In this document: positions 1 to 64,000 of the stretch, piece by piece
Layout of the letters: each line of letters opens with the position of its first letter
Position numbering within the stretch: position 1 is the stretch's first letter
Assembly (NCBI GenBank): GCA_902601785.1
Contig: CACKOH010000006.1
Span: 1-64,000, forward strand
DNA length: 64,000 nt
Source of the DNA: an uncultured Pelagibacteraceae bacterium
GTDB lineage: Bacteria > Pseudomonadota > Alphaproteobacteria > Pelagibacterales > Pelagibacteraceae
Direction of reading: 5' to 3'
Made by a program: the position numbers and the translations under genes
Notes under the pieces: generated by a model
Database searches by the model: none
Seen by the model: the letters and a program-made list of their open reading frames with translations, nothing else
What the model was told of the DNA's origin: nothing

Positions 1-2
1 AT

Positions 3-641
3 ATGGATAATTCTTCAGAGACTATTTACGGGGTCCTTAATGGAACTAAAGAAGTTAACGATGTAATTAAAAAAACACAGTTTGAAAATCTTGATATAAT
101 AACTTCTAACGTAGATTTATCTGGTCTCGAGTTGGAAACGGCTGATGACAGCAACAGAGCTTTCTTGTTAAAAGTAAAATTAACCGCATATTTAAACAAT
201 TCTGGAGGAATATATGACTACATTTTGATAGATTGTCCGCCATCTCTAAGCTTACTGACTGTAATGGCTCTGGTAAGCTCAAACTCACTTTTAGTGCCAC
301 TTCAAACAGAATTTTTTGCCTTAGAGGGCTTAACACAGTTAATGAAAACAATTGAGAGAATAAAAGTAAGTCTTAACCCTGAGTTGAACATTAGAGGAAT
401 ACTATTAACGATGTATGATAAAAGAAATAAGCTTTCTTCTCAAGTTGAGAAAGAGGCCAGAGATTATTTTAGTGAAAAAGTTTATTCTACAGTAATCCCA
501 AGGAACGTTAGACTGTCAGAGGCACCTTCACACGGAATGCCTGTTCTGATTTATGACAAGACTTGTCCAGGTAGCAAAGCATATTTTAGTTTTACAGATG
601 AATTTTTAAATCAAGAGACAACAATGGGGAGCGCTGCCTAA
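3..641 (+). CDS. parA: ParA/Soj-family chromosome partitioning ATPase (5' end cut by window edge)
   Basis: YDYILIDCPPSLSLLTVMAL Walker B-like region and VIPRNVRLSEAPSHGMPV motif; directly followed by parB. Confidence 0.93.
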   Translation: MDNSSETIYGVLNGTKEVNDVIKKTQFENLDIITSNVDLSGLELETADDSNRAFLLKVKLTAYLNNSGGIYDYILIDCPPSLSLLTVMALVSSNSLLVPLQTEFFALEGLTQLMKTIERIKVSLNPELNIRGILLTMYDKRNKLSSQVEKEARDYFSEKVYSTVIPRNVRLSEAPSHGMPVLIYDKTCPGSKAYFSFTDEFLNQETTMGSAA

Positions 642-1489
642 TGGATTCTAATAAAATAAAAAAAGGACTTGGCAGAGGTCTGTCATCTCTAATCGGTGAA
701 ACTAAAGTTGAGATTCAAAAGAATAAGCTTGGTGTTAGTAATCTTGTGCCAAATAAATATCAGCCTAGAAAAATATTTGATGAGGAAAATTTAAAAGAAC
801 TTGCAAACTCAATTAGAGAAAGAGGAATTTTACAACCAATCATTGTCCGTAAATCTAAATATGATCAGTCAAAGTTTGAAATTATTGCAGGAGAGAGAAG
901 GTGGCTTGCGGCTCAAAAGGCAGGTCTGCATGATGTGCCAGTGGTGATCACTGAAGCAGATGATTTAAAATCTCTGGAGTTTGCAATAGTAGAAAATGTT
1001 CAAAGGCATGACTTAAATCCTTTAGAGGAAGCGCAAGGATACAAAAGATTGATAGATGAATTCTCTTATGATCAAGAAAAGGTGTCACAATTTATAGGTA
1101 AAAGTCGAAGCTATATTGCAAATGCACTTAGGCTTTTGTCTCTTCCAGATGAGGTTGTGAAGCTAATTGAAAATCAAAAATTATCAGCTGGTCATGCAAA
1201 AATTTTGGTTGGGTTGGAAAATGCTATTTTTGTAGCCAATAAAATAATTGAAAATAAACTCTCAGTTAGACAAGCTGAAAATTTTGTAAAATTATTTAAA
1301 AATAAAAGACAAAAACCAAGTAATTATAAGGATGCAAATATAATGCATTTAGAAATGTCAATTGTTAATAAAGTGGGTTTGAATGTTGAGATTAAAAATA
1401 AAAAAAATAATAAAGGTAAAATTACTTTTGAGTATAAGGATTTAAATCAATTAAATAAAATTATAGATATAATTAAACTTAATTACTAG
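641..1489 (+). CDS. parB: ParB/Spo0J chromosome partitioning protein
   Basis: GLGRGLSSLIGE N-terminus, NKYQPRKIFDEENLKELANSI, GERRWLAAQKAGL motifs. Confidence 0.96.
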   Translation: MDSNKIKKGLGRGLSSLIGETKVEIQKNKLGVSNLVPNKYQPRKIFDEENLKELANSIRERGILQPIIVRKSKYDQSKFEIIAGERRWLAAQKAGLHDVPVVITEADDLKSLEFAIVENVQRHDLNPLEEAQGYKRLIDEFSYDQEKVSQFIGKSRSYIANALRLLSLPDEVVKLIENQKLSAGHAKILVGLENAIFVANKIIENKLSVRQAENFVKLFKNKRQKPSNYKDANIMHLEMSIVNKVGLNVEIKNKKNNKGKITFEYKDLNQLNKIIDIIKLNY

Positions 1490-2471
1490 TTGGTGCCGAA
1501 AATTGCTCTAGTATAAAGTTGGTAATTAAATTTATTGGATCAGCAGAATTTTTTTTAATCAGTAATTCAAGTTCGTTTACACGATAAATTAGTAATTTGA
1601 TCTTATCAGGCGTCCATTTATAAATTTGTTGCTTAACAATTTCTTTATCTTTCCAAAAAATTGGTGGTTTTGCTGATGATATAGTTAAGTCCACACTCTT
1701 ATTATCGTTATAATCATTTGAGAGAACTAAAATTCTTTTTGATTTATTTAAAAAAGTTCTTGTTATAAGAATGCAGTCTTCACTCGAAAAATTATTTTCA
1801 GTTAAAATATTAAGTGTTTTATTTTTATTTTTAGCCAAGCAATTATCAACTAGTTCTGAAACACTGTAATTTTCATATAAGCTTAATAGTTTTGAAATAA
1901 TTTCAGAACTAATTTTTTTTCCTTTTTTACAATAATTTTCAATTTTTCTAAGATCGTTAAATAAATTTTCTCTATCACCATTACATTTTTTTATAACGCT
2001 ATTAATATTTGATGGAGATATTGATATTTTTCTTTCTTTTAAAAATTCAAAGGCTAATTTAAAGAGTGTTTGTTCATTGTCTGGGTAAAAGGCAACACAA
2101 ATTAGTTGTTTATCTTTCTCAAAAAGTGTTCTCAACTTTGACTTTTTGTCTAAGTTGTCAGCATTAAGTATAATTGTGGTGTCCTCTAAATTTTTATCAT
2201 TTATTTCTTTAACTAAATTTAAAATTCTATCTGAAACTCGTTTGACAATAATTTCTTTTTTCTTTTCAAAGAGTGACTTATTCGTTATTTTTTCTAAAAA
2301 TTCATTTTGTCTATCAAGGATTTCTTTCTCTTCATAGGTGAAAACCTTCTCCTTACCTTCAGTTAATTTTTTTATTTCTTGATTTTTAAGACCTTCATTT
2401 TTTCCATAAAATAAAATCAATTTTGTATGTATTAAATTAATTTTCTTTATATCAAAATATTTTACAATCAT
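1479..2471 (-). CDS. holA: DNA polymerase III subunit delta
   Basis: HolA-like sequence and position next to lptE and leuS. Confidence 0.85.
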   Translation of the reverse strand: MIVKYFDIKKINLIHTKLILFYGKNEGLKNQEIKKLTEGKEKVFTYEEKEILDRQNEFLEKITNKSLFEKKKEIIVKRVSDRILNLVKEINDKNLEDTTIILNADNLDKKSKLRTLFEKDKQLICVAFYPDNEQTLFKLAFEFLKERKISISPSNINSVIKKCNGDRENLFNDLRKIENYCKKGKKISSEIISKLLSLYENYSVSELVDNCLAKNKNKTLNILTENNFSSEDCILITRTFLNKSKRILVLSNDYNDNKSVDLTISSAKPPIFWKDKEIVKQQIYKWTPDKIKLLIYRVNELELLIKKNSADPINLITNFILEQFSAPTSN

Positions 2472-2935
2472 TTTTTCTGACGAATACTTAAAATAACTTT
2501 TTCAATAGCTCTTTCTGCAAAATTGCTTTTAACAATTTTAATATAATTATTTTCTTCAATTGTATCTTCTATTTTATCAATTCTAAATTCATCATTAAAT
2601 AAAATTTTTGAAGAATAATTTTCAGAACTTACATCAAAAATAACATTCACTTTTAAATTATATTTTGTTGCCTCTCCTTTTGTATTTTTAGTTATAATGA
2701 TTTTTTCATAATCACTGTCATAACTAATTTTTATTTTTTCAACATTATCTCTACCTTTATCATATCTTTTTATTTGCGCTTTAATTTCATTGTTAAAATC
2801 TCTATCCCCACTGACTTTATCAATAACTAAATCAAATTCTAAATTTTTAAATCCAGCATATTGAGGAGTAAAGCCACAACTATAAATAAAAAAACTCAAA
2901 ACAATTAAAAACTTGGTCATTTGTTTTTTATACAT
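2468..2935 (-). CDS. lptE: LptE-like LPS assembly lipoprotein
   Basis: Lipobox-like FIYSCGFTPQY, located between leuS and holA; start taken as ATG at 2935 rather than the upstream TTG at 2944. Confidence 0.75.
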   Translation of the reverse strand: MYKKQMTKFLIVLSFFIYSCGFTPQYAGFKNLEFDLVIDKVSGDRDFNNEIKAQIKRYDKGRDNVEKIKISYDSDYEKIIITKNTKGEATKYNLKVNVIFDVSSENYSSKILFNDEFRIDKIEDTIEENNYIKIVKSNFAERAIEKVILSIRQKK

Positions 2936-2994
2936 TTTATGCAATAATGTTGATTAATCTGTTGGGTACAAATATTTTCTTTTTAATTTCTTTT

Positions 2995-5472
2995 TCAGAA
3001 AAATATTTTTTTTAAATTTTTATTTTGTTGCACAATCTCAAATAATTCTTCATCCAAAATATCACGTTTTGCCTTAACAATTGCTCTTTTTTTTCCATTT
3101 ACCTGAATTACATAAGGAATAATATCTTCCACTAATAGTGTTTCATCATACTGAGGCCATTCAGTTGCATTATAATTTATTTTTTTTAAACACTCATTTG
3201 CAAGATGTGGAATTATCGGAATCATTGTTATCAATATTTTACTAAAATTCTCAGTTAATGTTTTTTTTGTATATTTCTTATCTAATTCTTTAGAGAAAAA
3301 TCTTTGCATTTCATGCAAATTGGCAATTAGAATATTATAACTAAAGGTATTTAGCCCATCGGTCATTTTTTTTAAATATTTATTTGTAAATTTGATTAAG
3401 TCTTTCCCTTCATCTTCTTCATGATTGCTTTTCATTTCATCAATAACTTTATTGCTTAAAGACCATAGCTTTTGAATAAATTTATAGGAAGAGGCAATAC
3501 CTTCATCTGACCATTGAACATCTTTTTCTGGTGGACTATCTGATAAAATAAATAGTCTTGCTGAATCTGCTCCATACATTTCAATTATTTTTTCTGGATC
3601 TATTGTGTTCTTTTTAGATTTTGACATTGACTCTGATGGACCTATCTTAATTTCTTCAGTTTGATTTTCTCTTAAAACTTTTTTTCCATTTTTAACTTCA
3701 ATCTCATCTGGGCTTATCCAATTATTATTTTTATCTTTGTAGGTTTCATGACAAACCATCCCTTGTGTAAATAGTCCTTCAAATGGTTCAAGAATTTTAA
3801 AACTTGGATTTTGATACGATAAAGCTTGCATAAAGAATCTTGAATAAAGCAGATGTAAAATTGCATGTTCAACACCACCAATATATTGGTCAACTGGCAT
3901 CCAGTAATCAATTTCCTCCTGATTAAATCCATAATCTCCATTGTTTGGAGAACAGAACCTCAGATAATACCAAGACGAGCAAACAAAAGTATCCAGTGTG
4001 TCAGTTTCCCTAATAAATTTTTTCCCTCCTATCTCAACTTCTCTCCAATTTTTTTGATGATCTAGGGGATTGCCTTTAACATTTAAGTTTATTTTTTCTG
4101 GAAGCTTTACAGGAAGAGTATCTATAGGAACAGGATGTGCTTTACCTTCTTCATCATATAAAATTGGAATTGGACAACCCCAGTATCTTTGTCTTGATAC
4201 CCCCCAGTCTTTTATCCTAAAATTAATCTTTTTTTTTCCTATACCCTTTTTTTCTAATATTTTAATTGTCTCTAGTACTGAATTACTAGGTGCGCTTAAT
4301 CCATTCAAAAATTCAGAGTTTATAATTACACCTGGGCCCGGGTAGGCTTCTTGATTTACCTTGAAACTGTCATTTTGGTCATTTGGTCTTACAACAGTTT
4401 TTATTTCAAGATTATATTTTTTTGCAAAATCATAATCTCTTTGGTCATGTGCTGGGCATCCAAAGACGGCTCCAAATCCATAATCCATCAAAACAAAATT
4501 GGCAAAGTAAACAGGAACTTTTTGTTCAGGATTTAAAGGATTTAAGGCTATAAGTTCAGTTTTGAAACCAATCTTTTCTCCAACCGCAATAGCTTCTTCT
4601 GTAGTGCCGGTTTTTGAGCATTCTTTTTTAAATTTTAAAAAATTTTCATCGTCTTTATAAAAATTAGAAATTTCATGGTCAATTGATAATGCTAAAAAAG
4701 AAAAACCAAATAGAGTGTCGGGTCTTGTAGTAAAACATTTTATACTTTTAACTGGGATATTTCCTTCGGTTTTAAAATCAATTTCGCACCCGAATGATTT
4801 ACCAATCCAGTTTTTCTGCATGGTTTTAACTTTATTTGGCCATTGTTCTAATTTCTCTAGACCATCTAGTAATTCTTGCGAAAATTTTGAAATATTAAAA
4901 AACCATTGACTGAGTTTCTTTCTTTCTACTGGTGCACCAGACCTCCAGCCTTTGCCGTCAATAACTTGTTCGTTCGCAAGTACGGTTTCATCAACTGGAT
5001 CCCAGTTAACATAATTTTCTTTCCTATATACTAATTTTTTTTCAAGTAACTCTAAGAAAAAAAGCTGCTGATGTTTGTAATATTCTTCAGAAGATGTAGA
5101 AATTTCTCTTTCCCAATCTATTGATAAACCAAGTTTTTTTAATTGGGATTTCATGTTTTCTATATTGCTTTCTGTCCAAGTCTTTGGATCTAAGTTATTT
5201 TGTCTTGCAGCGTTTTCTGCTGGCATTCCAAATGAGTCCCAACCCATTGGATGTAAAACGTTGTATCCTTGAAGAGATTTATATCTAGCTAACACGTCTC
5301 CAATTGTATAATTTCTTACATGACCCATATGAATTTTTCCAGATGGATACGGAAACATTTCTAAACAATAAAATTTTTTTTTATCTTTATTCAATTTAGA
5401 TGAGAACGTCTTCTTTTCTTGCCAATGATTTTGCCATCTACTCTCAACATCTTTAAAGTTATATCGTTCCAC
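2995..5472 (-). CDS. leuS: Leucyl-tRNA synthetase; 3' end apparently frameshifted
   Basis: [24 protein letters not shown] (HIGH region) and [22 protein letters not shown] (KMSKS). The usual C-terminal ...IFVPNRLINIIA continues in another frame to 2937. Confidence 0.95.
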
Positions 5473-5490
5473 GTTACTAGATTGGTTTTT

Positions 5491-6063
5491 TTATTTTTTT
5501 TCTTTTTCTTTAGCTTCTTGTTTATAAAGTGTCGCCTTTTTCAAAATTTGTTTTTTTAATTCAGGAGCAAGCTCGTCGTCAACTTGGCTTATAATACAGT
5601 TAGAAATATTATTACATTTCTTATTGAAAACTTTTATGTCAAGCGCATCTGCTCTAACTTCATTAGTCAAAAATCTAATAGAAATTTTTACACTTTCTCC
5701 ACTTAAACTTTCTTCAGAGGAATACCAATCCGTTACAATAATACCTCCACTATAATTAACGGACAATAGGGGCATAAAATCAATTGTATCAAGAGAGGCT
5801 CTCCATAATTCGTTAGAGCTAGCAAAATCAAAAACCCCACCTTTTGGACTATCTAACATTTTGTTTAATTGAAATCCCCTTCCTTCTTCAAGATTTTTTT
5901 TAACTCTTTCAGCTGGATCTGTTGACGATTTTCTAGCATCTCCTCCCAGTTTGAATTTGCCATCAGGACCTTTACAGGAAATGATAAATAGTGAGAGAAT
6001 AAAAATTAAAAGATAATTTTTCAAAAATATGAATTTTTTTAAATTTAATTGTTTAGTTTTCAT
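5491..6063 (-). CDS. DUF3576-type lipoprotein
   Basis: Lipobox-like SLFIISCKGP; overall sequence resembles alphaproteobacterial DUF3576 proteins located upstream of leuS. Confidence 0.75.
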   Translation of the reverse strand: MKTKQLNLKKFIFLKNYLLIFILSLFIISCKGPDGKFKLGGDARKSSTDPAERVKKNLEEGRGFQLNKMLDSPKGGVFDFASSNELWRASLDTIDFMPLLSVNYSGGIIVTDWYSSEESLSGESVKISIRFLTNEVRADALDIKVFNKKCNNISNCIISQVDDELAPELKKQILKKATLYKQEAKEKEKK

Positions 6064-6294
6064 TATTTAAATGCTCTTTTATCAAAAAAAGATGTAATTT
6101 TAGTAATTTGGCAAAATATAGTCAAAAATTTACAAAAATATAGAGAATTCAAGGTATTTTTACTGTTGCAAAAATACAACACTTGTTATTTTTGTAGATA
6201 CAATTCGGATAAATGAAAATTTTTACTACTTAATAGTGATAAATAGACAATGTTTATTATTAATAATTAACATTAAATTAAAGGAGTAATTAAT

Positions 6295-7266
6295 ATGAAC
6301 AATTTTAAAAAAGTAGGATTAACTGCATTAGCAGGTTCTCTTATGGCTGTTACTGCAAACGCAGGCGAAATGTCTGTAGCAGGAACTGCTAAAATTGCAG
6401 TAGAGCACATCAATGGTGGTGCTGCTAACGCAGGTAAATCTTGGAGTATGGGTAACCAACTTACTTTCTCAGGAAGTGGTGACTTAGATAATGGAATGAA
6501 CGTTTCACTATCTTTCGTAATGGACCAAGGTGACGACGAAACTGATACAACAACTGGTGCAGCTAACTCTCCATTTGATAGTCACTCTGTGGCTGTTGGT
6601 ATGGACGGCTTAGGAACTCTAACTTTCCATGGTGAAGGTGGGGACTCAGCAGTTGGCGCTATGGACGGATCAGCAGCAGGTGGAATGTGGGATAATTTCC
6701 AAGCAGCAGCTGATGAGCCAGAGTCAGGTCACTCTTCAAATGATATGTTAAGTTATGCATTACCAACTTTGTTGGATGATTTAGCACTAGTTGCTTCTTA
6801 CACGCCAGCAGGTGACGGTGGAGCTGACTCTTCAACTTCATTCTCAGCAACTTACACAGGTGTTGAAGGTTTGACTGTTGCTTATGGTCAAGGTGAAGAT
6901 AACAAAGCTTTACTAACTGCAGATGCTACTGCATGGAAAGTATCATATACATACGGTCCAATTACAGCAACAGCTACGGATCTTGAGTACGATCACGAAA
7001 CTGCAACATCATCTAGAGATATGTCATCAATGGCTGTTTCTTACTTACTTCCAGGAGATGCAATATCAATTGGATATGGTGAAGAGGAAATCACTGATGG
7101 TACTGCTTCATCTGAAAAAGCTGAGTTTTCTGGTTTTGATGTTTCATACACAGCAGGTGGTATGACTTTAAAAGCATACACTCAAGAAGCTGAAAACATT
7201 AGCTACAGCACAACTGCTACTGAAGACCAAGAAGTTTGGGCTGTAAACGCTACATTTGCATTCTAA
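6295..7266 (+). CDS. Outer membrane porin
   Basis: Signal peptide MNNFKKVGLTALAGSLMAVTANA, beta-barrel pattern, C-terminal aromatic residue (NATFAF); SD aaaggag. Confidence 0.9.
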   Translation: MNNFKKVGLTALAGSLMAVTANAGEMSVAGTAKIAVEHINGGAANAGKSWSMGNQLTFSGSGDLDNGMNVSLSFVMDQGDDETDTTTGAANSPFDSHSVAVGMDGLGTLTFHGEGGDSAVGAMDGSAAGGMWDNFQAAADEPESGHSSNDMLSYALPTLLDDLALVASYTPAGDGGADSSTSFSATYTGVEGLTVAYGQGEDNKALLTADATAWKVSYTYGPITATATDLEYDHETATSSRDMSSMAVSYLLPGDAISIGYGEEEITDGTASSEKAEFSGFDVSYTAGGMTLKAYTQEAENISYSTTATEDQEVWAVNATFAF

Positions 7267-7288
7267 TTTAATTTAGATCAAATTATTT

Positions 7289-7319
7289 AAAAGGGCCCCT
7301 ATTTTGGGGCCTTTTTTTT
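7289..7319 (+). terminator. Rho-independent terminator of the porin gene
   Basis: AAAAGGGCCCC-TATTTT-GGGGCCTTTTTTTT stem-loop plus T-tract. Confidence 0.9.
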
Positions 7320-7848
7320 ATTCAAAAAAAGAAATTCCAGCGAATTCTTGATTATATAAAAGATTAAGTTTTCTTATATTTTTTTTTGATATACCACCCA
7401 AAGCAACTATTTTTTGCTTAGTATATTTAGAAATAATTTTAAACTTATTTATTCCTAAATAATTCTCATTTTTTTTAAACAAAGAGGACAGGAAAATTTT
7501 TTCCACTTTTTGAAGTTCTTTAGTTTTGATCTCTTTAATATTATGAGCTGAGCCAACAATTTCGAAATTCTTTTTATATGAATAATTCAAGTGTTTAAAA
7601 TCCTTATTAAATGATGGAATATACGCTCCATCAAGATTTAAACTTACAGCTAATTTTATATTATTCGATAGGTAAAGTTTTTTGTTATTTTTGGCGCAAT
7701 AATTTTTAATTTTAATTATAAGTGATTTATCAGTTTCTAATGATGTATAATTTCTGTAAATGATACAAGTTTGATTATCTAGTTTATCGATACTATTTGT
7801 ATCAAATTTATTTATAAAGTAATATTTATTGATTAAATCTTTATGCAT
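7318..7848 (-). CDS. Thiamine-phosphate synthase/TenI-like protein
   Basis: C-terminal VALGGISKKNIRKL resembles ThiE/TenI phosphate-binding loop; start taken as ATG at 7848 (MHKDLINKYYFIN). Confidence 0.6.
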   Translation of the reverse strand: MHKDLINKYYFINKFDTNSIDKLDNQTCIIYRNYTSLETDKSLIIKIKNYCAKNNKKLYLSNNIKLAVSLNLDGAYIPSFNKDFKHLNYSYKKNFEIVGSAHNIKEIKTKELQKVEKIFLSSLFKKNENYLGINKFKIISKYTKQKIVALGGISKKNIRKLNLLYNQEFAGISFFE

Positions 7849-8502
7849 AATATTGTTCAAAATTTGGTAGGTATTCAAAATAAAATACATTCACATTTAG
7901 ACGAACATAAAATCGACAAAGTACCAAAAATAATAGCAGTATCCAAGACTTTTAAAATTGAAAAAATCTTACCATTAATTGATTATGGGCATAAAGACTT
8001 TGGAGAAAATAAAGTACAAGAGGCAGTTGATAAATGGACTGAAATTAAATTATCCAATCCTGATATTCAGTTACATTTGATTGGGAAATTGCAAACCAAT
8101 AAAGTGAAATATGCAGTAAAAATATTCGATTATATTCATTCCGTTGACAGTGAAAAGTTAGCTAAAAAAATTTCCGATGAAGAAATTAAAATAAATAAAA
8201 AAATTAAAATTTTTATTCAGGTAAACATAGGGCAAGAAGATCAAAAATCTGGAACTAATGTAGACGAGTTAAGTTCATTGATTTCGTATTGTAGCGAAAT
8301 TAATTTAGATGTAGTAGGGTTGATGTGTATTCCACCACAAGATGAAGACTCTGTGATCTACTTTGAAAAAATGAAAAAATTAAACAAGGAAAATAATTTT
8401 AATGAATTAAGTATGGGAATGTCGTCTGACTATCTCAAAGCAGTAATAAACAATGCATCCTATTTAAGGATAGGCTCGAGTATTTTTGGACAGCGTTATT
8501 AA
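7843..8502 (+). CDS. YggS-family pyridoxal-phosphate-binding protein (PLPBP)
   Basis: AVSKTF, DFGENKVQEAVDKW, LHLIGKLQTNKVKYAV, ELSMGMSSDYLKAV, RIGSSIFGQR motifs. Confidence 0.95.
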   Translation: MHNIVQNLVGIQNKIHSHLDEHKIDKVPKIIAVSKTFKIEKILPLIDYGHKDFGENKVQEAVDKWTEIKLSNPDIQLHLIGKLQTNKVKYAVKIFDYIHSVDSEKLAKKISDEEIKINKKIKIFIQVNIGQEDQKSGTNVDELSSLISYCSEINLDVVGLMCIPPQDEDSVIYFEKMKKLNKENNFNELSMGMSSDYLKAVINNASYLRIGSSIFGQRY

Positions 8503-8993
8503 AGAATTTTAATTTTTGTATTTTTATTTATTATTTTTAACATAATTAAAAAATCTTTTTCTTTTAAACCTATGCATCCAGCGGTTGGTTTATAATCTTT
8601 TGTAAGATGAATAAAAATACAACTACCTATTCCAATTATAGGATTATCAAAATTATATTTTATAGGTATTAACAAGTTATATTTATGATCTTTTCTTTTA
8701 AGTCTTTCATGTTTAATTTTAATACTAGTTTTTATTAATTTATTGTATTTTTCTGGGTAATAAATGTCATCACACCATCCCATATTATTCTTAATTTCTA
8801 TACATTTTAGACTGGTGAGAGGTTTTTCTATTCTATCTTTTCTATAATATAAATTTTCAATTTTGAAAATGCCTTTAGGAGTTTTTTTGTCTCCTTCCTT
8901 TTTTATAAAAGATAAACCATTTTTTCCAATACAGCATTTAAAACTAAACTCATTAATTTGAAGAGTATGTTTATTTTTTAGAATAATTAACAT
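8499..8993 (-). CDS. L,D-transpeptidase (YkuD) family protein
   Basis: IGSCIFIHLTKDYKPTAGCIGLKEKDF matches the YkuD H/S-x-G-C catalytic motif. Confidence 0.85.
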   Translation of the reverse strand: MLIILKNKHTLQINEFSFKCCIGKNGLSFIKKEGDKKTPKGIFKIENLYYRKDRIEKPLTSLKCIEIKNNMGWCDDIYYPEKYNKLIKTSIKIKHERLKRKDHKYNLLIPIKYNFDNPIIGIGSCIFIHLTKDYKPTAGCIGLKEKDFLIMLKIINKNTKIKIL

Positions 8994-9006
8994 ATTCTTA
9001 ACATAT

Positions 9007-9570
9007 ATGAATAATCAAAATTTATTAATCTATCAGATACCATTTTTATTTGAAATTATGAGCGAATTACAAGATTATTTAAATTTTAAGGTCATTGAAG
9101 CTTCAAACCAAAAAAGCCTTGATAAACAGATTAAGTTAGCTTCAAATTATTTAATTCTGTCAAAAAAAGAAAATCTAAAAATTAAAAATTATATAATCAT
9201 AAAAGAAGTGCCTATAAAAATTTCTAAGTTAATTGAAAAAATAAATATTCAGCTTTTAAAACAAAAATTTAATGATCAATCAGAAGTAATTATAAACAAT
9301 TATAAAATTAATTTAAACTCTAGGGAAATTTATCTAGATGATAAAAAATTAAAGTTAACCGAAAAAGAAATTCAAACTATTCTCTATTTATCAAATAATA
9401 AAAAACCAACTACTAGTCATGAATTACAGTCAAAAGTATGGCGTTATCAAAAAGACTTAGAAACCCATACTGTTGAAACACATATTTATAGGCTTAGAAA
9501 AAAATTTCTATATTGTTTTAGTGATAATGATTTTATTATAAGCGAAAAAAATGGTTATAAAATTAAATAA
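9007..9570 (+). CDS. OmpR/PhoB-type winged-helix regulator with divergent N-terminal domain
   Basis: LTEKEIQTILYL...ELQSKVWRYQKDLETHTVETHIYRLRKKF C-terminal DNA-binding domain; N-terminus lacks recognisable phospho-acceptor receiver motifs. Confidence 0.82.
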   Translation: MNNQNLLIYQIPFLFEIMSELQDYLNFKVIEASNQKSLDKQIKLASNYLILSKKENLKIKNYIIIKEVPIKISKLIEKINIQLLKQKFNDQSEVIINNYKINLNSREIYLDDKKLKLTEKEIQTILYLSNNKKPTTSHELQSKVWRYQKDLETHTVETHIYRLRKKFLYCFSDNDFIISEKNGYKIK

Positions 9571-9679
9571 AAAAAATCCCATTATACAAGATTTATTTAC
9601 AAAGAAATTTAAACCAAAAATAGTGAAAGCAAAAAAAGGCAAAGGTAGTTTTAAACGCTTAAAAAAACCTAAGGTTTGA
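9551..9679 (+). CDS. arfA: ArfA-like alternative ribosome-rescue factor (42 aa)
   Basis: Manual translation MVIKLNKKNPIIQDLFTKKFKPKIVKAKKGKGSFKRLKKPKV*; resembles the ArfA core (HDPLFRQRVEKNKKGKGSYxRK). Overlaps the preceding gene by 20 bp; too short for the ORF track. Confidence 0.72.
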   Translation: MVIKLNKKNPIIQDLFTKKFKPKIVKAKKGKGSFKRLKKPKV

Positions 9680-9690
9680 AAATATTAAAT

Positions 9691-10293
9691 TTATTTAACA
9701 TCAACATTAAAACTGATTACAATTCTGTCTTCATTAGAATTATTTTTAGCAACTTTATGGGGCAAATATCCAGGAAAAATTAATAAGTCTCCTTCTTTAA
9801 CTTCAATACCAAGAACTTGGGAATTAAACTCATTTTGATTTGCGATTATAGGATAATAATGTCTTTTTGCGATATTTAGATTCTCAACTTGAAAATTTCC
9901 ACATTCTTTGGGAGCTTTCACGTAATAAGCAGCACTTAAATAAGCATTTGGATGAGTATGAACAACATTAAAATCCTCTTTTTTATTTATTATCGCCCAC
10001 ATTTCTTTAATCCTGATATTTTGACTTTCAGTTTTCCAACCTAGACCCTGGAAAGTATTAAGAATATATTCCTGTAGCTCTAAAGCAAATTTAAGTTGTA
10101 TTGAATTGGAATCATTTAATTCGAAATTTTTAGAATGCCACCCACCTCTGTTTGATCTATTAATACCAGTAGAATCTTTTTTATACAGCTCATAAATATA
10201 ATCAGATAGTTTTGGGTTATACTTTGCTGAGTTCTTAAAATTATATTTAAAAACTGGTTCAGGAAAAAATTTAAGAACTTCGCTATTATCCAT
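9691..10293 (-). CDS. Putative 2OG-Fe(II) oxygenase
   Basis: HTHPNAYLSAAYYVKAP ... GDLLIFPGYLPHKV; HxH...H metal-site pattern. Confidence 0.82.
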   Translation of the reverse strand: MDNSEVLKFFPEPVFKYNFKNSAKYNPKLSDYIYELYKKDSTGINRSNRGGWHSKNFELNDSNSIQLKFALELQEYILNTFQGLGWKTESQNIRIKEMWAIINKKEDFNVVHTHPNAYLSAAYYVKAPKECGNFQVENLNIAKRHYYPIIANQNEFNSQVLGIEVKEGDLLIFPGYLPHKVAKNNSNEDRIVISFNVDVK

Positions 10294-10327
10294 AATTTAA
10301 TATAATATTTTTAAGTAGTTATTAAAA

Positions 10328-11254
10328 TTAAATTCTTGCACCAATTTTCTGAATAATTTTAGTAGATAATTCAGTACCTTTCTCTAGACTTTCTTTAACA
10401 CTTTTATGATTTATAACACCATGCAAATACCCAGCAGCAAATAGATCTCCTGCACCAGTTAGATCAGTTATGTTAAGATTTTTTGCTGCAGCGCATTCCA
10501 CAATCTCACCTTTATTTACTGCCATTGCACCTTTTTCACCTCTAGTAATTACAACATCTTTATTTAAATTTTTTACAAAAATTACCGCTTCATCAAATGA
10601 TTTACTTTCAGTTAATGATAATATTTCTTGTTCATTAGCAAAAATGATATCAAGTTTATTTTTCACCAGTTCTAAAAATTGAGCTTTATGCCTCTCAACA
10701 CAAAACAGGTCAGATAATGACATAGCAACTCTATTTGAGTTTAAAATGGCTTTATTAAAAGCTTTTTTTGGTTCTCCTTCATCCCACAAATATCCTTCTA
10801 AAAAAGTTATCTCTGCTTTCTTAATTAGTTCTGCATTCACATCCTCATCACTTACTTTTCCTGCAGTTCCAAGAAAAGTACACATAGTTCTCTCAGAGTC
10901 TGGAGTTATCAAAATTAGACAAGTTCCTGTAGGAGTAGGCTCATCTTTTTTGGAATATAAAAAGTTTACTTTTTCCTTTTGTAATCCGTCTTCATATTTT
11001 TGACCCAGTTCGTCATTATTAACCTTTCCAATAAAACCAACATTATTGCCTAGTTGTGACAAACCAACTATAGAATTTGCAACCGAACCACCTGAAATAG
11101 TGTCCTCAATAGATAAACCTGAAAGTAAGTTTTTAAACTCTGTCTCATCTATTAGTTTCATAGTACTTTTAGTTAGAGAATTTTTAACTAAAAATTCATC
11201 ATCAACTTTACAAAGTACATCAACAATCGCGTTTCCAATTCCTAAAATTTTCAT
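10328..11254 (-). CDS. PfkB-family (adenosine) kinase
   Basis: GIGNAIVDVL N-terminus, SGGSVANSIVGLSQLG, DLTGAGDLFAAGYLHG PfkB signature. Confidence 0.92.
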   Translation of the reverse strand: MKILGIGNAIVDVLCKVDDEFLVKNSLTKSTMKLIDETEFKNLLSGLSIEDTISGGSVANSIVGLSQLGNNVGFIGKVNNDELGQKYEDGLQKEKVNFLYSKKDEPTPTGTCLILITPDSERTMCTFLGTAGKVSDEDVNAELIKKAEITFLEGYLWDEGEPKKAFNKAILNSNRVAMSLSDLFCVERHKAQFLELVKNKLDIIFANEQEILSLTESKSFDEAVIFVKNLNKDVVITRGEKGAMAVNKGEIVECAAAKNLNITDLTGAGDLFAAGYLHGVINHKSVKESLEKGTELSTKIIQKIGARI

Positions 11255-11256
11255 TT

Positions 11257-11910
11257 TTATGCTTTTTTTGTAATTATGGATTTTTTTCTATTAGGATAAC
11301 AAGTGGTGCATATTTTACAAGTTAATCCATAACATTCTCTTGCCTTACAATACTCTCTCCCATAAAAAATTATCTGTAGATGAAGTTTTGACCAGGTTTT
11401 TTTAGGAAAAATCCTTTTTAAATCTTTTTCTGTCTGTACCACATTTTTTCCATTTGTAAGGCCCCATCTTTGTGCAAGTCTATGTATATGAGTATCTACA
11501 GCAAATGCTGGATATCCAAAGCCTTGAGACATCACAACACTAGCTGTCTTATGTCCTACACCAGGTAGTTTTTCTAGTTCTTCAAAAGTTTTTGGAACTT
11601 TTCCATTGTGTATTTTTAAAATTTGCTTCGACATTAAGTAGATGCTTTTTGCTTTAATTCTGAAAATTCCAATACTTTTAATTAATTTTTCAATTTTTCT
11701 TCTCCCTAATTTTACAAAGTGTTCAGGTTTATTATATTTGGGATATATATCTTTTGTTACATTATTCACATTAACGTCTGTACATTGCGCTGACAAAAGA
11801 ACTGATACTAAAAGTGTAAAAGTGTTTTTATGTTTTAAAGGAACAGGAGCTTTAGGATAAATTTTATTTAAAGTTTTTATTATTATTTTTGCCTTTTCTT
11901 TCTCATCCAT
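11257..11910 (-). CDS. nth: Endonuclease III
   Basis: LPGVGHKTASVV HhH, AVDTHIHRLAQRWGL, C-terminal Cys cluster CKARECYGLTCKICTTC. Confidence 0.96.
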   Translation of the reverse strand: MDEKEKAKIIIKTLNKIYPKAPVPLKHKNTFTLLVSVLLSAQCTDVNVNNVTKDIYPKYNKPEHFVKLGRRKIEKLIKSIGIFRIKAKSIYLMSKQILKIHNGKVPKTFEELEKLPGVGHKTASVVMSQGFGYPAFAVDTHIHRLAQRWGLTNGKNVVQTEKDLKRIFPKKTWSKLHLQIIFYGREYCKARECYGLTCKICTTCYPNRKKSIITKKA

Positions 11911-12686
11911 TACGAAAAATCAAGCAAATCTCTCATTGAATACAAACCTGGTTTCTTTTTCATAAGCCATTTTGCAGCTGTTAAGGCTCCATCAGAATAT
12001 AGTGCTCTATCAAAAGCTTCGTGGTTTAAAGTAATAATTTCTTTACCACTTGAGAATTTAACCTCATGTTCTCCAATAATTTCACCTTTTCTTAATGAGC
12101 TAAAATTAATTTTTTTTCCATAAGGAAAAGATTTTTTGTTTAAATACTTTTTACCCATTAGGCTATAAAGATTTTTACCCTTACCATCTGCAATTCCTTT
12201 TCCTAACATTAAGGCTGTTCCTGAAGGATAATCTTTTTTATGTTTATGATGCACTTCAAGTACTTTACTTAAGTACTCTTTATTTAAAGATTTTGATGCT
12301 ATTTCAGTTAAATACATTAACAAATTAACACCCAAGCTCATATTACCAGCTTTTAAAATTGGAATTTTCTTTGAGTATTTTTTTATTTGACTTTCTTGAG
12401 ATCTGCTAAATCCAGTTGTACCAATTACAACTTTTTTTTTTAGTTTTGATGCTATTTTTAAGACTTCTAGTGTGCATTTTGGAATTGTGAAATCTATTAT
12501 TATATCAGTTTTCTTAAATGCATTTTCTGAATTTAACTCTGGTTTAATACCATGTATTTTTTTATTCATGGTTTTATATTCAGTAAGGACTTTCAAATTA
12601 AAATCTTTATTATTTTTAGATGATTTAATTAGTTGTTGACCCATCCTCCCCATACAACCTGAAATACCTAGATTAATTTTTTTCAT
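11910..12686 (-). CDS. dapB: 4-hydroxy-tetrahydrodipicolinate reductase
   Basis: ISGCMGRMGQQLI, VVIGTTGFS, EVHHKHKKDYPSGTA motifs; start taken as MKKINLGISG. Confidence 0.95.
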   Translation of the reverse strand: MKKINLGISGCMGRMGQQLIKSSKNNKDFNLKVLTEYKTMNKKIHGIKPELNSENAFKKTDIIIDFTIPKCTLEVLKIASKLKKKVVIGTTGFSRSQESQIKKYSKKIPILKAGNMSLGVNLLMYLTEIASKSLNKEYLSKVLEVHHKHKKDYPSGTALMLGKGIADGKGKNLYSLMGKKYLNKKSFPYGKKINFSSLRKGEIIGEHEVKFSSGKEIITLNHEAFDRALYSDGALTAAKWLMKKKPGLYSMRDLLDFS

Positions 12687-13071
12687 TAAATATATTTTTT
12701 CTAATATAGCCAACTTCGGTGGTTTTAAAATGCCTGAAAGGAATGTTCGTGTCTTTAATTGCCTTAATAGTCTCTTCCGTAATATTTCCGTATACTTCTA
12801 TCTCAAATCTATCAGCAATTTCTTTATGCTTTTCAACATAATCTTGAACTGGAGGATTATTAAGGTGATGAATCATGGCTTCACTGTTTCGGTATACTTC
12901 ACTCCAAGTAAATTCTAAAGGGTTAGATGGATCTTGATCAAAAGTATGAATAAGCATATCTGGTTCAGACGCATTAACTGCATCATCAGCTTCTTTAGCT
13001 ATCTTCAAATATTCTTCAACCTTACCTTCTTTAACACGTATTCTAGCTATTAAAATAAACGGATTAGACAT
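12673..13071 (-). CDS. Antibiotic biosynthesis monooxygenase (ABM)-domain protein
   Basis: ABM-like fold sequence (ARIRVKEGKVEEYLKIAKEA...FTWSEVYRNSEAMIHHLNNP). Confidence 0.8.
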   Translation of the reverse strand: MSNPFILIARIRVKEGKVEEYLKIAKEADDAVNASEPDMLIHTFDQDPSNPLEFTWSEVYRNSEAMIHHLNNPPVQDYVEKHKEIADRFEIEVYGNITEETIKAIKDTNIPFRHFKTTEVGYIRKNIFNEKN

Positions 13072-13134
13072 TGAAATAATAATAAATGATTAAGTTACTT
13101 TTAAAATATTAACTCTTTTTAATCAATTAGTCTT

Positions 13135-14262
13135 TTAATTTTTCCAGAAATCTTTTGCTTTTTGAAAGAATTTTTTAATACTTGGATTTGATTTTTCGTT
13201 TTCAATTTCTCTAAATTGTTCTAATAATTCTTTTTGTTTTTTATTTAAATAAACAGGTACTTCCGTCTTAACCTGGACGTACAAATCTCCATAATCACCT
13301 CTTCTCATGAAAGGCATCCCTTTGCCTTTTAATCTAAATTGTTTACCGTTTTGGGTCCCATCAGGTATCTTTATTTTTGCTTTGCCACCATCTATAGTCG
13401 GAATTTCAATTGTTGTTCCAAGAGCAGCGTCAGCAAGGGATATGGGAAATTCAAAAAATAAGTTTTCATCTGATCTTTTAAATAAGTTGTGTGAGTTAAC
13501 GTTTACAAATAAGTATAAATCTCCAGTTGATCCTCCTCTACTGCCAGCTTCCCCTTTTCCAGCTAGTCTAATTCTTGTGCCATCATCAACTCCTCTTGGA
13601 ATAGTGACGGCTATTTTCTTGGAAGCTTGTGTTTTTCCCTGACCATTACAATCACTGCATGGGTTTGTAATCTCTTCACCATTTCCATTACATTGAGGAC
13701 AGGTTTGTTGAACTGTGAAAAAACCTTGGTTAGATCTTATTTTCCCATTACCACCACAATATGAGCATGTATCTGGTGAAGAGCCAGGTCTTGAACCATT
13801 TCCTTTACAAGTTTCACATTTCTCAGTTGTTGAAAATTTTATATCTTGTTTCTTACCATGGTAGGCTTCTTCAAGAGAGATAGACAGATCATATCTCAAA
13901 TCTGACCCTCTATTATTAGTTCTTCGGCTTTTAGATCTGCCGCCACCACCGAAATCTCCAAAGAAATCCTCAAAAATATCTGAAAAATCTGCACCACTAA
14001 AACCACCAAAGCCACCACCAGGTCTTCCACCTCCATTTTCAAAAGCAGCATGACCAAAGTTATCGTAGTTTTGTTTTTTTTCTTTATCAGAAAGTATTCC
14101 GTATGCTTCACTAGCTTCTTTAAATTTATCTTCGGCCTTAGTGTCGCCAGGATTTTTATCTGGATGATATTTAACTGCTAATTTTCTGTAAGCTGATTTT
14201 AAATCTTCAGGGCTTGCGTTTTTACCAACGCCTAGGACATCATAATAGTCTCTTTTAGCCAT
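13135..14262 (-). CDS. dnaJ: Chaperone DnaJ
   Basis: J-domain with HPD ([10 protein letters not shown]), Gly/Phe region, four CxxCxGxG zinc motifs. Confidence 0.98.
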
Positions 14263-14290
14263 TTAATTACCCCAGACATTGAATGTCAGT

Positions 14291-16216
14291 TTATGCGCTT
14301 TTTTCTTTATTCTCGTCCTTTACTTCTTCGAAATCAGCATCAACAACATTTTCGTCTTTTTTACCTGCATCATCTCCACCATCATCTTTTCCAGATTCTG
14401 GTTTTGCAGTTTGTTGTGATTTGTAAATTGCTTCTCCAAGTTTCATAGAAGCTTGAACCAAAGCTTCTGTTTTTTTCTTGATATCTTCAATATCTTCACC
14501 TTTTAAAGCTTCTTTTACAGCTGATGAAGCATCTTCAATTGCTTTCTTTTCTGCATCAGAAACTTTTGTTCCATGCTCTTTTAAGTTTTTTTCAGTGGAA
14601 TGGATTAAGGTATCTGCCTGATTTCTTACATCAACCGATTCTCTTTTTTTCTTATCAGCTTCCTTGTTAGACTCTGCGTCTTTAACCATTTTTTCAATCT
14701 CTTCATCACTTAGTCCACCAGAAGCTTGAATTTGAATCTTTTGCTCTTTACCTGTTCCTTTATCTTTTGCTGAAACGTTTACGATACCATTTGCATCAAT
14801 ATCAAAAGTCACTTCGATTTGAGGAACACCTCTTGGAGCAGGTGCGATACCTACAAGCTCAAAGTTACCTAAGGCTTTGTTATCAGTAGCCATTTCTCTT
14901 TCACCTTGCAAAACTCTAATAGACACTGCTGGCTGATTATCCTCTGCGGTTGAAAATACTTGGCTTTTTTTGGTTGGTATCGTTGTATTTTTATCTATTA
15001 GTTTTGTAGAAACGCCACCTAACGTTTCGATACCAAGTGATAAAGGGGTAACATCTAGTAGAAGAACATCCTTAACATCGCCCTGTAATACACCAGCTTG
15101 AATTGCAGCTCCCATTGCTACCACTTCATCTGGATTAACACTTTTATTTGGATCTTTACCAAAAAAGCTTTTAACTTCTTCAAGAACTTTTGGCATTCTA
15201 GTCATACCACCAACCATTACTACTTCATCTATTTCACTGGCATTAATACCTGCATCTTTCAGAGCAGTTTTACATGGTGGAATTGTTCTAGCAATTAAAT
15301 CCTCTACTAGAGCCTCAAGTTTAGCTCTAGTCATTTTTAAATTAATATGTTTAGGACCTGTTTTATCAGCAGTAATAAATGGTAAATTAATATCTGTTTG
15401 TTCCGCAGATGATAGTTCGATTTTCGCTTTTTCTGCAGCTTCTTTTAATCTTTGTAAAGCAAGTTTATCGGATTTAAGATCAATTCCGTTGTCTTTCTTA
15501 AATTCAGAGACTAAATAATCAACAATAGCATTATCAAAATCTTCACCACCTAAAAATGTATCACCATTAGTTGATTTAACTTCAAATACACCATCTCCTA
15601 ATTCTAGGATTGAAACATCAAATGTTCCTCCACCTAAATCATAAACAGCAATTTTTTTATTTTGTTTTTTATCTAAACCATAAGCAAGTGATGCAGCAGT
15701 TGGTTCATTTATAATTCTTAAAACTTCTAATCCAGCAATTTTTCCCGCATCTTTAGTCGCTTGTCTTTGAGCATCATTAAAATATGCTGGCACTGTAATT
15801 ACTGCCTTAGTTACTGCTTGACCTAGGTATTTTTCAGCAGTTTCTTTCATTTTCTGTAAAATGAATGCTGATATTTGAGATGGAGAATATTTTTCTCCTT
15901 TAGCTTCAATCCATGCATCTCCTTTTTCAGAATTTACTATTTTAAAAGGAGCTGCCTCAACATCTTTTTTAACTGTAGGATCTTCAAAGTTTCTTCCTAT
16001 TAATCTTTTGACTGCAAAGATGGTATTTTCTGGATTTGTTACAGCTTGTCTTTTTGCTGGTTGTCCAATTAATTTTTCGCTTTCATCAGTAAAGGCTACA
16101 ACTGAAGGAGTTGTTCTTGCACCTTCTGCATTTTCTAACACTTTAGCTTGCGTTCCTTCCATTATTGCAACGCATGAGTTTGTTGTACCTAAATCTATTC
16201 CAATAATTTTACTCAT
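14291..16216 (-). CDS. dnaK: Chaperone DnaK
   Basis: [28 protein letters not shown], Hsp70 signatures; upstream of dnaJ. Confidence 0.99.
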
Positions 16217-16277
16217 AATTTTTATATCCTATTCGTCATATAAGGTTTAAATTCTGATCTACAAGTTGATCTTAGAA

Positions 16278-16928
16278 TTATTTATCCTCTCTATTTTCTA
16301 TATTTTCCTCGGTTTTTTCCTCTTTTTTAGAAGTTTTCTTAGATACACCAACTAAAGATGGTCTAAGTAGTCTATCTTTAATGGTAAATCCTTTTTGAAT
16401 TTCTTGAATAATTGTTCCAGGTTCTTTTGTGTCATCCTCTATTTCCATCATTGCTTGATGAAAATTAGGGTCTAATTTTTTATTTAAACTTTCTATTGGT
16501 TTAATATTATTTTTTTCAAAAATAGAAATTGTATCTTTTTTGATAATATCTAAATGTTCTAAGGATTTATTAAGAGCTTCTGTATTTTTTAACTTTTCAT
16601 CAGTCTCTAAAATCTGTTTTGAACGTTCTAAATTATCAATTAAATTTAATGCTTCCTTAGCAAAACTATAACCACCATATTCAAATGCTTCTTCTTTTTC
16701 TTTTTCAAACCTTCTTCTTTGATTTTCCATTTCAGCAAAAGTTCTTGCTACTTTATCTTCGAGTTCAGCAATTTTTTCTTCTGGAGTAGGCTCTTTAATT
16801 TCTTCTTTAGCCTCTTGGGCTGTTTCTTCTTTGTCTTCATCATTTAAATTATTCTCAGGCTCAACAGTTTCTTTTTCTGGCTCCTGATGATTTTTAGTAG
16901 ACGTATTTTGGTTTTCTTCTTTTTCCAT
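16278..16928 (-). CDS. grpE: Nucleotide exchange factor GrpE
   Basis: AEMENQRRRFEKEKEEA coiled coil; PNFHQAMMEIED...GFTIKDRLLRPSLVGVSK. Confidence 0.95.
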   Translation of the reverse strand: MEKEENQNTSTKNHQEPEKETVEPENNLNDEDKEETAQEAKEEIKEPTPEEKIAELEDKVARTFAEMENQRRRFEKEKEEAFEYGGYSFAKEALNLIDNLERSKQILETDEKLKNTEALNKSLEHLDIIKKDTISIFEKNNIKPIESLNKKLDPNFHQAMMEIEDDTKEPGTIIQEIQKGFTIKDRLLRPSLVGVSKKTSKKEEKTEENIENREDK

Positions 16929-16964
16929 AAAGACTTATATGGTAAGGATTTTGATAATTGCTAG

Positions 16965-17567
16965 ATGCCTATACAAAAAATAAATAAATTACTTATTGGG
17001 ACAAATAACAAAGGTAAACTAAGTGAAATTAAGAGTTTACTCCCAAAAAACATTGAAATTAGCTCCACATCTGAATTTAAACTTAAAAGTCCAATAGAAA
17101 ATGGAAAAACATTTAAGGAAAACTCTTTAATAAAATCTAAATTTTTTTCAAAAAAAACAGGCCTTACATGTCTAGCGGATGACTCTGGTTTAGAAATAGA
17201 TCTTTTAGATAAAAAACCTGGCATTTACTCTGCAAGATGGGGCGGAAGTAATGGAGACTTTAAGAAGGCTATTAAAAGAGTTTATAGGGAGTTGCATAAA
17301 AAAGACAAAAATTGGAAATACAAAAAAATAAGAGCAAGGTTTGTATGTGCTTTATCAATCTCATATTTAAATAAAAAAATTGCATGTGTTCAAAGTAAAA
17401 TTGAAGGTTATATTTCAAATGAACCTATAGGAAAAAATGGATTTGGTTATGACCCTATTTTTATTCCTAAAGGCAAAAAAAAAACATTTGGGGAAATCAA
17501 GCCTGCAAAAAAATACAAAATAGATCATAGATATTTTGCTTTTAAAAAAATTAAAAAATTTTTATGA
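16965..17567 (+). CDS. rdgB: RdgB/HAM1 non-canonical purine NTP pyrophosphatase
   Basis: LIGTNNKGKLSEIK, CLADDSGLEIDLLDKKPGIYSARWGG, GFGYDPIFIPKGKKKTFGE. Confidence 0.94.
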   Translation: MPIQKINKLLIGTNNKGKLSEIKSLLPKNIEISSTSEFKLKSPIENGKTFKENSLIKSKFFSKKTGLTCLADDSGLEIDLLDKKPGIYSARWGGSNGDFKKAIKRVYRELHKKDKNWKYKKIRARFVCALSISYLNKKIACVQSKIEGYISNEPIGKNGFGYDPIFIPKGKKKTFGEIKPAKKYKIDHRYFAFKKIKKFL

Positions 17568-18705
17568 GTTGTTCATCTTCAATTTTATAAAAATTTAATC
17601 TATGATTAATTTTATTATTTTTTACATCAAATATTCCTATTTTTCCTTTAAATGAGTTTTGTTTCTTGAATAATTTATTTAAATTAGAAAGATTAGATTC
17701 TAATGATAGATAATAAACTAAACCTACTAAATCATAACTTAATAGTGACAAATGGGAGGGATCCTCATTAAAGGCATTAAAATATTTGATCTTATAACTA
17801 TCAAAATTTTCTTTATTAATTGAGGGAAAATAAAGTGGTTGAAGATCCTTTTCTTTTAATAAACTTTCATCAAACCATTGATTAAGGGTTATGAAATATT
17901 TGTTTTGTGGTTTCACATCAGTATACAAAAGTGATGTGGTTACACTTTTTAGGCTTTCATCAAAATCAGCAATAACAACTGCATCAAAATTTAAGTTTCC
18001 TATAGTATATCTTTTCTCTAATCTTTTTATTTTTTTTTCTTTATTGGGATCATTTGAATTTTTAATTCTTGTAATTTCATCTTCTAAATTTTGTTTTCTT
18101 ATTTTATATTTTGTGATTTCTTCTATTTGTTTTGTAAGTTTTGTTGGATCAGTATTATAACTATATTCCTTAAAAGTTTTTATTTTCGACTCTTTTATTC
18201 CTTTTTTAATTTCAAATTCATATTCTTGAATTGGAGTTAAAAAAATAGTTTTATCAACTTTATTTTTTTTTAAAAACTTTTTAATAGTATTAAACTGTGA
18301 GGTAGAATTTATTCCAGCTGAAATTACATTTTCTGGAAGATCTAAGATTTTGTTTGTTAGAGATAAAAAAGTTAAGTCATTTATTTCATTTAAATAAGCT
18401 AAACTTTCATAGAAGACAGGACCTATAACTACTTTTATGCCCATTTGTTTTAATTCAAATGCTGATTTAAGAGCTTGATTAGGTCTAGAAGCTGTATCTT
18501 TAGGATAAATTTCAATTAAGTTATCATCAATATCTTTTATAGCTAAACTTACCGCTTTGATAATTGATTGACCAATTTCTTTATTTGACCCAGTCATTGG
18601 GATTAACAAACCAATTTTAATTTTTTCATTAGCACTAGCCATTTGAAAAAATAATAAAAATACTCCAAATTTTAGAGCACAAAGAATTTTAATTAATTTA
18701 ATCAT
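17551..18705 (-). CDS. LpoA-like penicillin-binding protein activator / periplasmic-binding-protein type I protein
   Basis: Signal peptide, IKIGLLIPMTGSNKEIGQSI; encoded divergently from rsmI as is typical for lpoA-like genes. Confidence 0.78.
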   Translation of the reverse strand: MIKLIKILCALKFGVFLLFFQMASANEKIKIGLLIPMTGSNKEIGQSIIKAVSLAIKDIDDNLIEIYPKDTASRPNQALKSAFELKQMGIKVVIGPVFYESLAYLNEINDLTFLSLTNKILDLPENVISAGINSTSQFNTIKKFLKKNKVDKTIFLTPIQEYEFEIKKGIKESKIKTFKEYSYNTDPTKLTKQIEEITKYKIRKQNLEDEITRIKNSNDPNKEKKIKRLEKRYTIGNLNFDAVVIADFDESLKSVTTSLLYTDVKPQNKYFITLNQWFDESLLKEKDLQPLYFPSINKENFDSYKIKYFNAFNEDPSHLSLLSYDLVGLVYYLSLESNLSNLNKLFKKQNSFKGKIGIFDVKNNKINHRLNFYKIEDEQLIKIF

Positions 18706-18739
18706 TTTGATGTTAATATAATGTTTTTTTATCTAAATT

Positions 18740-19603
18740 ATGATCATTAAACCACAATCTAAAATAAAAGATAATGAAAATGGTCTATATATAGTTTCGA
18801 CGCCAATAGGAAATTTAAAAGATATTACTATTAGAGCATTAGAAATATTAAAACAATCTGAATTTATACTATGCGAAGACACACGAATTTCCAAAAACTT
18901 GTTGAATAAATATGAAATTAAATCAAAATTAATTTCAAACCATAAATTTAATGAAAAAAAAAATACTTTAAAAATTATTGAATATTTAAAAACTGGTAAA
19001 ATAATTTCTTTAATTTCTGATGCAGGCACACCTACCATTTCTGATCCTGGTTCAGTTTTAGTAAATGAGTGTGTTAAAAATAATATTAATATTATTCCAA
19101 TACCTGGCCCATCAGCAGTTGCGACCGCAATATCAATTAGTGGATTTTCTGATCAGTTTTATTTTAATGGTTTTCTTCCAGAGAAAAAACAGCAGGTAGC
19201 AAACGAGTTAAAAAGACTTTCAGAATTTGGTTCAAGTCTAGTTTTTTTTGTATCTCCTAAAAAAATTAATAAAGTTATACCAGAAATTAAGAAATATTTT
19301 AGCGAGAGACAAATTGTCATTTGCAGGGAAATTACTAAGTTATTCGAAGAGTTTTTAAGGGTAAATGTAGATCAATTAGAAGTATTTCAAAAAGAACCAA
19401 AAGGAGAGATCACAATTGTTATATCTGAGAAAAAAAATGACATTAATAGTTCCAAAAATTTAACTGAATCAGATATGAATATTATAAGTAAAATGATCAA
19501 TAAACTCACAATAAAAGAAATAACAGATTTGATAAGTCAGAATAGTAAAGTATCTAAAAAGGAAATTTATAAATACTGTTTAAAATTAAAAAATGAAAAT
19601 TAA
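18740..19603 (+). CDS. rsmI: 16S rRNA (cytidine(1402)-2'-O)-methyltransferase
   Basis: LYIVSTPIGNLKDITIRALEIL, CEDTRISKNLL, SDAGTPTISDPG, PGPSAV. Confidence 0.96.
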   Translation: MIIKPQSKIKDNENGLYIVSTPIGNLKDITIRALEILKQSEFILCEDTRISKNLLNKYEIKSKLISNHKFNEKKNTLKIIEYLKTGKIISLISDAGTPTISDPGSVLVNECVKNNINIIPIPGPSAVATAISISGFSDQFYFNGFLPEKKQQVANELKRLSEFGSSLVFFVSPKKINKVIPEIKKYFSERQIVICREITKLFEEFLRVNVDQLEVFQKEPKGEITIVISEKKNDINSSKNLTESDMNIISKMINKLTIKEITDLISQNSKVSKKEIYKYCLKLKNEN

Positions 19604-20186
19604 ATTATTAATTATAATTTTTATAGGAATTATTTTGGTAGGATGTGTGGGTGTTAGTTCTAAAGGATTATTTGGAACGGGTGTTAGTGTTGCATTAGAT
19701 CCTAGAACTTTAGGAACCCAGATAGATGATTCAATAATGCAAAAAAGTTTGTCTGCTAGAATTTTGGCAAAAGATAAAAAATATTTTTTATCAGTCAAAT
19801 CAAAAGTTCTTGATGGAAGAATCTTTATAACAGGAAAGGTAGATAGTCCTGAGGAAAAATTACAAATAACAAAAATTGCTTGGGAAACAAAGGGTGCAAG
19901 ATCAGTTCGAAATGATATTAAAATAAAAAAAGAGTTTAACTTTAAACAATCTGCTAAAGATATTTTAATTACTACTCAACTTAGAACAGCATTAATTGTA
20001 AATAAAAATATAAAAGCAACAAACTATCAAATTGATACATATAAAAAGATAATTTACGTTTATGGAATCGCATTAACCTCGGAGGAAAAAGATTTAGTTA
20101 TCAGTGAAGCTAAAGAAATTTTAGATGTTGAGAATGTAATTGCGAGTATAATATTGGTCGAGGACTTAAGAATTCAAAAAGAATAA
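19593..20186 (+). CDS. BON-domain lipoprotein (DolP/YraP-like)
   Basis: Lipobox GIILVGCVGV, two BON-like repeats (VLDGRIFITGKVDSPEEKLQITKIAWE...). Confidence 0.85.
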   Translation: MKIKLLIIIFIGIILVGCVGVSSKGLFGTGVSVALDPRTLGTQIDDSIMQKSLSARILAKDKKYFLSVKSKVLDGRIFITGKVDSPEEKLQITKIAWETKGARSVRNDIKIKKEFNFKQSAKDILITTQLRTALIVNKNIKATNYQIDTYKKIIYVYGIALTSEEKDLVISEAKEILDVENVIASIILVEDLRIQKE

Positions 20187-22472
20187 TTATTTTTTATAAT
20201 CTATTACTTCAGATGAGTACGCAGCAATGGATGCTAAATTAATAATTTCTGAAGTTGAAGTCCTTAAAGGAGCAATCTCAATTGGTAATCCTAGCCCAAT
20301 AAGTAAGGGACCAATTACTTTTGAGTCCCCAATGGTTTTCATTAATTTGTATGATATTGCAGCACTATGTTGACCAGGCATAATCAATATATTTGCTTTA
20401 CCAACAATTTTTGCAAATGGATATAGTTCTTCGTACTCCTGGTTTAAAGCAACATCTGGCTGCATGTCACCATCAAATTTAAAATCTACTTTCTTTTCTT
20501 TTAAAATTTCAACAGCATCCCTTATATGTTTAGTTCGACTTGTTAGAGGTTGACCAAAAGTCGAATGAGAAACAAAAGCAACTTTAGGATCAAAACCAAA
20601 AAGCCTTACTACTCTTGCAGTTGATATTGCAATTTCTGCCAATTGTTCTGATGTTGGGTATTCGTGAACACTAGTATCACCTATAAATATAGTTTTTCCT
20701 TTATGAACCACCATATTTAGTCCAAACATTATTTCACCTTTTCGAACATCTACAACTTGCTTAATCTTTTCCAAAGAGGCACCAAAACGTCTCGTATTCC
20801 CAGTTACAGCACCGTCAGCGTCTCCACACGCAACCATGCTCGTAGCCCATATAACCCTGTCATTCCTTACCAATCTATCACAATCACGTTCGAGCAAACC
20901 CTGTTCTCTTTGTAATTTTTTAAATAGATGTTTGACGTATTTGTTTCTTTTTTCTTCATTTTTTGAATTTATTATTTCGATATCAAAGTTCTCACTGTAT
21001 CCAATATTTTTGATTTGTTCCTTAATTTTACTTTCTTTGCCAACCAAAATAGGAATTCCTAACTTAGAATTTTTAAACGCAATTGCTGCCTTTAATGTAT
21101 TTTCATCTTCTCCATCGGCGAACACAATTCTTTTTTGATTATTTTTTATAAATGAGTTTATACCTTGCATTATAGTAACGGTTGGATCTAATCTTTGTTT
21201 AAGTTGTTCTTTATAAATTTCAAAATCTTCAATATTTTTTCTAGCTACTCCACTTTTCATTGCAGCTTTTGCTACAGCAGCTGGAATTACACTTATTAGT
21301 CTTGGATCAAATGTAGATGGAATAATATAATCTTTTCCATAATGTGGTCTTTCACCGCCCATTGCAGCCACCACTTCATCAGGAACATCTTCTCTTGCAA
21401 GTTTAGCAATTGCTTGCGAAGCAGCAACTTTCATTTCTTCATTAATAGTTTTAGACCGCACATCCAAAGCTCCTCTAAAAATGTAAGGGAAACCAATTAA
21501 ATTGTTAACTTGATTAGGATAATCTGATCTTCCAGTTGCTACAATTGCATCATTTCTTACTTCATTTATTTCTTCTGGTAAAATTTCAGGATCTGGATTA
21601 GCACAAGCAAAAATAATTGGATTTTTTGCCATACTCTTAACCATCTCTTTTTTAAGAACTCCTTTTGCTGACAACCCTAAAAAAACATCAGCATCTTTCA
21701 TTGCGTCTTCAAGAGTTCTTAGTTTTGTCTCAACTGCATATTTTGATTTCCATTGGTCTATACCCTCAGTTCTTCCTTTATAAATTACACCTTTTCTATC
21801 AAGCATAATCACATTTTCTGAAGGCACTCCTGAATTTTTAAATAATTCAGTGCAAGCTTGGGCAGATGCTCCAGCACCATTAACCACAACTTTAATTTCT
21901 TTGATTGATTTACCACTTATATCTAGAGCATTAATTAATGCAGCTGTTGTAATTATTGCAGTGCCATGCTGATCATCATGGAAAACTGGAATATCCAAAA
22001 TTTCTTTTAATTTTTGTTCAATTATAAAGCAATCTGGAGCTGCTATATCCTCTAAATTAATTCCACCAAAGCTTGGAGCAAAATTTTTAATAGAATTAAT
22101 AATTTCCTCACTGTCTTTAGAATCAATTTCAAGATCTATAGAATCTATGTCAGCAAATCTTTTAAATAATACTGCTTTCCCCTCCATTACTGGCTTCGAT
22201 GCTAATGCTCCTAAATTCCCCATTCCCAAAATAGCTGAACCATTACTGATAACTGCAACTAAATTTCCTTTACTTGTATAATCATAAGCTGCTTCTGGAT
22301 TATCACTGATCTCTTTTACGGGAGCCGCAACTCCTGGAGAATATGCAAGCGCAAGATCCCTTTTGGTAATCATATTTTTTGAAGAAATGATCTCAATCTT
22401 GCCAGGTTTTTTCTCTTTATGAAAATCTAAAGCTTCTTTATCTGTGTAATGATCAATCTTTGTTTTTTTCAT
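20187..22472 (-). CDS. maeB: NADP-dependent malic enzyme with C-terminal phosphotransacetylase-like domain
   Basis: TKRDLALAYSPGVAAPVKEI, FHDDQHGTAIITTAALINAL; C-terminal PTA-like region. Confidence 0.96.
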   Translation of the reverse strand: MKKTKIDHYTDKEALDFHKEKKPGKIEIISSKNMITKRDLALAYSPGVAAPVKEISDNPEAAYDYTSKGNLVAVISNGSAILGMGNLGALASKPVMEGKAVLFKRFADIDSIDLEIDSKDSEEIINSIKNFAPSFGGINLEDIAAPDCFIIEQKLKEILDIPVFHDDQHGTAIITTAALINALDISGKSIKEIKVVVNGAGASAQACTELFKNSGVPSENVIMLDRKGVIYKGRTEGIDQWKSKYAVETKLRTLEDAMKDADVFLGLSAKGVLKKEMVKSMAKNPIIFACANPDPEILPEEINEVRNDAIVATGRSDYPNQVNNLIGFPYIFRGALDVRSKTINEEMKVAASQAIAKLAREDVPDEVVAAMGGERPHYGKDYIIPSTFDPRLISVIPAAVAKAAMKSGVARKNIEDFEIYKEQLKQRLDPTVTIMQGINSFIKNNQKRIVFADGEDENTLKAAIAFKNSKLGIPILVGKESKIKEQIKNIGYSENFDIEIINSKNEEKRNKYVKHLFKKLQREQGLLERDCDRLVRNDRVIWATSMVACGDADGAVTGNTRRFGASLEKIKQVVDVRKGEIMFGLNMVVHKGKTIFIGDTSVHEYPTSEQLAEIAISTARVVRLFGFDPKVAFVSHSTFGQPLTSRTKHIRDAVEILKEKKVDFKFDGDMQPDVALNQEYEELYPFAKIVGKANILIMPGQHSAAISYKLMKTIGDSKVIGPLLIGLGLPIEIAPLRTSTSEIINLASIAAYSSEVIDYKK

Positions 22473-22521
22473 TTGCTATAATATGTGTACAATTAGGGTA
22501 AATTTAAGACTAATATGATTT

Positions 22522-24051
22522 ATGAACTTACTTAAGTCAACAGGCACATTTGGTTTTTATACGATCATAAGCAGAATACTTGGTTATTTAAGAGATATTT
22601 TAATTGCAATATTTTTAGGAACAGGTTTGTTAGCAGATGCTTTTTTTGTAGCATTTAGAATTCCAAATACATTTAGAAGATTATTTTCTGAGGGAACTTT
22701 TAATGCTGCTTTTGTTCCGAGCTATGCATCAGAAATGGTTAAGGGTAAAAAGCAATCTAATAAATTTGCAAATGACATCTTTAGTCTTTTGTTTTTAGGT
22801 TTGTTATTAATAACCTTGCTTGTTCAATTATTTATGCCTGTTTTTGTATCCCTTATTGCGCCTGGTTTTGTAGGAAACATTGAAAAAATGGAAATAGCAA
22901 TAACACTAACCCGTATCACTTTTCCATTTCTATTATTTATTTGTTTAGCATCTTTTTTTGCAGCAATATTAAACTCACATAATAAATTTGCAGCTGCATC
23001 AGGGGCACCAATAATATTAAATATTGTATTAGTTTTAATTTTATTATTCTCAAACTCTCTAGGTGATACCATGGTATACTATTTATCCTATGGTGTTTCT
23101 TTAGCAGGATTATTACAACTGTTATTTTTGTATAAATTTGTGAGAAAACATTACTCACTTAAAATTAATTTCAAAATTAAAATATCTGAAAAAGTTAAGA
23201 TTTTTTTTAAAAAATTATTACCAAGCATCTTTTCTTCAGGTGTTACTCAAATAAATATATTAGTTGGGACTATTATCGCTTCATTCCAGGCAAGTGCGGT
23301 TTCTTACTTATATTATGCAGATAGAATATATCAAATTAATTTAGCAATAGCTGGAATTGCAATTGGAGTAGTTGTGCTTCCCCAATTATCAAAACATGTA
23401 CAGTCTAAGAAAAAAGACAAGATTATTTTAATTCAAAACAAAGCTCTTGAGTTAAGTCTATTGTTGAGTTTACCAGCATCTGTTGCATTAATCCTTGGAT
23501 CTGAACAAATTATTTCTGCACTTTTTGGTTATGGATCATTTGATGAAACTGCAGTTTTAAATTCAAGTCTAGCTTTATATTATTTTGCTTTAGGTTTACC
23601 TGCATTTGCTTTAATCAAAGTGTTTTCTAGTTTCTTTTTTGCAAACCACAACACAAAGACTCCTTTTTATATCTCATTAATTTCTGTCTTTTTAAATATT
23701 TTAATAAGCATTTACTATTTTAATGAATTTGGATTTATAATAATTCCTATCGCAACAACAATTTCTTCCTGGTTTAATGGAGTACTATTATTTGTATTTC
23801 TAAAAAATAAAAATCTTTTTTCTTTCAATAAAATATTTTTAATTAAATTTTTTAAAATAGTTATTGCCTCAATACTAATGGGTTTTATATTTCAATTTTT
23901 GTTGATTTTTTTTCAAAATGAGCTTGCGTTTGAACAAAAAGCAAAATCTTTTTATTTGATATTATCTGTATTATTAGGCTTAGGTTCTTACCTTCTAATT
24001 TGTTATTTTATCAAAGCTTTTAAAATCAGTGATATTCAATTAAAGTATTAA
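22522..24051 (+). CDS. murJ: Lipid II flippase MurJ
   Basis: [53 protein letters not shown]. Confidence 0.96.
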
Positions 24052-24055
24052 CTTT

Positions 24056-25057
24056 ATGACTAAAAAAATATTTTCAGGTGTTCAGCCTACAGGTAATCTT
24101 CATCTTGGTAATTACTTAGGAGCAATTAAGAATTTTGTTGAACTAAATAACGACAAAGCAAACCAATGCATTTTTTGTGTTGTAGACTTACATGCAATAA
24201 CGATTAAGCAAGATCCAAAAGAGTTAAAAAAAAATATTAGAGAAACAGTAGCAACATTTATTGCAAGCGGGATAGATCCAAAAAAAAGTATTGTTTTTAA
24301 CCAATCAGGTGTAGCAGCTCATTCCGAAGGTGCCTGGATTTTAAGTTGTGTAGCTCGTATGGGGTGGCTAAATAGAATGACTCAATTTAAAGAAAAAGCT
24401 GGAAAGGATAAGGAAAAAGCCAGTATTGGATTGTATTCTTATCCTGTTCTAATGGCGTCCGATATTTTGTTATATGATGCTACCCATGTTCCTGTAGGTG
24501 ATGATCAAAAGCAACATCTTGAGTTATGCAGAGATATAGCTCAAAAATTTAATAATGATTTTGGTGTAGAGGATTTCTTGAAAGTTCCTGAACCTTTAAT
24601 TCAAAAAGAGTTTTCTAGAATTATGAGTTTAAAGGATGGATTAAAAAAAATGAGTAAATCTGAGTTATCGGATTTAAGTAGAATAAACTTAACAGATGAT
24701 AAAAATCAAATTATTAATAAAATTAAAAAAGCTAAAACAGACCCTTTGCCAATGCCAAATGATATAAAAGAACTTGCAGGAAGACCAGAGGCACAAAACC
24801 TATTAGGAATTTATACTAGTTTAAACTCTTCAACTTTAGAGACTTCTATAGCAAAATTTGCAGGTAAGAATTTTTTAGAATTTAAAGATGAATTATCTGA
24901 AACATTAGTTGATAAAATTATGCCAATTTCTGAAGAGATAAAAAAATTACTTAAAGATCAATCTTACCTTGATTCTATTCTTCTAAATGGAGTTGAAAAT
25001 GCTGATAAAATTGCGTCGAAAAAGATCAAAAATATAAAAGAAATAGTAGGTTTTTAA
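24056..25057 (+). CDS. trpS: Tryptophanyl-tRNA synthetase
   Basis: [19 protein letters not shown] and KKMSKSE motifs. Confidence 0.97.
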
Positions 25058-25109
25058 TAAAAAATTAATATCAAGTTTTAATTTCCAAAATATAAACTAT
25101 ATATAATTT

Positions 25110-25649
25110 ATGTTTGTACAGACAGAAGTAACACCAAATCCAAATTCATTGAAATTTCTTCCCGGTAAGAATGTTTCAAACAGTGGTCCTTATGAAATTA
25201 CTAATAAGGATCAAATAAATAATGAATTAGTTAAAAATATCTTATCTGTAAATGGAGTAGAGGGTGTTTTCTTAGGGCAAGACTTTTTATCAGTCAACAA
25301 AAGTGATCAAACCAAATGGGATGAAATAAAACACATTGTGATTTCTTTTATAAATGAATTTTATTCTGATGGAAAAGAGTTTGTTATTGATGAAAATATT
25401 AAACAAGAGAAATCTGAATTAGATGAAATTGAACAAAAAATAGTAAAAATTTTAGATCAAAAAATAAGACCAGCTGTTGCAAGAGATGGAGGAGATATTA
25501 AGTTTAAAGAATTTAAAGATGGTGTTGTGAAAGTACAATTACAAGGTAGTTGCTCTGGATGCCCTAGTTCCACAATGACCTTAAAGCAAGGAGTTCAAAA
25601 TCTATTATGTCATTACTTACCTGAGGTTAAAGAGGTAATTGCTATTTAA
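25110..25649 (+). CDS. NifU-family Fe-S scaffold protein
   Basis: EVTPNPNSLKFLPG N-domain and GSCSGCPSSTMTLKQGVQNLL CxxC motif. Confidence 0.93.
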   Translation: MFVQTEVTPNPNSLKFLPGKNVSNSGPYEITNKDQINNELVKNILSVNGVEGVFLGQDFLSVNKSDQTKWDEIKHIVISFINEFYSDGKEFVIDENIKQEKSELDEIEQKIVKILDQKIRPAVARDGGDIKFKEFKDGVVKVQLQGSCSGCPSSTMTLKQGVQNLLCHYLPEVKEVIAI

Positions 25650-25652
25650 ATT

Positions 25653-26726
25653 ATGAATTTAAATATAAAAAAAAACTACAAAAGAACAAAAAATAAAATA
25701 TTAAATACATTTACAAGATTTTCTATCAGTGCTTTTGTTCTTGCATTATTTTTTTATACTGCACCAATTTTTATTAATTTTGCAGATAAGAATTTTAATA
25801 ATAAAGAATTTACAAATAACTCTAAAAATATTTTAAATAATACCTTAAACAAGCGCAAAACATTTGAAGAGGATGACACAGGTCAGCAAAGTGAAGAAAT
25901 AGATCTCCTTTATGACATTTTGGAAGAAAATAACTCTGAAATAAATCTTGTGAGATACACCACCTCAGAGATAAATGCTTTATTTAAGGAAGTAAAATAT
26001 GATTTAGAGGAAGTAAGAGACACAAAATTAGTTAAGCCCATTGACATTGGTTTACTTCCTAATGAGATTAAAAATATAGATAATACAAAAAAAAGAAAAG
26101 AAATGTTTATCAAAATTATTTTGCCTTTAATTGTTAAAGAAAATAATAAAATTAGAATAGACAGAAAAAGACTTTTTATGATTCTTAGTAAAAATAGCAA
26201 CACGGATATTGAAAAGAAATGGCTAGAAAAAAAATATAAACAATACGGGGTAAGACAAAATGATCTTTCAACCTTAAAAGTAAGAATGGACGAGATTCCA
26301 ATTTCATTAGCAATAGCTCAGGCAGCTAAAGAAACTGGATGGGGAACTTCTAGATTTGCATTAAAAGGTAATGCTTTATTTGGTCAGTGGACTTGGTCAG
26401 GAGAGGGATTAAAGCCTAAAAATGCAGAAAAAGGCGAAGAGCATAAAGTTATGAAATTTCATAGTCTAAAACTTTCAGTAAGGGCATATTTAAGAAATCT
26501 TAATACTCACTCGTCTTATAAAAATTTAAGAAAGGCAAGAACGAAACTTAGAAATAGAAATAAACCATTGGATAGTATAATTTTATCAAATCATCTTGAT
26601 AAGTATGCAGAAACTGGGAGTGAATATATAAATGTACTTCAAAAAATAATAAAACAGAACAATTTAAAAGATTTTGATGAGGCACGGCTGTTACCTTCTA
26701 GTAAAGATTTAGATAGTTTAATTTAG
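25653..26726 (+). CDS. Bax-like glucosaminidase-domain protein
   Basis: PISLAIAQAAKETGWGTSRFALKGNALFGQWTW glucosaminidase-like motif, N-terminal TM segment. Confidence 0.85.
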   Translation: MNLNIKKNYKRTKNKILNTFTRFSISAFVLALFFYTAPIFINFADKNFNNKEFTNNSKNILNNTLNKRKTFEEDDTGQQSEEIDLLYDILEENNSEINLVRYTTSEINALFKEVKYDLEEVRDTKLVKPIDIGLLPNEIKNIDNTKKRKEMFIKIILPLIVKENNKIRIDRKRLFMILSKNSNTDIEKKWLEKKYKQYGVRQNDLSTLKVRMDEIPISLAIAQAAKETGWGTSRFALKGNALFGQWTWSGEGLKPKNAEKGEEHKVMKFHSLKLSVRAYLRNLNTHSSYKNLRKARTKLRNRNKPLDSIILSNHLDKYAETGSEYINVLQKIIKQNNLKDFDEARLLPSSKDLDSLI

Positions 26727-27787
26727 TTTGTTTTAATTGGAAATTGAATTCCAAACCATCTCCATTTACCGTTATCATTTAGAGAACAATTTACTCTTCC
26801 TCTTCTCGGCTCAAATGGCGCTCTAAATTTAATTGATAACTTTGTACCTGAAATAATAGTGTTTGATTTTTCCCATCTATTTGCCTCGTTTGAATAACAA
26901 TTAATTTTATTTAAATTTTTCTGTTCTTCAAAAAACTCCACAATAAATTCAGGAGGATTATTTGATTTTATTAATTGTTTCTCTAAAGGTAACAATTTTT
27001 TGTATTCCAATGGAAAGTAATTTATGATTGATTTAAATCTTTTTAATTCTCCATATTTTTCATTAATTGGAAATCTTGGTAATTCAAATTTATCCTTGTT
27101 TATATCAATAACTCCTGAGTGTTGACCAAAAGCAAATTCAAAATTTTTAGAAATATAATCTCTCATAAATTTAGAATATTCACCGAATGGATAAGAAAAT
27201 AAATTTGGTATGTAGCCTAGCTCTTTTAAAAATATTTGATTTGCTTTTTCAATATCTAAAATAAATTTATCATTACTTTCGTCAATTAGGTAATTATGAC
27301 TGTGTGAGTGATGTCCAATTAAAGCAAAAGTTTCTTTTTCAATTTCTCTTATTTGATCCCATGTCATATACCCATTTTTACCCACAGGCTCAGTTGAAAC
27401 AAACAAGATGAAAGGAATTTTATTTTCCTTTAAGTATGGCCATGCCCCAACATAAAATGATTTAAATGCGTCATCAATTGTAATTAAAATTTCTTTTTTA
27501 AATTTTACAGAGTCAAATTGTTCTTTGAACTTGTTAGGATTATGAAATTTAAAATCTGAGTTTTTAATGATCTGAATATGCTCTTTAAAAATATTCATTT
27601 CAATATTTGTTGATGGATACTTTGACTCATTAAAACGATGATACATAATTGATAGAATTCCTTCATCTTTAGAATAGTATTTGATATTATTTTCATCTGC
27701 TTTAGAACCAATATTAGAATATAAAATAATTATGAATAAGCTAGTAATTGATGTTGCAAGTGAAAAAATATTTTTAATGATCATCAC
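26723..27787 (-). CDS. Polysaccharide deacetylase (NodB-type) family protein
   Basis: ILSIMYHRF, ILITIDDAFKSFYVGAWPYLKENKIPFILFVST, IGHHSHSHNYL; signal peptide. Confidence 0.87.
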   Translation of the reverse strand: MMIIKNIFSLATSITSLFIIILYSNIGSKADENNIKYYSKDEGILSIMYHRFNESKYPSTNIEMNIFKEHIQIIKNSDFKFHNPNKFKEQFDSVKFKKEILITIDDAFKSFYVGAWPYLKENKIPFILFVSTEPVGKNGYMTWDQIREIEKETFALIGHHSHSHNYLIDESNDKFILDIEKANQIFLKELGYIPNLFSYPFGEYSKFMRDYISKNFEFAFGQHSGVIDINKDKFELPRFPINEKYGELKRFKSIINYFPLEYKKLLPLEKQLIKSNNPPEFIVEFFEEQKNLNKINCYSNEANRWEKSNTIISGTKLSIKFRAPFEPRRGRVNCSLNDNGKWRWFGIQFPIKTN

Positions 27788-28118
27788 TAAAGATGATATT
27801 TATAATATTACTAAAGAGAATACTAAAATTAATTTTGAGAAATTAACTTTAATTGTTAAGGATTTTTTATATTCAAACAGTTTGAAGTTAGACGATATTC
27901 AGAAAATATACGTAAACCGAGGCCCAGGCAGCTTTGCAGGTATAAGAAATTCTTTATCATTAGTTAAAGCATTTTATGTTTCAAAAAAAATTGATTATTA
28001 TTGTTATAGTTTTAATGATTTCAAAGATCAAAAAGATATAAAATATGAGGATATACCTAATTTGTGTGACAAATTTAAAATCAAAAAAAATTTGATTAAA
28101 CCTATTTATTTAAGTTAG
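27732..28118 (+). CDS. tsaB: TsaB-like tRNA t6A synthesis protein (short form)
   Basis: MNKLVIDVASEKI...VNRGPGSFAGIRNSLSLVKAF motif; start taken as ATG at 27732; about 128 aa. Confidence 0.8.
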   Translation: MNKLVIDVASEKIFLMIITKDDIYNITKENTKINFEKLTLIVKDFLYSNSLKLDDIQKIYVNRGPGSFAGIRNSLSLVKAFYVSKKIDYYCYSFNDFKDQKDIKYEDIPNLCDKFKIKKNLIKPIYLS

Positions 28119-28127
28119 AATTGGATT

Positions 28128-28538
28128 ATGTCAGAAACAATCGAGCAAAAATGTTTATCTAAAGGGGTTAAATTAACTGATCAAAGAAAAATAATTGCCC
28201 AAGTTATGTCCGAGTCATCTGATCACCCGGATGTAGATGAATTATATAACAGAGTTTCTAAAATTGATTCAAAAATTAGTATTGCTACAGTTTATAGGAC
28301 AGTAAAACTATTTGAAGAGTCTGGAATTTTAACAAAGCACGAGTTTAAAGGTGGAAAAGCTAGATATGAAGAGTTGAACGAAGGACATCACGACCATTTA
28401 ATTGATGTAAAATCTGGTGAGATTATAGAATTTGTTGATGAAGAAATTGAGAAACTTCAAAAAAAGGTTGCAGAAAAATATGGCTATACCCTCGTAGATC
28501 ATAAATTAGAACTTTATGGGGTTAAAAAAAAATCCTAA
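28128..28538 (+). CDS. fur: Fur-family transcriptional regulator
   Basis: KLTDQRKIIAQVM, ISIATVYRTVKLFEESG, HHDHLI. Confidence 0.92.
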   Translation: MSETIEQKCLSKGVKLTDQRKIIAQVMSESSDHPDVDELYNRVSKIDSKISIATVYRTVKLFEESGILTKHEFKGGKARYEELNEGHHDHLIDVKSGEIIEFVDEEIEKLQKKVAEKYGYTLVDHKLELYGVKKKS

Positions 28539-28543
28539 TTAAA

Positions 28544-29872
28544 ATGTTACAAAAAATATTTATTAAAACATTTGGTTGTCAGATGAACGAGTACGACTCT
28601 AATAGAATATATGACTCAGTAAAAAAAATAGGTTATGTAAAAACTGAAAATTATGAGGATGCAAATTGTTATCTTCTGAATACTTGTCATATTAGGGATA
28701 AGGCTAAAGAAAAAGTTTACCACGAGATAGGTAGAGTTAAAAAAATTTTTCGGTTAAAACAAAAGCCATTAGTAATTATTGCTGGCTGCGTTGCTCAAGC
28801 TGAAAATCAAGAAATGTTAAGACGTGAGCCTTACATTGATTTAGTAGTTGGTCCTCAATCGTATCATAAAATTAACGATACCATATTAAACTATGTTCAA
28901 AAAAAGAAGAAAATAGAAGAAACAGAGTTCGATGCCGTCTCCAAATTTAAATATTTCAATAAAATAAAAAATGAGGCTGGAAAAGTATCTTCATTCTTAA
29001 CTATTCAGGAAGGTTGTGACAAATTTTGTCATTTTTGTGTAGTGCCTTACACAAGAGGACCTGAATACTCAAGACCTTTTGGACAAATTATAGATGAGGC
29101 CAAATACTTATCTGAAAAGGGTACAAAAGAAATAATACTGCTTGGCCAAAATGTTAATGCTTACAATGATGGTAAAAAAAGATTGTCTAATTTAATTATG
29201 GAAATAGAAAAAATAAAAAATGTTAAAAGAATTAGATATACCACCTCTCACCCCAAAGATATGACTGAAGATTTGATAGATGTTTATAAAAATTCTCAAA
29301 AATTAATGCCACTCGTTCACCTGCCTGTACAAAGTGGATCTGATAAAATTTTAAAATTAATGAATAGAAACCATACTATTAAAGATTATTTGTACATTTT
29401 TGAAAAATTAAAAAAGATTAATAGTAAAATAGAATTTTCAAGTGATTTTATTATTGGCTATCCAGGAGAAAAAGAGGAAGACTTTGAAAATACATTAAGT
29501 TTAATTAAAAAAATTAATTTTATTAACTCATATTCTTTTATTTTTAGTGCTAGACCAGGAACAGTTGCTTTTGGTTTAGAACTTACTGACAAAAAAATTT
29601 CAACACAAAGATTAGAAACTATTCAAAATAAATTGTATGAAAATCAAATGAATAGAAATAAGCTATTTAAAAACCAAACAATCAACGTCTTAGTTGAAAA
29701 TTTAACTGATGACAAAACCCATACTTTTGGTAGATCTGAGTATATGACATCAGTGGTATTCAATGGTAATAAAGAACATATTGGAAAAATTGTTTCAGTA
29801 AAAATTAATAAATTTAATAGAACCACCTTATTTGGTGAAATTGTTGAGGATCAGGATAAAAAGGTAGCATAA
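28544..29872 (+). CDS. miaB: tRNA-2-methylthio-N6-dimethylallyladenosine synthase
   Basis: IKTFGCQMNEYDS, EGCDKFCHFCVVPYTRG radical-SAM motif, TRAM-like C-terminus. Confidence 0.97.
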   Translation: MLQKIFIKTFGCQMNEYDSNRIYDSVKKIGYVKTENYEDANCYLLNTCHIRDKAKEKVYHEIGRVKKIFRLKQKPLVIIAGCVAQAENQEMLRREPYIDLVVGPQSYHKINDTILNYVQKKKKIEETEFDAVSKFKYFNKIKNEAGKVSSFLTIQEGCDKFCHFCVVPYTRGPEYSRPFGQIIDEAKYLSEKGTKEIILLGQNVNAYNDGKKRLSNLIMEIEKIKNVKRIRYTTSHPKDMTEDLIDVYKNSQKLMPLVHLPVQSGSDKILKLMNRNHTIKDYLYIFEKLKKINSKIEFSSDFIIGYPGEKEEDFENTLSLIKKINFINSYSFIFSARPGTVAFGLELTDKKISTQRLETIQNKLYENQMNRNKLFKNQTINVLVENLTDDKTHTFGRSEYMTSVVFNGNKEHIGKIVSVKINKFNRTTLFGEIVEDQDKKVA

Positions 29873-29875
29873 TAA

Positions 29876-30871
29876 TTGAGCAGCATAACAAATAAAAATA
29901 TCGATCCATCTTTAAAGTTTGTTTACTCAGACAACAATTCTTTAAGTGTTATATTTCATGATAATAATTTGTTGATGGGTGTTGTTGGCGAATTTAATAA
30001 AAATTTACAAGAGTTAGAGAAAGTAACAAACTGTAGTTTGTACTTTAGAGGAAATTCAATATTAATTAAATCAAATCCAGAGAAGAATGAATTATTAAAA
30101 AATGCTATTCAGTTTTTAGCCAATCAGTTTATTAACAACGGAAGTATCGAGAGCAAAGATATAGTTTCTTCAGTGGATAAATTTATGATTAATGAAAAAG
30201 TTAAAAATAACAATGTTACCGATATAATTAAAACTCCAAAAAAATCTATAATTCCAAGATCTGAAAAACAAAAGGATTATGTAAGAGCACTAAGACAGAG
30301 TGATATTGTGATTTCAGCTGGCCCTGCAGGTACAGGAAAAACTTTTTTAGCAGTTGCGGTAGGATTAACAATGTTGTTAGAAAAAAAAATTGAGAGAATT
30401 ATTTTATCAAGACCAGCAGTTGAAGCAGGCGAGCGTTTAGGATTTCTACCTGGAGACATGAAAGAGAAAGTAGATCCATACCTGCGGCCCTTATACGATT
30501 CCCTTTATGATCTTTTTGACTTTGAAAAAATTCAAAGAATGATTGAAATAGGTGATATAGAAATTGCTCCATTAGCTTTTATGAGAGGACGAACACTTAA
30601 AAATTCATTTGCGATTTTGGATGAAGCCCAGAATGCTACTGATACACAAATCAAAATGTTTTTAACACGTATTGGAGAAAATTCTAAAATTGTAGTAAAT
30701 GGCGATCCCAGTCAAATTGATTTACCAAACAAAAGCATGTCAGGATTAGTGCGTTCAAAACAATTGTTAGGACATCTGAATGAGATATCGGTTGTTGATT
30801 TTGATCACTCTGATGTTGTAAGACATCCACTAGTTTCTAAAATTGTAAAAGCTTACTCAAAGAATGATTAA
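29876..30871 (+). CDS. PhoH-like ATPase
   Basis: ISAGPAGTGKTFLAVAVG Walker A, PAVEAGERLGFLPGDMKEKVDPYLRPLYD; TTG start. Confidence 0.95.
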   Translation: MSSITNKNIDPSLKFVYSDNNSLSVIFHDNNLLMGVVGEFNKNLQELEKVTNCSLYFRGNSILIKSNPEKNELLKNAIQFLANQFINNGSIESKDIVSSVDKFMINEKVKNNNVTDIIKTPKKSIIPRSEKQKDYVRALRQSDIVISAGPAGTGKTFLAVAVGLTMLLEKKIERIILSRPAVEAGERLGFLPGDMKEKVDPYLRPLYDSLYDLFDFEKIQRMIEIGDIEIAPLAFMRGRTLKNSFAILDEAQNATDTQIKMFLTRIGENSKIVVNGDPSQIDLPNKSMSGLVRSKQLLGHLNEISVVDFDHSDVVRHPLVSKIVKAYSKND

Positions 30872-31325
30872 TATAAATGTCTTCTCAGAAGAGAAGGCTT
30901 GGTCAAAAAGGCTTAAAAATGAACATCTTTTTTTTCAAAAGATCTGTAATGCTTTCCCAAAAAAATATAAGTTTTTAAATAAAAAAGTAAGCCTTACTTT
31001 GTTACTTTCTAATAATAAAAATATTCAAAAATTAAATAAACTTTTTAGAAAAAAAAATAAACCCACGGATATTTTATCATTTCCGTTAACTAAAAAAGTT
31101 AGAATTTCTAAATACACTTATTTAGGAGATATAATAATTAGTTATAATTTTATAAGTAAACCTAAATCATTAAATACAAAGCTCTTTAGAGAGAAAGTAA
31201 CCAAAATATTCATTCATGGTTTCCTTCATTTATTAGGTTTTGATCATAAAAAAAAAAAAGATTATATAAAGATGTTAAAAGAAGAGGGGCAAATATATAA
31301 GTTCGTAATTTCTAAAACAAAATAA
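30864..31325 (+). CDS. ybeY: Endoribonuclease YbeY
   Basis: NKPTDILSFPL and HGFLHLLGFDHKKKKD zinc-binding motif. Confidence 0.95.
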   Translation: MININVFSEEKAWSKRLKNEHLFFQKICNAFPKKYKFLNKKVSLTLLLSNNKNIQKLNKLFRKKNKPTDILSFPLTKKVRISKYTYLGDIIISYNFISKPKSLNTKLFREKVTKIFIHGFLHLLGFDHKKKKDYIKMLKEEGQIYKFVISKTK

Positions 31326-31327
31326 AA

Positions 31328-32872
31328 TTGACTAAAAAATCATATATTGAATTTATATTTTTAATATTTTTAGGGGCAGCGACATCTCTAAGCCTACCAC
31401 CTTTTAACTATATAATTATTAACTTTATTACCCTAGGTTTATTATTTGCTTTTTTAATAAAGAGGTCAAAAGAAACCAAAAATAAAAAAATATTCTTCTT
31501 TTATGGATGGCTTTTTGGTTTTGGCTATTTCGTCACAAATCTTTATTGGATATCAATTTCATTAACTTTTGATAAAAGTTTTAAGTTTTTAATCCCATTA
31601 ACATTAATTCTTATTCCAGCTTTTTTAGCCTTATTTTACGGACTTATTTCTTTCTTATTTTTTATTTTTAAAACAAAAAAAGTAATTTCATCTTTCTTTC
31701 TGTTTTCTTTAATTTTTGGATTAACAGAGTATGTTAGAGGTTCTATCTTAACAGGATTTCCATGGAATTTAATTGCCTATAGTTTCTCAAATCATTTAGA
31801 AATTTTAAATATTACCTCTGTTATAGGTACCTATGGATTTAATTTATTTTGTATCTCTCTCTTTATAAGTCCAGCAGTATTTATTTTAAGAGATACAAGA
31901 GCTGACATATGGGTCTGTATATTTTTTCTTTTAATCACAATTATTTTTTATCTTTATGGGTCACAGTCCAAAAAGGTTTTTAATGAAGCTGAAATAAATC
32001 CTATTGATTATAAGGTTAGAGTTATTGGTTCAAATATAAAATTAGACAGATTTTACTCCAATATTGATCCAATAACAGCTATTAAGGATTTAATTGAACT
32101 CAGTGAACCTAATAAAAACGAAAAAATTATTTTTGTATGGCCAGAGGGAATACTGCCAGGTATATCTCAAGAAACATTAGTTGATTACAAATGGTTATTT
32201 GAAAACCATTTTAATGAAAATCATATTTTAGTCCTTGGTATAAATAGCAAATCTGTTGATAAAGGAGATGTAAAATATTTTAATTCTCTCTCAGTATATG
32301 ACCACAGTTTAAATTTATTAAATTCATATGATAAAATTAACCTTGTACCCTTTGGAGAGTTTTTACCATTAGAAAGTATGCTTAAAAATGTTGGTTTAAA
32401 AACCTTAACTAATGATTATCAATCTTATTCAAAAGGAAGCGAGAGGAATATAATTAAAATTAACGAAAACAATTTCTCTTTAAAGTTTTTACCTCTAATT
32501 TGCTATGAAATAATTTATTCTGGAAGAATTTTTAATAATTCAGATTTTGATTTTATAATAAATATTTCAGAGGATGGGTGGTTTGGTCAATCAATTGGAC
32601 CAAAACAACATTTTATCCACAGTATATATAGATCTATTGAAAGTGGTAAATACGTTTTGCGTTCCTCAAATAACGGAATATCAGCTATAATAAATCCAAT
32701 TGGTGATATTGAACAAGAAGTTAGCTTTAATGAAACAGGCTATATTGATTTTATTCAATTTAAAAAAGTTCAACCAACATTATTTTCTAAATATGGAAAT
32801 AAAATTTTCGGTTTAATAATTTTATTGTATATTTTTTTATTTTTTTCATTTAATAGAATTAACAATGAGTAA
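31328..32872 (+). CDS. lnt: Apolipoprotein N-acyltransferase
   Basis: Multi-TM N-terminus, [37 protein letters not shown] nitrilase-like domain. Confidence 0.94.
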
Positions 32873-34034
32873 TTTAAAAAATTTTCTTTTCACTAGTGAG
32901 TCAGTTTCAGAGGGACATCCGGATAAAGTTTCAGATAGAATTTCTGACATGGTAGTTGATAGTTACCTTTCAGGAGATCCATTTTCAAGAGTAGCTTGTG
33001 AAACACTCACAACAACAAATAAAGTTGTTTTAGCTGGTGAAGTAAGAGGTCCAGAAATTAAAAAAAGTGATTTAATTGAAAAAGTAAGACACTGCATAAA
33101 AGATATTGGTTATGATCAAGATGGTTTTACTTGGAAAGAAGCTACAAAAATAGAAAGCCATCTTCATTCGCAATCTGCTGATATAGCAATGGGAGTAGAT
33201 TCATCAGGCAATAAAGACGAAGGAGCTGGGGATCAAGGAATAATGTTTGGTTATGCATGCAATGAAACAGAAGATTTAATGCCAGCACCTATTCACTACT
33301 CACATAAAATTTTAAGACTAATGGCTGAGGATAGAAAGTCTGGAAAACTCAAAAATATTGAACCAGACTCTAAAAGCCAAGTTACTTTTGAGTATGTTGA
33401 TGGAAAACCAACAAAAGTTAAATCTGTAGTTATTTCATCACAACATTCTGCTGACATAAATCAAACTCAAGTAAGAGATTTATTAAGACCTTATATGATA
33501 AACTCTATTCCAAATCTTTTTTTAGATGGCTTCAATGAAGATGAGTTTTATGTAAATCCCACAGGTAATTTTGTAATTGGAGGCCCTGATGGTGATTGTG
33601 GGTTGACAGGAAGAAAAATTATAGTTGATACTTATGGAGGCGCCGCACCTCATGGTGGAGGCGCATTTTCAGGAAAGGATCCAACTAAAGTTGATAGATC
33701 AGCAGCTTACGCAGCAAGGTATATTGCAAAAAATGTGGTTGCTTCAAAAATTTCTAACAAGTGTTTAATTCAATTAGCCTATGCAATTGGTGTTTCAAAA
33801 CCGTTATCAATTTATGTTGATTTATTTGATAATGACATTGAAAAAAATAAATTTGTTGTAGAAAAAATTAATGATAATTTTGATTTAAGCCCAAGAGGAA
33901 TTAGAGAAATGTTAAATTTAAATAAACCTATATACGAAAAAACAGCAGCTTATGGGCATTTTGGAAGAAGCCCAGAAGAAAATGGCTCTTTTTCTTGGGA
34001 AAAAACAGATAAAATAAAAGCTTTTTTAAAATAG
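32865..34034 (+). CDS. metK: S-adenosylmethionine synthetase
   Basis: [52 protein letters not shown]. Confidence 0.99.
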
Positions 34035-34091
34035 TTTCTGTTGAATTAAAAAAAAACTTTACTATATTGCGTTTACACTGTTGAAGTTACG

Positions 34092-34117
34092 AAATGGGCT
34101 TTTGCCCATTTTTTTTT
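34092..34117 (+). promoter_or_regulatory. Terminator/attenuator-like hairpin upstream of nusA
   Basis: AAATGGGC-TTTT-GCCCATTT perfect 8-bp stem followed by T-run. Confidence 0.8.
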
Positions 34118-34132
34118 GGAATAAATTTAAAA

Positions 34133-35686
34133 ATGTTAAATAAAAGAGCAGATAAACTAGAATTGTTAAGAATTGCAGAAGCTGTAGCTTTAGAGAAATC
34201 GATTGATAAAGAGTTAATTATCACCTCAATGGAAACAGGTATTGCTAAAGCAGCTAAATCTAAATTTGGTCAAGAAAATGAAATTAAAGTTTCAATTAAC
34301 AGAGATAATGGAGATATAGAGCTTTTTAGAAAATTAATAATCTCTGAAAATCCAGAAAATGCAAATACAGAAATAAAATTAGTTGATGCAATAAATTTAA
34401 ATGAAATCAATAAAGACAAGTCTATTGGCGATGAGGTTCTTCAGCCTTTACCATCTTTTGATTTTGGAAGAATAGCTGCTCAGACTGCAAAACAAGTCAT
34501 AAGCTTTAACGTTAGAGAGGCAGAGCGAGAAAGACAATTTAACGATTTTATAGATAAGAAAGATTCAATTTTAAGTGGAATTGTTAAACGATTAGAATTT
34601 GGAAATGTAATTGCTGATCTAGGAAGAACTGAAGCAATTATTCAAAAAAACGAATTAATTCCACGAGAGAATATCAAGGCTGGAGATCGTATTAAGGCTT
34701 ATTGTTATGATGTAAGAAGAGAACCCAGAGGTCAACAGATCTTTTTATCAAGAGCTCATCCTAAATTTATGGAAAAGCTTTTTTTCCAAGAAGTGCCCGA
34801 AATTTATGATGGATTAATAGAAATTAAATCTTCATCAAGAGATCCTGGAAGTAGAGCAAAAATATGTGTTAAAGCTGTTGACACTTCATTAGATCCAGTT
34901 GGAGCTTGCGTGGGTATGAGAGGATCAAGAGTCCAGGCAGTTGTGAATGAACTACAGGGCGAAAAAATTGATATTGTAAATTGGTCGGAGGATCCAGCTA
35001 TTTTAGTTTCAAACGCTTTATCACCAGCAGAAGTACAAAGAGTAAATGTTGACGTTGAAAGAAAAAAACTTGATGTAATACTTACAGAAGAAAATTTAAG
35101 TAAAGCAATTGGTAGAAGAGGTCAAAACGTAAGACTTGCTACTAAGTTGTTAAATTACGAAATTAATATAATGACAGACGCAGAAGACTCTGAAAGAAGA
35201 CAATTAGAATTTAAAGAAAAGACTGAAAATTTTGTTAAAAATCTAGAATTGGATGAGACGCTTGGACAGTTATTAGTAGCAGAAGGGTTTTCAACAATTG
35301 ATGACATTAAAGACAGTTCATCGGAAAATTTGATGAAGATTGAAGGTATCGAAGAAGATACTGCAAAAGCACTTATTGAAAGAGCTCAAGAATTTTATCA
35401 AAAAGATCAAGAAGACATATCTACAAGAATTAAAGAATTAGGACTTGAGGATATTTTAATCAACTTAGAAGGTCTTACTCCAGGAATGTTAGTTACATTA
35501 GGAGAGCAAAAAATTTTAACATTAGAAGATTTTGCAGATCTAGCATCTGATGAACTAACTGGTGGTTTTGATATAGTAAAAGGTGAAAGGGTAAAAATTC
35601 AGGGATACCTGGAAGATTTTGCTTTATCGAAAGAAGAGGCGGATGAATTAATAATGTCCGCTAGAAAAATTGTTTATAAAGATTGA
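34133..35686 (+). CDS. nusA: Transcription termination/antitermination factor NusA
   Basis: S1 and KH motifs (GACVGMRGSRVQAVVNELQGEKIDIV, LSKAIGRRGQNVRLA); start taken as ATG at 34133 since 34094-34132 reads through the hairpin. Confidence 0.97.
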   Translation: MLNKRADKLELLRIAEAVALEKSIDKELIITSMETGIAKAAKSKFGQENEIKVSINRDNGDIELFRKLIISENPENANTEIKLVDAINLNEINKDKSIGDEVLQPLPSFDFGRIAAQTAKQVISFNVREAERERQFNDFIDKKDSILSGIVKRLEFGNVIADLGRTEAIIQKNELIPRENIKAGDRIKAYCYDVRREPRGQQIFLSRAHPKFMEKLFFQEVPEIYDGLIEIKSSSRDPGSRAKICVKAVDTSLDPVGACVGMRGSRVQAVVNELQGEKIDIVNWSEDPAILVSNALSPAEVQRVNVDVERKKLDVILTEENLSKAIGRRGQNVRLATKLLNYEINIMTDAEDSERRQLEFKEKTENFVKNLELDETLGQLLVAEGFSTIDDIKDSSSENLMKIEGIEEDTAKALIERAQEFYQKDQEDISTRIKELGLEDILINLEGLTPGMLVTLGEQKILTLEDFADLASDELTGGFDIVKGERVKIQGYLEDFALSKEEADELIMSARKIVYKD

Positions 35687-35696
35687 GTGATGAGCT

Positions 35697-37916
35697 ATGG
35701 AAAAAAAAACAAAATTAACAATATCTGGCTCAGCCAAAAAATCGATCAAAAATATCGAGATTGCTAAAACTCAAGGTAAAAATGCAGTTGTCATAGAGAA
35801 GCAAACCGGAAAATTTACAAATAGAGCAGGATCTTTTAGACCTAACCCAGGCAAACCAAAACCAACTTCGTCTTTTAGTAGAGGAACTACCATCAAACCA
35901 TCTTTTGCACCAAAATCACCCTCTACAATAAATGATTTTGAAAGACGTAAGCTAGCAGAGCAGAGAGCAACAAAGAGACTTAAAGGTGATGGTGATGGAA
36001 AAGACAGAAAAACTTTAAAATCTGGAACAAAGAAGAGAGAATTAAAATTAACAGTTTCAAGGGCTCTAAGTGATGAAATAGAGGCAAGAGAAAGAAGTTT
36101 AGCATCAGTTAAAAGAGCAAGATTAAAAGAGAATAAAAATTTATCTAAAGATCAAAATCAAGAAAGTCTCAAACCAGTTAAAAGAGACATCAATATTCCA
36201 GAAGCTATCACTGTTAGAGAGTTAGCTAACAGAATGGCCGAGCAGTCTAGCAATGTGATTAAATATTTATTCGGTATGGGGGTAACAGTTACAATTAATC
36301 AAACTCTTGCAGCAGACACTGCTGAGTTTTTAGTTAAAGAGTTTGGACACAATCCTATTAGAGAAGAAAAAGCAGAGGAAATAATTCAGAAAATAAAAGC
36401 AACAAGAGTAGAAAATTTAAAAAATAGACCACCAATTGTTACAGTGATGGGACATGTTGATCATGGCAAAACATCAGTTCTTGATGTTTTGAGAAGTGCA
36501 AATGTTGTATCAGGAGAATTTGGTGGAATAACTCAACATATAGGAGCCTATCAAATTGAAAGCCAAGATAACAAACTAACTTTTATTGATACCCCAGGTC
36601 ATGCAGCTTTTACAGAAATGAGAGCAAGAGGGTCAAAATTAACTGATGTAGTTGTATTAGTAGTTGCTGCAGATGATGGTGTAAAACCACAAACAGTTGA
36701 GTCAATTAAACATGCAAAAGCAGCAAATGTTCCAATTGTTGTTGCTATTAATAAATGTGATCTTCCAGATGCAGATCCACAAAAAATTAAAAATCAATTG
36801 TTAGAACATGAGTTGGTTGCTGAAGATCTATCAGGTGATACTCTAATGGTAGAGATTTCAGCAAAGACAAAATTAAATTTAGATAAACTAGTTGAGTCTA
36901 TAATTCTTCAAGCTGAAATTTTAGATTTGAAAACTGATTATGAGTCTAAAGCTACAGGAATAGTGTTAGAGTCTAAAATTGATGTAGGTAGAGGACCAGT
37001 TGCAACAATTATTGTAACTACGGGAACTCTTAAAAAAGGAGATTTTTTTGTTAGTGGATTGAAGTGGGGGAAAGTTAGAGCAATAATCAATGACAAAGGT
37101 AAAAATATTGATGAAGCTTCACCATCTACTCCAGTTGAAATTTTAGGTATTAATGGTGCAGCAAAAGCAGGAGATGATTTCATAGTTCTTGAGAGTGAAA
37201 AAGAAGCTAAAACATTAAGTGAAAACAGAGCAGAAGAGACAAAGGATGGAAAAAATCCTTTAACATTTGCTACACAAGAATCTGCATTCTCAGATAAATC
37301 TTCAGAGGAATTAAATTTAATCATCAAATCTGATGTACATGGATCTTCTGAAGCAATTAAAAATGCGATTAGTCAAATTAAACATGATGAAGTTAAACCT
37401 AAAATTATTTTAGCAGACATTGGAATGGTTACAGAGACTGATGTTACTTTAGCAAAAGCATCAAATGCTGTATTAATTGCTTTTAATGTTAAGCCAAGCA
37501 AGGAAGCAAAAAAACTTGCTGAAAATGAAAAAATAAAAATTTCCTCATACAATATTATCTACGAGGTACTAGATTATATAAAACAAAAAATGTCGGGATT
37601 ATTAACTCCAGATGTTAAAGAAACTATAACTGGGTCAGCTCAAATTTTAGAAATTTTTAAAGTCTCTGGAGCTGGTAAAGTTGCAGGTTCAAAAATTACT
37701 GAAGGAGAAATTAGCAACACCTCAGATGTTAGAATAATCAGAGATGGAGCTATTATTTATACTGGAAAAGTTGGAACTATTTTTAGAGAGAAAAACCAAG
37801 TAAAACAGGTTAGTGATGGACAAGAGTGCGGAATAACAGTTAAAGATTATATGGATTTCCAAAAAAATGACACAATAGAAGCTTTTAGTGTTACATCTAC
37901 AGAAAGGTCAATTTAA
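35697..37916 (+). CDS. infB: Translation initiation factor IF-2
   Basis: [40 protein letters not shown]. Confidence 0.99.
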
Positions 37917-38284
37917 TGGCAGATAGAATAGGAAAACCAATTTCACAAAGACAGCTTAGAGTTGGTGAAATGATCAAACAGTCTTTAAGCATGATTTTTA
38001 TAAGAAATGAGGCTAAGGTCCCAAATTTAGAAACAAACACCATAACAGTCACTGAGGTTAGAATGAGTCCAGATTTAAAAATCGCTAAAGCATACGTCCT
38101 TCCATTAGGAGGAAAAGATGCAGAGGAGACTATAAATACTCTTAAAGATTACTCATTTTTAATAAGAAAAATTTTATCACAGAAGGTGGTTATGAAATTT
38201 TTACCAAAATTACTTTTTAGAAAAGATGAGTCTTTCGAGTATGCGGAAAAAATAGAAAATTTAATAAAACAAACAAATAAATAG
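37916..38284 (+). CDS. rbfA: Ribosome-binding factor A
   Basis: RQLRVGEMIKQSLSMIF; position after infB. Confidence 0.93.
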   Translation: MADRIGKPISQRQLRVGEMIKQSLSMIFIRNEAKVPNLETNTITVTEVRMSPDLKIAKAYVLPLGGKDAEETINTLKDYSFLIRKILSQKVVMKFLPKLLFRKDESFEYAEKIENLIKQTNK

Positions 38285-38296
38285 GAAAAATGAGGC

Positions 38297-38545
38297 ATGA
38301 TCAAAAAAGCACAAGAATTAGCAATGCATGATAAAGACACTGGATCCTCTGAGATACAGATTGCTTTGTTAACAGAGAAAATTGAAACTCTCTCTAAACA
38401 CATAAAACAATTCAAAAAAGACAAACATTCGTCTGTTGGATTGTTGAGAGCGGTCAATAGAAGAAAGAAATTGTTAGAATACTTAAAAAAAACAAAAATG
38501 GATTCTTACAAAAATGTACTGTCGAAATTGAATTTAAGAAAATAG
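38297..38545 (+). CDS. rpsO: 30S ribosomal protein S15
   Basis: DTGSSEIQIALLTEKIETLSKHIKQFKKDKHSSVGLLRAVNRRKKLLEYL. Confidence 0.97.
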   Translation: MIKKAQELAMHDKDTGSSEIQIALLTEKIETLSKHIKQFKKDKHSSVGLLRAVNRRKKLLEYLKKTKMDSYKNVLSKLNLRK

Positions 38546-38560
38546 AAGTCAAGATAGATA

Positions 38561-38605
38561 GAACGGAATGGAACGAAACGAACGAAACGAAATGGAAATG
38601 AAATG
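38561..38605 (+). repeat. Short degenerate GAACGAAAC/GAAATG repeat tract in rpsO-pnp spacer
   Basis: GAACGGAATGGAACGAAACGAACGAAACGAAATGGAAATGAAATG. Confidence 0.7.
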
Positions 38606-40675
38606 TTTAAAGTACACAAGAAGGAAATAGTAGTAGCAGGAAAGAAAATAAGTTTAGAAACAGGTAAAGTAGCAAGACAGGCAGACGGAGCAATCATCGC
38701 AACATGTGGTGAAACAGTTATTCTAGCAACAGTCGTAGGAGCAAAGAAAGTAAATCCAGATATGGATTATTTCCCTTTATCAGTCAACTACCAAGAAAAA
38801 TATTATGCAGGTGGAAAGATCCCTGGTGGATATTTTAAAAGAGAAGCAAGACCAACTGAAAGTGAAACATTAATCTCTAGATTAATTGATAGACCAATCA
38901 GACCTTTGTTTCCTGACGAATTTAAAAATGAAGTGCAGTTGTTACCAACAGTAATTTCATATGATAAAGAAAACCAACCAGATATTCTAGCAATCACTGC
39001 TTCTTCAGCAGCATTAGCAATTTCAGGAATGCCATTTATGGGTCCTGTAGGAGCTTCCAGAGTGGGCTATGTTGATGGCAAGTATATTCTTAATCCATCA
39101 AAAGAGGAGTTAGAAAACTCAAGTTTAGATTTAGTTGTAGCAGGTACTAAAGATGCAGTGCTTATGGTTGAGTCTGAAACATCAGGTTTATCTGAAGAAG
39201 TAATGTTAGCAGCAGTTAAATTTGGTCATGAAGGATTTGTTCCAGTAATCGAAATGATAGAGGAACTCGCTAAAGAGTGCAGAAAACCTGAGTGGACTGT
39301 TGAGAAAAAAGATTTATCTGAAGTTAAAAAAAAACTTGAAGAAACTTTTACAGAAGACCTTAAAAAGGCTTTTGGGACTAGAGATAAACAAGATAGATCA
39401 AATCAAATTTCAGAAATTACCGATAAAGCTAAAAAGCTTTTTGAAGAAAATGAAAATTATTCTGATCTTGATGTTAATTCACAGCTTAAAAATCTCGAGA
39501 AGAAAATTGTCAGAACTGATATTCTTAAAAATAAAAACAGAATTGATGGTAGAGGATTGTCTGATGTAAGACCTATCTCATGTGAAGTTGGTGTTTTACC
39601 AAGAACACATGGTTCTGCTTTGTTTACCAGAGGAGAAACACAAGCAATTGTTGTAACTACTTTAGGAACATCTGATGATGAACAAAGAATTGAAAGTCTA
39701 GATGGTCTTCAAAGAGAAAGATTTATGCTTCACTATAATTTCCCTCCTTTTTCAGTTGGTGAAACTGGAAGAATTGGAACTGGAAGACGTGAAATTGGTC
39801 ATGGTAAACTTGCTTGGAGAGCGATCAATTCTTCATTGCCTTCAAAAGAGGCGTTTCCATACACTTTTAGAATAGTATCAGAGATTACAGAGTCTAATGG
39901 TTCTTCCTCAATGGCTACTGTTTGTGGAGCATCTTTAGCATTAATGGATGCAGGTGTTCCGATAAAAGAACCTGTTGCAGGTATTGCAATGGGCTTAATT
40001 AAAGAAGGTGATGATTTTAGCGTCTTATCAGATATTTTAGGTGACGAAGATCACTTAGGTGATATGGACTTTAAAGTTGCTGGGACTAAAGATGGAATTA
40101 CTTCACTACAAATGGATATCAAAATTACTGGTATCACTTTTGAAATCATGGAACAGGCTTTAAGCCAGGCTAAAGATGGCAGAATTCATATCTTAGGTGA
40201 AATGAATAAATCTTTAGGTAAGTCAAGATCTGATGTTGGAAAGCATACTCCAAAAATGGAACAAGTAACTGTTGATAAAAAAGATATTGCTGCTGTAATT
40301 GGAAAAGGTGGTGCAACTATCAGAGAGATTGTTGAAAAATCAGGAGCAAAAGTTGATGTTAATGATGAAGGAGTTGTAACAGTTGCTGCTCCAGACGAAG
40401 AGTCAAGAAACATTGCTATGCAAATGATCAAAGATATCACTGCAAAAGCTGAAATGAATAAAATCTATTCAGGTAAGGTAATGAAAATTATGGAATTTGG
40501 TGCATTTGTTAATTTCTTAGGAAAACAAGATGGACTTGTTCATATTTCAGAACTAGCAGATAAAAGAGTAGCTAAAGTTACTGACGTTGTCAAAGAAGGT
40601 GATGAAGTAAAAGTTAAAGTGATTGGCTTCGATAGAGGAAAAGTTAAACTTTCTATGAAACAAGCTGCTGAATAA
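38603..40675 (+). CDS. pnp: Polyribonucleotide nucleotidyltransferase
   Basis: RNase PH repeats ([28 protein letters not shown]), KH ([13 protein letters not shown]) and S1 domains. Confidence 0.98.
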
Positions 40676-40683
40676 TCAAAATT

Positions 40684-40715
40684 AGGGGGTGGCAGGTTCA
40701 AATCCTGCCGCTTCA
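40684..40715 (+). other. tRNA 3'-end-like fragment (T-arm plus acceptor-like tail)
   Basis: AGGGGGTGGCAGGTTCAAATCCTGCCGCTTCA: GCAGG-TTCAAAT-CCTGC matches a tRNA T-arm; no 5' tRNA half precedes it (pnp coding ends at 40675). Confidence 0.5.
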
Positions 40716-41501
40716 TTAAGTTATATTCTTAGGATCTGGCATTCCAACTTTATTATATCCAGCATCCACATAGTGAATTTCACCAGTAACACCGTTTGCA
40801 AGTTCACTTAATAGATATAATGCTGAATTTCCAACATCATGAATATCAACATTCCTTTTGAGTAAAGAATGGTCTTCATTCCATTTATAAAGGAATTTTG
40901 CATCTCCGATTGCAGATGCTGCCAGCGTTTTAATAGGTCCAGCACTTATGGCGTTTACCCTCACGCCTTTAGCACCCAAATCTCTTGCTAAATATTTAAC
41001 ACTAGATTCTAACGCTGCCTTGCACACACCCATTACATTATAATTTGGAATAGCTTTATTTGCTTCATAACTTAATGTGATTAAACTCCCGCCTTCTTTC
41101 ATTACTTTAGATGCCTCTTTTGCAACTTCAGTAAATGAAAAACATGAAATTAACATACTTCTTAAAAAGTTTTCTCTAGTTGTGTTTAAATATTCACCAG
41201 ATAATTCTGATTTATCCGAAAAAGCAATTGCATGAACTACAAAATCAATCTCACCCCATTGTGATTTAACATCTTCAAACAACTTTGTTACATCATCTTT
41301 TTTTTCTACATCACAGCTAAATGTAACTTTTGAATTTAATTTTTCAGCTAATGGAATAACTCTTTTTTTTAAAGCATCCCCTAAATAGGTAAATGCAAGT
41401 TCTGCTCCTGCTTCGGAAAGTTTTTGTGAAATACCCCAAGCAATAGATCTTTCATTGGCAACACCCATTACCAATCCTTTTTTACCTTTCATCAAGCTCA
41501 T
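40716..41501 (-). CDS. fabI: Enoyl-ACP reductase
   Basis: KGLVMGVANERSIAWGISQKLSEAGAELAFTY, Y..MGVCKAALE motifs. Confidence 0.96.
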   Translation of the reverse strand: MSLMKGKKGLVMGVANERSIAWGISQKLSEAGAELAFTYLGDALKKRVIPLAEKLNSKVTFSCDVEKKDDVTKLFEDVKSQWGEIDFVVHAIAFSDKSELSGEYLNTTRENFLRSMLISCFSFTEVAKEASKVMKEGGSLITLSYEANKAIPNYNVMGVCKAALESSVKYLARDLGAKGVRVNAISAGPIKTLAASAIGDAKFLYKWNEDHSLLKRNVDIHDVGNSALYLLSELANGVTGEIHYVDAGYNKVGMPDPKNIT

Positions 41502-41503
41502 AA

Positions 41504-42715
41504 TTATATCTTCTCGAAAATTAAAGCAGCATTGGTTCCACCAAAACCAAAACTATTAGACATTACTGTATTTAAAGTTGCTCCTGTCTCCGTTTTAGCA
41601 ACTATTGGAAATTTTTTAGCCTCATCATCCATTTCATTAATATTAGCAGATCCTGCTATAAAATTATTTTTCATCATAATCAAACAATAGATCGCTTCAT
41701 GAACGGATGCTGCTCCTAAAGGATGACCCGACAAAGATTTTGTTGAACTTATTTTTGGAATTTCATTTCCAAAAGCTTCTTTCACGGCATTTAATTCTGT
41801 AATGTCTCCAACTGGAGTAGATGTTCCATGAGTATTGATATAATCAATTTTATTTTTTGATGTTGCCATAGCCATCTTCATACATCTCACAGCGCCTTCT
41901 CCTGAAGGAGCCACCATATCGTATCCATCTGAAGTTGCTCCATAACCGGTTAATTCCGCATATATTTTAGCCCCTCTTGCTTTAGCATGTTCGTATTCTT
42001 CTAGCACTAACACCCCACCACCACCAGCAATTACAAAACCATCTCTAGTTCTATCATATGCTCTTGATGCGGTCTCTGGTGTATCATTATATTTTGAAGA
42101 TAAGGCTGTCATGGCATCAAACATTGCAGTCATCGCCCAGTGTATCTCTTCACTACCTCCTGCAAAAACAACGTCTTGTTTTCCCATTTGAATTAATTCC
42201 ATTGAGTTTCCAATACAGTGACCACTTGTTGCACAAGCAGAACTCATGGTGTAATTCGTACCTTTAATTTTAAATGGAACAGCAAGTGTAGCTGATGCTG
42301 TACTGGCCATTGTTCTTGGAACGATGAATGGTCCCATTAATTTTGGAGTTTTAGCTCTAGTTTTGTCTGCTGCTAAAATAACATTTTCAATTGATGGACC
42401 ACCCGAACCCATAACTATTCCTGTTTTAAAGTTACTAACTTCACTTTCCTCTAATCCAGAGTCTTCGATTGCTTCTTTCATTGCTATGTAGTTGTAAGCA
42501 GAACCTGAACCCATGAATCTTATTGTTTTTCTATCAATATGGTCCTCAAGCTTTATGTTTGGTTTACCATGTACATGACTTTTTAAATTATGTTCTTTGT
42601 ATTCCTCACTAAAAGATATTCCAGATTTTGTTTTTAATAGCGATTGATGTACTTCTTCTTGATTATTACCCAAGCATGAAACAACGCCTAGACCTGTAAT
42701 TACTACTCTTCTCAT
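41504..42715 (-). CDS. fabB: Beta-ketoacyl-ACP synthase
   Basis: [27 protein letters not shown] active site, [26 protein letters not shown]. Confidence 0.96.
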
Positions 42716-43215
42716 TATTTAAATAATCCTACTTTTAAACTATCTGCTGAATATATCTTTTTATTATCTGCAAAAACTACTCCATTAGCAAGACCAACAG
42801 TTGTGCCTCCTGGCGACATAATTTTTTTCATATCTATTTCATACCTTACATTTTTTACACTTTGTAAAACTTCACCAGTAAATTTTACTGCTCCAACACC
42901 TAGTGCTCTACCTTTGCCAGGATTTCCTAACCAACCTAGGTAAAAACCTACTAGTTGCCACATAGCGTCTAACCCTAAGCAACCAGGCATAACGGGGTCA
43001 GATTTAAAATGACAATCAAAGAACCAAAGATTATCTTTAATATCTAGTTCAGCCTTTAAAGATCCCTTGTTAAAGGTCCCGTTATTGTCGTTAATCTCTG
43101 TTATTCTATCAAACATTAGCATCGGAGGAAGGGGTAATTTAGCATTGCCTGGGCCAAAAAGATCACCATTTCCGCAAGTAATTAGGTCATCATAGCTATA
43201 GGAGTTTTTTTTCAT
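42715..43215 (-). CDS. fabA: 3-hydroxydecanoyl-ACP dehydratase/isomerase
   Basis: [28 protein letters not shown]. Confidence 0.96.
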
Positions 43216-43286
43216 AAAAATTGAGTTCCCTTATTACTTGATTTAATGATAATATAATATAATAAAACAATACAATTTATTCTTAC

Positions 43287-43303
43287 TTTAGAATTATTAT
43301 AAA
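43287..43303 (+). promoter_or_regulatory. ICE-like (Irr box) palindrome upstream of irr
   Basis: TTTAGAATTATTATAAA, one mismatch from palindrome TTTAGAA-N3-TTCTAAA; 5 nt before the irr ATG. Confidence 0.55.
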
Positions 43304-43308
43304 GAAAT

Positions 43309-43737
43309 ATGACAAAAAACTTCAATTTTATTGAAAAATTACGAGAAACTGGGCTCAGACCTACAAAACAAAGGGTTAAAATTTGTGAAGTTTTGTTCAA
43401 TAGAGATAAAACTTTTCACTTTACAATTAACGATCTTGTTAAAAAAATATCTGAAGAGCTAAACGAAAAAATATCTCTCGCAACAGTTTATAACACTGTT
43501 CATGCTTTACAAAAAAAGGGATATTTAAAGGAGATATCAATAAACTCAGACAAAAGCTATTTTGATACTAACACAACTGTTCATCACCATTTTTATGATG
43601 AAGATACACATCAATTAATAGACTGTGATGAAAATGAAATAGAAAATGTGAATGTTAAAAATAATATCACTGGAAAAAAAATTAACTCAGTGGAAGTTCT
43701 GGTTAGAGTTGCGAGTGATAATCAAAATCAAAATTAA
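43309..43737 (+). CDS. irr: Irr-type Fur-family regulator
   Basis: LRETGLRPTKQRVKICEVLF, ISLATVYNTVHALQKKGYLKEI, HHHFYDEDTHQLID; divergent from fabA as in other alphaproteobacterial irr loci. Confidence 0.88.
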   Translation: MTKNFNFIEKLRETGLRPTKQRVKICEVLFNRDKTFHFTINDLVKKISEELNEKISLATVYNTVHALQKKGYLKEISINSDKSYFDTNTTVHHHFYDEDTHQLIDCDENEIENVNVKNNITGKKINSVEVLVRVASDNQNQN

Positions 43738-43766
43738 TTCAATAAAATCAATTACTTAAATTATAA

Positions 43767-43783
43767 ATTATAATTATTCTAAA
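43767..43783 (+). promoter_or_regulatory. ICE-like palindrome upstream of rubrerythrin gene
   Basis: ATTATAATTATTCTAAA; two mismatches from TTTAGAA-N3-TTCTAAA; its reverse complement matches the irr site at 15/17 positions. Confidence 0.5.
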
Positions 43784-43786
43784 CTG

Positions 43787-43814
43787 TTGACAACTATTTT
43801 AGAAGTATTATATC
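43787..43814 (+). promoter_or_regulatory. Putative sigma70 promoter for the rubrerythrin operon
   Basis: TTGACA (43787-43792), 16-bp spacer, TATATC (43809-43814). Confidence 0.55.
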
Positions 43815-43844
43815 CTATACTATCATTAAATTAAGGAGAATAAA

Positions 43845-44261
43845 ATGTCATTAAAAGGAAGTAAAACTGAGGAAAATTTAAAGGAAGCTTTTGCTGGCGA
43901 AAGCCAAGCAAACAGAAGATATCTTTACTTCGCACAAAAGGCTGACATCGAAGGATACAATGATGTAGCTACAGTTTTTAGATCAACTGCTGAAGGTGAG
44001 ACAGGTCACGCACATGGTCATCTAGAGTATTTAGAGGAAGTTGGAGATCCTGGAACTGGTATGCCGATTGGTGAAACTAAAGCAAATTTAGCATCAGCTG
44101 TTCAAGGTGAAACACATGAGTACACTGATATGTATCCAGGTATGGCCAAAACAGCTAGAGAAGAAGGTTTTGAAGAAATTGCTGACTGGTTTGAAACTTT
44201 AGCAAAAGCTGAAAAATCTCATGCTGGTAAATTCCAAAAAACTTTAGAGTCTATTAGCTAA
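43845..44261 (+). CDS. Rubrerythrin-family protein without rubredoxin domain
   Basis: [22 protein letters not shown] and [11 protein letters not shown] ferritin-like di-iron motifs; no C-terminal CxxC rubredoxin module. Confidence 0.93.
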
Positions 44262-44273
44262 TTAATCCGTTTA

Positions 44274-45653
44274 GTGGACATTAATTTGTCCACTAAAAAT
44301 CTAAATAAAAATTCAAAAATTATGAGCAAAGAAGGTAGCTTAGATGCACCAACTAGACATCCAATTGATTTTGAACACCCTGATTTTTTAAATCCTGAAA
44401 AATTAGACTCAGAAATGAGAAGAGTATTTGATATCTGTCATGGTTGCAGAAGATGCTTTAATCTTTGTGACTCTTTTCCAAAGTTATTTGATATGATTGA
44501 TGAGTCTAAAGATGAAGACGTAGAAAGTTTATCCAGTGACCAATTTGCCCCTGTTGTAGATGCATGTACTTTATGTGATATGTGTTTTATGACTAAGTGC
44601 CCATATGTCCCTCCTCACGACTTTGATTTAGATTTTCCTCATTTAATGCTGAGATATAGAACTGCGCAGAAGAAGTTAGGAAAACTACCAAGTGTACCAA
44701 CTCAATTAGCTAAAATTGATAGAAATGCAAAAATTGGGATTATGTTCTCTAAACTTGTAAATTGGGCATCAAATATTAAAAATAAATTTATAAGAAAAAT
44801 TTTAGAATTGATATCTGGGATAGATAAAAGAGTGCAGTTACCAAAATATAACTCAGAGACGTTTTCAAATTTTTTTAAAAAGAATAATAATAAAATTACA
44901 TACGATGCAATCAACAAAGATAGAAAAGTTGTAATATATTCTACATGTTTTGTAAATTTTAACAAAAAAAATACAGGTGTAGCTGCATTAAAAGTTTTAA
45001 AAAAAAATGGTGTGGAAGTTCAAGAAGCTTACCCAGGTTGTTGTGGTATGCCATTCTTAGAACAGGCAGATCTTCCAAAAGTAGTTGAACAAGCCAAAAA
45101 AGTATCAAAAGATTTAATCGAATGGATTGATAAAGGTTACAAAGTAATAACTTTAACAGCAAGCTGTGGCTTGATGTTAAAATTTGAATGGCCTTTGTTA
45201 TTGCCTGATAGTGAAAATGTGAAAAAATTATCTTCAAATGTAATGGATATTGACGAATATGTGGTTGATATCGCTAATAATGAGGGATTGGCTGAAGGAT
45301 TAGAGGAAATTGATGGTGGCGTTACAGTTCACCATGCGTGCCATGCAAGAGCTCAGAACATGGGTATAAAGGCTAGAGATATGTTAAAAAATATTCCTAA
45401 TGTAAAAATCGATGTTGTCGAAAGATGTGCAGGCCACGGTGGAACTTTTGGAGTGATGAAGGAGACACATGACTTAGCAAATAAAGTTGGGAGACCAACA
45501 GCAAGACAAATAAAAAATAAAAATAATAAGTATATGGCATCTGATTGTCCTTTGGCTGGAAAGCATTTAAAACAATTAGAAGTAGATACAAATATTTCTA
45601 ATGATGAGGCACTACACCCTATAGAACTTATGGCAAAAAGTTATAAGTTATAA
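44274..45653 (+). CDS. Heterodisulfide reductase/GlpC-like Fe-S protein
   Basis: CHGCRRCFNLCDSFP and CTLCDMCFMTKCP ferredoxin motifs; CCG-like PGCCGMPF and RCAGHGGTFG. Confidence 0.92.
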   Translation: MDINLSTKNLNKNSKIMSKEGSLDAPTRHPIDFEHPDFLNPEKLDSEMRRVFDICHGCRRCFNLCDSFPKLFDMIDESKDEDVESLSSDQFAPVVDACTLCDMCFMTKCPYVPPHDFDLDFPHLMLRYRTAQKKLGKLPSVPTQLAKIDRNAKIGIMFSKLVNWASNIKNKFIRKILELISGIDKRVQLPKYNSETFSNFFKKNNNKITYDAINKDRKVVIYSTCFVNFNKKNTGVAALKVLKKNGVEVQEAYPGCCGMPFLEQADLPKVVEQAKKVSKDLIEWIDKGYKVITLTASCGLMLKFEWPLLLPDSENVKKLSSNVMDIDEYVVDIANNEGLAEGLEEIDGGVTVHHACHARAQNMGIKARDMLKNIPNVKIDVVERCAGHGGTFGVMKETHDLANKVGRPTARQIKNKNNKYMASDCPLAGKHLKQLEVDTNISNDEALHPIELMAKSYKL

Positions 45654-45655
45654 TT

Positions 45656-46249
45656 ATGCCGAGAGAGAAAAGAGAAATACAAAAATCTGACATAATGCCT
45701 CTAGATGCATATATAAAAGATAGAAAAGAATTAAGAAAAAATATTGTTAATTTTAAAAAAAATCGAAGAGTTGCATTAGGTCCATACGCTACATTCTATT
45801 TTGAAAGTTATGAGACCATGCTCGCACAAGTTCAAGAAATGCTTTACATAGAAAAAGGTGGAGATGAACAGCTGCACGATGAGCTAATTGCATACAATCC
45901 ATTAATTCCAAATGGAAAAGAGTTAACGGCTACCCTTATGTTCGAAATAGATAACCCTATATCTAGAGCAGCTTTTCTAGGCAAGGTTGGGGGAATTGAA
46001 GAAATGGTATTTATGAGGCTAAATGGTGAAACTATTAAAGCTGTTCCTGAAGAGGATGTTGATAGAACTTCTGCTGAAGGTAAAGCTTCTTCAGTTCAAT
46101 TTATACATTTTAATTTTACAGATGAACAAATCCAAAAATTCAAATCAAATGATGTTAATGTTGAACTTGGAATGGATCATAAAGAATATTCTCATATAAC
46201 TAAATTAAGTAAAGAAAATATAGCCTCTTTATCTTCGGATTTTAGTTAA
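45656..46249 (+). CDS. DUF3501-family protein
   Basis: LDAYIKDRKELRKNIVNFKKNRRVALGPYATFYFESYETMLAQVQEMLYIE; follows rubrerythrin and the Fe-S protein. Confidence 0.85.
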   Translation: MPREKREIQKSDIMPLDAYIKDRKELRKNIVNFKKNRRVALGPYATFYFESYETMLAQVQEMLYIEKGGDEQLHDELIAYNPLIPNGKELTATLMFEIDNPISRAAFLGKVGGIEEMVFMRLNGETIKAVPEEDVDRTSAEGKASSVQFIHFNFTDEQIQKFKSNDVNVELGMDHKEYSHITKLSKENIASLSSDFS

Positions 46250-46694
46250 TCAAACCCCAAAGATTATCAGTTTTAACCCATCCATTAAAATCATCAGCCT
46301 CAATTTCACACCAATTTTTTTTGCATTTTTGAATAATTAATAATCTTCCTTTTTTTATTAATGCTATAGGTCTTGCAAATGAAGTAGGTTTTTTGAATAA
46401 AATTTTATCTTCAGTAGCAATAACTGAATTAATTTTTTTTAATTGCGAAACGTGTATCCAACCACTATTATTTTTTAAGTCAATTATTCTTCTAAAGTTT
46501 TCTTTTTTATCTATTTGTTTTATGGGAAGATTTATTTTTTTATAAACATACTTAACATCAGAGTCAAAACTTGGACCATAACGAACATTAACTTTACTTT
46601 TCTTTAAGGATACAAATATTTCACTTGCAGAGCTGATTGAGCAGTAAAATAATAAACAAAGTATTATAAAAATTTCTTTAATTTTGAAAATCAT
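46242..46694 (-). CDS. SH3-domain exported protein
   Basis: Signal peptide, KVNVRYGPSFDSDVKYVYKK...WCEIEADDFNGWVKTDNLWG SH3-like repeats. Confidence 0.82.
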   Translation of the reverse strand: MIFKIKEIFIILCLLFYCSISSASEIFVSLKKSKVNVRYGPSFDSDVKYVYKKINLPIKQIDKKENFRRIIDLKNNSGWIHVSQLKKINSVIATEDKILFKKPTSFARPIALIKKGRLLIIQKCKKNWCEIEADDFNGWVKTDNLWGLIN

Positions 46695-47434
46695 TATGTT
46701 CTTTTTCTTAATTTTACTCTTCTCATACTTAAATTTAGTAAATCTAGAATTAAAACAAATCCGTTTAAATTTTGACCAATATTAAGAATTTTTTTTAAAA
46801 TTTCGTTAGCTTGCATTGTTCCAACTATCCCAGCTACTGTACCTAAAATACCATCATACTCACAATTTAAAATATCATCTGTAACAACTTCTTCCTGATA
46901 AAAATCTCTTAAACTAGGGTTATTTTTATTTTTAAAATCAAAACTAAAAATATGACCATCGAACCCACTTATAGCACCAGATACAAGAAATTTTTTACAC
47001 TTAAAACTTAAGTCATTGATTAAAAATTTACTTTCAAAATTATCTGTGCCGTCAATAATATAATTATAATTTTTGATAATTTTATTTAATTTAATTTTAT
47101 CTAGTTTGTAATCAAAAATATTTATTCTTGTTTTTGGATTTATTTCATTTAACTTTTTTTTTGAAATTTTAACTTTTGATTTATTAATATCTTTTTCAGA
47201 ATACAAAGTTTGTCTATGGATATTTGACAAACTAACCCTATCGGGGTCTACAATACCTAGTGTTCCAATTCCTGAGCGTGTTAAAAATTCAGCAGCAGGG
47301 CACCCCAAACCACCCATTCCAATAATTAAAACTTTTGAATCTTGTATTTTTCTTTGACCTAGTGCACCAATATTTTTTAAAATAATTTGACGAGAAAACT
47401 TTTCTATTTCTATTTTATTTAATTTTGTGCTCAT
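46694..47434 (-). CDS. HesA/MoeB/ThiF-family adenylyltransferase
   Basis: VLIIGMGGLGCPAAEFLTRSGIGTLGIVDPDRVSLSNIHRQTLY. Confidence 0.94.
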   Translation of the reverse strand: MSTKLNKIEIEKFSRQIILKNIGALGQRKIQDSKVLIIGMGGLGCPAAEFLTRSGIGTLGIVDPDRVSLSNIHRQTLYSEKDINKSKVKISKKKLNEINPKTRINIFDYKLDKIKLNKIIKNYNYIIDGTDNFESKFLINDLSFKCKKFLVSGAISGFDGHIFSFDFKNKNNPSLRDFYQEEVVTDDILNCEYDGILGTVAGIVGTMQANEILKKILNIGQNLNGFVLILDLLNLSMRRVKLRKRT

Positions 47435-47868
47435 TTTCCTGTTGAGCCAAATCCACCCTCTCCTCGAATTGTTTCTGGCAAAGTTTCTGTTTCTTCTAGT
47501 TCCATTTTAACAACTGGTGTCAAAATCATTTGTGCTATTCTATCATTATTATTAATTATAAATTCATTATTCCCATGGTTAAAGAGAATAACTTTTATTT
47601 CACCCCTATAATCACTATCAATCGTGCCGGGAGTATTTAATACACTAATATTATTTTTAGCCGCCAAACCAGATCTTGGTCTTATTTGTATTTCGAATTC
47701 CTCTGAAAATGCAACAGAAATACCAGTTGGCACTAAACACGAAGATTGTGGTTTAAGAATTATTGTTTCAGAAATAAAAGCCATTAAATCCATCCCTGAA
47801 GCTCCACTAGTTTTGTAAGTGGGTAATTTAACAGATGAAGCTAATTTTTTGATTAGAACTTTTGACAT
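47431..47868 (-). CDS. dut: Deoxyuridine 5'-triphosphate nucleotidohydrolase
   Basis: SGASGMDLMAF, RPRSGLAAK, NTPGTIDSDYRGEIKVIL, RGEGGFGSTGK. Confidence 0.98.
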   Translation of the reverse strand: MSKVLIKKLASSVKLPTYKTSGASGMDLMAFISETIILKPQSSCLVPTGISVAFSEEFEIQIRPRSGLAAKNNISVLNTPGTIDSDYRGEIKVILFNHGNNEFIINNNDRIAQMILTPVVKMELEETETLPETIRGEGGFGSTGK

Positions 47869-49073
47869 TAATTTAATTGATCAATAATTCTATCAACTAT
47901 TTCATCAGATATTTCAGACTTTTTTTTATAAAAGAGTTTTTCGTTATTTATTTTTTTATTTTTGTAGTGAATAGTTACTTCATTAAAATCAGAATTAAAT
48001 CCTATTTTTTTATTTGCAACATCATTTGAAATTATCCAGTCACAATTTTTTTTATTTAACTTTTCTTCTGCATTATTTTCGTGGTCATTGGTTTCAGCTG
48101 CAAAACCAACAACAAGACTTGGCCTCATTGAATTATGGTTAGAAACGTAATTTAAAATATCAACGTTTTTTTCAAGATTTAAATTTAATCTCTCTAGTTT
48201 TTTAATTTTGTTTGTATACTTTTTTTGTAACTTAAAATCAGCTACAGCTGCTGCAAAAATTGCCACATCAGTTGGTAAACTTTTTTGAGTTGCAAGAAAC
48301 ATTTCTTCTGCAGTTTCAACCTTAACTAGATTAATATCATCATCAATTTCTAAATTAGTGGGGCCAGAGATTAGCGTTGTATCAAAACCTTTTTTAGAGA
48401 GGGATTTTGCAATCTCATAACCTTGTTTGCCACTAGACTTATTAGTTATAAATCTTACAGGATCAATATATTCATTAGTAGGTCCTGCTGTAACTAAAGC
48501 TTTTAAATTTTTATTTCTTTTCTTATTTAAAAAAAATTGATCAATTTCTTCAGCAATTTTTCTTGGATCTGACATTTTGCCCTCACCATATTCTCCACAA
48601 GCCATGTCCCCAATTTCAGGTCCAATGAATTTATAACCACAATCTTTCAATTTTTTTAAATTTTCTTTAGTAGTTTGATGCTCCCACATCCTTACGTTCA
48701 TTGCTGGAGCTAAATAAATAATTTTATCTGAAGCAAGAACAACTGTAGATGCTAGATCATCTGTTGTACCCTGAGCAAGCTTTGAAATGGTATTTGCCGT
48801 TGCAGGAGCAATAACAACAACATCAGCCCATCTTGAAAGCGAAATATGGTCCATTTCAGTTTCGTTTTCGACACTGAATAATTCACTGTAAACTTTGCCT
48901 TGAGATAGCGAAGTAATTGAAAGAGGTGTTACAAATTCTTTAGCACTTGCAGTAAGTATAGTTTTGATTTCTGCACCACTTTTTTTGAAAAGCCTAATTG
49001 TCTCAAGACTTTTGTAGGCAGAAATTCCACCACATATGATAAATAAAATTTTTTTGTTTAATAGATTTTTCAT
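47868..49073 (-). CDS. coaBC: Phosphopantothenoylcysteine decarboxylase/synthetase
   Basis: ICGGISAYKSLETIRLFKKSGAEI, PAMNVRMWEHQTTKEN, TAGPTNEYIDPVRFITNKSSGKQGYEIA. Confidence 0.97.
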   Translation of the reverse strand: MKNLLNKKILFIICGGISAYKSLETIRLFKKSGAEIKTILTASAKEFVTPLSITSLSQGKVYSELFSVENETEMDHISLSRWADVVVIAPATANTISKLAQGTTDDLASTVVLASDKIIYLAPAMNVRMWEHQTTKENLKKLKDCGYKFIGPEIGDMACGEYGEGKMSDPRKIAEEIDQFFLNKKRNKNLKALVTAGPTNEYIDPVRFITNKSSGKQGYEIAKSLSKKGFDTTLISGPTNLEIDDDINLVKVETAEEMFLATQKSLPTDVAIFAAAVADFKLQKKYTNKIKKLERLNLNLEKNVDILNYVSNHNSMRPSLVVGFAAETNDHENNAEEKLNKKNCDWIISNDVANKKIGFNSDFNEVTIHYKNKKINNEKLFYKKKSEISDEIVDRIIDQLN

Positions 49074-49081
49074 TTCGAGAA

Positions 49082-50662
49082 TTAAAATACTATAAGTCCA
49101 AAAATTACAAGTAGTAATAAACCAATAATAGACTGATTTCTAAAAGCATTCATTTCTGCTTTTTTATCATTTAAAGCAGTATAGGAGTTTGAATTTTGAG
49201 GGATTTGTCCGCTAGCTAAAAACGTTAAAGCTTGATTAGCTTTATCCATAATCTCAGGAAATTCAGGTAATCGCTTAATTACCTCAGAAGTACTCTTTAA
49301 TGTCTCATTCAAATTTGTTAATGGATCTTTTGATTCTCTCAACCAAGTCTCAAGCACAGGTTTAGATGTCGTCCATATATTTGTACTTGGATTTAATTTT
49401 CTTGCAACACCCTCAACTACAACCATTGTTTTTTGTAGCATTAATAACTGTGGTTGAGTTTGCATGTTAAATTTTTCTGTCACATCAAAGAGTTGTTTCA
49501 ATAATTTTCCACCAGAGATATCTTTTACCTCTTGTCCAAAAATGGGCTCTCCTATTGATCTTAAAGCTTGAGCCAAGTCGTCTATTGGAACATCTTTTGG
49601 AACTAACCCAGCCATTAAGTGTACTTCAGCAACCTTACGGTAATCCCTTTGAATAAAACCAAATAAAATTTCTGCCAGAAATCTCTTACTAACTTTATCT
49701 AGCCTGCCCATTATACCAAAATCTATTGGTGCAATTTGACCACTATCATTAATAAAAATATTTCCCTGATGCATATCTGCATGAAAAAAGCCATCTCTTA
49801 CGGCGTGTCTTAGAAAATGTTGAATAATATCTTCTGCTATTTTGCTAGTATCTAAATTTCTTTTTTTCAATTCTTCAGTTTCTCTAATTGAAACTCCATC
49901 AATCCAATCCAGAGTCATTACATTTTCACTAGTAAAATTCCAATAAATCATTGGAACTTTAAATCCAACATCATTCTTTGTATTCTCTGCATATTCGTTA
50001 GCAGCTGCTGCTTCAAATCTTAAATCCATTTCAAGATTTGTTATCTCTTTTAATAAAAAAACAACTTCTATTAGTTTTAATCTTTTTGTTTTTTTTACAA
50101 AAGACTCGATTATAAATGCAAATAGCATCATTGCATCAATTTCTTCATTAAATATTTTTTTTATATCTGGTCTTAAAATTTTTATGGCAACATCTTTAAT
50201 TGTTCCATTGTCATTAATTTTTGCTTTATGTACTTGAGCGATTGATGCTGCTGCAACAGGTTCACTTAAATCAATTATAGAATTAAAAGACTCTTCTCCA
50301 AGATCATCTCTAATGATTTGTTTTGCCTCACTTAAAGAAAATGGAGGTAAACGATCTTGAAGATTTTCAAGTTTTTTAGATAATTCTTCCCCAATGATAT
50401 CAGGTCTAGTAGCTAGAAATTGTCCCAGCTTTATAAAAGTAGTACCCATTGACTCTAGCGATCTAGAAAGTCTTTCTCCTTCGTCTTTATCTAAATTATA
50501 CTCTTCTTTTTTTTGAAATGAAAAAGATAATATTTTAAATAAAACAATTAAAATCAGTGGAGGTTTTTTAAACTTTGATGCAATTGAAAGTATATCTGAT
50601 TTTGCAATTTTTCTTCCTAATTTAAACAAGGTAATTAACTTTTTAATCATTAAATTTTCCAC
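49082..50662 (-). CDS. ubiB: Ubiquinone biosynthesis protein UbiB
   Basis: GTTFIKLGQFLATRPD KxGQ motif, AAASIAQVHKA, FHADMHQGNIFIND, DFGIMGRL. Confidence 0.96.
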   Translation of the reverse strand: MENLMIKKLITLFKLGRKIAKSDILSIASKFKKPPLILIVLFKILSFSFQKKEEYNLDKDEGERLSRSLESMGTTFIKLGQFLATRPDIIGEELSKKLENLQDRLPPFSLSEAKQIIRDDLGEESFNSIIDLSEPVAAASIAQVHKAKINDNGTIKDVAIKILRPDIKKIFNEEIDAMMLFAFIIESFVKKTKRLKLIEVVFLLKEITNLEMDLRFEAAAANEYAENTKNDVGFKVPMIYWNFTSENVMTLDWIDGVSIRETEELKKRNLDTSKIAEDIIQHFLRHAVRDGFFHADMHQGNIFINDSGQIAPIDFGIMGRLDKVSKRFLAEILFGFIQRDYRKVAEVHLMAGLVPKDVPIDDLAQALRSIGEPIFGQEVKDISGGKLLKQLFDVTEKFNMQTQPQLLMLQKTMVVVEGVARKLNPSTNIWTTSKPVLETWLRESKDPLTNLNETLKSTSEVIKRLPEFPEIMDKANQALTFLASGQIPQNSNSYTALNDKKAEMNAFRNQSIIGLLLLVIFGLIVF

Positions 50663-51354
50663 CCACTATGAATTGAAACAATACCGTTAGAAAAATTCCT
50701 ATAAGAACATTTTTGAAATTTATGTTTTTGCATCAAATCAATTAGCTCTTCTTGATTAATGAACTGCTCAATACTTTTTACTAAATATTCATAGGGTTCT
50801 TTTTCCCCCACTATAAATTGACCAATTATAGGGATTAACTTTGAGTAATTTTTGTAAATTAAATTTAGATTTGTGTTTTGAATTTTAGAGAATTCTAAGC
50901 AAAGATACCGACCACCAGGCTTTAAAACTCTATAAGCCTCAGAAAGTGCTCGATTTAGATTTTTTGTATTTCTCAAACCAAAACTGATTGTGTAGTAGTC
51001 AAAAGAGTTATCATTTAAAGGCAACTTTTCAGCTGGAGCTGTAATCCACTCAATATTTGCATATTTAGATAATTTTTTTCTCCCTTGGCTAATCATTTTA
51101 TTGTTAGGATCTACAGATGTGACATTAGATTTTTTGTCAGTTTTGTCTAAAAAAAGTTTACCAATATCACCGGTGCCACAAGCAACATCCACTAATTTTT
51201 TGTTAACAGATGGGCTCATCATGTTAATCAGACTTTTTTTCCAAAGTCTATGTATGCCTAATGACATAAAGTCATTCATCAAATCATAACGGTCATAGAC
51301 TTGATCGAATACACCTTCTACGAGTCCTTTTTTATTTTGAAGATATTGTTGCAT
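50650..51354 (-). CDS. ubiE: Ubiquinone/menaquinone biosynthesis methyltransferase
   Basis: VFDQVYDRYDLMNDFMSLGIHRLWKKSL, DVACGTGDIG, FGLRNTKNLNRALSEAYRVLKPGGR. Confidence 0.97.
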   Translation of the reverse strand: MQQYLQNKKGLVEGVFDQVYDRYDLMNDFMSLGIHRLWKKSLINMMSPSVNKKLVDVACGTGDIGKLFLDKTDKKSNVTSVDPNNKMISQGRKKLSKYANIEWITAPAEKLPLNDNSFDYYTISFGLRNTKNLNRALSEAYRVLKPGGRYLCLEFSKIQNTNLNLIYKNYSKLIPIIGQFIVGEKEPYEYLVKSIEQFINQEELIDLMQKHKFQKCSYRNFSNGIVSIHSGWKI

Positions 51355-51383
51355 AAAAAATTATATATTGAATATAGTGTGAA

Positions 51384-52247
51384 ATGCCAGAATTACCAGA
51401 AGTAGAAATTGTTCGACAATCTTTAAATAAAAAAATTAATCAAAAAAGGGTAAAAAAAGTAATAATAAGAAATAGAAACTTAAGACTTTTAATACCAAAT
51501 AATTTTAAAAGTCATATTAAAAATAAAAAGATAGTTAAAGTAGATCGATTTTCAAAATATTTAATAATACATTTTTTAGAAGGGGATTATTGTTTGGTTC
51601 ATCTAGGCATGTCAGGAACAATTCATATTGTTGATAGATTTAAAATATCAAAATTTACAAACACTAGTTTTTATCACTCACCAACACTTCCTAAAAAACA
51701 CAATCATGTTGTATTTGAATTTAACAATTTTAAAGTAATTTATAATGACCCAAGACGTTTCGGTTTTTTTCAATTAATTGAAAATAAAAATGCTTTAAAT
51801 GAAAGATTTAAACATTTGGGTCCAGAGCCATTTGATAAAAAATTTAATTTAAAATATGTGTTGAGTTTTTTTAAAGATAAAAATAAAGAAGTAAAAAGTT
51901 TTTTATTGGATCAAAGATTTGTTTCAGGAATAGGCAATATATATGCTAGTGAAATATTATTTTTATCCAAAATTGATCCATTTAAACAGGCAAAATTATT
52001 AACTAAAAATGAATGTAAAAAAATTATTTTGAATTCTAAAAAAATTTTACATAGAGCAATAATTAAAGGAGGGTCCAGTATTAGAAATTTTCAAGATATA
52101 TCTGGTACATTGGGAGGTTATCAAAAAGAGTTTAAGGTTTATCAGCAAGAGGGAAACAGATGCAAAGCAACTGGATGTTTAGATACTATAAAAAAAAAAA
52201 TTGTATCAAATAGATCAACTTTTTTTTGTGATTCCTGTCAAAAATAG
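51384..52247 (+). CDS. mutM: Formamidopyrimidine-DNA glycosylase
   Basis: MPELPEVEIVRQSL, LGMSGT, VSGIGNIYASEILF, C-terminal zinc finger CKATGCLDTIKKKIVSNRSTFFCDSCQ. Confidence 0.97.
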   Translation: MPELPEVEIVRQSLNKKINQKRVKKVIIRNRNLRLLIPNNFKSHIKNKKIVKVDRFSKYLIIHFLEGDYCLVHLGMSGTIHIVDRFKISKFTNTSFYHSPTLPKKHNHVVFEFNNFKVIYNDPRRFGFFQLIENKNALNERFKHLGPEPFDKKFNLKYVLSFFKDKNKEVKSFLLDQRFVSGIGNIYASEILFLSKIDPFKQAKLLTKNECKKIILNSKKILHRAIIKGGSSIRNFQDISGTLGGYQKEFKVYQQEGNRCKATGCLDTIKKKIVSNRSTFFCDSCQK

Positions 52248-52259
52248 TAAAATATTATG

Positions 52260-52287
52260 TTGACCACTATAAATTCTCAAGTTATAC
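52260..52287 (+). promoter_or_regulatory. Putative rpsT promoter
   Basis: TTGACC (52260-52265), 16-bp spacer, TTATAC (52282-52287). Confidence 0.5.
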
Positions 52288-52297
52288 CCCTGCGCAG

Positions 52298-52558
52298 ATG
52301 GCAAACACAAAATCAGCAATTAAGAGAATTCGAAGAATTTCTAAGCAAACAGTTGTTAATAAAGCAAGAAAAAGTAGATTTCGTAACGCCTTAAAAAAAA
52401 TGAACCTTCTAATTGAAGAAAAAAAGAAAGATGAAGCTTTAAAATTTTTGCCTAAGTTTAATTCAGAGCTAATGAAGATTGCTAAGACCGGAATTATCAA
52501 GAAACAAAACGCTTCTAGAAATGTTTCTAGAATCACTAAGAAGATTTCTACAATCTAA
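52298..52558 (+). CDS. rpsT: 30S ribosomal protein S20
   Basis: MANTKSAIKRIRRISKQTVVNKARKSRFRNALKK. Confidence 0.96.
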   Translation: MANTKSAIKRIRRISKQTVVNKARKSRFRNALKKMNLLIEEKKKDEALKFLPKFNSELMKIAKTGIIKKQNASRNVSRITKKISTI

Positions 52559-52667
52559 GCGTTAAAAAAAAATTATCTTATTAAACAACTATTAGTATGC
52601 ACATTATATATTTAAATAGCATCTTGTTTTACCATATTTAGATATAGTAAATTATTCTTCTATATAA

Positions 52668-52706
52668 ATTCAATCTACATTCGATTCAATCATGGTTTGA
52701 TTCAAT
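52668..52706 (+). repeat. Three ATTCAAT direct repeats at 16-bp spacing upstream of dnaA
   Basis: ATTCAAT at 52668, 52684 and 52700. Confidence 0.7.
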
Positions 52707-52864
52707 TTAAAATTTTAATTTCTAATTCTTTGAAACAAAATAAAATTCAACTTTAATTATCAGACATTAAATCCACAATCCTAGATTTAATTTTTTTTTC
52801 AAATTTTTTATTAACTTGTTGCAAATTATTTTAAATCAGTTCTATATGAGTTTCTTCCAAACTT

Positions 52865-54280
52865 ATGAATAAACTTACAAATAATCAGAACATAGAAAAT
52901 TTTAAGTCGAACAGTTTTGAATGGAGACTGGTTCAATCTGACATGAAAGATAAATTAGGATCTGAAGTTTATGAAAGTTGGTTAAAAAAAATTTCATTCA
53001 TAGAAGAATTTAATAATTATATATTGTTATCTGTACCAACAAGATTTATTAGAGACTGGATAACATCAAGATATTTAGATCAAATATTACAAATAATAAA
53101 AACTTACAAAAAAGATGTTGTTAGAATTGAATTTAGAATAGTTGAACTAGATCATTCTGTTAAAACTAATGATGCTTTAAAAGAAGGTAATTTAAAAAAG
53201 AATGTTTCCTTTATCAAAGACTCTTATTTACAATATAATCGAATTGACCCTAATAAAAGATTTGATAATTTTATCACGGGATCAAGTAATAAGCTAGCTT
53301 ACGAGGCATCACTAAAGGTTTCAGAGAATACTTCGCATTACAACCCCCTATATATTTATGGTGGTGTTGGAATGGGCAAAACACACTTGTTAAATTCAAT
53401 TGGTTATGAGTTAAAAAAAAATAATAAAGTTATGTTTATTTCAGCAGAACGCTTTATGTATCAATTTGTAAAATCAATCAAATCAAATGATATGGTAAAT
53501 TTTAAAGAATATTTTAGAAACACCGACATATTGTTAATTGATGATATTCAATTCATAAGTGGTAAAGAGGCTATGCAAGAAGAATTTTTTCATACCTTTA
53601 ACGCTCTATTAGATAAAGGTTCACAGATAATCATCTCTGCTGATAGACCTCCTAATAAATTATCAAGAATTCAAGAAAGAATTAAATCTAGATTTTCAGG
53701 TGGATTAGTAGTTGATATTCAAAAACCAGATTTAGAATTAAGAAAAAAAATTGTTAAAAAAAAAACAGAAGAATTAAATAGTATATATTCAGATCAATTA
53801 CAGATTTCAAAAGACATACAAGATTTTATAAGCACTGAAATCAAAGGTAGTATAAGAGAACTAGTTGGAGCAATAAATAGGGTGGTTTCTTTCTCAAGAA
53901 TTTATGACAAAGTCCCAAATTTATCCGAAACAAAAGTAGTTCTAAAGGATTTATTGAATCTATCTGAAAACAAGGTCACTATTGATTTAATTCAAACAGT
54001 GGTGTGTAAGTTTTTCAAAATTAGTAAAAATGAGATGTTATCTTCGAGAAGATCAAGGTATCTAGTTAGACCTAGACAAACTGCAATATATTTAACCAAA
54101 ATACTTACTTCAAAATCATTACCTGAAATTGGAAGAGAGTTTTCAAATAGAGACCATACAACAATAATACATTCAGTTAAAACTATTGAAAAAATTAAAG
54201 AAAAAGACCCAGAGATGGTTGAAAATATAAGTAAGTTAAAAAATCAAATATTATATAATAATTTAGACAATGAAATTTAA
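52865..54280 (+). CDS. dnaA: Chromosomal replication initiator DnaA
   Basis: PLYIYGGVGMGKTHLLNSIGYEL Walker A, LLIDDIQFISGKE, GREFSNRDHTTIIHSVKTIE domain IV. Confidence 0.98.
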   Translation: MNKLTNNQNIENFKSNSFEWRLVQSDMKDKLGSEVYESWLKKISFIEEFNNYILLSVPTRFIRDWITSRYLDQILQIIKTYKKDVVRIEFRIVELDHSVKTNDALKEGNLKKNVSFIKDSYLQYNRIDPNKRFDNFITGSSNKLAYEASLKVSENTSHYNPLYIYGGVGMGKTHLLNSIGYELKKNNKVMFISAERFMYQFVKSIKSNDMVNFKEYFRNTDILLIDDIQFISGKEAMQEEFFHTFNALLDKGSQIIISADRPPNKLSRIQERIKSRFSGGLVVDIQKPDLELRKKIVKKKTEELNSIYSDQLQISKDIQDFISTEIKGSIRELVGAINRVVSFSRIYDKVPNLSETKVVLKDLLNLSENKVTIDLIQTVVCKFFKISKNEMLSSRRSRYLVRPRQTAIYLTKILTSKSLPEIGREFSNRDHTTIIHSVKTIEKIKEKDPEMVENISKLKNQILYNNLDNEI

Positions 54281-55382
54281 TGTTAATCAACAAGACCTTC
54301 AGCAGGCACTTAATTATTGTCAGGGAGTTATAGAAAAGAGAAGTACTTTACCAATTTTATCTAATATTTTAATAGACGCAAATAATTCAAATTTAATAAT
54401 AACTGCAACAGATCTAGATTTAATTTTTATACACAAAATAAATAATGTGGAAGTATTAGAGGAGGGAAAAACCACAACTGTATCATCGACTATATATGAT
54501 ATTGTCAGAAAATTGTCCTCTGGAAAAAAAATTAATTTAACTTTGAATGAAACAAGTAAACTTCATTTAGAGTCTGAGAAGTCTATTTTTAATTTAAATT
54601 GCCTCAGCCCGTCAGAGTTTCCTCTCACAGATGAAAATTTTAATCAAAATGAATTTATTATTAAATCTAAACAACTTTTAAAATTATTAAATAAATGTAA
54701 ATTTTCAGTTTCTAATGACGAAACAAGACATTACTTGAGTGGAATTTATTTTCATCAAACAGAGGTAGAAGATAAAAATTATCTTACAGCTGTTGCAACT
54801 GATAGTCATCGGATGTCTATTTCTAAAATTAGATTAGATAAAAAAATTGATTTTGATCCAATAATATTACCAAAAAAAACGATATTTCAGCTATGTTCTC
54901 TTTTGGATAGCTATGATGGTGACGTAAAGGTTTCAAATATAAAATCTAAAATTAAATTTGAATTAAATAACAGTATATTAATATCAAAACTGATAGATGG
55001 TAAATTTCCTAACTATATTCAGGTAATTCCTAAAAATAATCAAAAAAAATTGGAAATAGATTTAAAATTATTTTTAAATTCTGTTGATAGGGTAGCATCA
55101 GTTTCGTTAGATAAAAAAGATGGAGTAAAATTTAGTTTATCTAAAGATACATTAGATTTATCAGTTAATAATGCTAACAGCGGTGATGGTAAAGAGACCT
55201 TGAATGCAAAATTTGATTACGACTTAGAAATTAGTTTTAATTCTAGATATTTAATAGATGTAGCTTCTCAATTAAATGGAGAAAAAGTAGAAATATTTTT
55301 TAATGATACAGGTTCTCCAGCTTTAATAAAAGATCCAGGTGACTTTGACAGTATATATGTTGTTATGCCAATGAAAGGCTAA
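54270..55382 (+). CDS. dnaN: DNA polymerase III subunit beta
   Basis: EKRSTLPILSNILIDA, ATDSHRMSISK, ALIKDPGDFDSIYVVMPMK. Confidence 0.97.
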   Translation: MKFNVNQQDLQQALNYCQGVIEKRSTLPILSNILIDANNSNLIITATDLDLIFIHKINNVEVLEEGKTTTVSSTIYDIVRKLSSGKKINLTLNETSKLHLESEKSIFNLNCLSPSEFPLTDENFNQNEFIIKSKQLLKLLNKCKFSVSNDETRHYLSGIYFHQTEVEDKNYLTAVATDSHRMSISKIRLDKKIDFDPIILPKKTIFQLCSLLDSYDGDVKVSNIKSKIKFELNNSILISKLIDGKFPNYIQVIPKNNQKKLEIDLKLFLNSVDRVASVSLDKKDGVKFSLSKDTLDLSVNNANSGDGKETLNAKFDYDLEISFNSRYLIDVASQLNGEKVEIFFNDTGSPALIKDPGDFDSIYVVMPMKG

Positions 55383-56089
55383 CCTAATAAGTTGAGCTCG
55401 TTATAAATTTTATTCTCTAAAATCTGTAAAAAATTTTCTTTATCCATTCCAGCATTTATAGGTTTTAAAATAGAAACAATTATTGTTTTATGACTATTTT
55501 TTTGACCCATTTTCGGCCACACATAACCAGAATTTATAGCAATGGGTTGGCAGGTAATACTTAACTCTTGATAAATTCTGGCAGCCCCTTTCTTAAAGGA
55601 AGGACGCTCATCAGGTAAAACTCTGGTTCCTTGAGGAAAAATTATCAATGGTCTATCGCTACTATTTACTGTTTTTAAAATATCTTCAAAAAATCCTAAA
55701 TTATCTCTACTTATCTTGTTTCTATTTATAGAAATAGATCCAATCTTTTTTAAGTACCACCCAAAGATTGGAATTCGTAATAACTCTTTTTTTAAAATAA
55801 ATACTGGTGAATTGAAAACAGTTTGTAGGTAAAATGTTTCAAACATAGACTGGTGAGAAGCAGCAATAAAAAATTTTTCGTCGGTTATAATGTTTTCTTT
55901 ACCTTTAATTACAATTTTTACTGATAGAAAAACTCTTAGACAAAACCCTGCCCAATAACCCATCAATTTTCCCCCTAGCAAAGTAATTTTTCTTGGCAAA
56001 ATTAATGCAGGTAAAAATATTATTGAAATTATAATTATTCCTACAAAAAAAAATACTGAAAATAATATATTTCTGATCATTTTTATCAA
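55379..56089 (-). CDS. 1-acyl-sn-glycerol-3-phosphate acyltransferase-like protein
   Basis: AASHQSMFET (HX4D-like variant), IIFPQGTRVLPDE motifs. Confidence 0.88.
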   Translation of the reverse strand: MIKMIRNILFSVFFFVGIIIISIIFLPALILPRKITLLGGKLMGYWAGFCLRVFLSVKIVIKGKENIITDEKFFIAASHQSMFETFYLQTVFNSPVFILKKELLRIPIFGWYLKKIGSISINRNKISRDNLGFFEDILKTVNSSDRPLIIFPQGTRVLPDERPSFKKGAARIYQELSITCQPIAINSGYVWPKMGQKNSHKTIIVSILKPINAGMDKENFLQILENKIYNELNLLG

Positions 56090-56092
56090 AAG

Positions 56093-57307
56093 CTAAATTA
56101 AGTCTGTATGCTTTTGTCTATTTTTAATTATTTTAATTGTTCTTCCTTTTATCAGTAATTCAACAGGTTTTGGTCTAAGATTATAATTAGAGCTTAGAGA
56201 CATCCCATATGCACCCACATCACATATGGCTATAAAATCTTTTTCTTTTAGTTTTTGAAATTTTTTTAAAGTTACAAATTTATCTGTACTTTCACAAATA
56301 GGACCAACGAATTCATAAATATTTTTTGAGACATTTTTTGATTTATTTACTGGTAATATTTTATGAATTGCACCGTATAGAGCTGGTCTCATAAGATCAT
56401 TCATTGCGGCATCTAAAATAACAAATTTTTTAGCACCACCATCTTTGATGTAAATTATTTTAGATATCAGAGTTCCTGTATTACCAATTATTGATCTACC
56501 CGGTTCAAAAATTATTTTTGTGTCATGTTTTTTTAAAAAATTTCTAATTGCTGAATTATATTTTTTATAATTAAGCTTTTTAATTTTATCACTGTAAGAA
56601 ATTCCCATGCCTCCACCTAAATCGACGAATTTAAATTTGTATTTGGTTTTATTAATTATATTACTTACAGCTTTTAGCATTCTTTCATATGGCTTATAAT
56701 CTAATATTTGACTACCTATATGAACACTTAAACATTGCAGACTGATATTTTTAGAATTTTCACAGTATTTTATGAGTTCATAAAACTTTTTACTGTTAAC
56801 TCCAAATTTATTTTCACTTTTACCAGTAGAAATTTGTTTAAGGGTTTTAGCATCAGTATTTGGGTTAAGTCTTATACCAACTTGTACTATTTTTTTTTTT
56901 CGTTTTGCAATTTTATTAATTTCTTTAATTTCACTTTTTGACTCAGCATTAATAAGTAGTATTTTTTTTTCAATAGCAAAACTTATTTCTTCACTAGTTT
57001 TACCAACTCCTGAAAATACTATTTTACTTGGATCTACTCCTGCTTTTAAAGCCAACATAAGCTCTCCTTTTGAGACAACATCAGCTCCTAAACCAAATTT
57101 CTTAATTTCTTTAATTATATTTAGATTAGTATTCGATTTTACTGAAAAGCATATTAATGGAGAAAAGGATTTAAAATTTTCTTTAAAATTATTTATGTTT
57201 TCCTCTAATTTTGAGTATGAATAACAGTAAGCAGGTGTACCAAATTTTTTTGCTAAACTTTGAAAATTGATATTTTCCGTTGTTAATTGTTTATTCTTAT
57301 ATTTCAT
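56093..57307 (-). CDS. lysA: Diaminopimelate decarboxylase
   Basis: ICFSVKSNTNLNIIKEIKKFGLGADVVSKGEL, HIGSQI, DLGGGMGISY, EPGRSIIGNTG, CESTDKF. Confidence 0.97.
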   Translation of the reverse strand: MKYKNKQLTTENINFQSLAKKFGTPAYCYSYSKLEENINNFKENFKSFSPLICFSVKSNTNLNIIKEIKKFGLGADVVSKGELMLALKAGVDPSKIVFSGVGKTSEEISFAIEKKILLINAESKSEIKEINKIAKRKKKIVQVGIRLNPNTDAKTLKQISTGKSENKFGVNSKKFYELIKYCENSKNISLQCLSVHIGSQILDYKPYERMLKAVSNIINKTKYKFKFVDLGGGMGISYSDKIKKLNYKKYNSAIRNFLKKHDTKIIFEPGRSIIGNTGTLISKIIYIKDGGAKKFVILDAAMNDLMRPALYGAIHKILPVNKSKNVSKNIYEFVGPICESTDKFVTLKKFQKLKEKDFIAICDVGAYGMSLSSNYNLRPKPVELLIKGRTIKIIKNRQKHTDLI

Positions 57308-57438
57308 TAAGCTTTATTAATTGAAAGTAACTGCATATTTTTTTTTATCGTAGAATCTTTATATTCAGGATCACCTTTTTTCCCACAAGAGATTAATATG
57401 CAAAATAATATCAAAGCTAAGGTAATTTTTCTGATCAT
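57307..57438 (-). CDS. LptM-like small lipoprotein (43 aa)
   Basis: Manual translation MIRKITLALILFCILISCGKKGDPEYKDSTIKKNMQLLSINKA*; lipobox followed by GKKGDP, directly upstream of lysA as lptM/yifL genes usually are; absent from the ORF track. Confidence 0.8.
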   Translation of the reverse strand: MIRKITLALILFCILISCGKKGDPEYKDSTIKKNMQLLSINKA

Positions 57439-57440
57439 AT

Positions 57441-58826
57441 TTATTTTTTATATTTCATTATCATCTTTTTAATATTATCAAAAGATGTTCCCCCGAAAGA
57501 TTTTTTTGAATTGACAGAATTGTTTAAATCAAACACTTTTAAAACATCTTCTGTAAGTTTTGGCTCAACTTTTTTAAGTTGATCTAAAGATAGTTCATCT
57601 AAATTTTTTTTTGTTTTTTCTGCTAAATTAACTATAGCTGAGGTTTTTTGATAAGCTTTTCTAAATGACATTGAATGATTTTTAACAAGATAGTCAGCTA
57701 AGTCTGTTGCAGTAATATATCCATTATTTGCGAGTTCAAGCATTTTTTTTTTATTAGAACTACAATTTTTTAATACCTCATCAAAAATTTTTAGACAATT
57801 TATAAGTGTATCATTTGAATTAAACACTATCTCCTTATCGTCCTGTAAATCTTTAAAGTAAGATAATGGCAATCCTTTTAAAATAGTTAGCATAGAAAAC
57901 AGATTTCCATAAGTACTTCCGGACTTACCTCTTAGATACTCTAAAAGATCGGGATTCTTTTTTTGAGGCATAATCGAAGATCCAGTTACAACTTTGTCTG
58001 ACAAACTAATTAAATTAAATCCATCTGAGTTCCAAATAATCAACTCTTCTGCAATTCTCGAAATATGCATAGAGCATACCGATATACTGTAAAGAAAATC
58101 AAGCACAAAATCTCTATCTGATACTGTATCAATAGAATTGTTTGTAGGTTTTTTAAAACCAAGTTTTTTGGTCGTATAATTTCTGTCTATATTAAATGAT
58201 GTCCCAGATAAAGCAGCAACACCAAGAGGATTTTCATCTAAACTTTCTATATTATTAGAAAATCTTTTTTTATCTCTATTAAAAATTTCAACATAAGCCA
58301 TTAGATAATGTGCAAATGAAATTGCCTGAGCGTTTTTTAAATGAGTAAAACCAGGCATAATAGTCTGAATATTTTTTTCAGCTAATTTTACAGAACTCTT
58401 AATCACTTTATCAAGATTGTTATTTATTTCCTTAGTTGCAGATTTTAACCACAATTTAAAATCAGTTATTACCTGATCATTTCTTGATCTAGCTGTATGC
58501 ACATACCCAGCCTCTTCACCAATAATTTGAAAAAGTCTTTTTTCAATATTCATATGGATATCTTCGTATTTTTTATTAAACTCAAATTTTTTACTAGAAA
58601 TTTCTCTTTCAATTTTATTCAGACCATAAACAATTTTATTTTTAATTTTAAACGAGATAATTTTTTGTTTAAAAAGCATTTCAACGTGGACAATTGATCC
58701 TTTGATATCTTCTTTGTAAAGTCTTTTATCAATATCTAAAGAATTACCGACTTTTTGAAATAAGCTTGATGAATTTTTTTTAATACGTGTGTTCCATATT
58801 GCCTGGTTGTTTTTATTTTTTGCCAT
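57441..58826 (-). CDS. argH: Argininosuccinate lyase
   Basis: HTARSRNDQVITDFKLWLK, GSSIMPQKKNPD. Confidence 0.98.
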   Translation of the reverse strand: MAKNKNNQAIWNTRIKKNSSSLFQKVGNSLDIDKRLYKEDIKGSIVHVEMLFKQKIISFKIKNKIVYGLNKIEREISSKKFEFNKKYEDIHMNIEKRLFQIIGEEAGYVHTARSRNDQVITDFKLWLKSATKEINNNLDKVIKSSVKLAEKNIQTIMPGFTHLKNAQAISFAHYLMAYVEIFNRDKKRFSNNIESLDENPLGVAALSGTSFNIDRNYTTKKLGFKKPTNNSIDTVSDRDFVLDFLYSISVCSMHISRIAEELIIWNSDGFNLISLSDKVVTGSSIMPQKKNPDLLEYLRGKSGSTYGNLFSMLTILKGLPLSYFKDLQDDKEIVFNSNDTLINCLKIFDEVLKNCSSNKKKMLELANNGYITATDLADYLVKNHSMSFRKAYQKTSAIVNLAEKTKKNLDELSLDQLKKVEPKLTEDVLKVFDLNNSVNSKKSFGGTSFDNIKKMIMKYKK

Positions 58827-58850
58827 GATATTTAATTATACCTATTTAAT

Positions 58851-59360
58851 ATGAGAATTTTAATATTATTTACCTTTTTAATCACAAATGCTCTTGGAAA
58901 CGAATTACCAGATTTAAAAAATCTTGTAGTCCATAAAATCCCAAAAATATACGATAATGTTATTTTTTTAGATGATGCAGATGAAGAAATTAATATTCAA
59001 AATTTAGATAGTAAGCTGATAATATTAAATTTTTGGGCAACCTGGTGTGAACCATGTAAAGAGGAAATGCCTTCTTTAAACAGATTGCAAGCAAATCAAA
59101 AGCTGAAGAACTTAAAAATATACCCAATTAATATTGGTAAAGAAAATCTAAAAAAAGTTAAAAGTTTTTTTACTGAATTAGATATAAATAATTTAGAGCC
59201 CTATTTTGATAATCCATCAACTCTAGCAAAAACTTTTTCTTTAAGAGGGCTTCCAACTACCATACTTTTAAATTCTAAAGGAGAAGAATTTGCTAGGATC
59301 ATTGGTTCAATAAATTTTGATGATGAAAACTTTATCAACTGGCTAAAAAATTTAAGTTAA
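58851..59360 (+). CDS. TlpA-type thiol-disulfide oxidoreductase
   Basis: Signal peptide, ILNFWATWCEPCKEEMPSL, RGLPTTILLNSKGEE. Confidence 0.93.
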   Translation: MRILILFTFLITNALGNELPDLKNLVVHKIPKIYDNVIFLDDADEEINIQNLDSKLIILNFWATWCEPCKEEMPSLNRLQANQKLKNLKIYPINIGKENLKKVKSFFTELDINNLEPYFDNPSTLAKTFSLRGLPTTILLNSKGEEFARIIGSINFDDENFINWLKNLS

Positions 59361-59560
59361 TCTTTAAAAAAATAAGCAAAAGCGACCAAAGCAATTATAG
59401 CAATAAATTGCAAAATGACTCTCATTTGCATTAACTTATTTGAATATTTTTTGCTTGTCTCTCCACCCTTGAAAAGAGTTCCTATACCTAATATCAGGAC
59501 GACACCCACTGCAATTAAAAGAGCAATAGATAGAACTTTAACTATAATTCCTGATAACAT
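59357..59560 (-). CDS. HIG1-domain twin transmembrane protein
   Basis: 67 aa, two TM helices, GGETSKKYSNKLMQMRVILQFIAIIALVAF. Confidence 0.8.
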   Translation of the reverse strand: MLSGIIVKVLSIALLIAVGVVLILGIGTLFKGGETSKKYSNKLMQMRVILQFIAIIALVAFAYFFKD

Positions 59561-59609
59561 TTTTGTATTGTAGATTGTTTTTAAAAATAAAACACTTAAT
59601 TAATTAACT

Positions 59610-60260
59610 ATGACATTTTGCCTTAAAGCTGTGATTATTAGACCTGAAAATGGAATTAAAATAAAAAAAGCAATTATTTTATTACATGGATATGGTGGTG
59701 ATGGAAAGGATATTAGTATGCTCTCATTAAATTGGAAAAGACATATGCCAAATACAGTTTTTATATGTCCAAATGGACACGAGACATGTGCTATGAACCC
59801 TTCAGGATATCAATGGTTTGATCTTAGCAAAGAAGAACCATCTTATATATTGGAGCAATCAATTAAAGCTGAGAATGTACTTAAAAAATTTATAGAGGAA
59901 GTTAAATTAGAATTTGATTTATCAAATAAAGACATATGTTTATCTGGTTTTAGCCAAGGCTGTATGATGTCTTTAAATGTTGGCTTAACATCAGATGAAA
60001 AATTTTCTTGTATCGTTGGTTTTTCCGGAAAAATTATTGATAAGGATAACTTAAAAAATAGAATTAAAAATAAAACTGAAACTTTACTTATTCATGGTGA
60101 TACTGATCAAATTGTCCCATCAATCAACTTACTAGAAGCTAAAGACTTTTTAATAAGAAATAATGTCAAAGTTGATACACTTTTAATTAAAAATTGTGAT
60201 CATCACATTCCTATACTAGCTTCTAGTACAGCATTGAATTATATATTAAAGAAACTTTAA
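59610..60260 (+). CDS. Phospholipase/carboxylesterase-type alpha/beta hydrolase
   Basis: ILLHGYGGDGKD, LSGFSQGCMMSLNVGL, LLIHGDTDQIVP, NCDHHI. Confidence 0.93.
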   Translation: MTFCLKAVIIRPENGIKIKKAIILLHGYGGDGKDISMLSLNWKRHMPNTVFICPNGHETCAMNPSGYQWFDLSKEEPSYILEQSIKAENVLKKFIEEVKLEFDLSNKDICLSGFSQGCMMSLNVGLTSDEKFSCIVGFSGKIIDKDNLKNRIKNKTETLLIHGDTDQIVPSINLLEAKDFLIRNNVKVDTLLIKNCDHHIPILASSTALNYILKKL

Positions 60261-60307
60261 TATCTCTTAATATTGATTAAGTAGATCATCTGAGTTAAAA
60301 TTAGTTT

Positions 60308-60877
60308 ATGAATAACTTTGTTGAACAAAACATTTCATTAGAAAAATGTCCAGCATTAGTCTTAAATGCTGATTACAGACCGTTAAGTTATTATCCTTTA
60401 TCATTATGGTCGTGGCAAGACACAGTAAAATCAGTTTTTTTAGATAGAGTGATCATCGTTAGCAATTATGATAGAATTATCCGAAGCCCTTCTTTTAATA
60501 TGCAATTACCAAGTGTTATTGCACTCAAAGATTATATTATTCCACAATCAAAACCAAGCTTTACAAGATTTAACGTATTCTTAAGGGATAAATTTTCTTG
60601 TCAGTATTGTGGCAGTGACGAGGAACTTACTTTTGATCATTTGCTTCCAAGATCAAAAGGTGGTGAGACTAACTGGGATAACGTAGTTACAGCATGTTCT
60701 GCCTGCAATGTAAAAAAAGGTGGAAAATTATTAAAAAACTCAGGAATGAAATTACATCAGCACCCATATAGACCTTCAACAGAAGATTTACACAAAAATG
60801 GAAAACATTTTCCTCCAAACTTTCTTCATAAAAGTTGGATGGACTATCTATATTGGGACGTAGAACTAGAAGCTTAA
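60308..60877 (+). CDS. HNH endonuclease
   Basis: CQYCGSDEELTFDHLLPRSKGGETNWDNVVTACSACNVKKGGK. Confidence 0.95.
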   Translation: MNNFVEQNISLEKCPALVLNADYRPLSYYPLSLWSWQDTVKSVFLDRVIIVSNYDRIIRSPSFNMQLPSVIALKDYIIPQSKPSFTRFNVFLRDKFSCQYCGSDEELTFDHLLPRSKGGETNWDNVVTACSACNVKKGGKLLKNSGMKLHQHPYRPSTEDLHKNGKHFPPNFLHKSWMDYLYWDVELEA

Positions 60878-61413
60878 ATTTTTTCAGATATATTTATTGC
60901 AATTTTAGATCCTGTTTTTATTAATTTATCTAAAATTAAGTAAGGTCCTTTTTTGGTAGCACCTTTTTTATAAGCTATATCTTTATGATTTAGCTCATCT
61001 TCTCTGAATTTGATAATTTTTTTCTTTAACGTTTTTTCACTATCGTCAAGTTGGTTAATCTGATTTAAATAATGTTCATCAATAACTTCTTCAACAGAGG
61101 CAGTACAAAGCATTGCAGCTTTTTTACCCAATAAAGTAGATCCAAAACCTAAACCTACACCTAATAAATCCCAAAGAGGTAAAAATTTCGTAGGAGCTAT
61201 ATTTCTCTTTTTTATTTCCTTTTCAAAAAAATCACGATGCTGTTTTTCATGAATTTTCATTTCTTCAATAGTTTCTTTTAATTTATCATTTTTTACAAAT
61301 GTGTTTAAAGCAAGTAATTGACCTTCATAAATTTTTACAGCACCTCTTTCACCAGCGTGATCCACTCTTATAAATTCCTCAATTTTTTTTTTATCTGTTC
61401 TTTTCATATCCAA
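60874..61413 (-). CDS. Demethoxyubiquinone hydroxylase (Coq7) family
   Basis: RVDHAGERGAVKIYEGQ, EKQHRDFFE, CTASVEEVIDEHY, EDELNHKD di-iron motifs. Confidence 0.93.
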   Translation of the reverse strand: MDMKRTDKKKIEEFIRVDHAGERGAVKIYEGQLLALNTFVKNDKLKETIEEMKIHEKQHRDFFEKEIKKRNIAPTKFLPLWDLLGVGLGFGSTLLGKKAAMLCTASVEEVIDEHYLNQINQLDDSEKTLKKKIIKFREDELNHKDIAYKKGATKKGPYLILDKLIKTGSKIAINISEKI

Positions 61414-61876
61414 AGTAAATTTTTGTTAAGCCAATAGTTAGTAATAAAGATATTAAAATATTGTAGTTTGTAAGTGATAATCCAAAAATTTTGAATGTTA
61501 CATCTTTGCAACTTATACTTTTTTGTTGTAATTGCTTTAATATTTCATCTTTATCAACAGTATTTGCTCCTTTTTCAAGATCGCAAAGTAAAGACTCTTG
61601 TATAAAACCTTTTTCAATTCCTAAGTGATATAAAGACAATATTGTTGCTATTAAAAAAATTATAGCCAATGAGAGAATTAGATACTTTTCTAGTTTATTG
61701 TATTTATAATTTATTAATACAATTAAGATTGCTAAAAAATATGGGATCCTTTCATATACACATAGATTACAAGGTTGGTGACCAAGAATGTATTCTATGA
61801 AATATGCAGATATTAATGCAATAAAGCTTATTAAAAATATACCTGTAAATAAATTTTTTTTGCTAAGGTTAAACAT
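61391..61876 (-). CDS. dsbB: Disulfide bond formation protein B
   Basis: GHQPCNLCVYERIPYFLAI CxxC in a four-TM protein. Confidence 0.9.
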   Translation of the reverse strand: MFNLSKKNLFTGIFLISFIALISAYFIEYILGHQPCNLCVYERIPYFLAILIVLINYKYNKLEKYLILSLAIIFLIATILSLYHLGIEKGFIQESLLCDLEKGANTVDKDEILKQLQQKSISCKDVTFKIFGLSLTNYNILISLLLTIGLTKIYFGYEKNR

Positions 61877-62474
61877 TAAATTTATAAAATAAAAATATTA
61901 TTGAAAATATAATAACAAGTAATATCCCCAAAATGGTAAACCATTTTGATCCATGTCTGTTCATAAAATCAGTAAATAAATGTCCAAATTTATAGGACAA
62001 GTAAGAAATAATAAAAAACCTAAGACTTCTAGAGATAAGACTTACAAGGATAAATATGAATAAATTAAAACCAATTAATCCACTAGCAATTGTGAAAGCT
62101 TTATAAGGCAAAGGAGTAAAACCTGCTAAAAAAAGTATACTTAGCCATGCTAGAAACCCCTCTCCAATAGATAGATTATATTTTAATTTTTCAACTTTAT
62201 CTTCATATCCATAAAATTCGATCACACTGAATGATAGATCATAAAAAAATGATCCCAGGAAGTATCCAAAAACACCTCCCAAAACTGAAAAAATGGATGC
62301 TATCAAAAATATTTTTATGTAATTTTTTTTCTTTGCTATGACCATAGGCACAATCATTACGTCTGGTGGTATGGGAAAAAAAGAACTTTCAATAAACGAA
62401 ACTAAACCTAAATAAAAGTTTGATCTCTTATGTGATGCTAAATCTAAACATTTCCTGTAAAGAGTTTGAAACAT
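61869..62474 (-). CDS. YqaA/DedA-like membrane protein
   Basis: FIESSFFPIPPDVMIVPMVIAKKKNYIKIFLIASIFSVLGGVFGYFLG. Confidence 0.88.
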   Translation of the reverse strand: MFQTLYRKCLDLASHKRSNFYLGLVSFIESSFFPIPPDVMIVPMVIAKKKNYIKIFLIASIFSVLGGVFGYFLGSFFYDLSFSVIEFYGYEDKVEKLKYNLSIGEGFLAWLSILFLAGFTPLPYKAFTIASGLIGFNLFIFILVSLISRSLRFFIISYLSYKFGHLFTDFMNRHGSKWFTILGILLVIIFSIIFLFYKFNV

Positions 62475-62536
62475 TTTTTGGTTTTAATACAATTTTAGTT
62501 CTTATACTATTTAAATATAATTTAATTCAAATTAGC

Positions 62537-62621
62537 GGGCGAATGGCGGAACTGGTAGACGCGCACGACTCAAAATCGTGTTTCGCAAGAAGTGAGAGTT
62601 CGATTCTCTCTTCGCCCACCA
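62537..62621 (+). tRNA. tRNA-Leu(CAA)
   Basis: Acceptor GGGCGAA/TTCGCCC, anticodon stem CACGA-CTCAAAA-TCGTG, long variable arm, T-loop TTCGATT, encoded CCA. Confidence 0.95.
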
Positions 62622-62627
62622 AAAGAT

Positions 62628-64000
62628 ATGGAAATAAACAAACAAAATAATCTTTTAGAACTTTTTTATCAACGGTACTTAAAAGAAAAGCCTGATCAAA
62701 TTTTTTTGAAATCATTAAAAAATTTAGACAATAAATTTACATGGAAAGAAACCTATTTAAATATTTTAAAACTATCTGAAGAGTTAAGTTCATTTATAGA
62801 GAATAAAGATCGTTGTTTGTTAATATCAGAAAATAGACCTGAATGGATGATCTCTGATTTAGCAATAATGTTATCAAAAGGTATTACTGTTCCAGCTTAT
62901 ACGACCTATGTAGAAAGAGATTACGAATATTTAATTAATGATTGTAATCCATCAGTTGTAATTGTTTCAGACTCTTTACAATATAATAAAATTAAAAATA
63001 TAGTTAAATCTAAACCTTTCATAAAAAAAATATTATCTTTTGAAGAGATTAAAGATGCAGATGAGGTTATTTACGTCAAAAATATTTTTGAGAAAAAAAA
63101 ATATCAGGAAAAAAATTTTCTAAATTTAGATATTTCTAGAAAAGATCTTGCCTGTATAATTTATACCTCAGGCACACAAGGAAACCCCAAAGGTGTGATG
63201 TTAAGTCATGGAGGAATATTAAGTAATTGTGAAGGAGCTTTATTTTTACTAAAAGAGTTTATTTCAAAAAAAGCTAGATTTTTAACTTGGTTACCGTTGT
63301 CACACTCGTACGAGCATACTGTTCAATTTGTTCAAATAGCATTGGGCGCCAGAGTGTTTTATGCTGAAAGTATTGACAAGCTAATAAAAAATATGGGCGA
63401 ATGTAATCCTGATATAATGACTGCTGTCCCAAGATTTTATCAAAATTTATATCAAAAGATAAATGCATCTTTTAACAAAACAAAAGGCTTTAAAAAATAT
63501 CTTATCAACAAAATGCTTTCTCTTGGGGAAAAGGTTTTATTTAAAAATAAATTATCTAAATTAGAAAAAGTACAAAACATTATTTGTGAAAAATTAGTTA
63601 GAAAAAAAATAAAAGCACAATTTGGTGGTTCCCTAAAGTTATTTATTTCTGGAGGTGGTGCTTTAGATAAAGATGTAGGGGTATTTTTAAATGCAATAGG
63701 ATTACCGACACTACAGGGATACGGTTTAACAGAAACCTCTCCAGTGGTTAGTTGTAATCCAAAAGATGATATAAGGATAGATACTGTTGGACCTGCTTTT
63801 ACTGCAAATGAGGTTAAAATAGCAGATGATGGCGAGATCTTGGTTAAGGGTGAAAACGTCATGTTAGGCTATTGGAATAATGAGGAAGAAACCAAAAAAG
63901 TTTTAAATGATGGATGGTTATCTACTGGTGACATTGGTCATTTTGAAAATAATTATTTAAAAATTACAGATAGAAAAAAAGATATTCTAATTACTCCTGG
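62628..64000 (+). CDS. AMP-dependent acyl-CoA synthetase (3' end beyond window)
   Basis: Manual translation MEINKQNNLLELFYQRYLKEKPDQIFLKSL...; IIYTSGTQGNPKGVMLSHGG AMP-binding motif; open to window end, hence absent from ORF track. Confidence 0.92.
   Translation, partial: MEINKQNNLLELFYQRYLKEKPDQIFLKSLKNLDNKFTWKETYLNILKLSEELSSFIENKDRCLLISENRPEWMISDLAIMLSKGITVPAYTTYVERDYEYLINDCNPSVVIVSDSLQYNKIKNIVKSKPFIKKILSFEEIKDADEVIYVKNIFEKKKYQEKNFLNLDISRKDLACIIYTSGTQGNPKGVMLSHGGILSNCEGALFLLKEFISKKARFLTWLPLSHSYEHTVQFVQIALGARVFYAESIDKLIKNMGECNPDIMTAVPRFYQNLYQKINASFNKTKGFKKYLINKMLSLGEKVLFKNKLSKLEKVQNIICEKLVRKKIKAQFGGSLKLFISGGGALDKDVGVFLNAIGLPTLQGYGLTETSPVVSCNPKDDIRIDTVGPAFTANEVKIADDGEILVKGENVMLGYWNNEEETKKVLNDGWLSTGDIGHFENNYLKITDRKKDILITP

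Follow-up and report, generated by a model that had tools for sequence, protein, structure and literature searches.

A facing pair of candidate Irr operators around the −35 element of the rubrerythrin promoter beside irr in SAR11 bacteria

Control of rubrerythrin-like genes by Irr, through the operator known as ICE or Irr box, is already known. The closest described case is mbfA (blr7895) of Rhodobacter sphaeroides and Bradyrhizobium, which the locus reported here resembles in the family of the regulator, the operator sequence, the rubrerythrin-type target and the position of a site near the promoter. In R. sphaeroides, Irr binds at mbfA, a rubrerythrin-like gene, and represses it; deletion of irr raises mbfA expression approximately 8-fold (PMC3413700). 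In B. japonicum Irr the five metal ligands known from PerR are conserved, and the site activates H2O2 with oxidation of H63 (PMC4700492). The SAR11 locus differs from these systems in that its target is a short soluble rubrerythrin encoded next to irr, whereas MbfA is membrane-bound; in addition, two facing candidate sites bracket the −35 element, the target enzyme appears to have been exchanged between lineages, and Irr lacks the heme motif. The PerR regulon of Gram-positive bacteria is also similar, with a Fur-family regulator that has the same five metal ligands and controls peroxide-removing enzymes and itself, but the SAR11 regulator is of the Irr lineage by sequence, has no CxxC zinc motifs and is associated with an ICE operator. 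The OxyR-controlled katG/ahpC defence shares peroxide-removing targets, although its regulator family is unrelated. The paired layout and the enzyme exchange look new: neither of them, nor a peroxide-centred SAR11 regulon, was found in the accessible literature; Rodionov et al. 2006 may list earlier irr-rbr sites.

We analyzed a window of 64,000 nucleotides from a genome of 1.04 Mb in 33 contigs. Genes that we take, from their translations, to be fabI-, fabB- and fabA-like run leftward; irr and rbr run rightward, and behind them come genes for an Fe-S protein with a CCG domain and for a DUF3501 protein. The features used below are as follows.

28146-28463: second Fur-family gene of the window.
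42715-43215, minus strand: fabA-like gene (presumed from its translation), divergent from irr and used as a synteny marker.
43287-43303, plus strand: ICE TTTAGAATTATTATAAA of the irr promoter itself, with 5 bp between its end and the start codon of irr.
43309-43737, plus strand: irr, Fur-family iron response regulator of 142 amino acids (Pfam FUR, 2.4e-21; NCBIfam IrrA, 1.3e-38).
43767-43783, minus strand: site 1, an ICE and candidate Irr operator, reading ATTATAATTATTCTAAA on the plus and TTTAGAATAATTATAAT on the minus strand, 3 bp before the −35.
43787-43792, plus strand: −35 hexamer TTGACA of the rbr promoter, seen in the sequence and within a column block strongly conserved in relatives.
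43798-43814, plus strand: site 2, a weaker candidate ICE that faces site 1 and overlaps the −10, reading TTTAGAAGTATTATATC.
43809-43814, plus strand: probable −10 hexamer TATATC, 16 bp from the −35; the transcription start is a prediction.
43845-44261, plus strand: rbr, rubrerythrin-type diiron protein of 138 amino acids (NCBIfam RuberyRbr, 1.8e-40, under the cut-off; Pfam Rubrerythrin, 3.1e-29).
44319-46249, 3′ of rbr: genes for the CCG-domain Fe-S protein and the DUF3501 protein.

A first-pass annotation of this DNA had placed two ICE-like elements at 43767-43783 and 43798-43814 with TTGACA between them, and these positions agree with the sequence. It had further called TTCTAAA (43777-43783) and TTTAGAA (43798-43804) perfect inverted repeats around the −35, which they exactly are. 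Its description of palindromes bracketing the promoter holds for the −35 but not for the promoter as a whole, because site 2 covers the −10. The centers of the two sites lie 31 bp apart, approximately three helical turns, a spacing that fits the dual or cooperative control then suggested. Measured against TTTAGAA-N3-TTCTAAA, site 1 has two mismatches and site 2 three, and the −10 itself forms the outer half of site 2 (ATTATAT or ATTATAAA). The −10 is kept as TATATG or TATAAA in relatives, including those without the TTTAGAA half of site 2.

The plain consensus TTTAGAA-N3-TTCTAAA, scanned across the window with up to three mismatches, gave 42 matches where 41 were expected; with no excess in such AT-rich DNA, a match to the motif is no evidence by itself. 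For the exact facing pair TTCTAAA-N10-20-TTTAGAA the window has a single occurrence against an expectation of 0.13. The best ICE of the window, absent from the first-pass annotation, is the one in irr's own promoter. A family matrix was trained solely on ICEs from irr's own promoter in relatives and applied to the spacer after irr. The two best non-overlapping matrix sites in the irr-rbr spacer are site 1 (21.1 bits) and site 2 (12.3 bits), and among 2000 dinucleotide shuffles of the spacer none reached the score of site 1 and none reached that of site 2 as second-best. Scoring against background, the check proposed at the outset, thus fails with the simple consensus and succeeds with the family matrix, by which the palindrome at the target promoter stands above background. 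The case for these candidate operators is carried by the family-trained matrix and by comparison, rather than by the plain consensus.

For that comparison we gathered 137 irr loci, of which all but a few belong to the genus; the genus loci are related, so that the counts below are not independent, and irr and its target are adjacent, so that a single assembly gap can remove both. The ICE in the irr promoter was present with one to three mismatches in 122 of the 137, and this motif, common to irr's own promoter in nearly all loci, supports the earlier proposal that the neighboring Irr is the probable regulator. A best matrix site with p ≤ 0.01 was found in the spacers of all 73 rbr loci, 47 of 54 katG loci and all four peroxiredoxin loci of the genus, and a second matrix site in 36/73, 29/54 and 4/4, respectively. 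Conservation in orthologous promoters, whose absence the first-pass annotation had named as refuting, was firm for site 1, which in 73 of 73 rbr loci of the genus lies upstream of TTGAC with a gap of exactly 3 bp and recurs at this place in distant Alphaproteobacteria, and partial for site 2, which is recognizable by geometry in 34/73 rbr, 47/55 katG and 4/4 peroxiredoxin loci, and so in about half of the rbr loci. Counted from the start of TTGAC, site 2 begins at 11 bp in 26 rbr and four peroxiredoxin loci, at 10-12 bp in katG loci and at 33-34 bp in one rbr clade. Site-center distances are mostly 31-33 or 54 bp, near three and five turns. The rbr clade with the larger offset (L014, L015, L109-L112, L115 and L118) has site 2 approximately 23 bp further downstream, past the −10, a shift of about two helical turns.

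The uneven record of site 2 bears on a simpler reading, namely that site 1 works alone here, the resemblance of site 2 to an ICE being either what is left of a decaying operator or the chance placement of a −10 after TTTAGAA. The three mismatches, the coincidence of the outer half with the −10 and the loss of the site in sister lineages (it is degraded or lost in the near relatives L002, L037 and L043) would agree with this. However, no shuffle matched the second site, and two other near relatives, L031 and L033, retain TTTAGAA in the same position, L033 with a better core. We therefore regard a solitary site 1 as rather unlikely, albeit worth keeping in mind.

Outside the order we inspected 28 loci, chosen as those with the best-scoring Irr proteins and hence a biased sample, in about 26 of which rbr lies downstream of irr, and the spacer between the two usually contains an ICE. 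In many of these loci, among them L229, L230, L233, L234, L239 and L243, this ICE abuts TTGAC with the same gap of a few bases; L239, for example, reads TTTAGAATTGTTCTAAA-cta-TTGACA, and sites of the perfect TTTAGAA-N3-TTCTAAA type occur in L221 and L239. No second facing site was seen in the distant rbr spacers printed outside the order. Because distant loci share site 1 and not a second facing site, site 1 is probably the ancestral, class-wide operator and site 2 a SAR11 addition. The neighborhood on the other side of irr is conserved too: fabA lies upstream of it in 136/137 order-level loci, as it does in several distant Alphaproteobacteria.

What follows irr varies. Among the 137 loci the next gene is rbr in 76, katG in 56, a redoxin-family peroxiredoxin gene in four and another gene in one, and the operators ahead of katG or the peroxiredoxin gene usually match those ahead of rbr. 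On a tree of Irr, which has few columns and many open forks, the target labels need 10 changes by parsimony, and its starred branches force at least four changes for rbr and at least five for katG, pointing to several independent exchanges of the enzyme. Within the genomes checked the enzymes are mutually exclusive: those with katG or the peroxiredoxin gene after irr have rbr nowhere, and those with rbr have no katG, which was searched for with a protein query. Nor did any genus genome checked, contig ends excepted, carry rbr or katG without irr. In the named-genome set the Fe-S and DUF3501 genes accompany 57 of 59 rbr loci and none of 19 katG loci; thus, the exchange replaces the whole rbr block. 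In G406, a complete genome of the family that lacks irr, katG has no ICE better than four mismatches, which is weak support since this katG is just 58% identical and lies elsewhere in the genome.

The regulator itself has a Fur-family fold and is nearest to the Irr models, its best NCBIfam matches being IrrA (132 bits, cut-off 150) and Irr (2e-35; 122 bits, cut-off 170), and it lies between fabA and rbr as in other Alphaproteobacteria. Its histidine cluster (HHH) is invariant in a 17-row alignment, and the window Irr has all five PerR metal ligands (H37, D85, H91, H93 and D104); cluster and ligands alike are invariant in all 137 order-level loci and 28 class-level proteins. The Cys-Pro heme regulatory motif is absent from the window Irr and from every order-level locus, and CP near the N-terminus was found in one class-level Irr protein; the window Irr is therefore not of the B. 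japonicum heme-motif subtype. Its only cysteines are at positions 26 and 106, and the lack of a CxxC structural zinc motif places it outside the PerR proteins proper. At PerR positions 85 and 104 the second Fur-family protein of the window carries Glu, a Fur-like state at 104. As for the target, the window rubrerythrin has no cysteine and therefore no rubredoxin domain or Fe-S center; a rubrerythrin without rubredoxin needs an electron donor, a role that the CCG-domain Fe-S protein could fill. This cysteine-free rubrerythrin stands against a statement in PMC5069961.

Sequence comparison shows where the candidate sites lie, how they are spaced and conserved, that they occur together with irr and that enzymes are exchanged behind the same operators; from this we infer that Irr binds there, possibly cooperatively, that it represses rather than activates, and that it responds to peroxide and/or iron. 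Our preferred reading, which we hold with fair confidence, is that Irr represses rbr and irr through these predicted operators, occluding the −35 and, where site 2 is present, the −10. One Irr dimer would sit at site 1, centered at about −46 from the predicted start, and another at site 2, centered at about −15; with three turns between them, the two would share one face of the DNA and repress rbr by covering or crowding the −35 and −10. Through the ICE at 43287-43303 Irr would also repress its own gene. Upon loss of DNA binding by Irr, rbr would be transcribed and peroxide removed. Site 2 would have been added in SAR11 and is weak in the present genome. Repression is favored because site 2 overlaps the −10, because fifteen katG loci (L019-L022 and related ones) have lost site 1 and retain site 2 on the −10, and because R. 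sphaeroides Irr represses a rubrerythrin-like gene.

The position of site 1 would also allow Irr to activate rbr from there, with site 2 as a weaker repressing or fine-tuning site, another form of dual control: site 1 lies upstream of the −35 with an invariant 3-bp gap and is more conserved than site 2, and rbr mRNA of Ca. P. ubique increases 1.57-fold under iron limitation (PMC2864753), when classical Irr would be active. We consider activation doubtful, as the katG loci with site 2 alone have it in a repressor position, R. sphaeroides mbfA rises rather than falls without irr, and a Fur-family dimer at site 1 would, from the general footprint size of such proteins, probably extend into the −35. 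That the palindromes serve another regulator, such as the second Fur-family protein encoded in the window, or an RNA hairpin is very improbable: Fur-family operators are often AT-rich, but the motif also occurs in irr's own promoter and tracks irr across the class, site 1 persists without site 2, and a hairpin from the TTCTAAA/TTTAGAA repeat was rejected, the spacer RNA folding no better than shuffles (z = −0.11) and forming no terminator.

Returning to repression by Irr, the 1.57-fold rise of rbr in iron limitation opposes a simple low-iron repressor; R. sphaeroides mbfA responds to iron limitation in the same way (PMC3413700). The main signal may be something other than iron, or Irr may activate from site 1. 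Relief of Irr repression by peroxide is plausible, because the SAR11 Irr keeps the five PerR ligands and has no heme regulatory motif.

To see how far the operator extends, we searched 120 genomes for the exact SAR11 ICE and obtained 86 matches against about 18 for the reversed control; the part of the 86 that was assigned to genes lies at irr, at the gene after irr and at some others. A 1-Cys peroxiredoxin gene has an exact ICE directly upstream in two lineages (L174, L181 and L182), but was rejected as a general target since the ICE is absent from most orthologues. One clade (L164, L166 and L168; L165, L167 and L169) has exact ICEs before genes resembling those for a TRAP-transporter DctP and a sugar-ABC binding protein. 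When one mismatch was allowed, matches in five genomes were about as numerous as in the reversed control and mostly within ORFs, so that this search yields no reliable wider regulon. We tentatively propose, while holding it somewhat less probable than not, that the SAR11 Irr has become a peroxide-stress regulator, free of the heme motif and carrying an iron site like that of PerR, and that its small regulon consists of a replaceable rbr/katG/peroxiredoxin cassette behind a conserved double operator.

SAR11 cells live at picomolar iron and are exposed to photochemically formed peroxide. An established regulator of their peroxide defence was not found in the accessible literature, and a search for OxyR in seven SAR11 genomes gave only weak, generic LysR matches of 40-60 bits, the family cut-off being reached in just one control genome. 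Irr is the sole regulator tied here to SAR11 peroxide-defence genes by operator evidence. Since the operator has been kept while the enzyme was exchanged several times, what is under selection seems to be the control logic and not any one enzyme, and the paired operators lead to a prediction on the response of SAR11 genes to iron and peroxide that can be tested directly.
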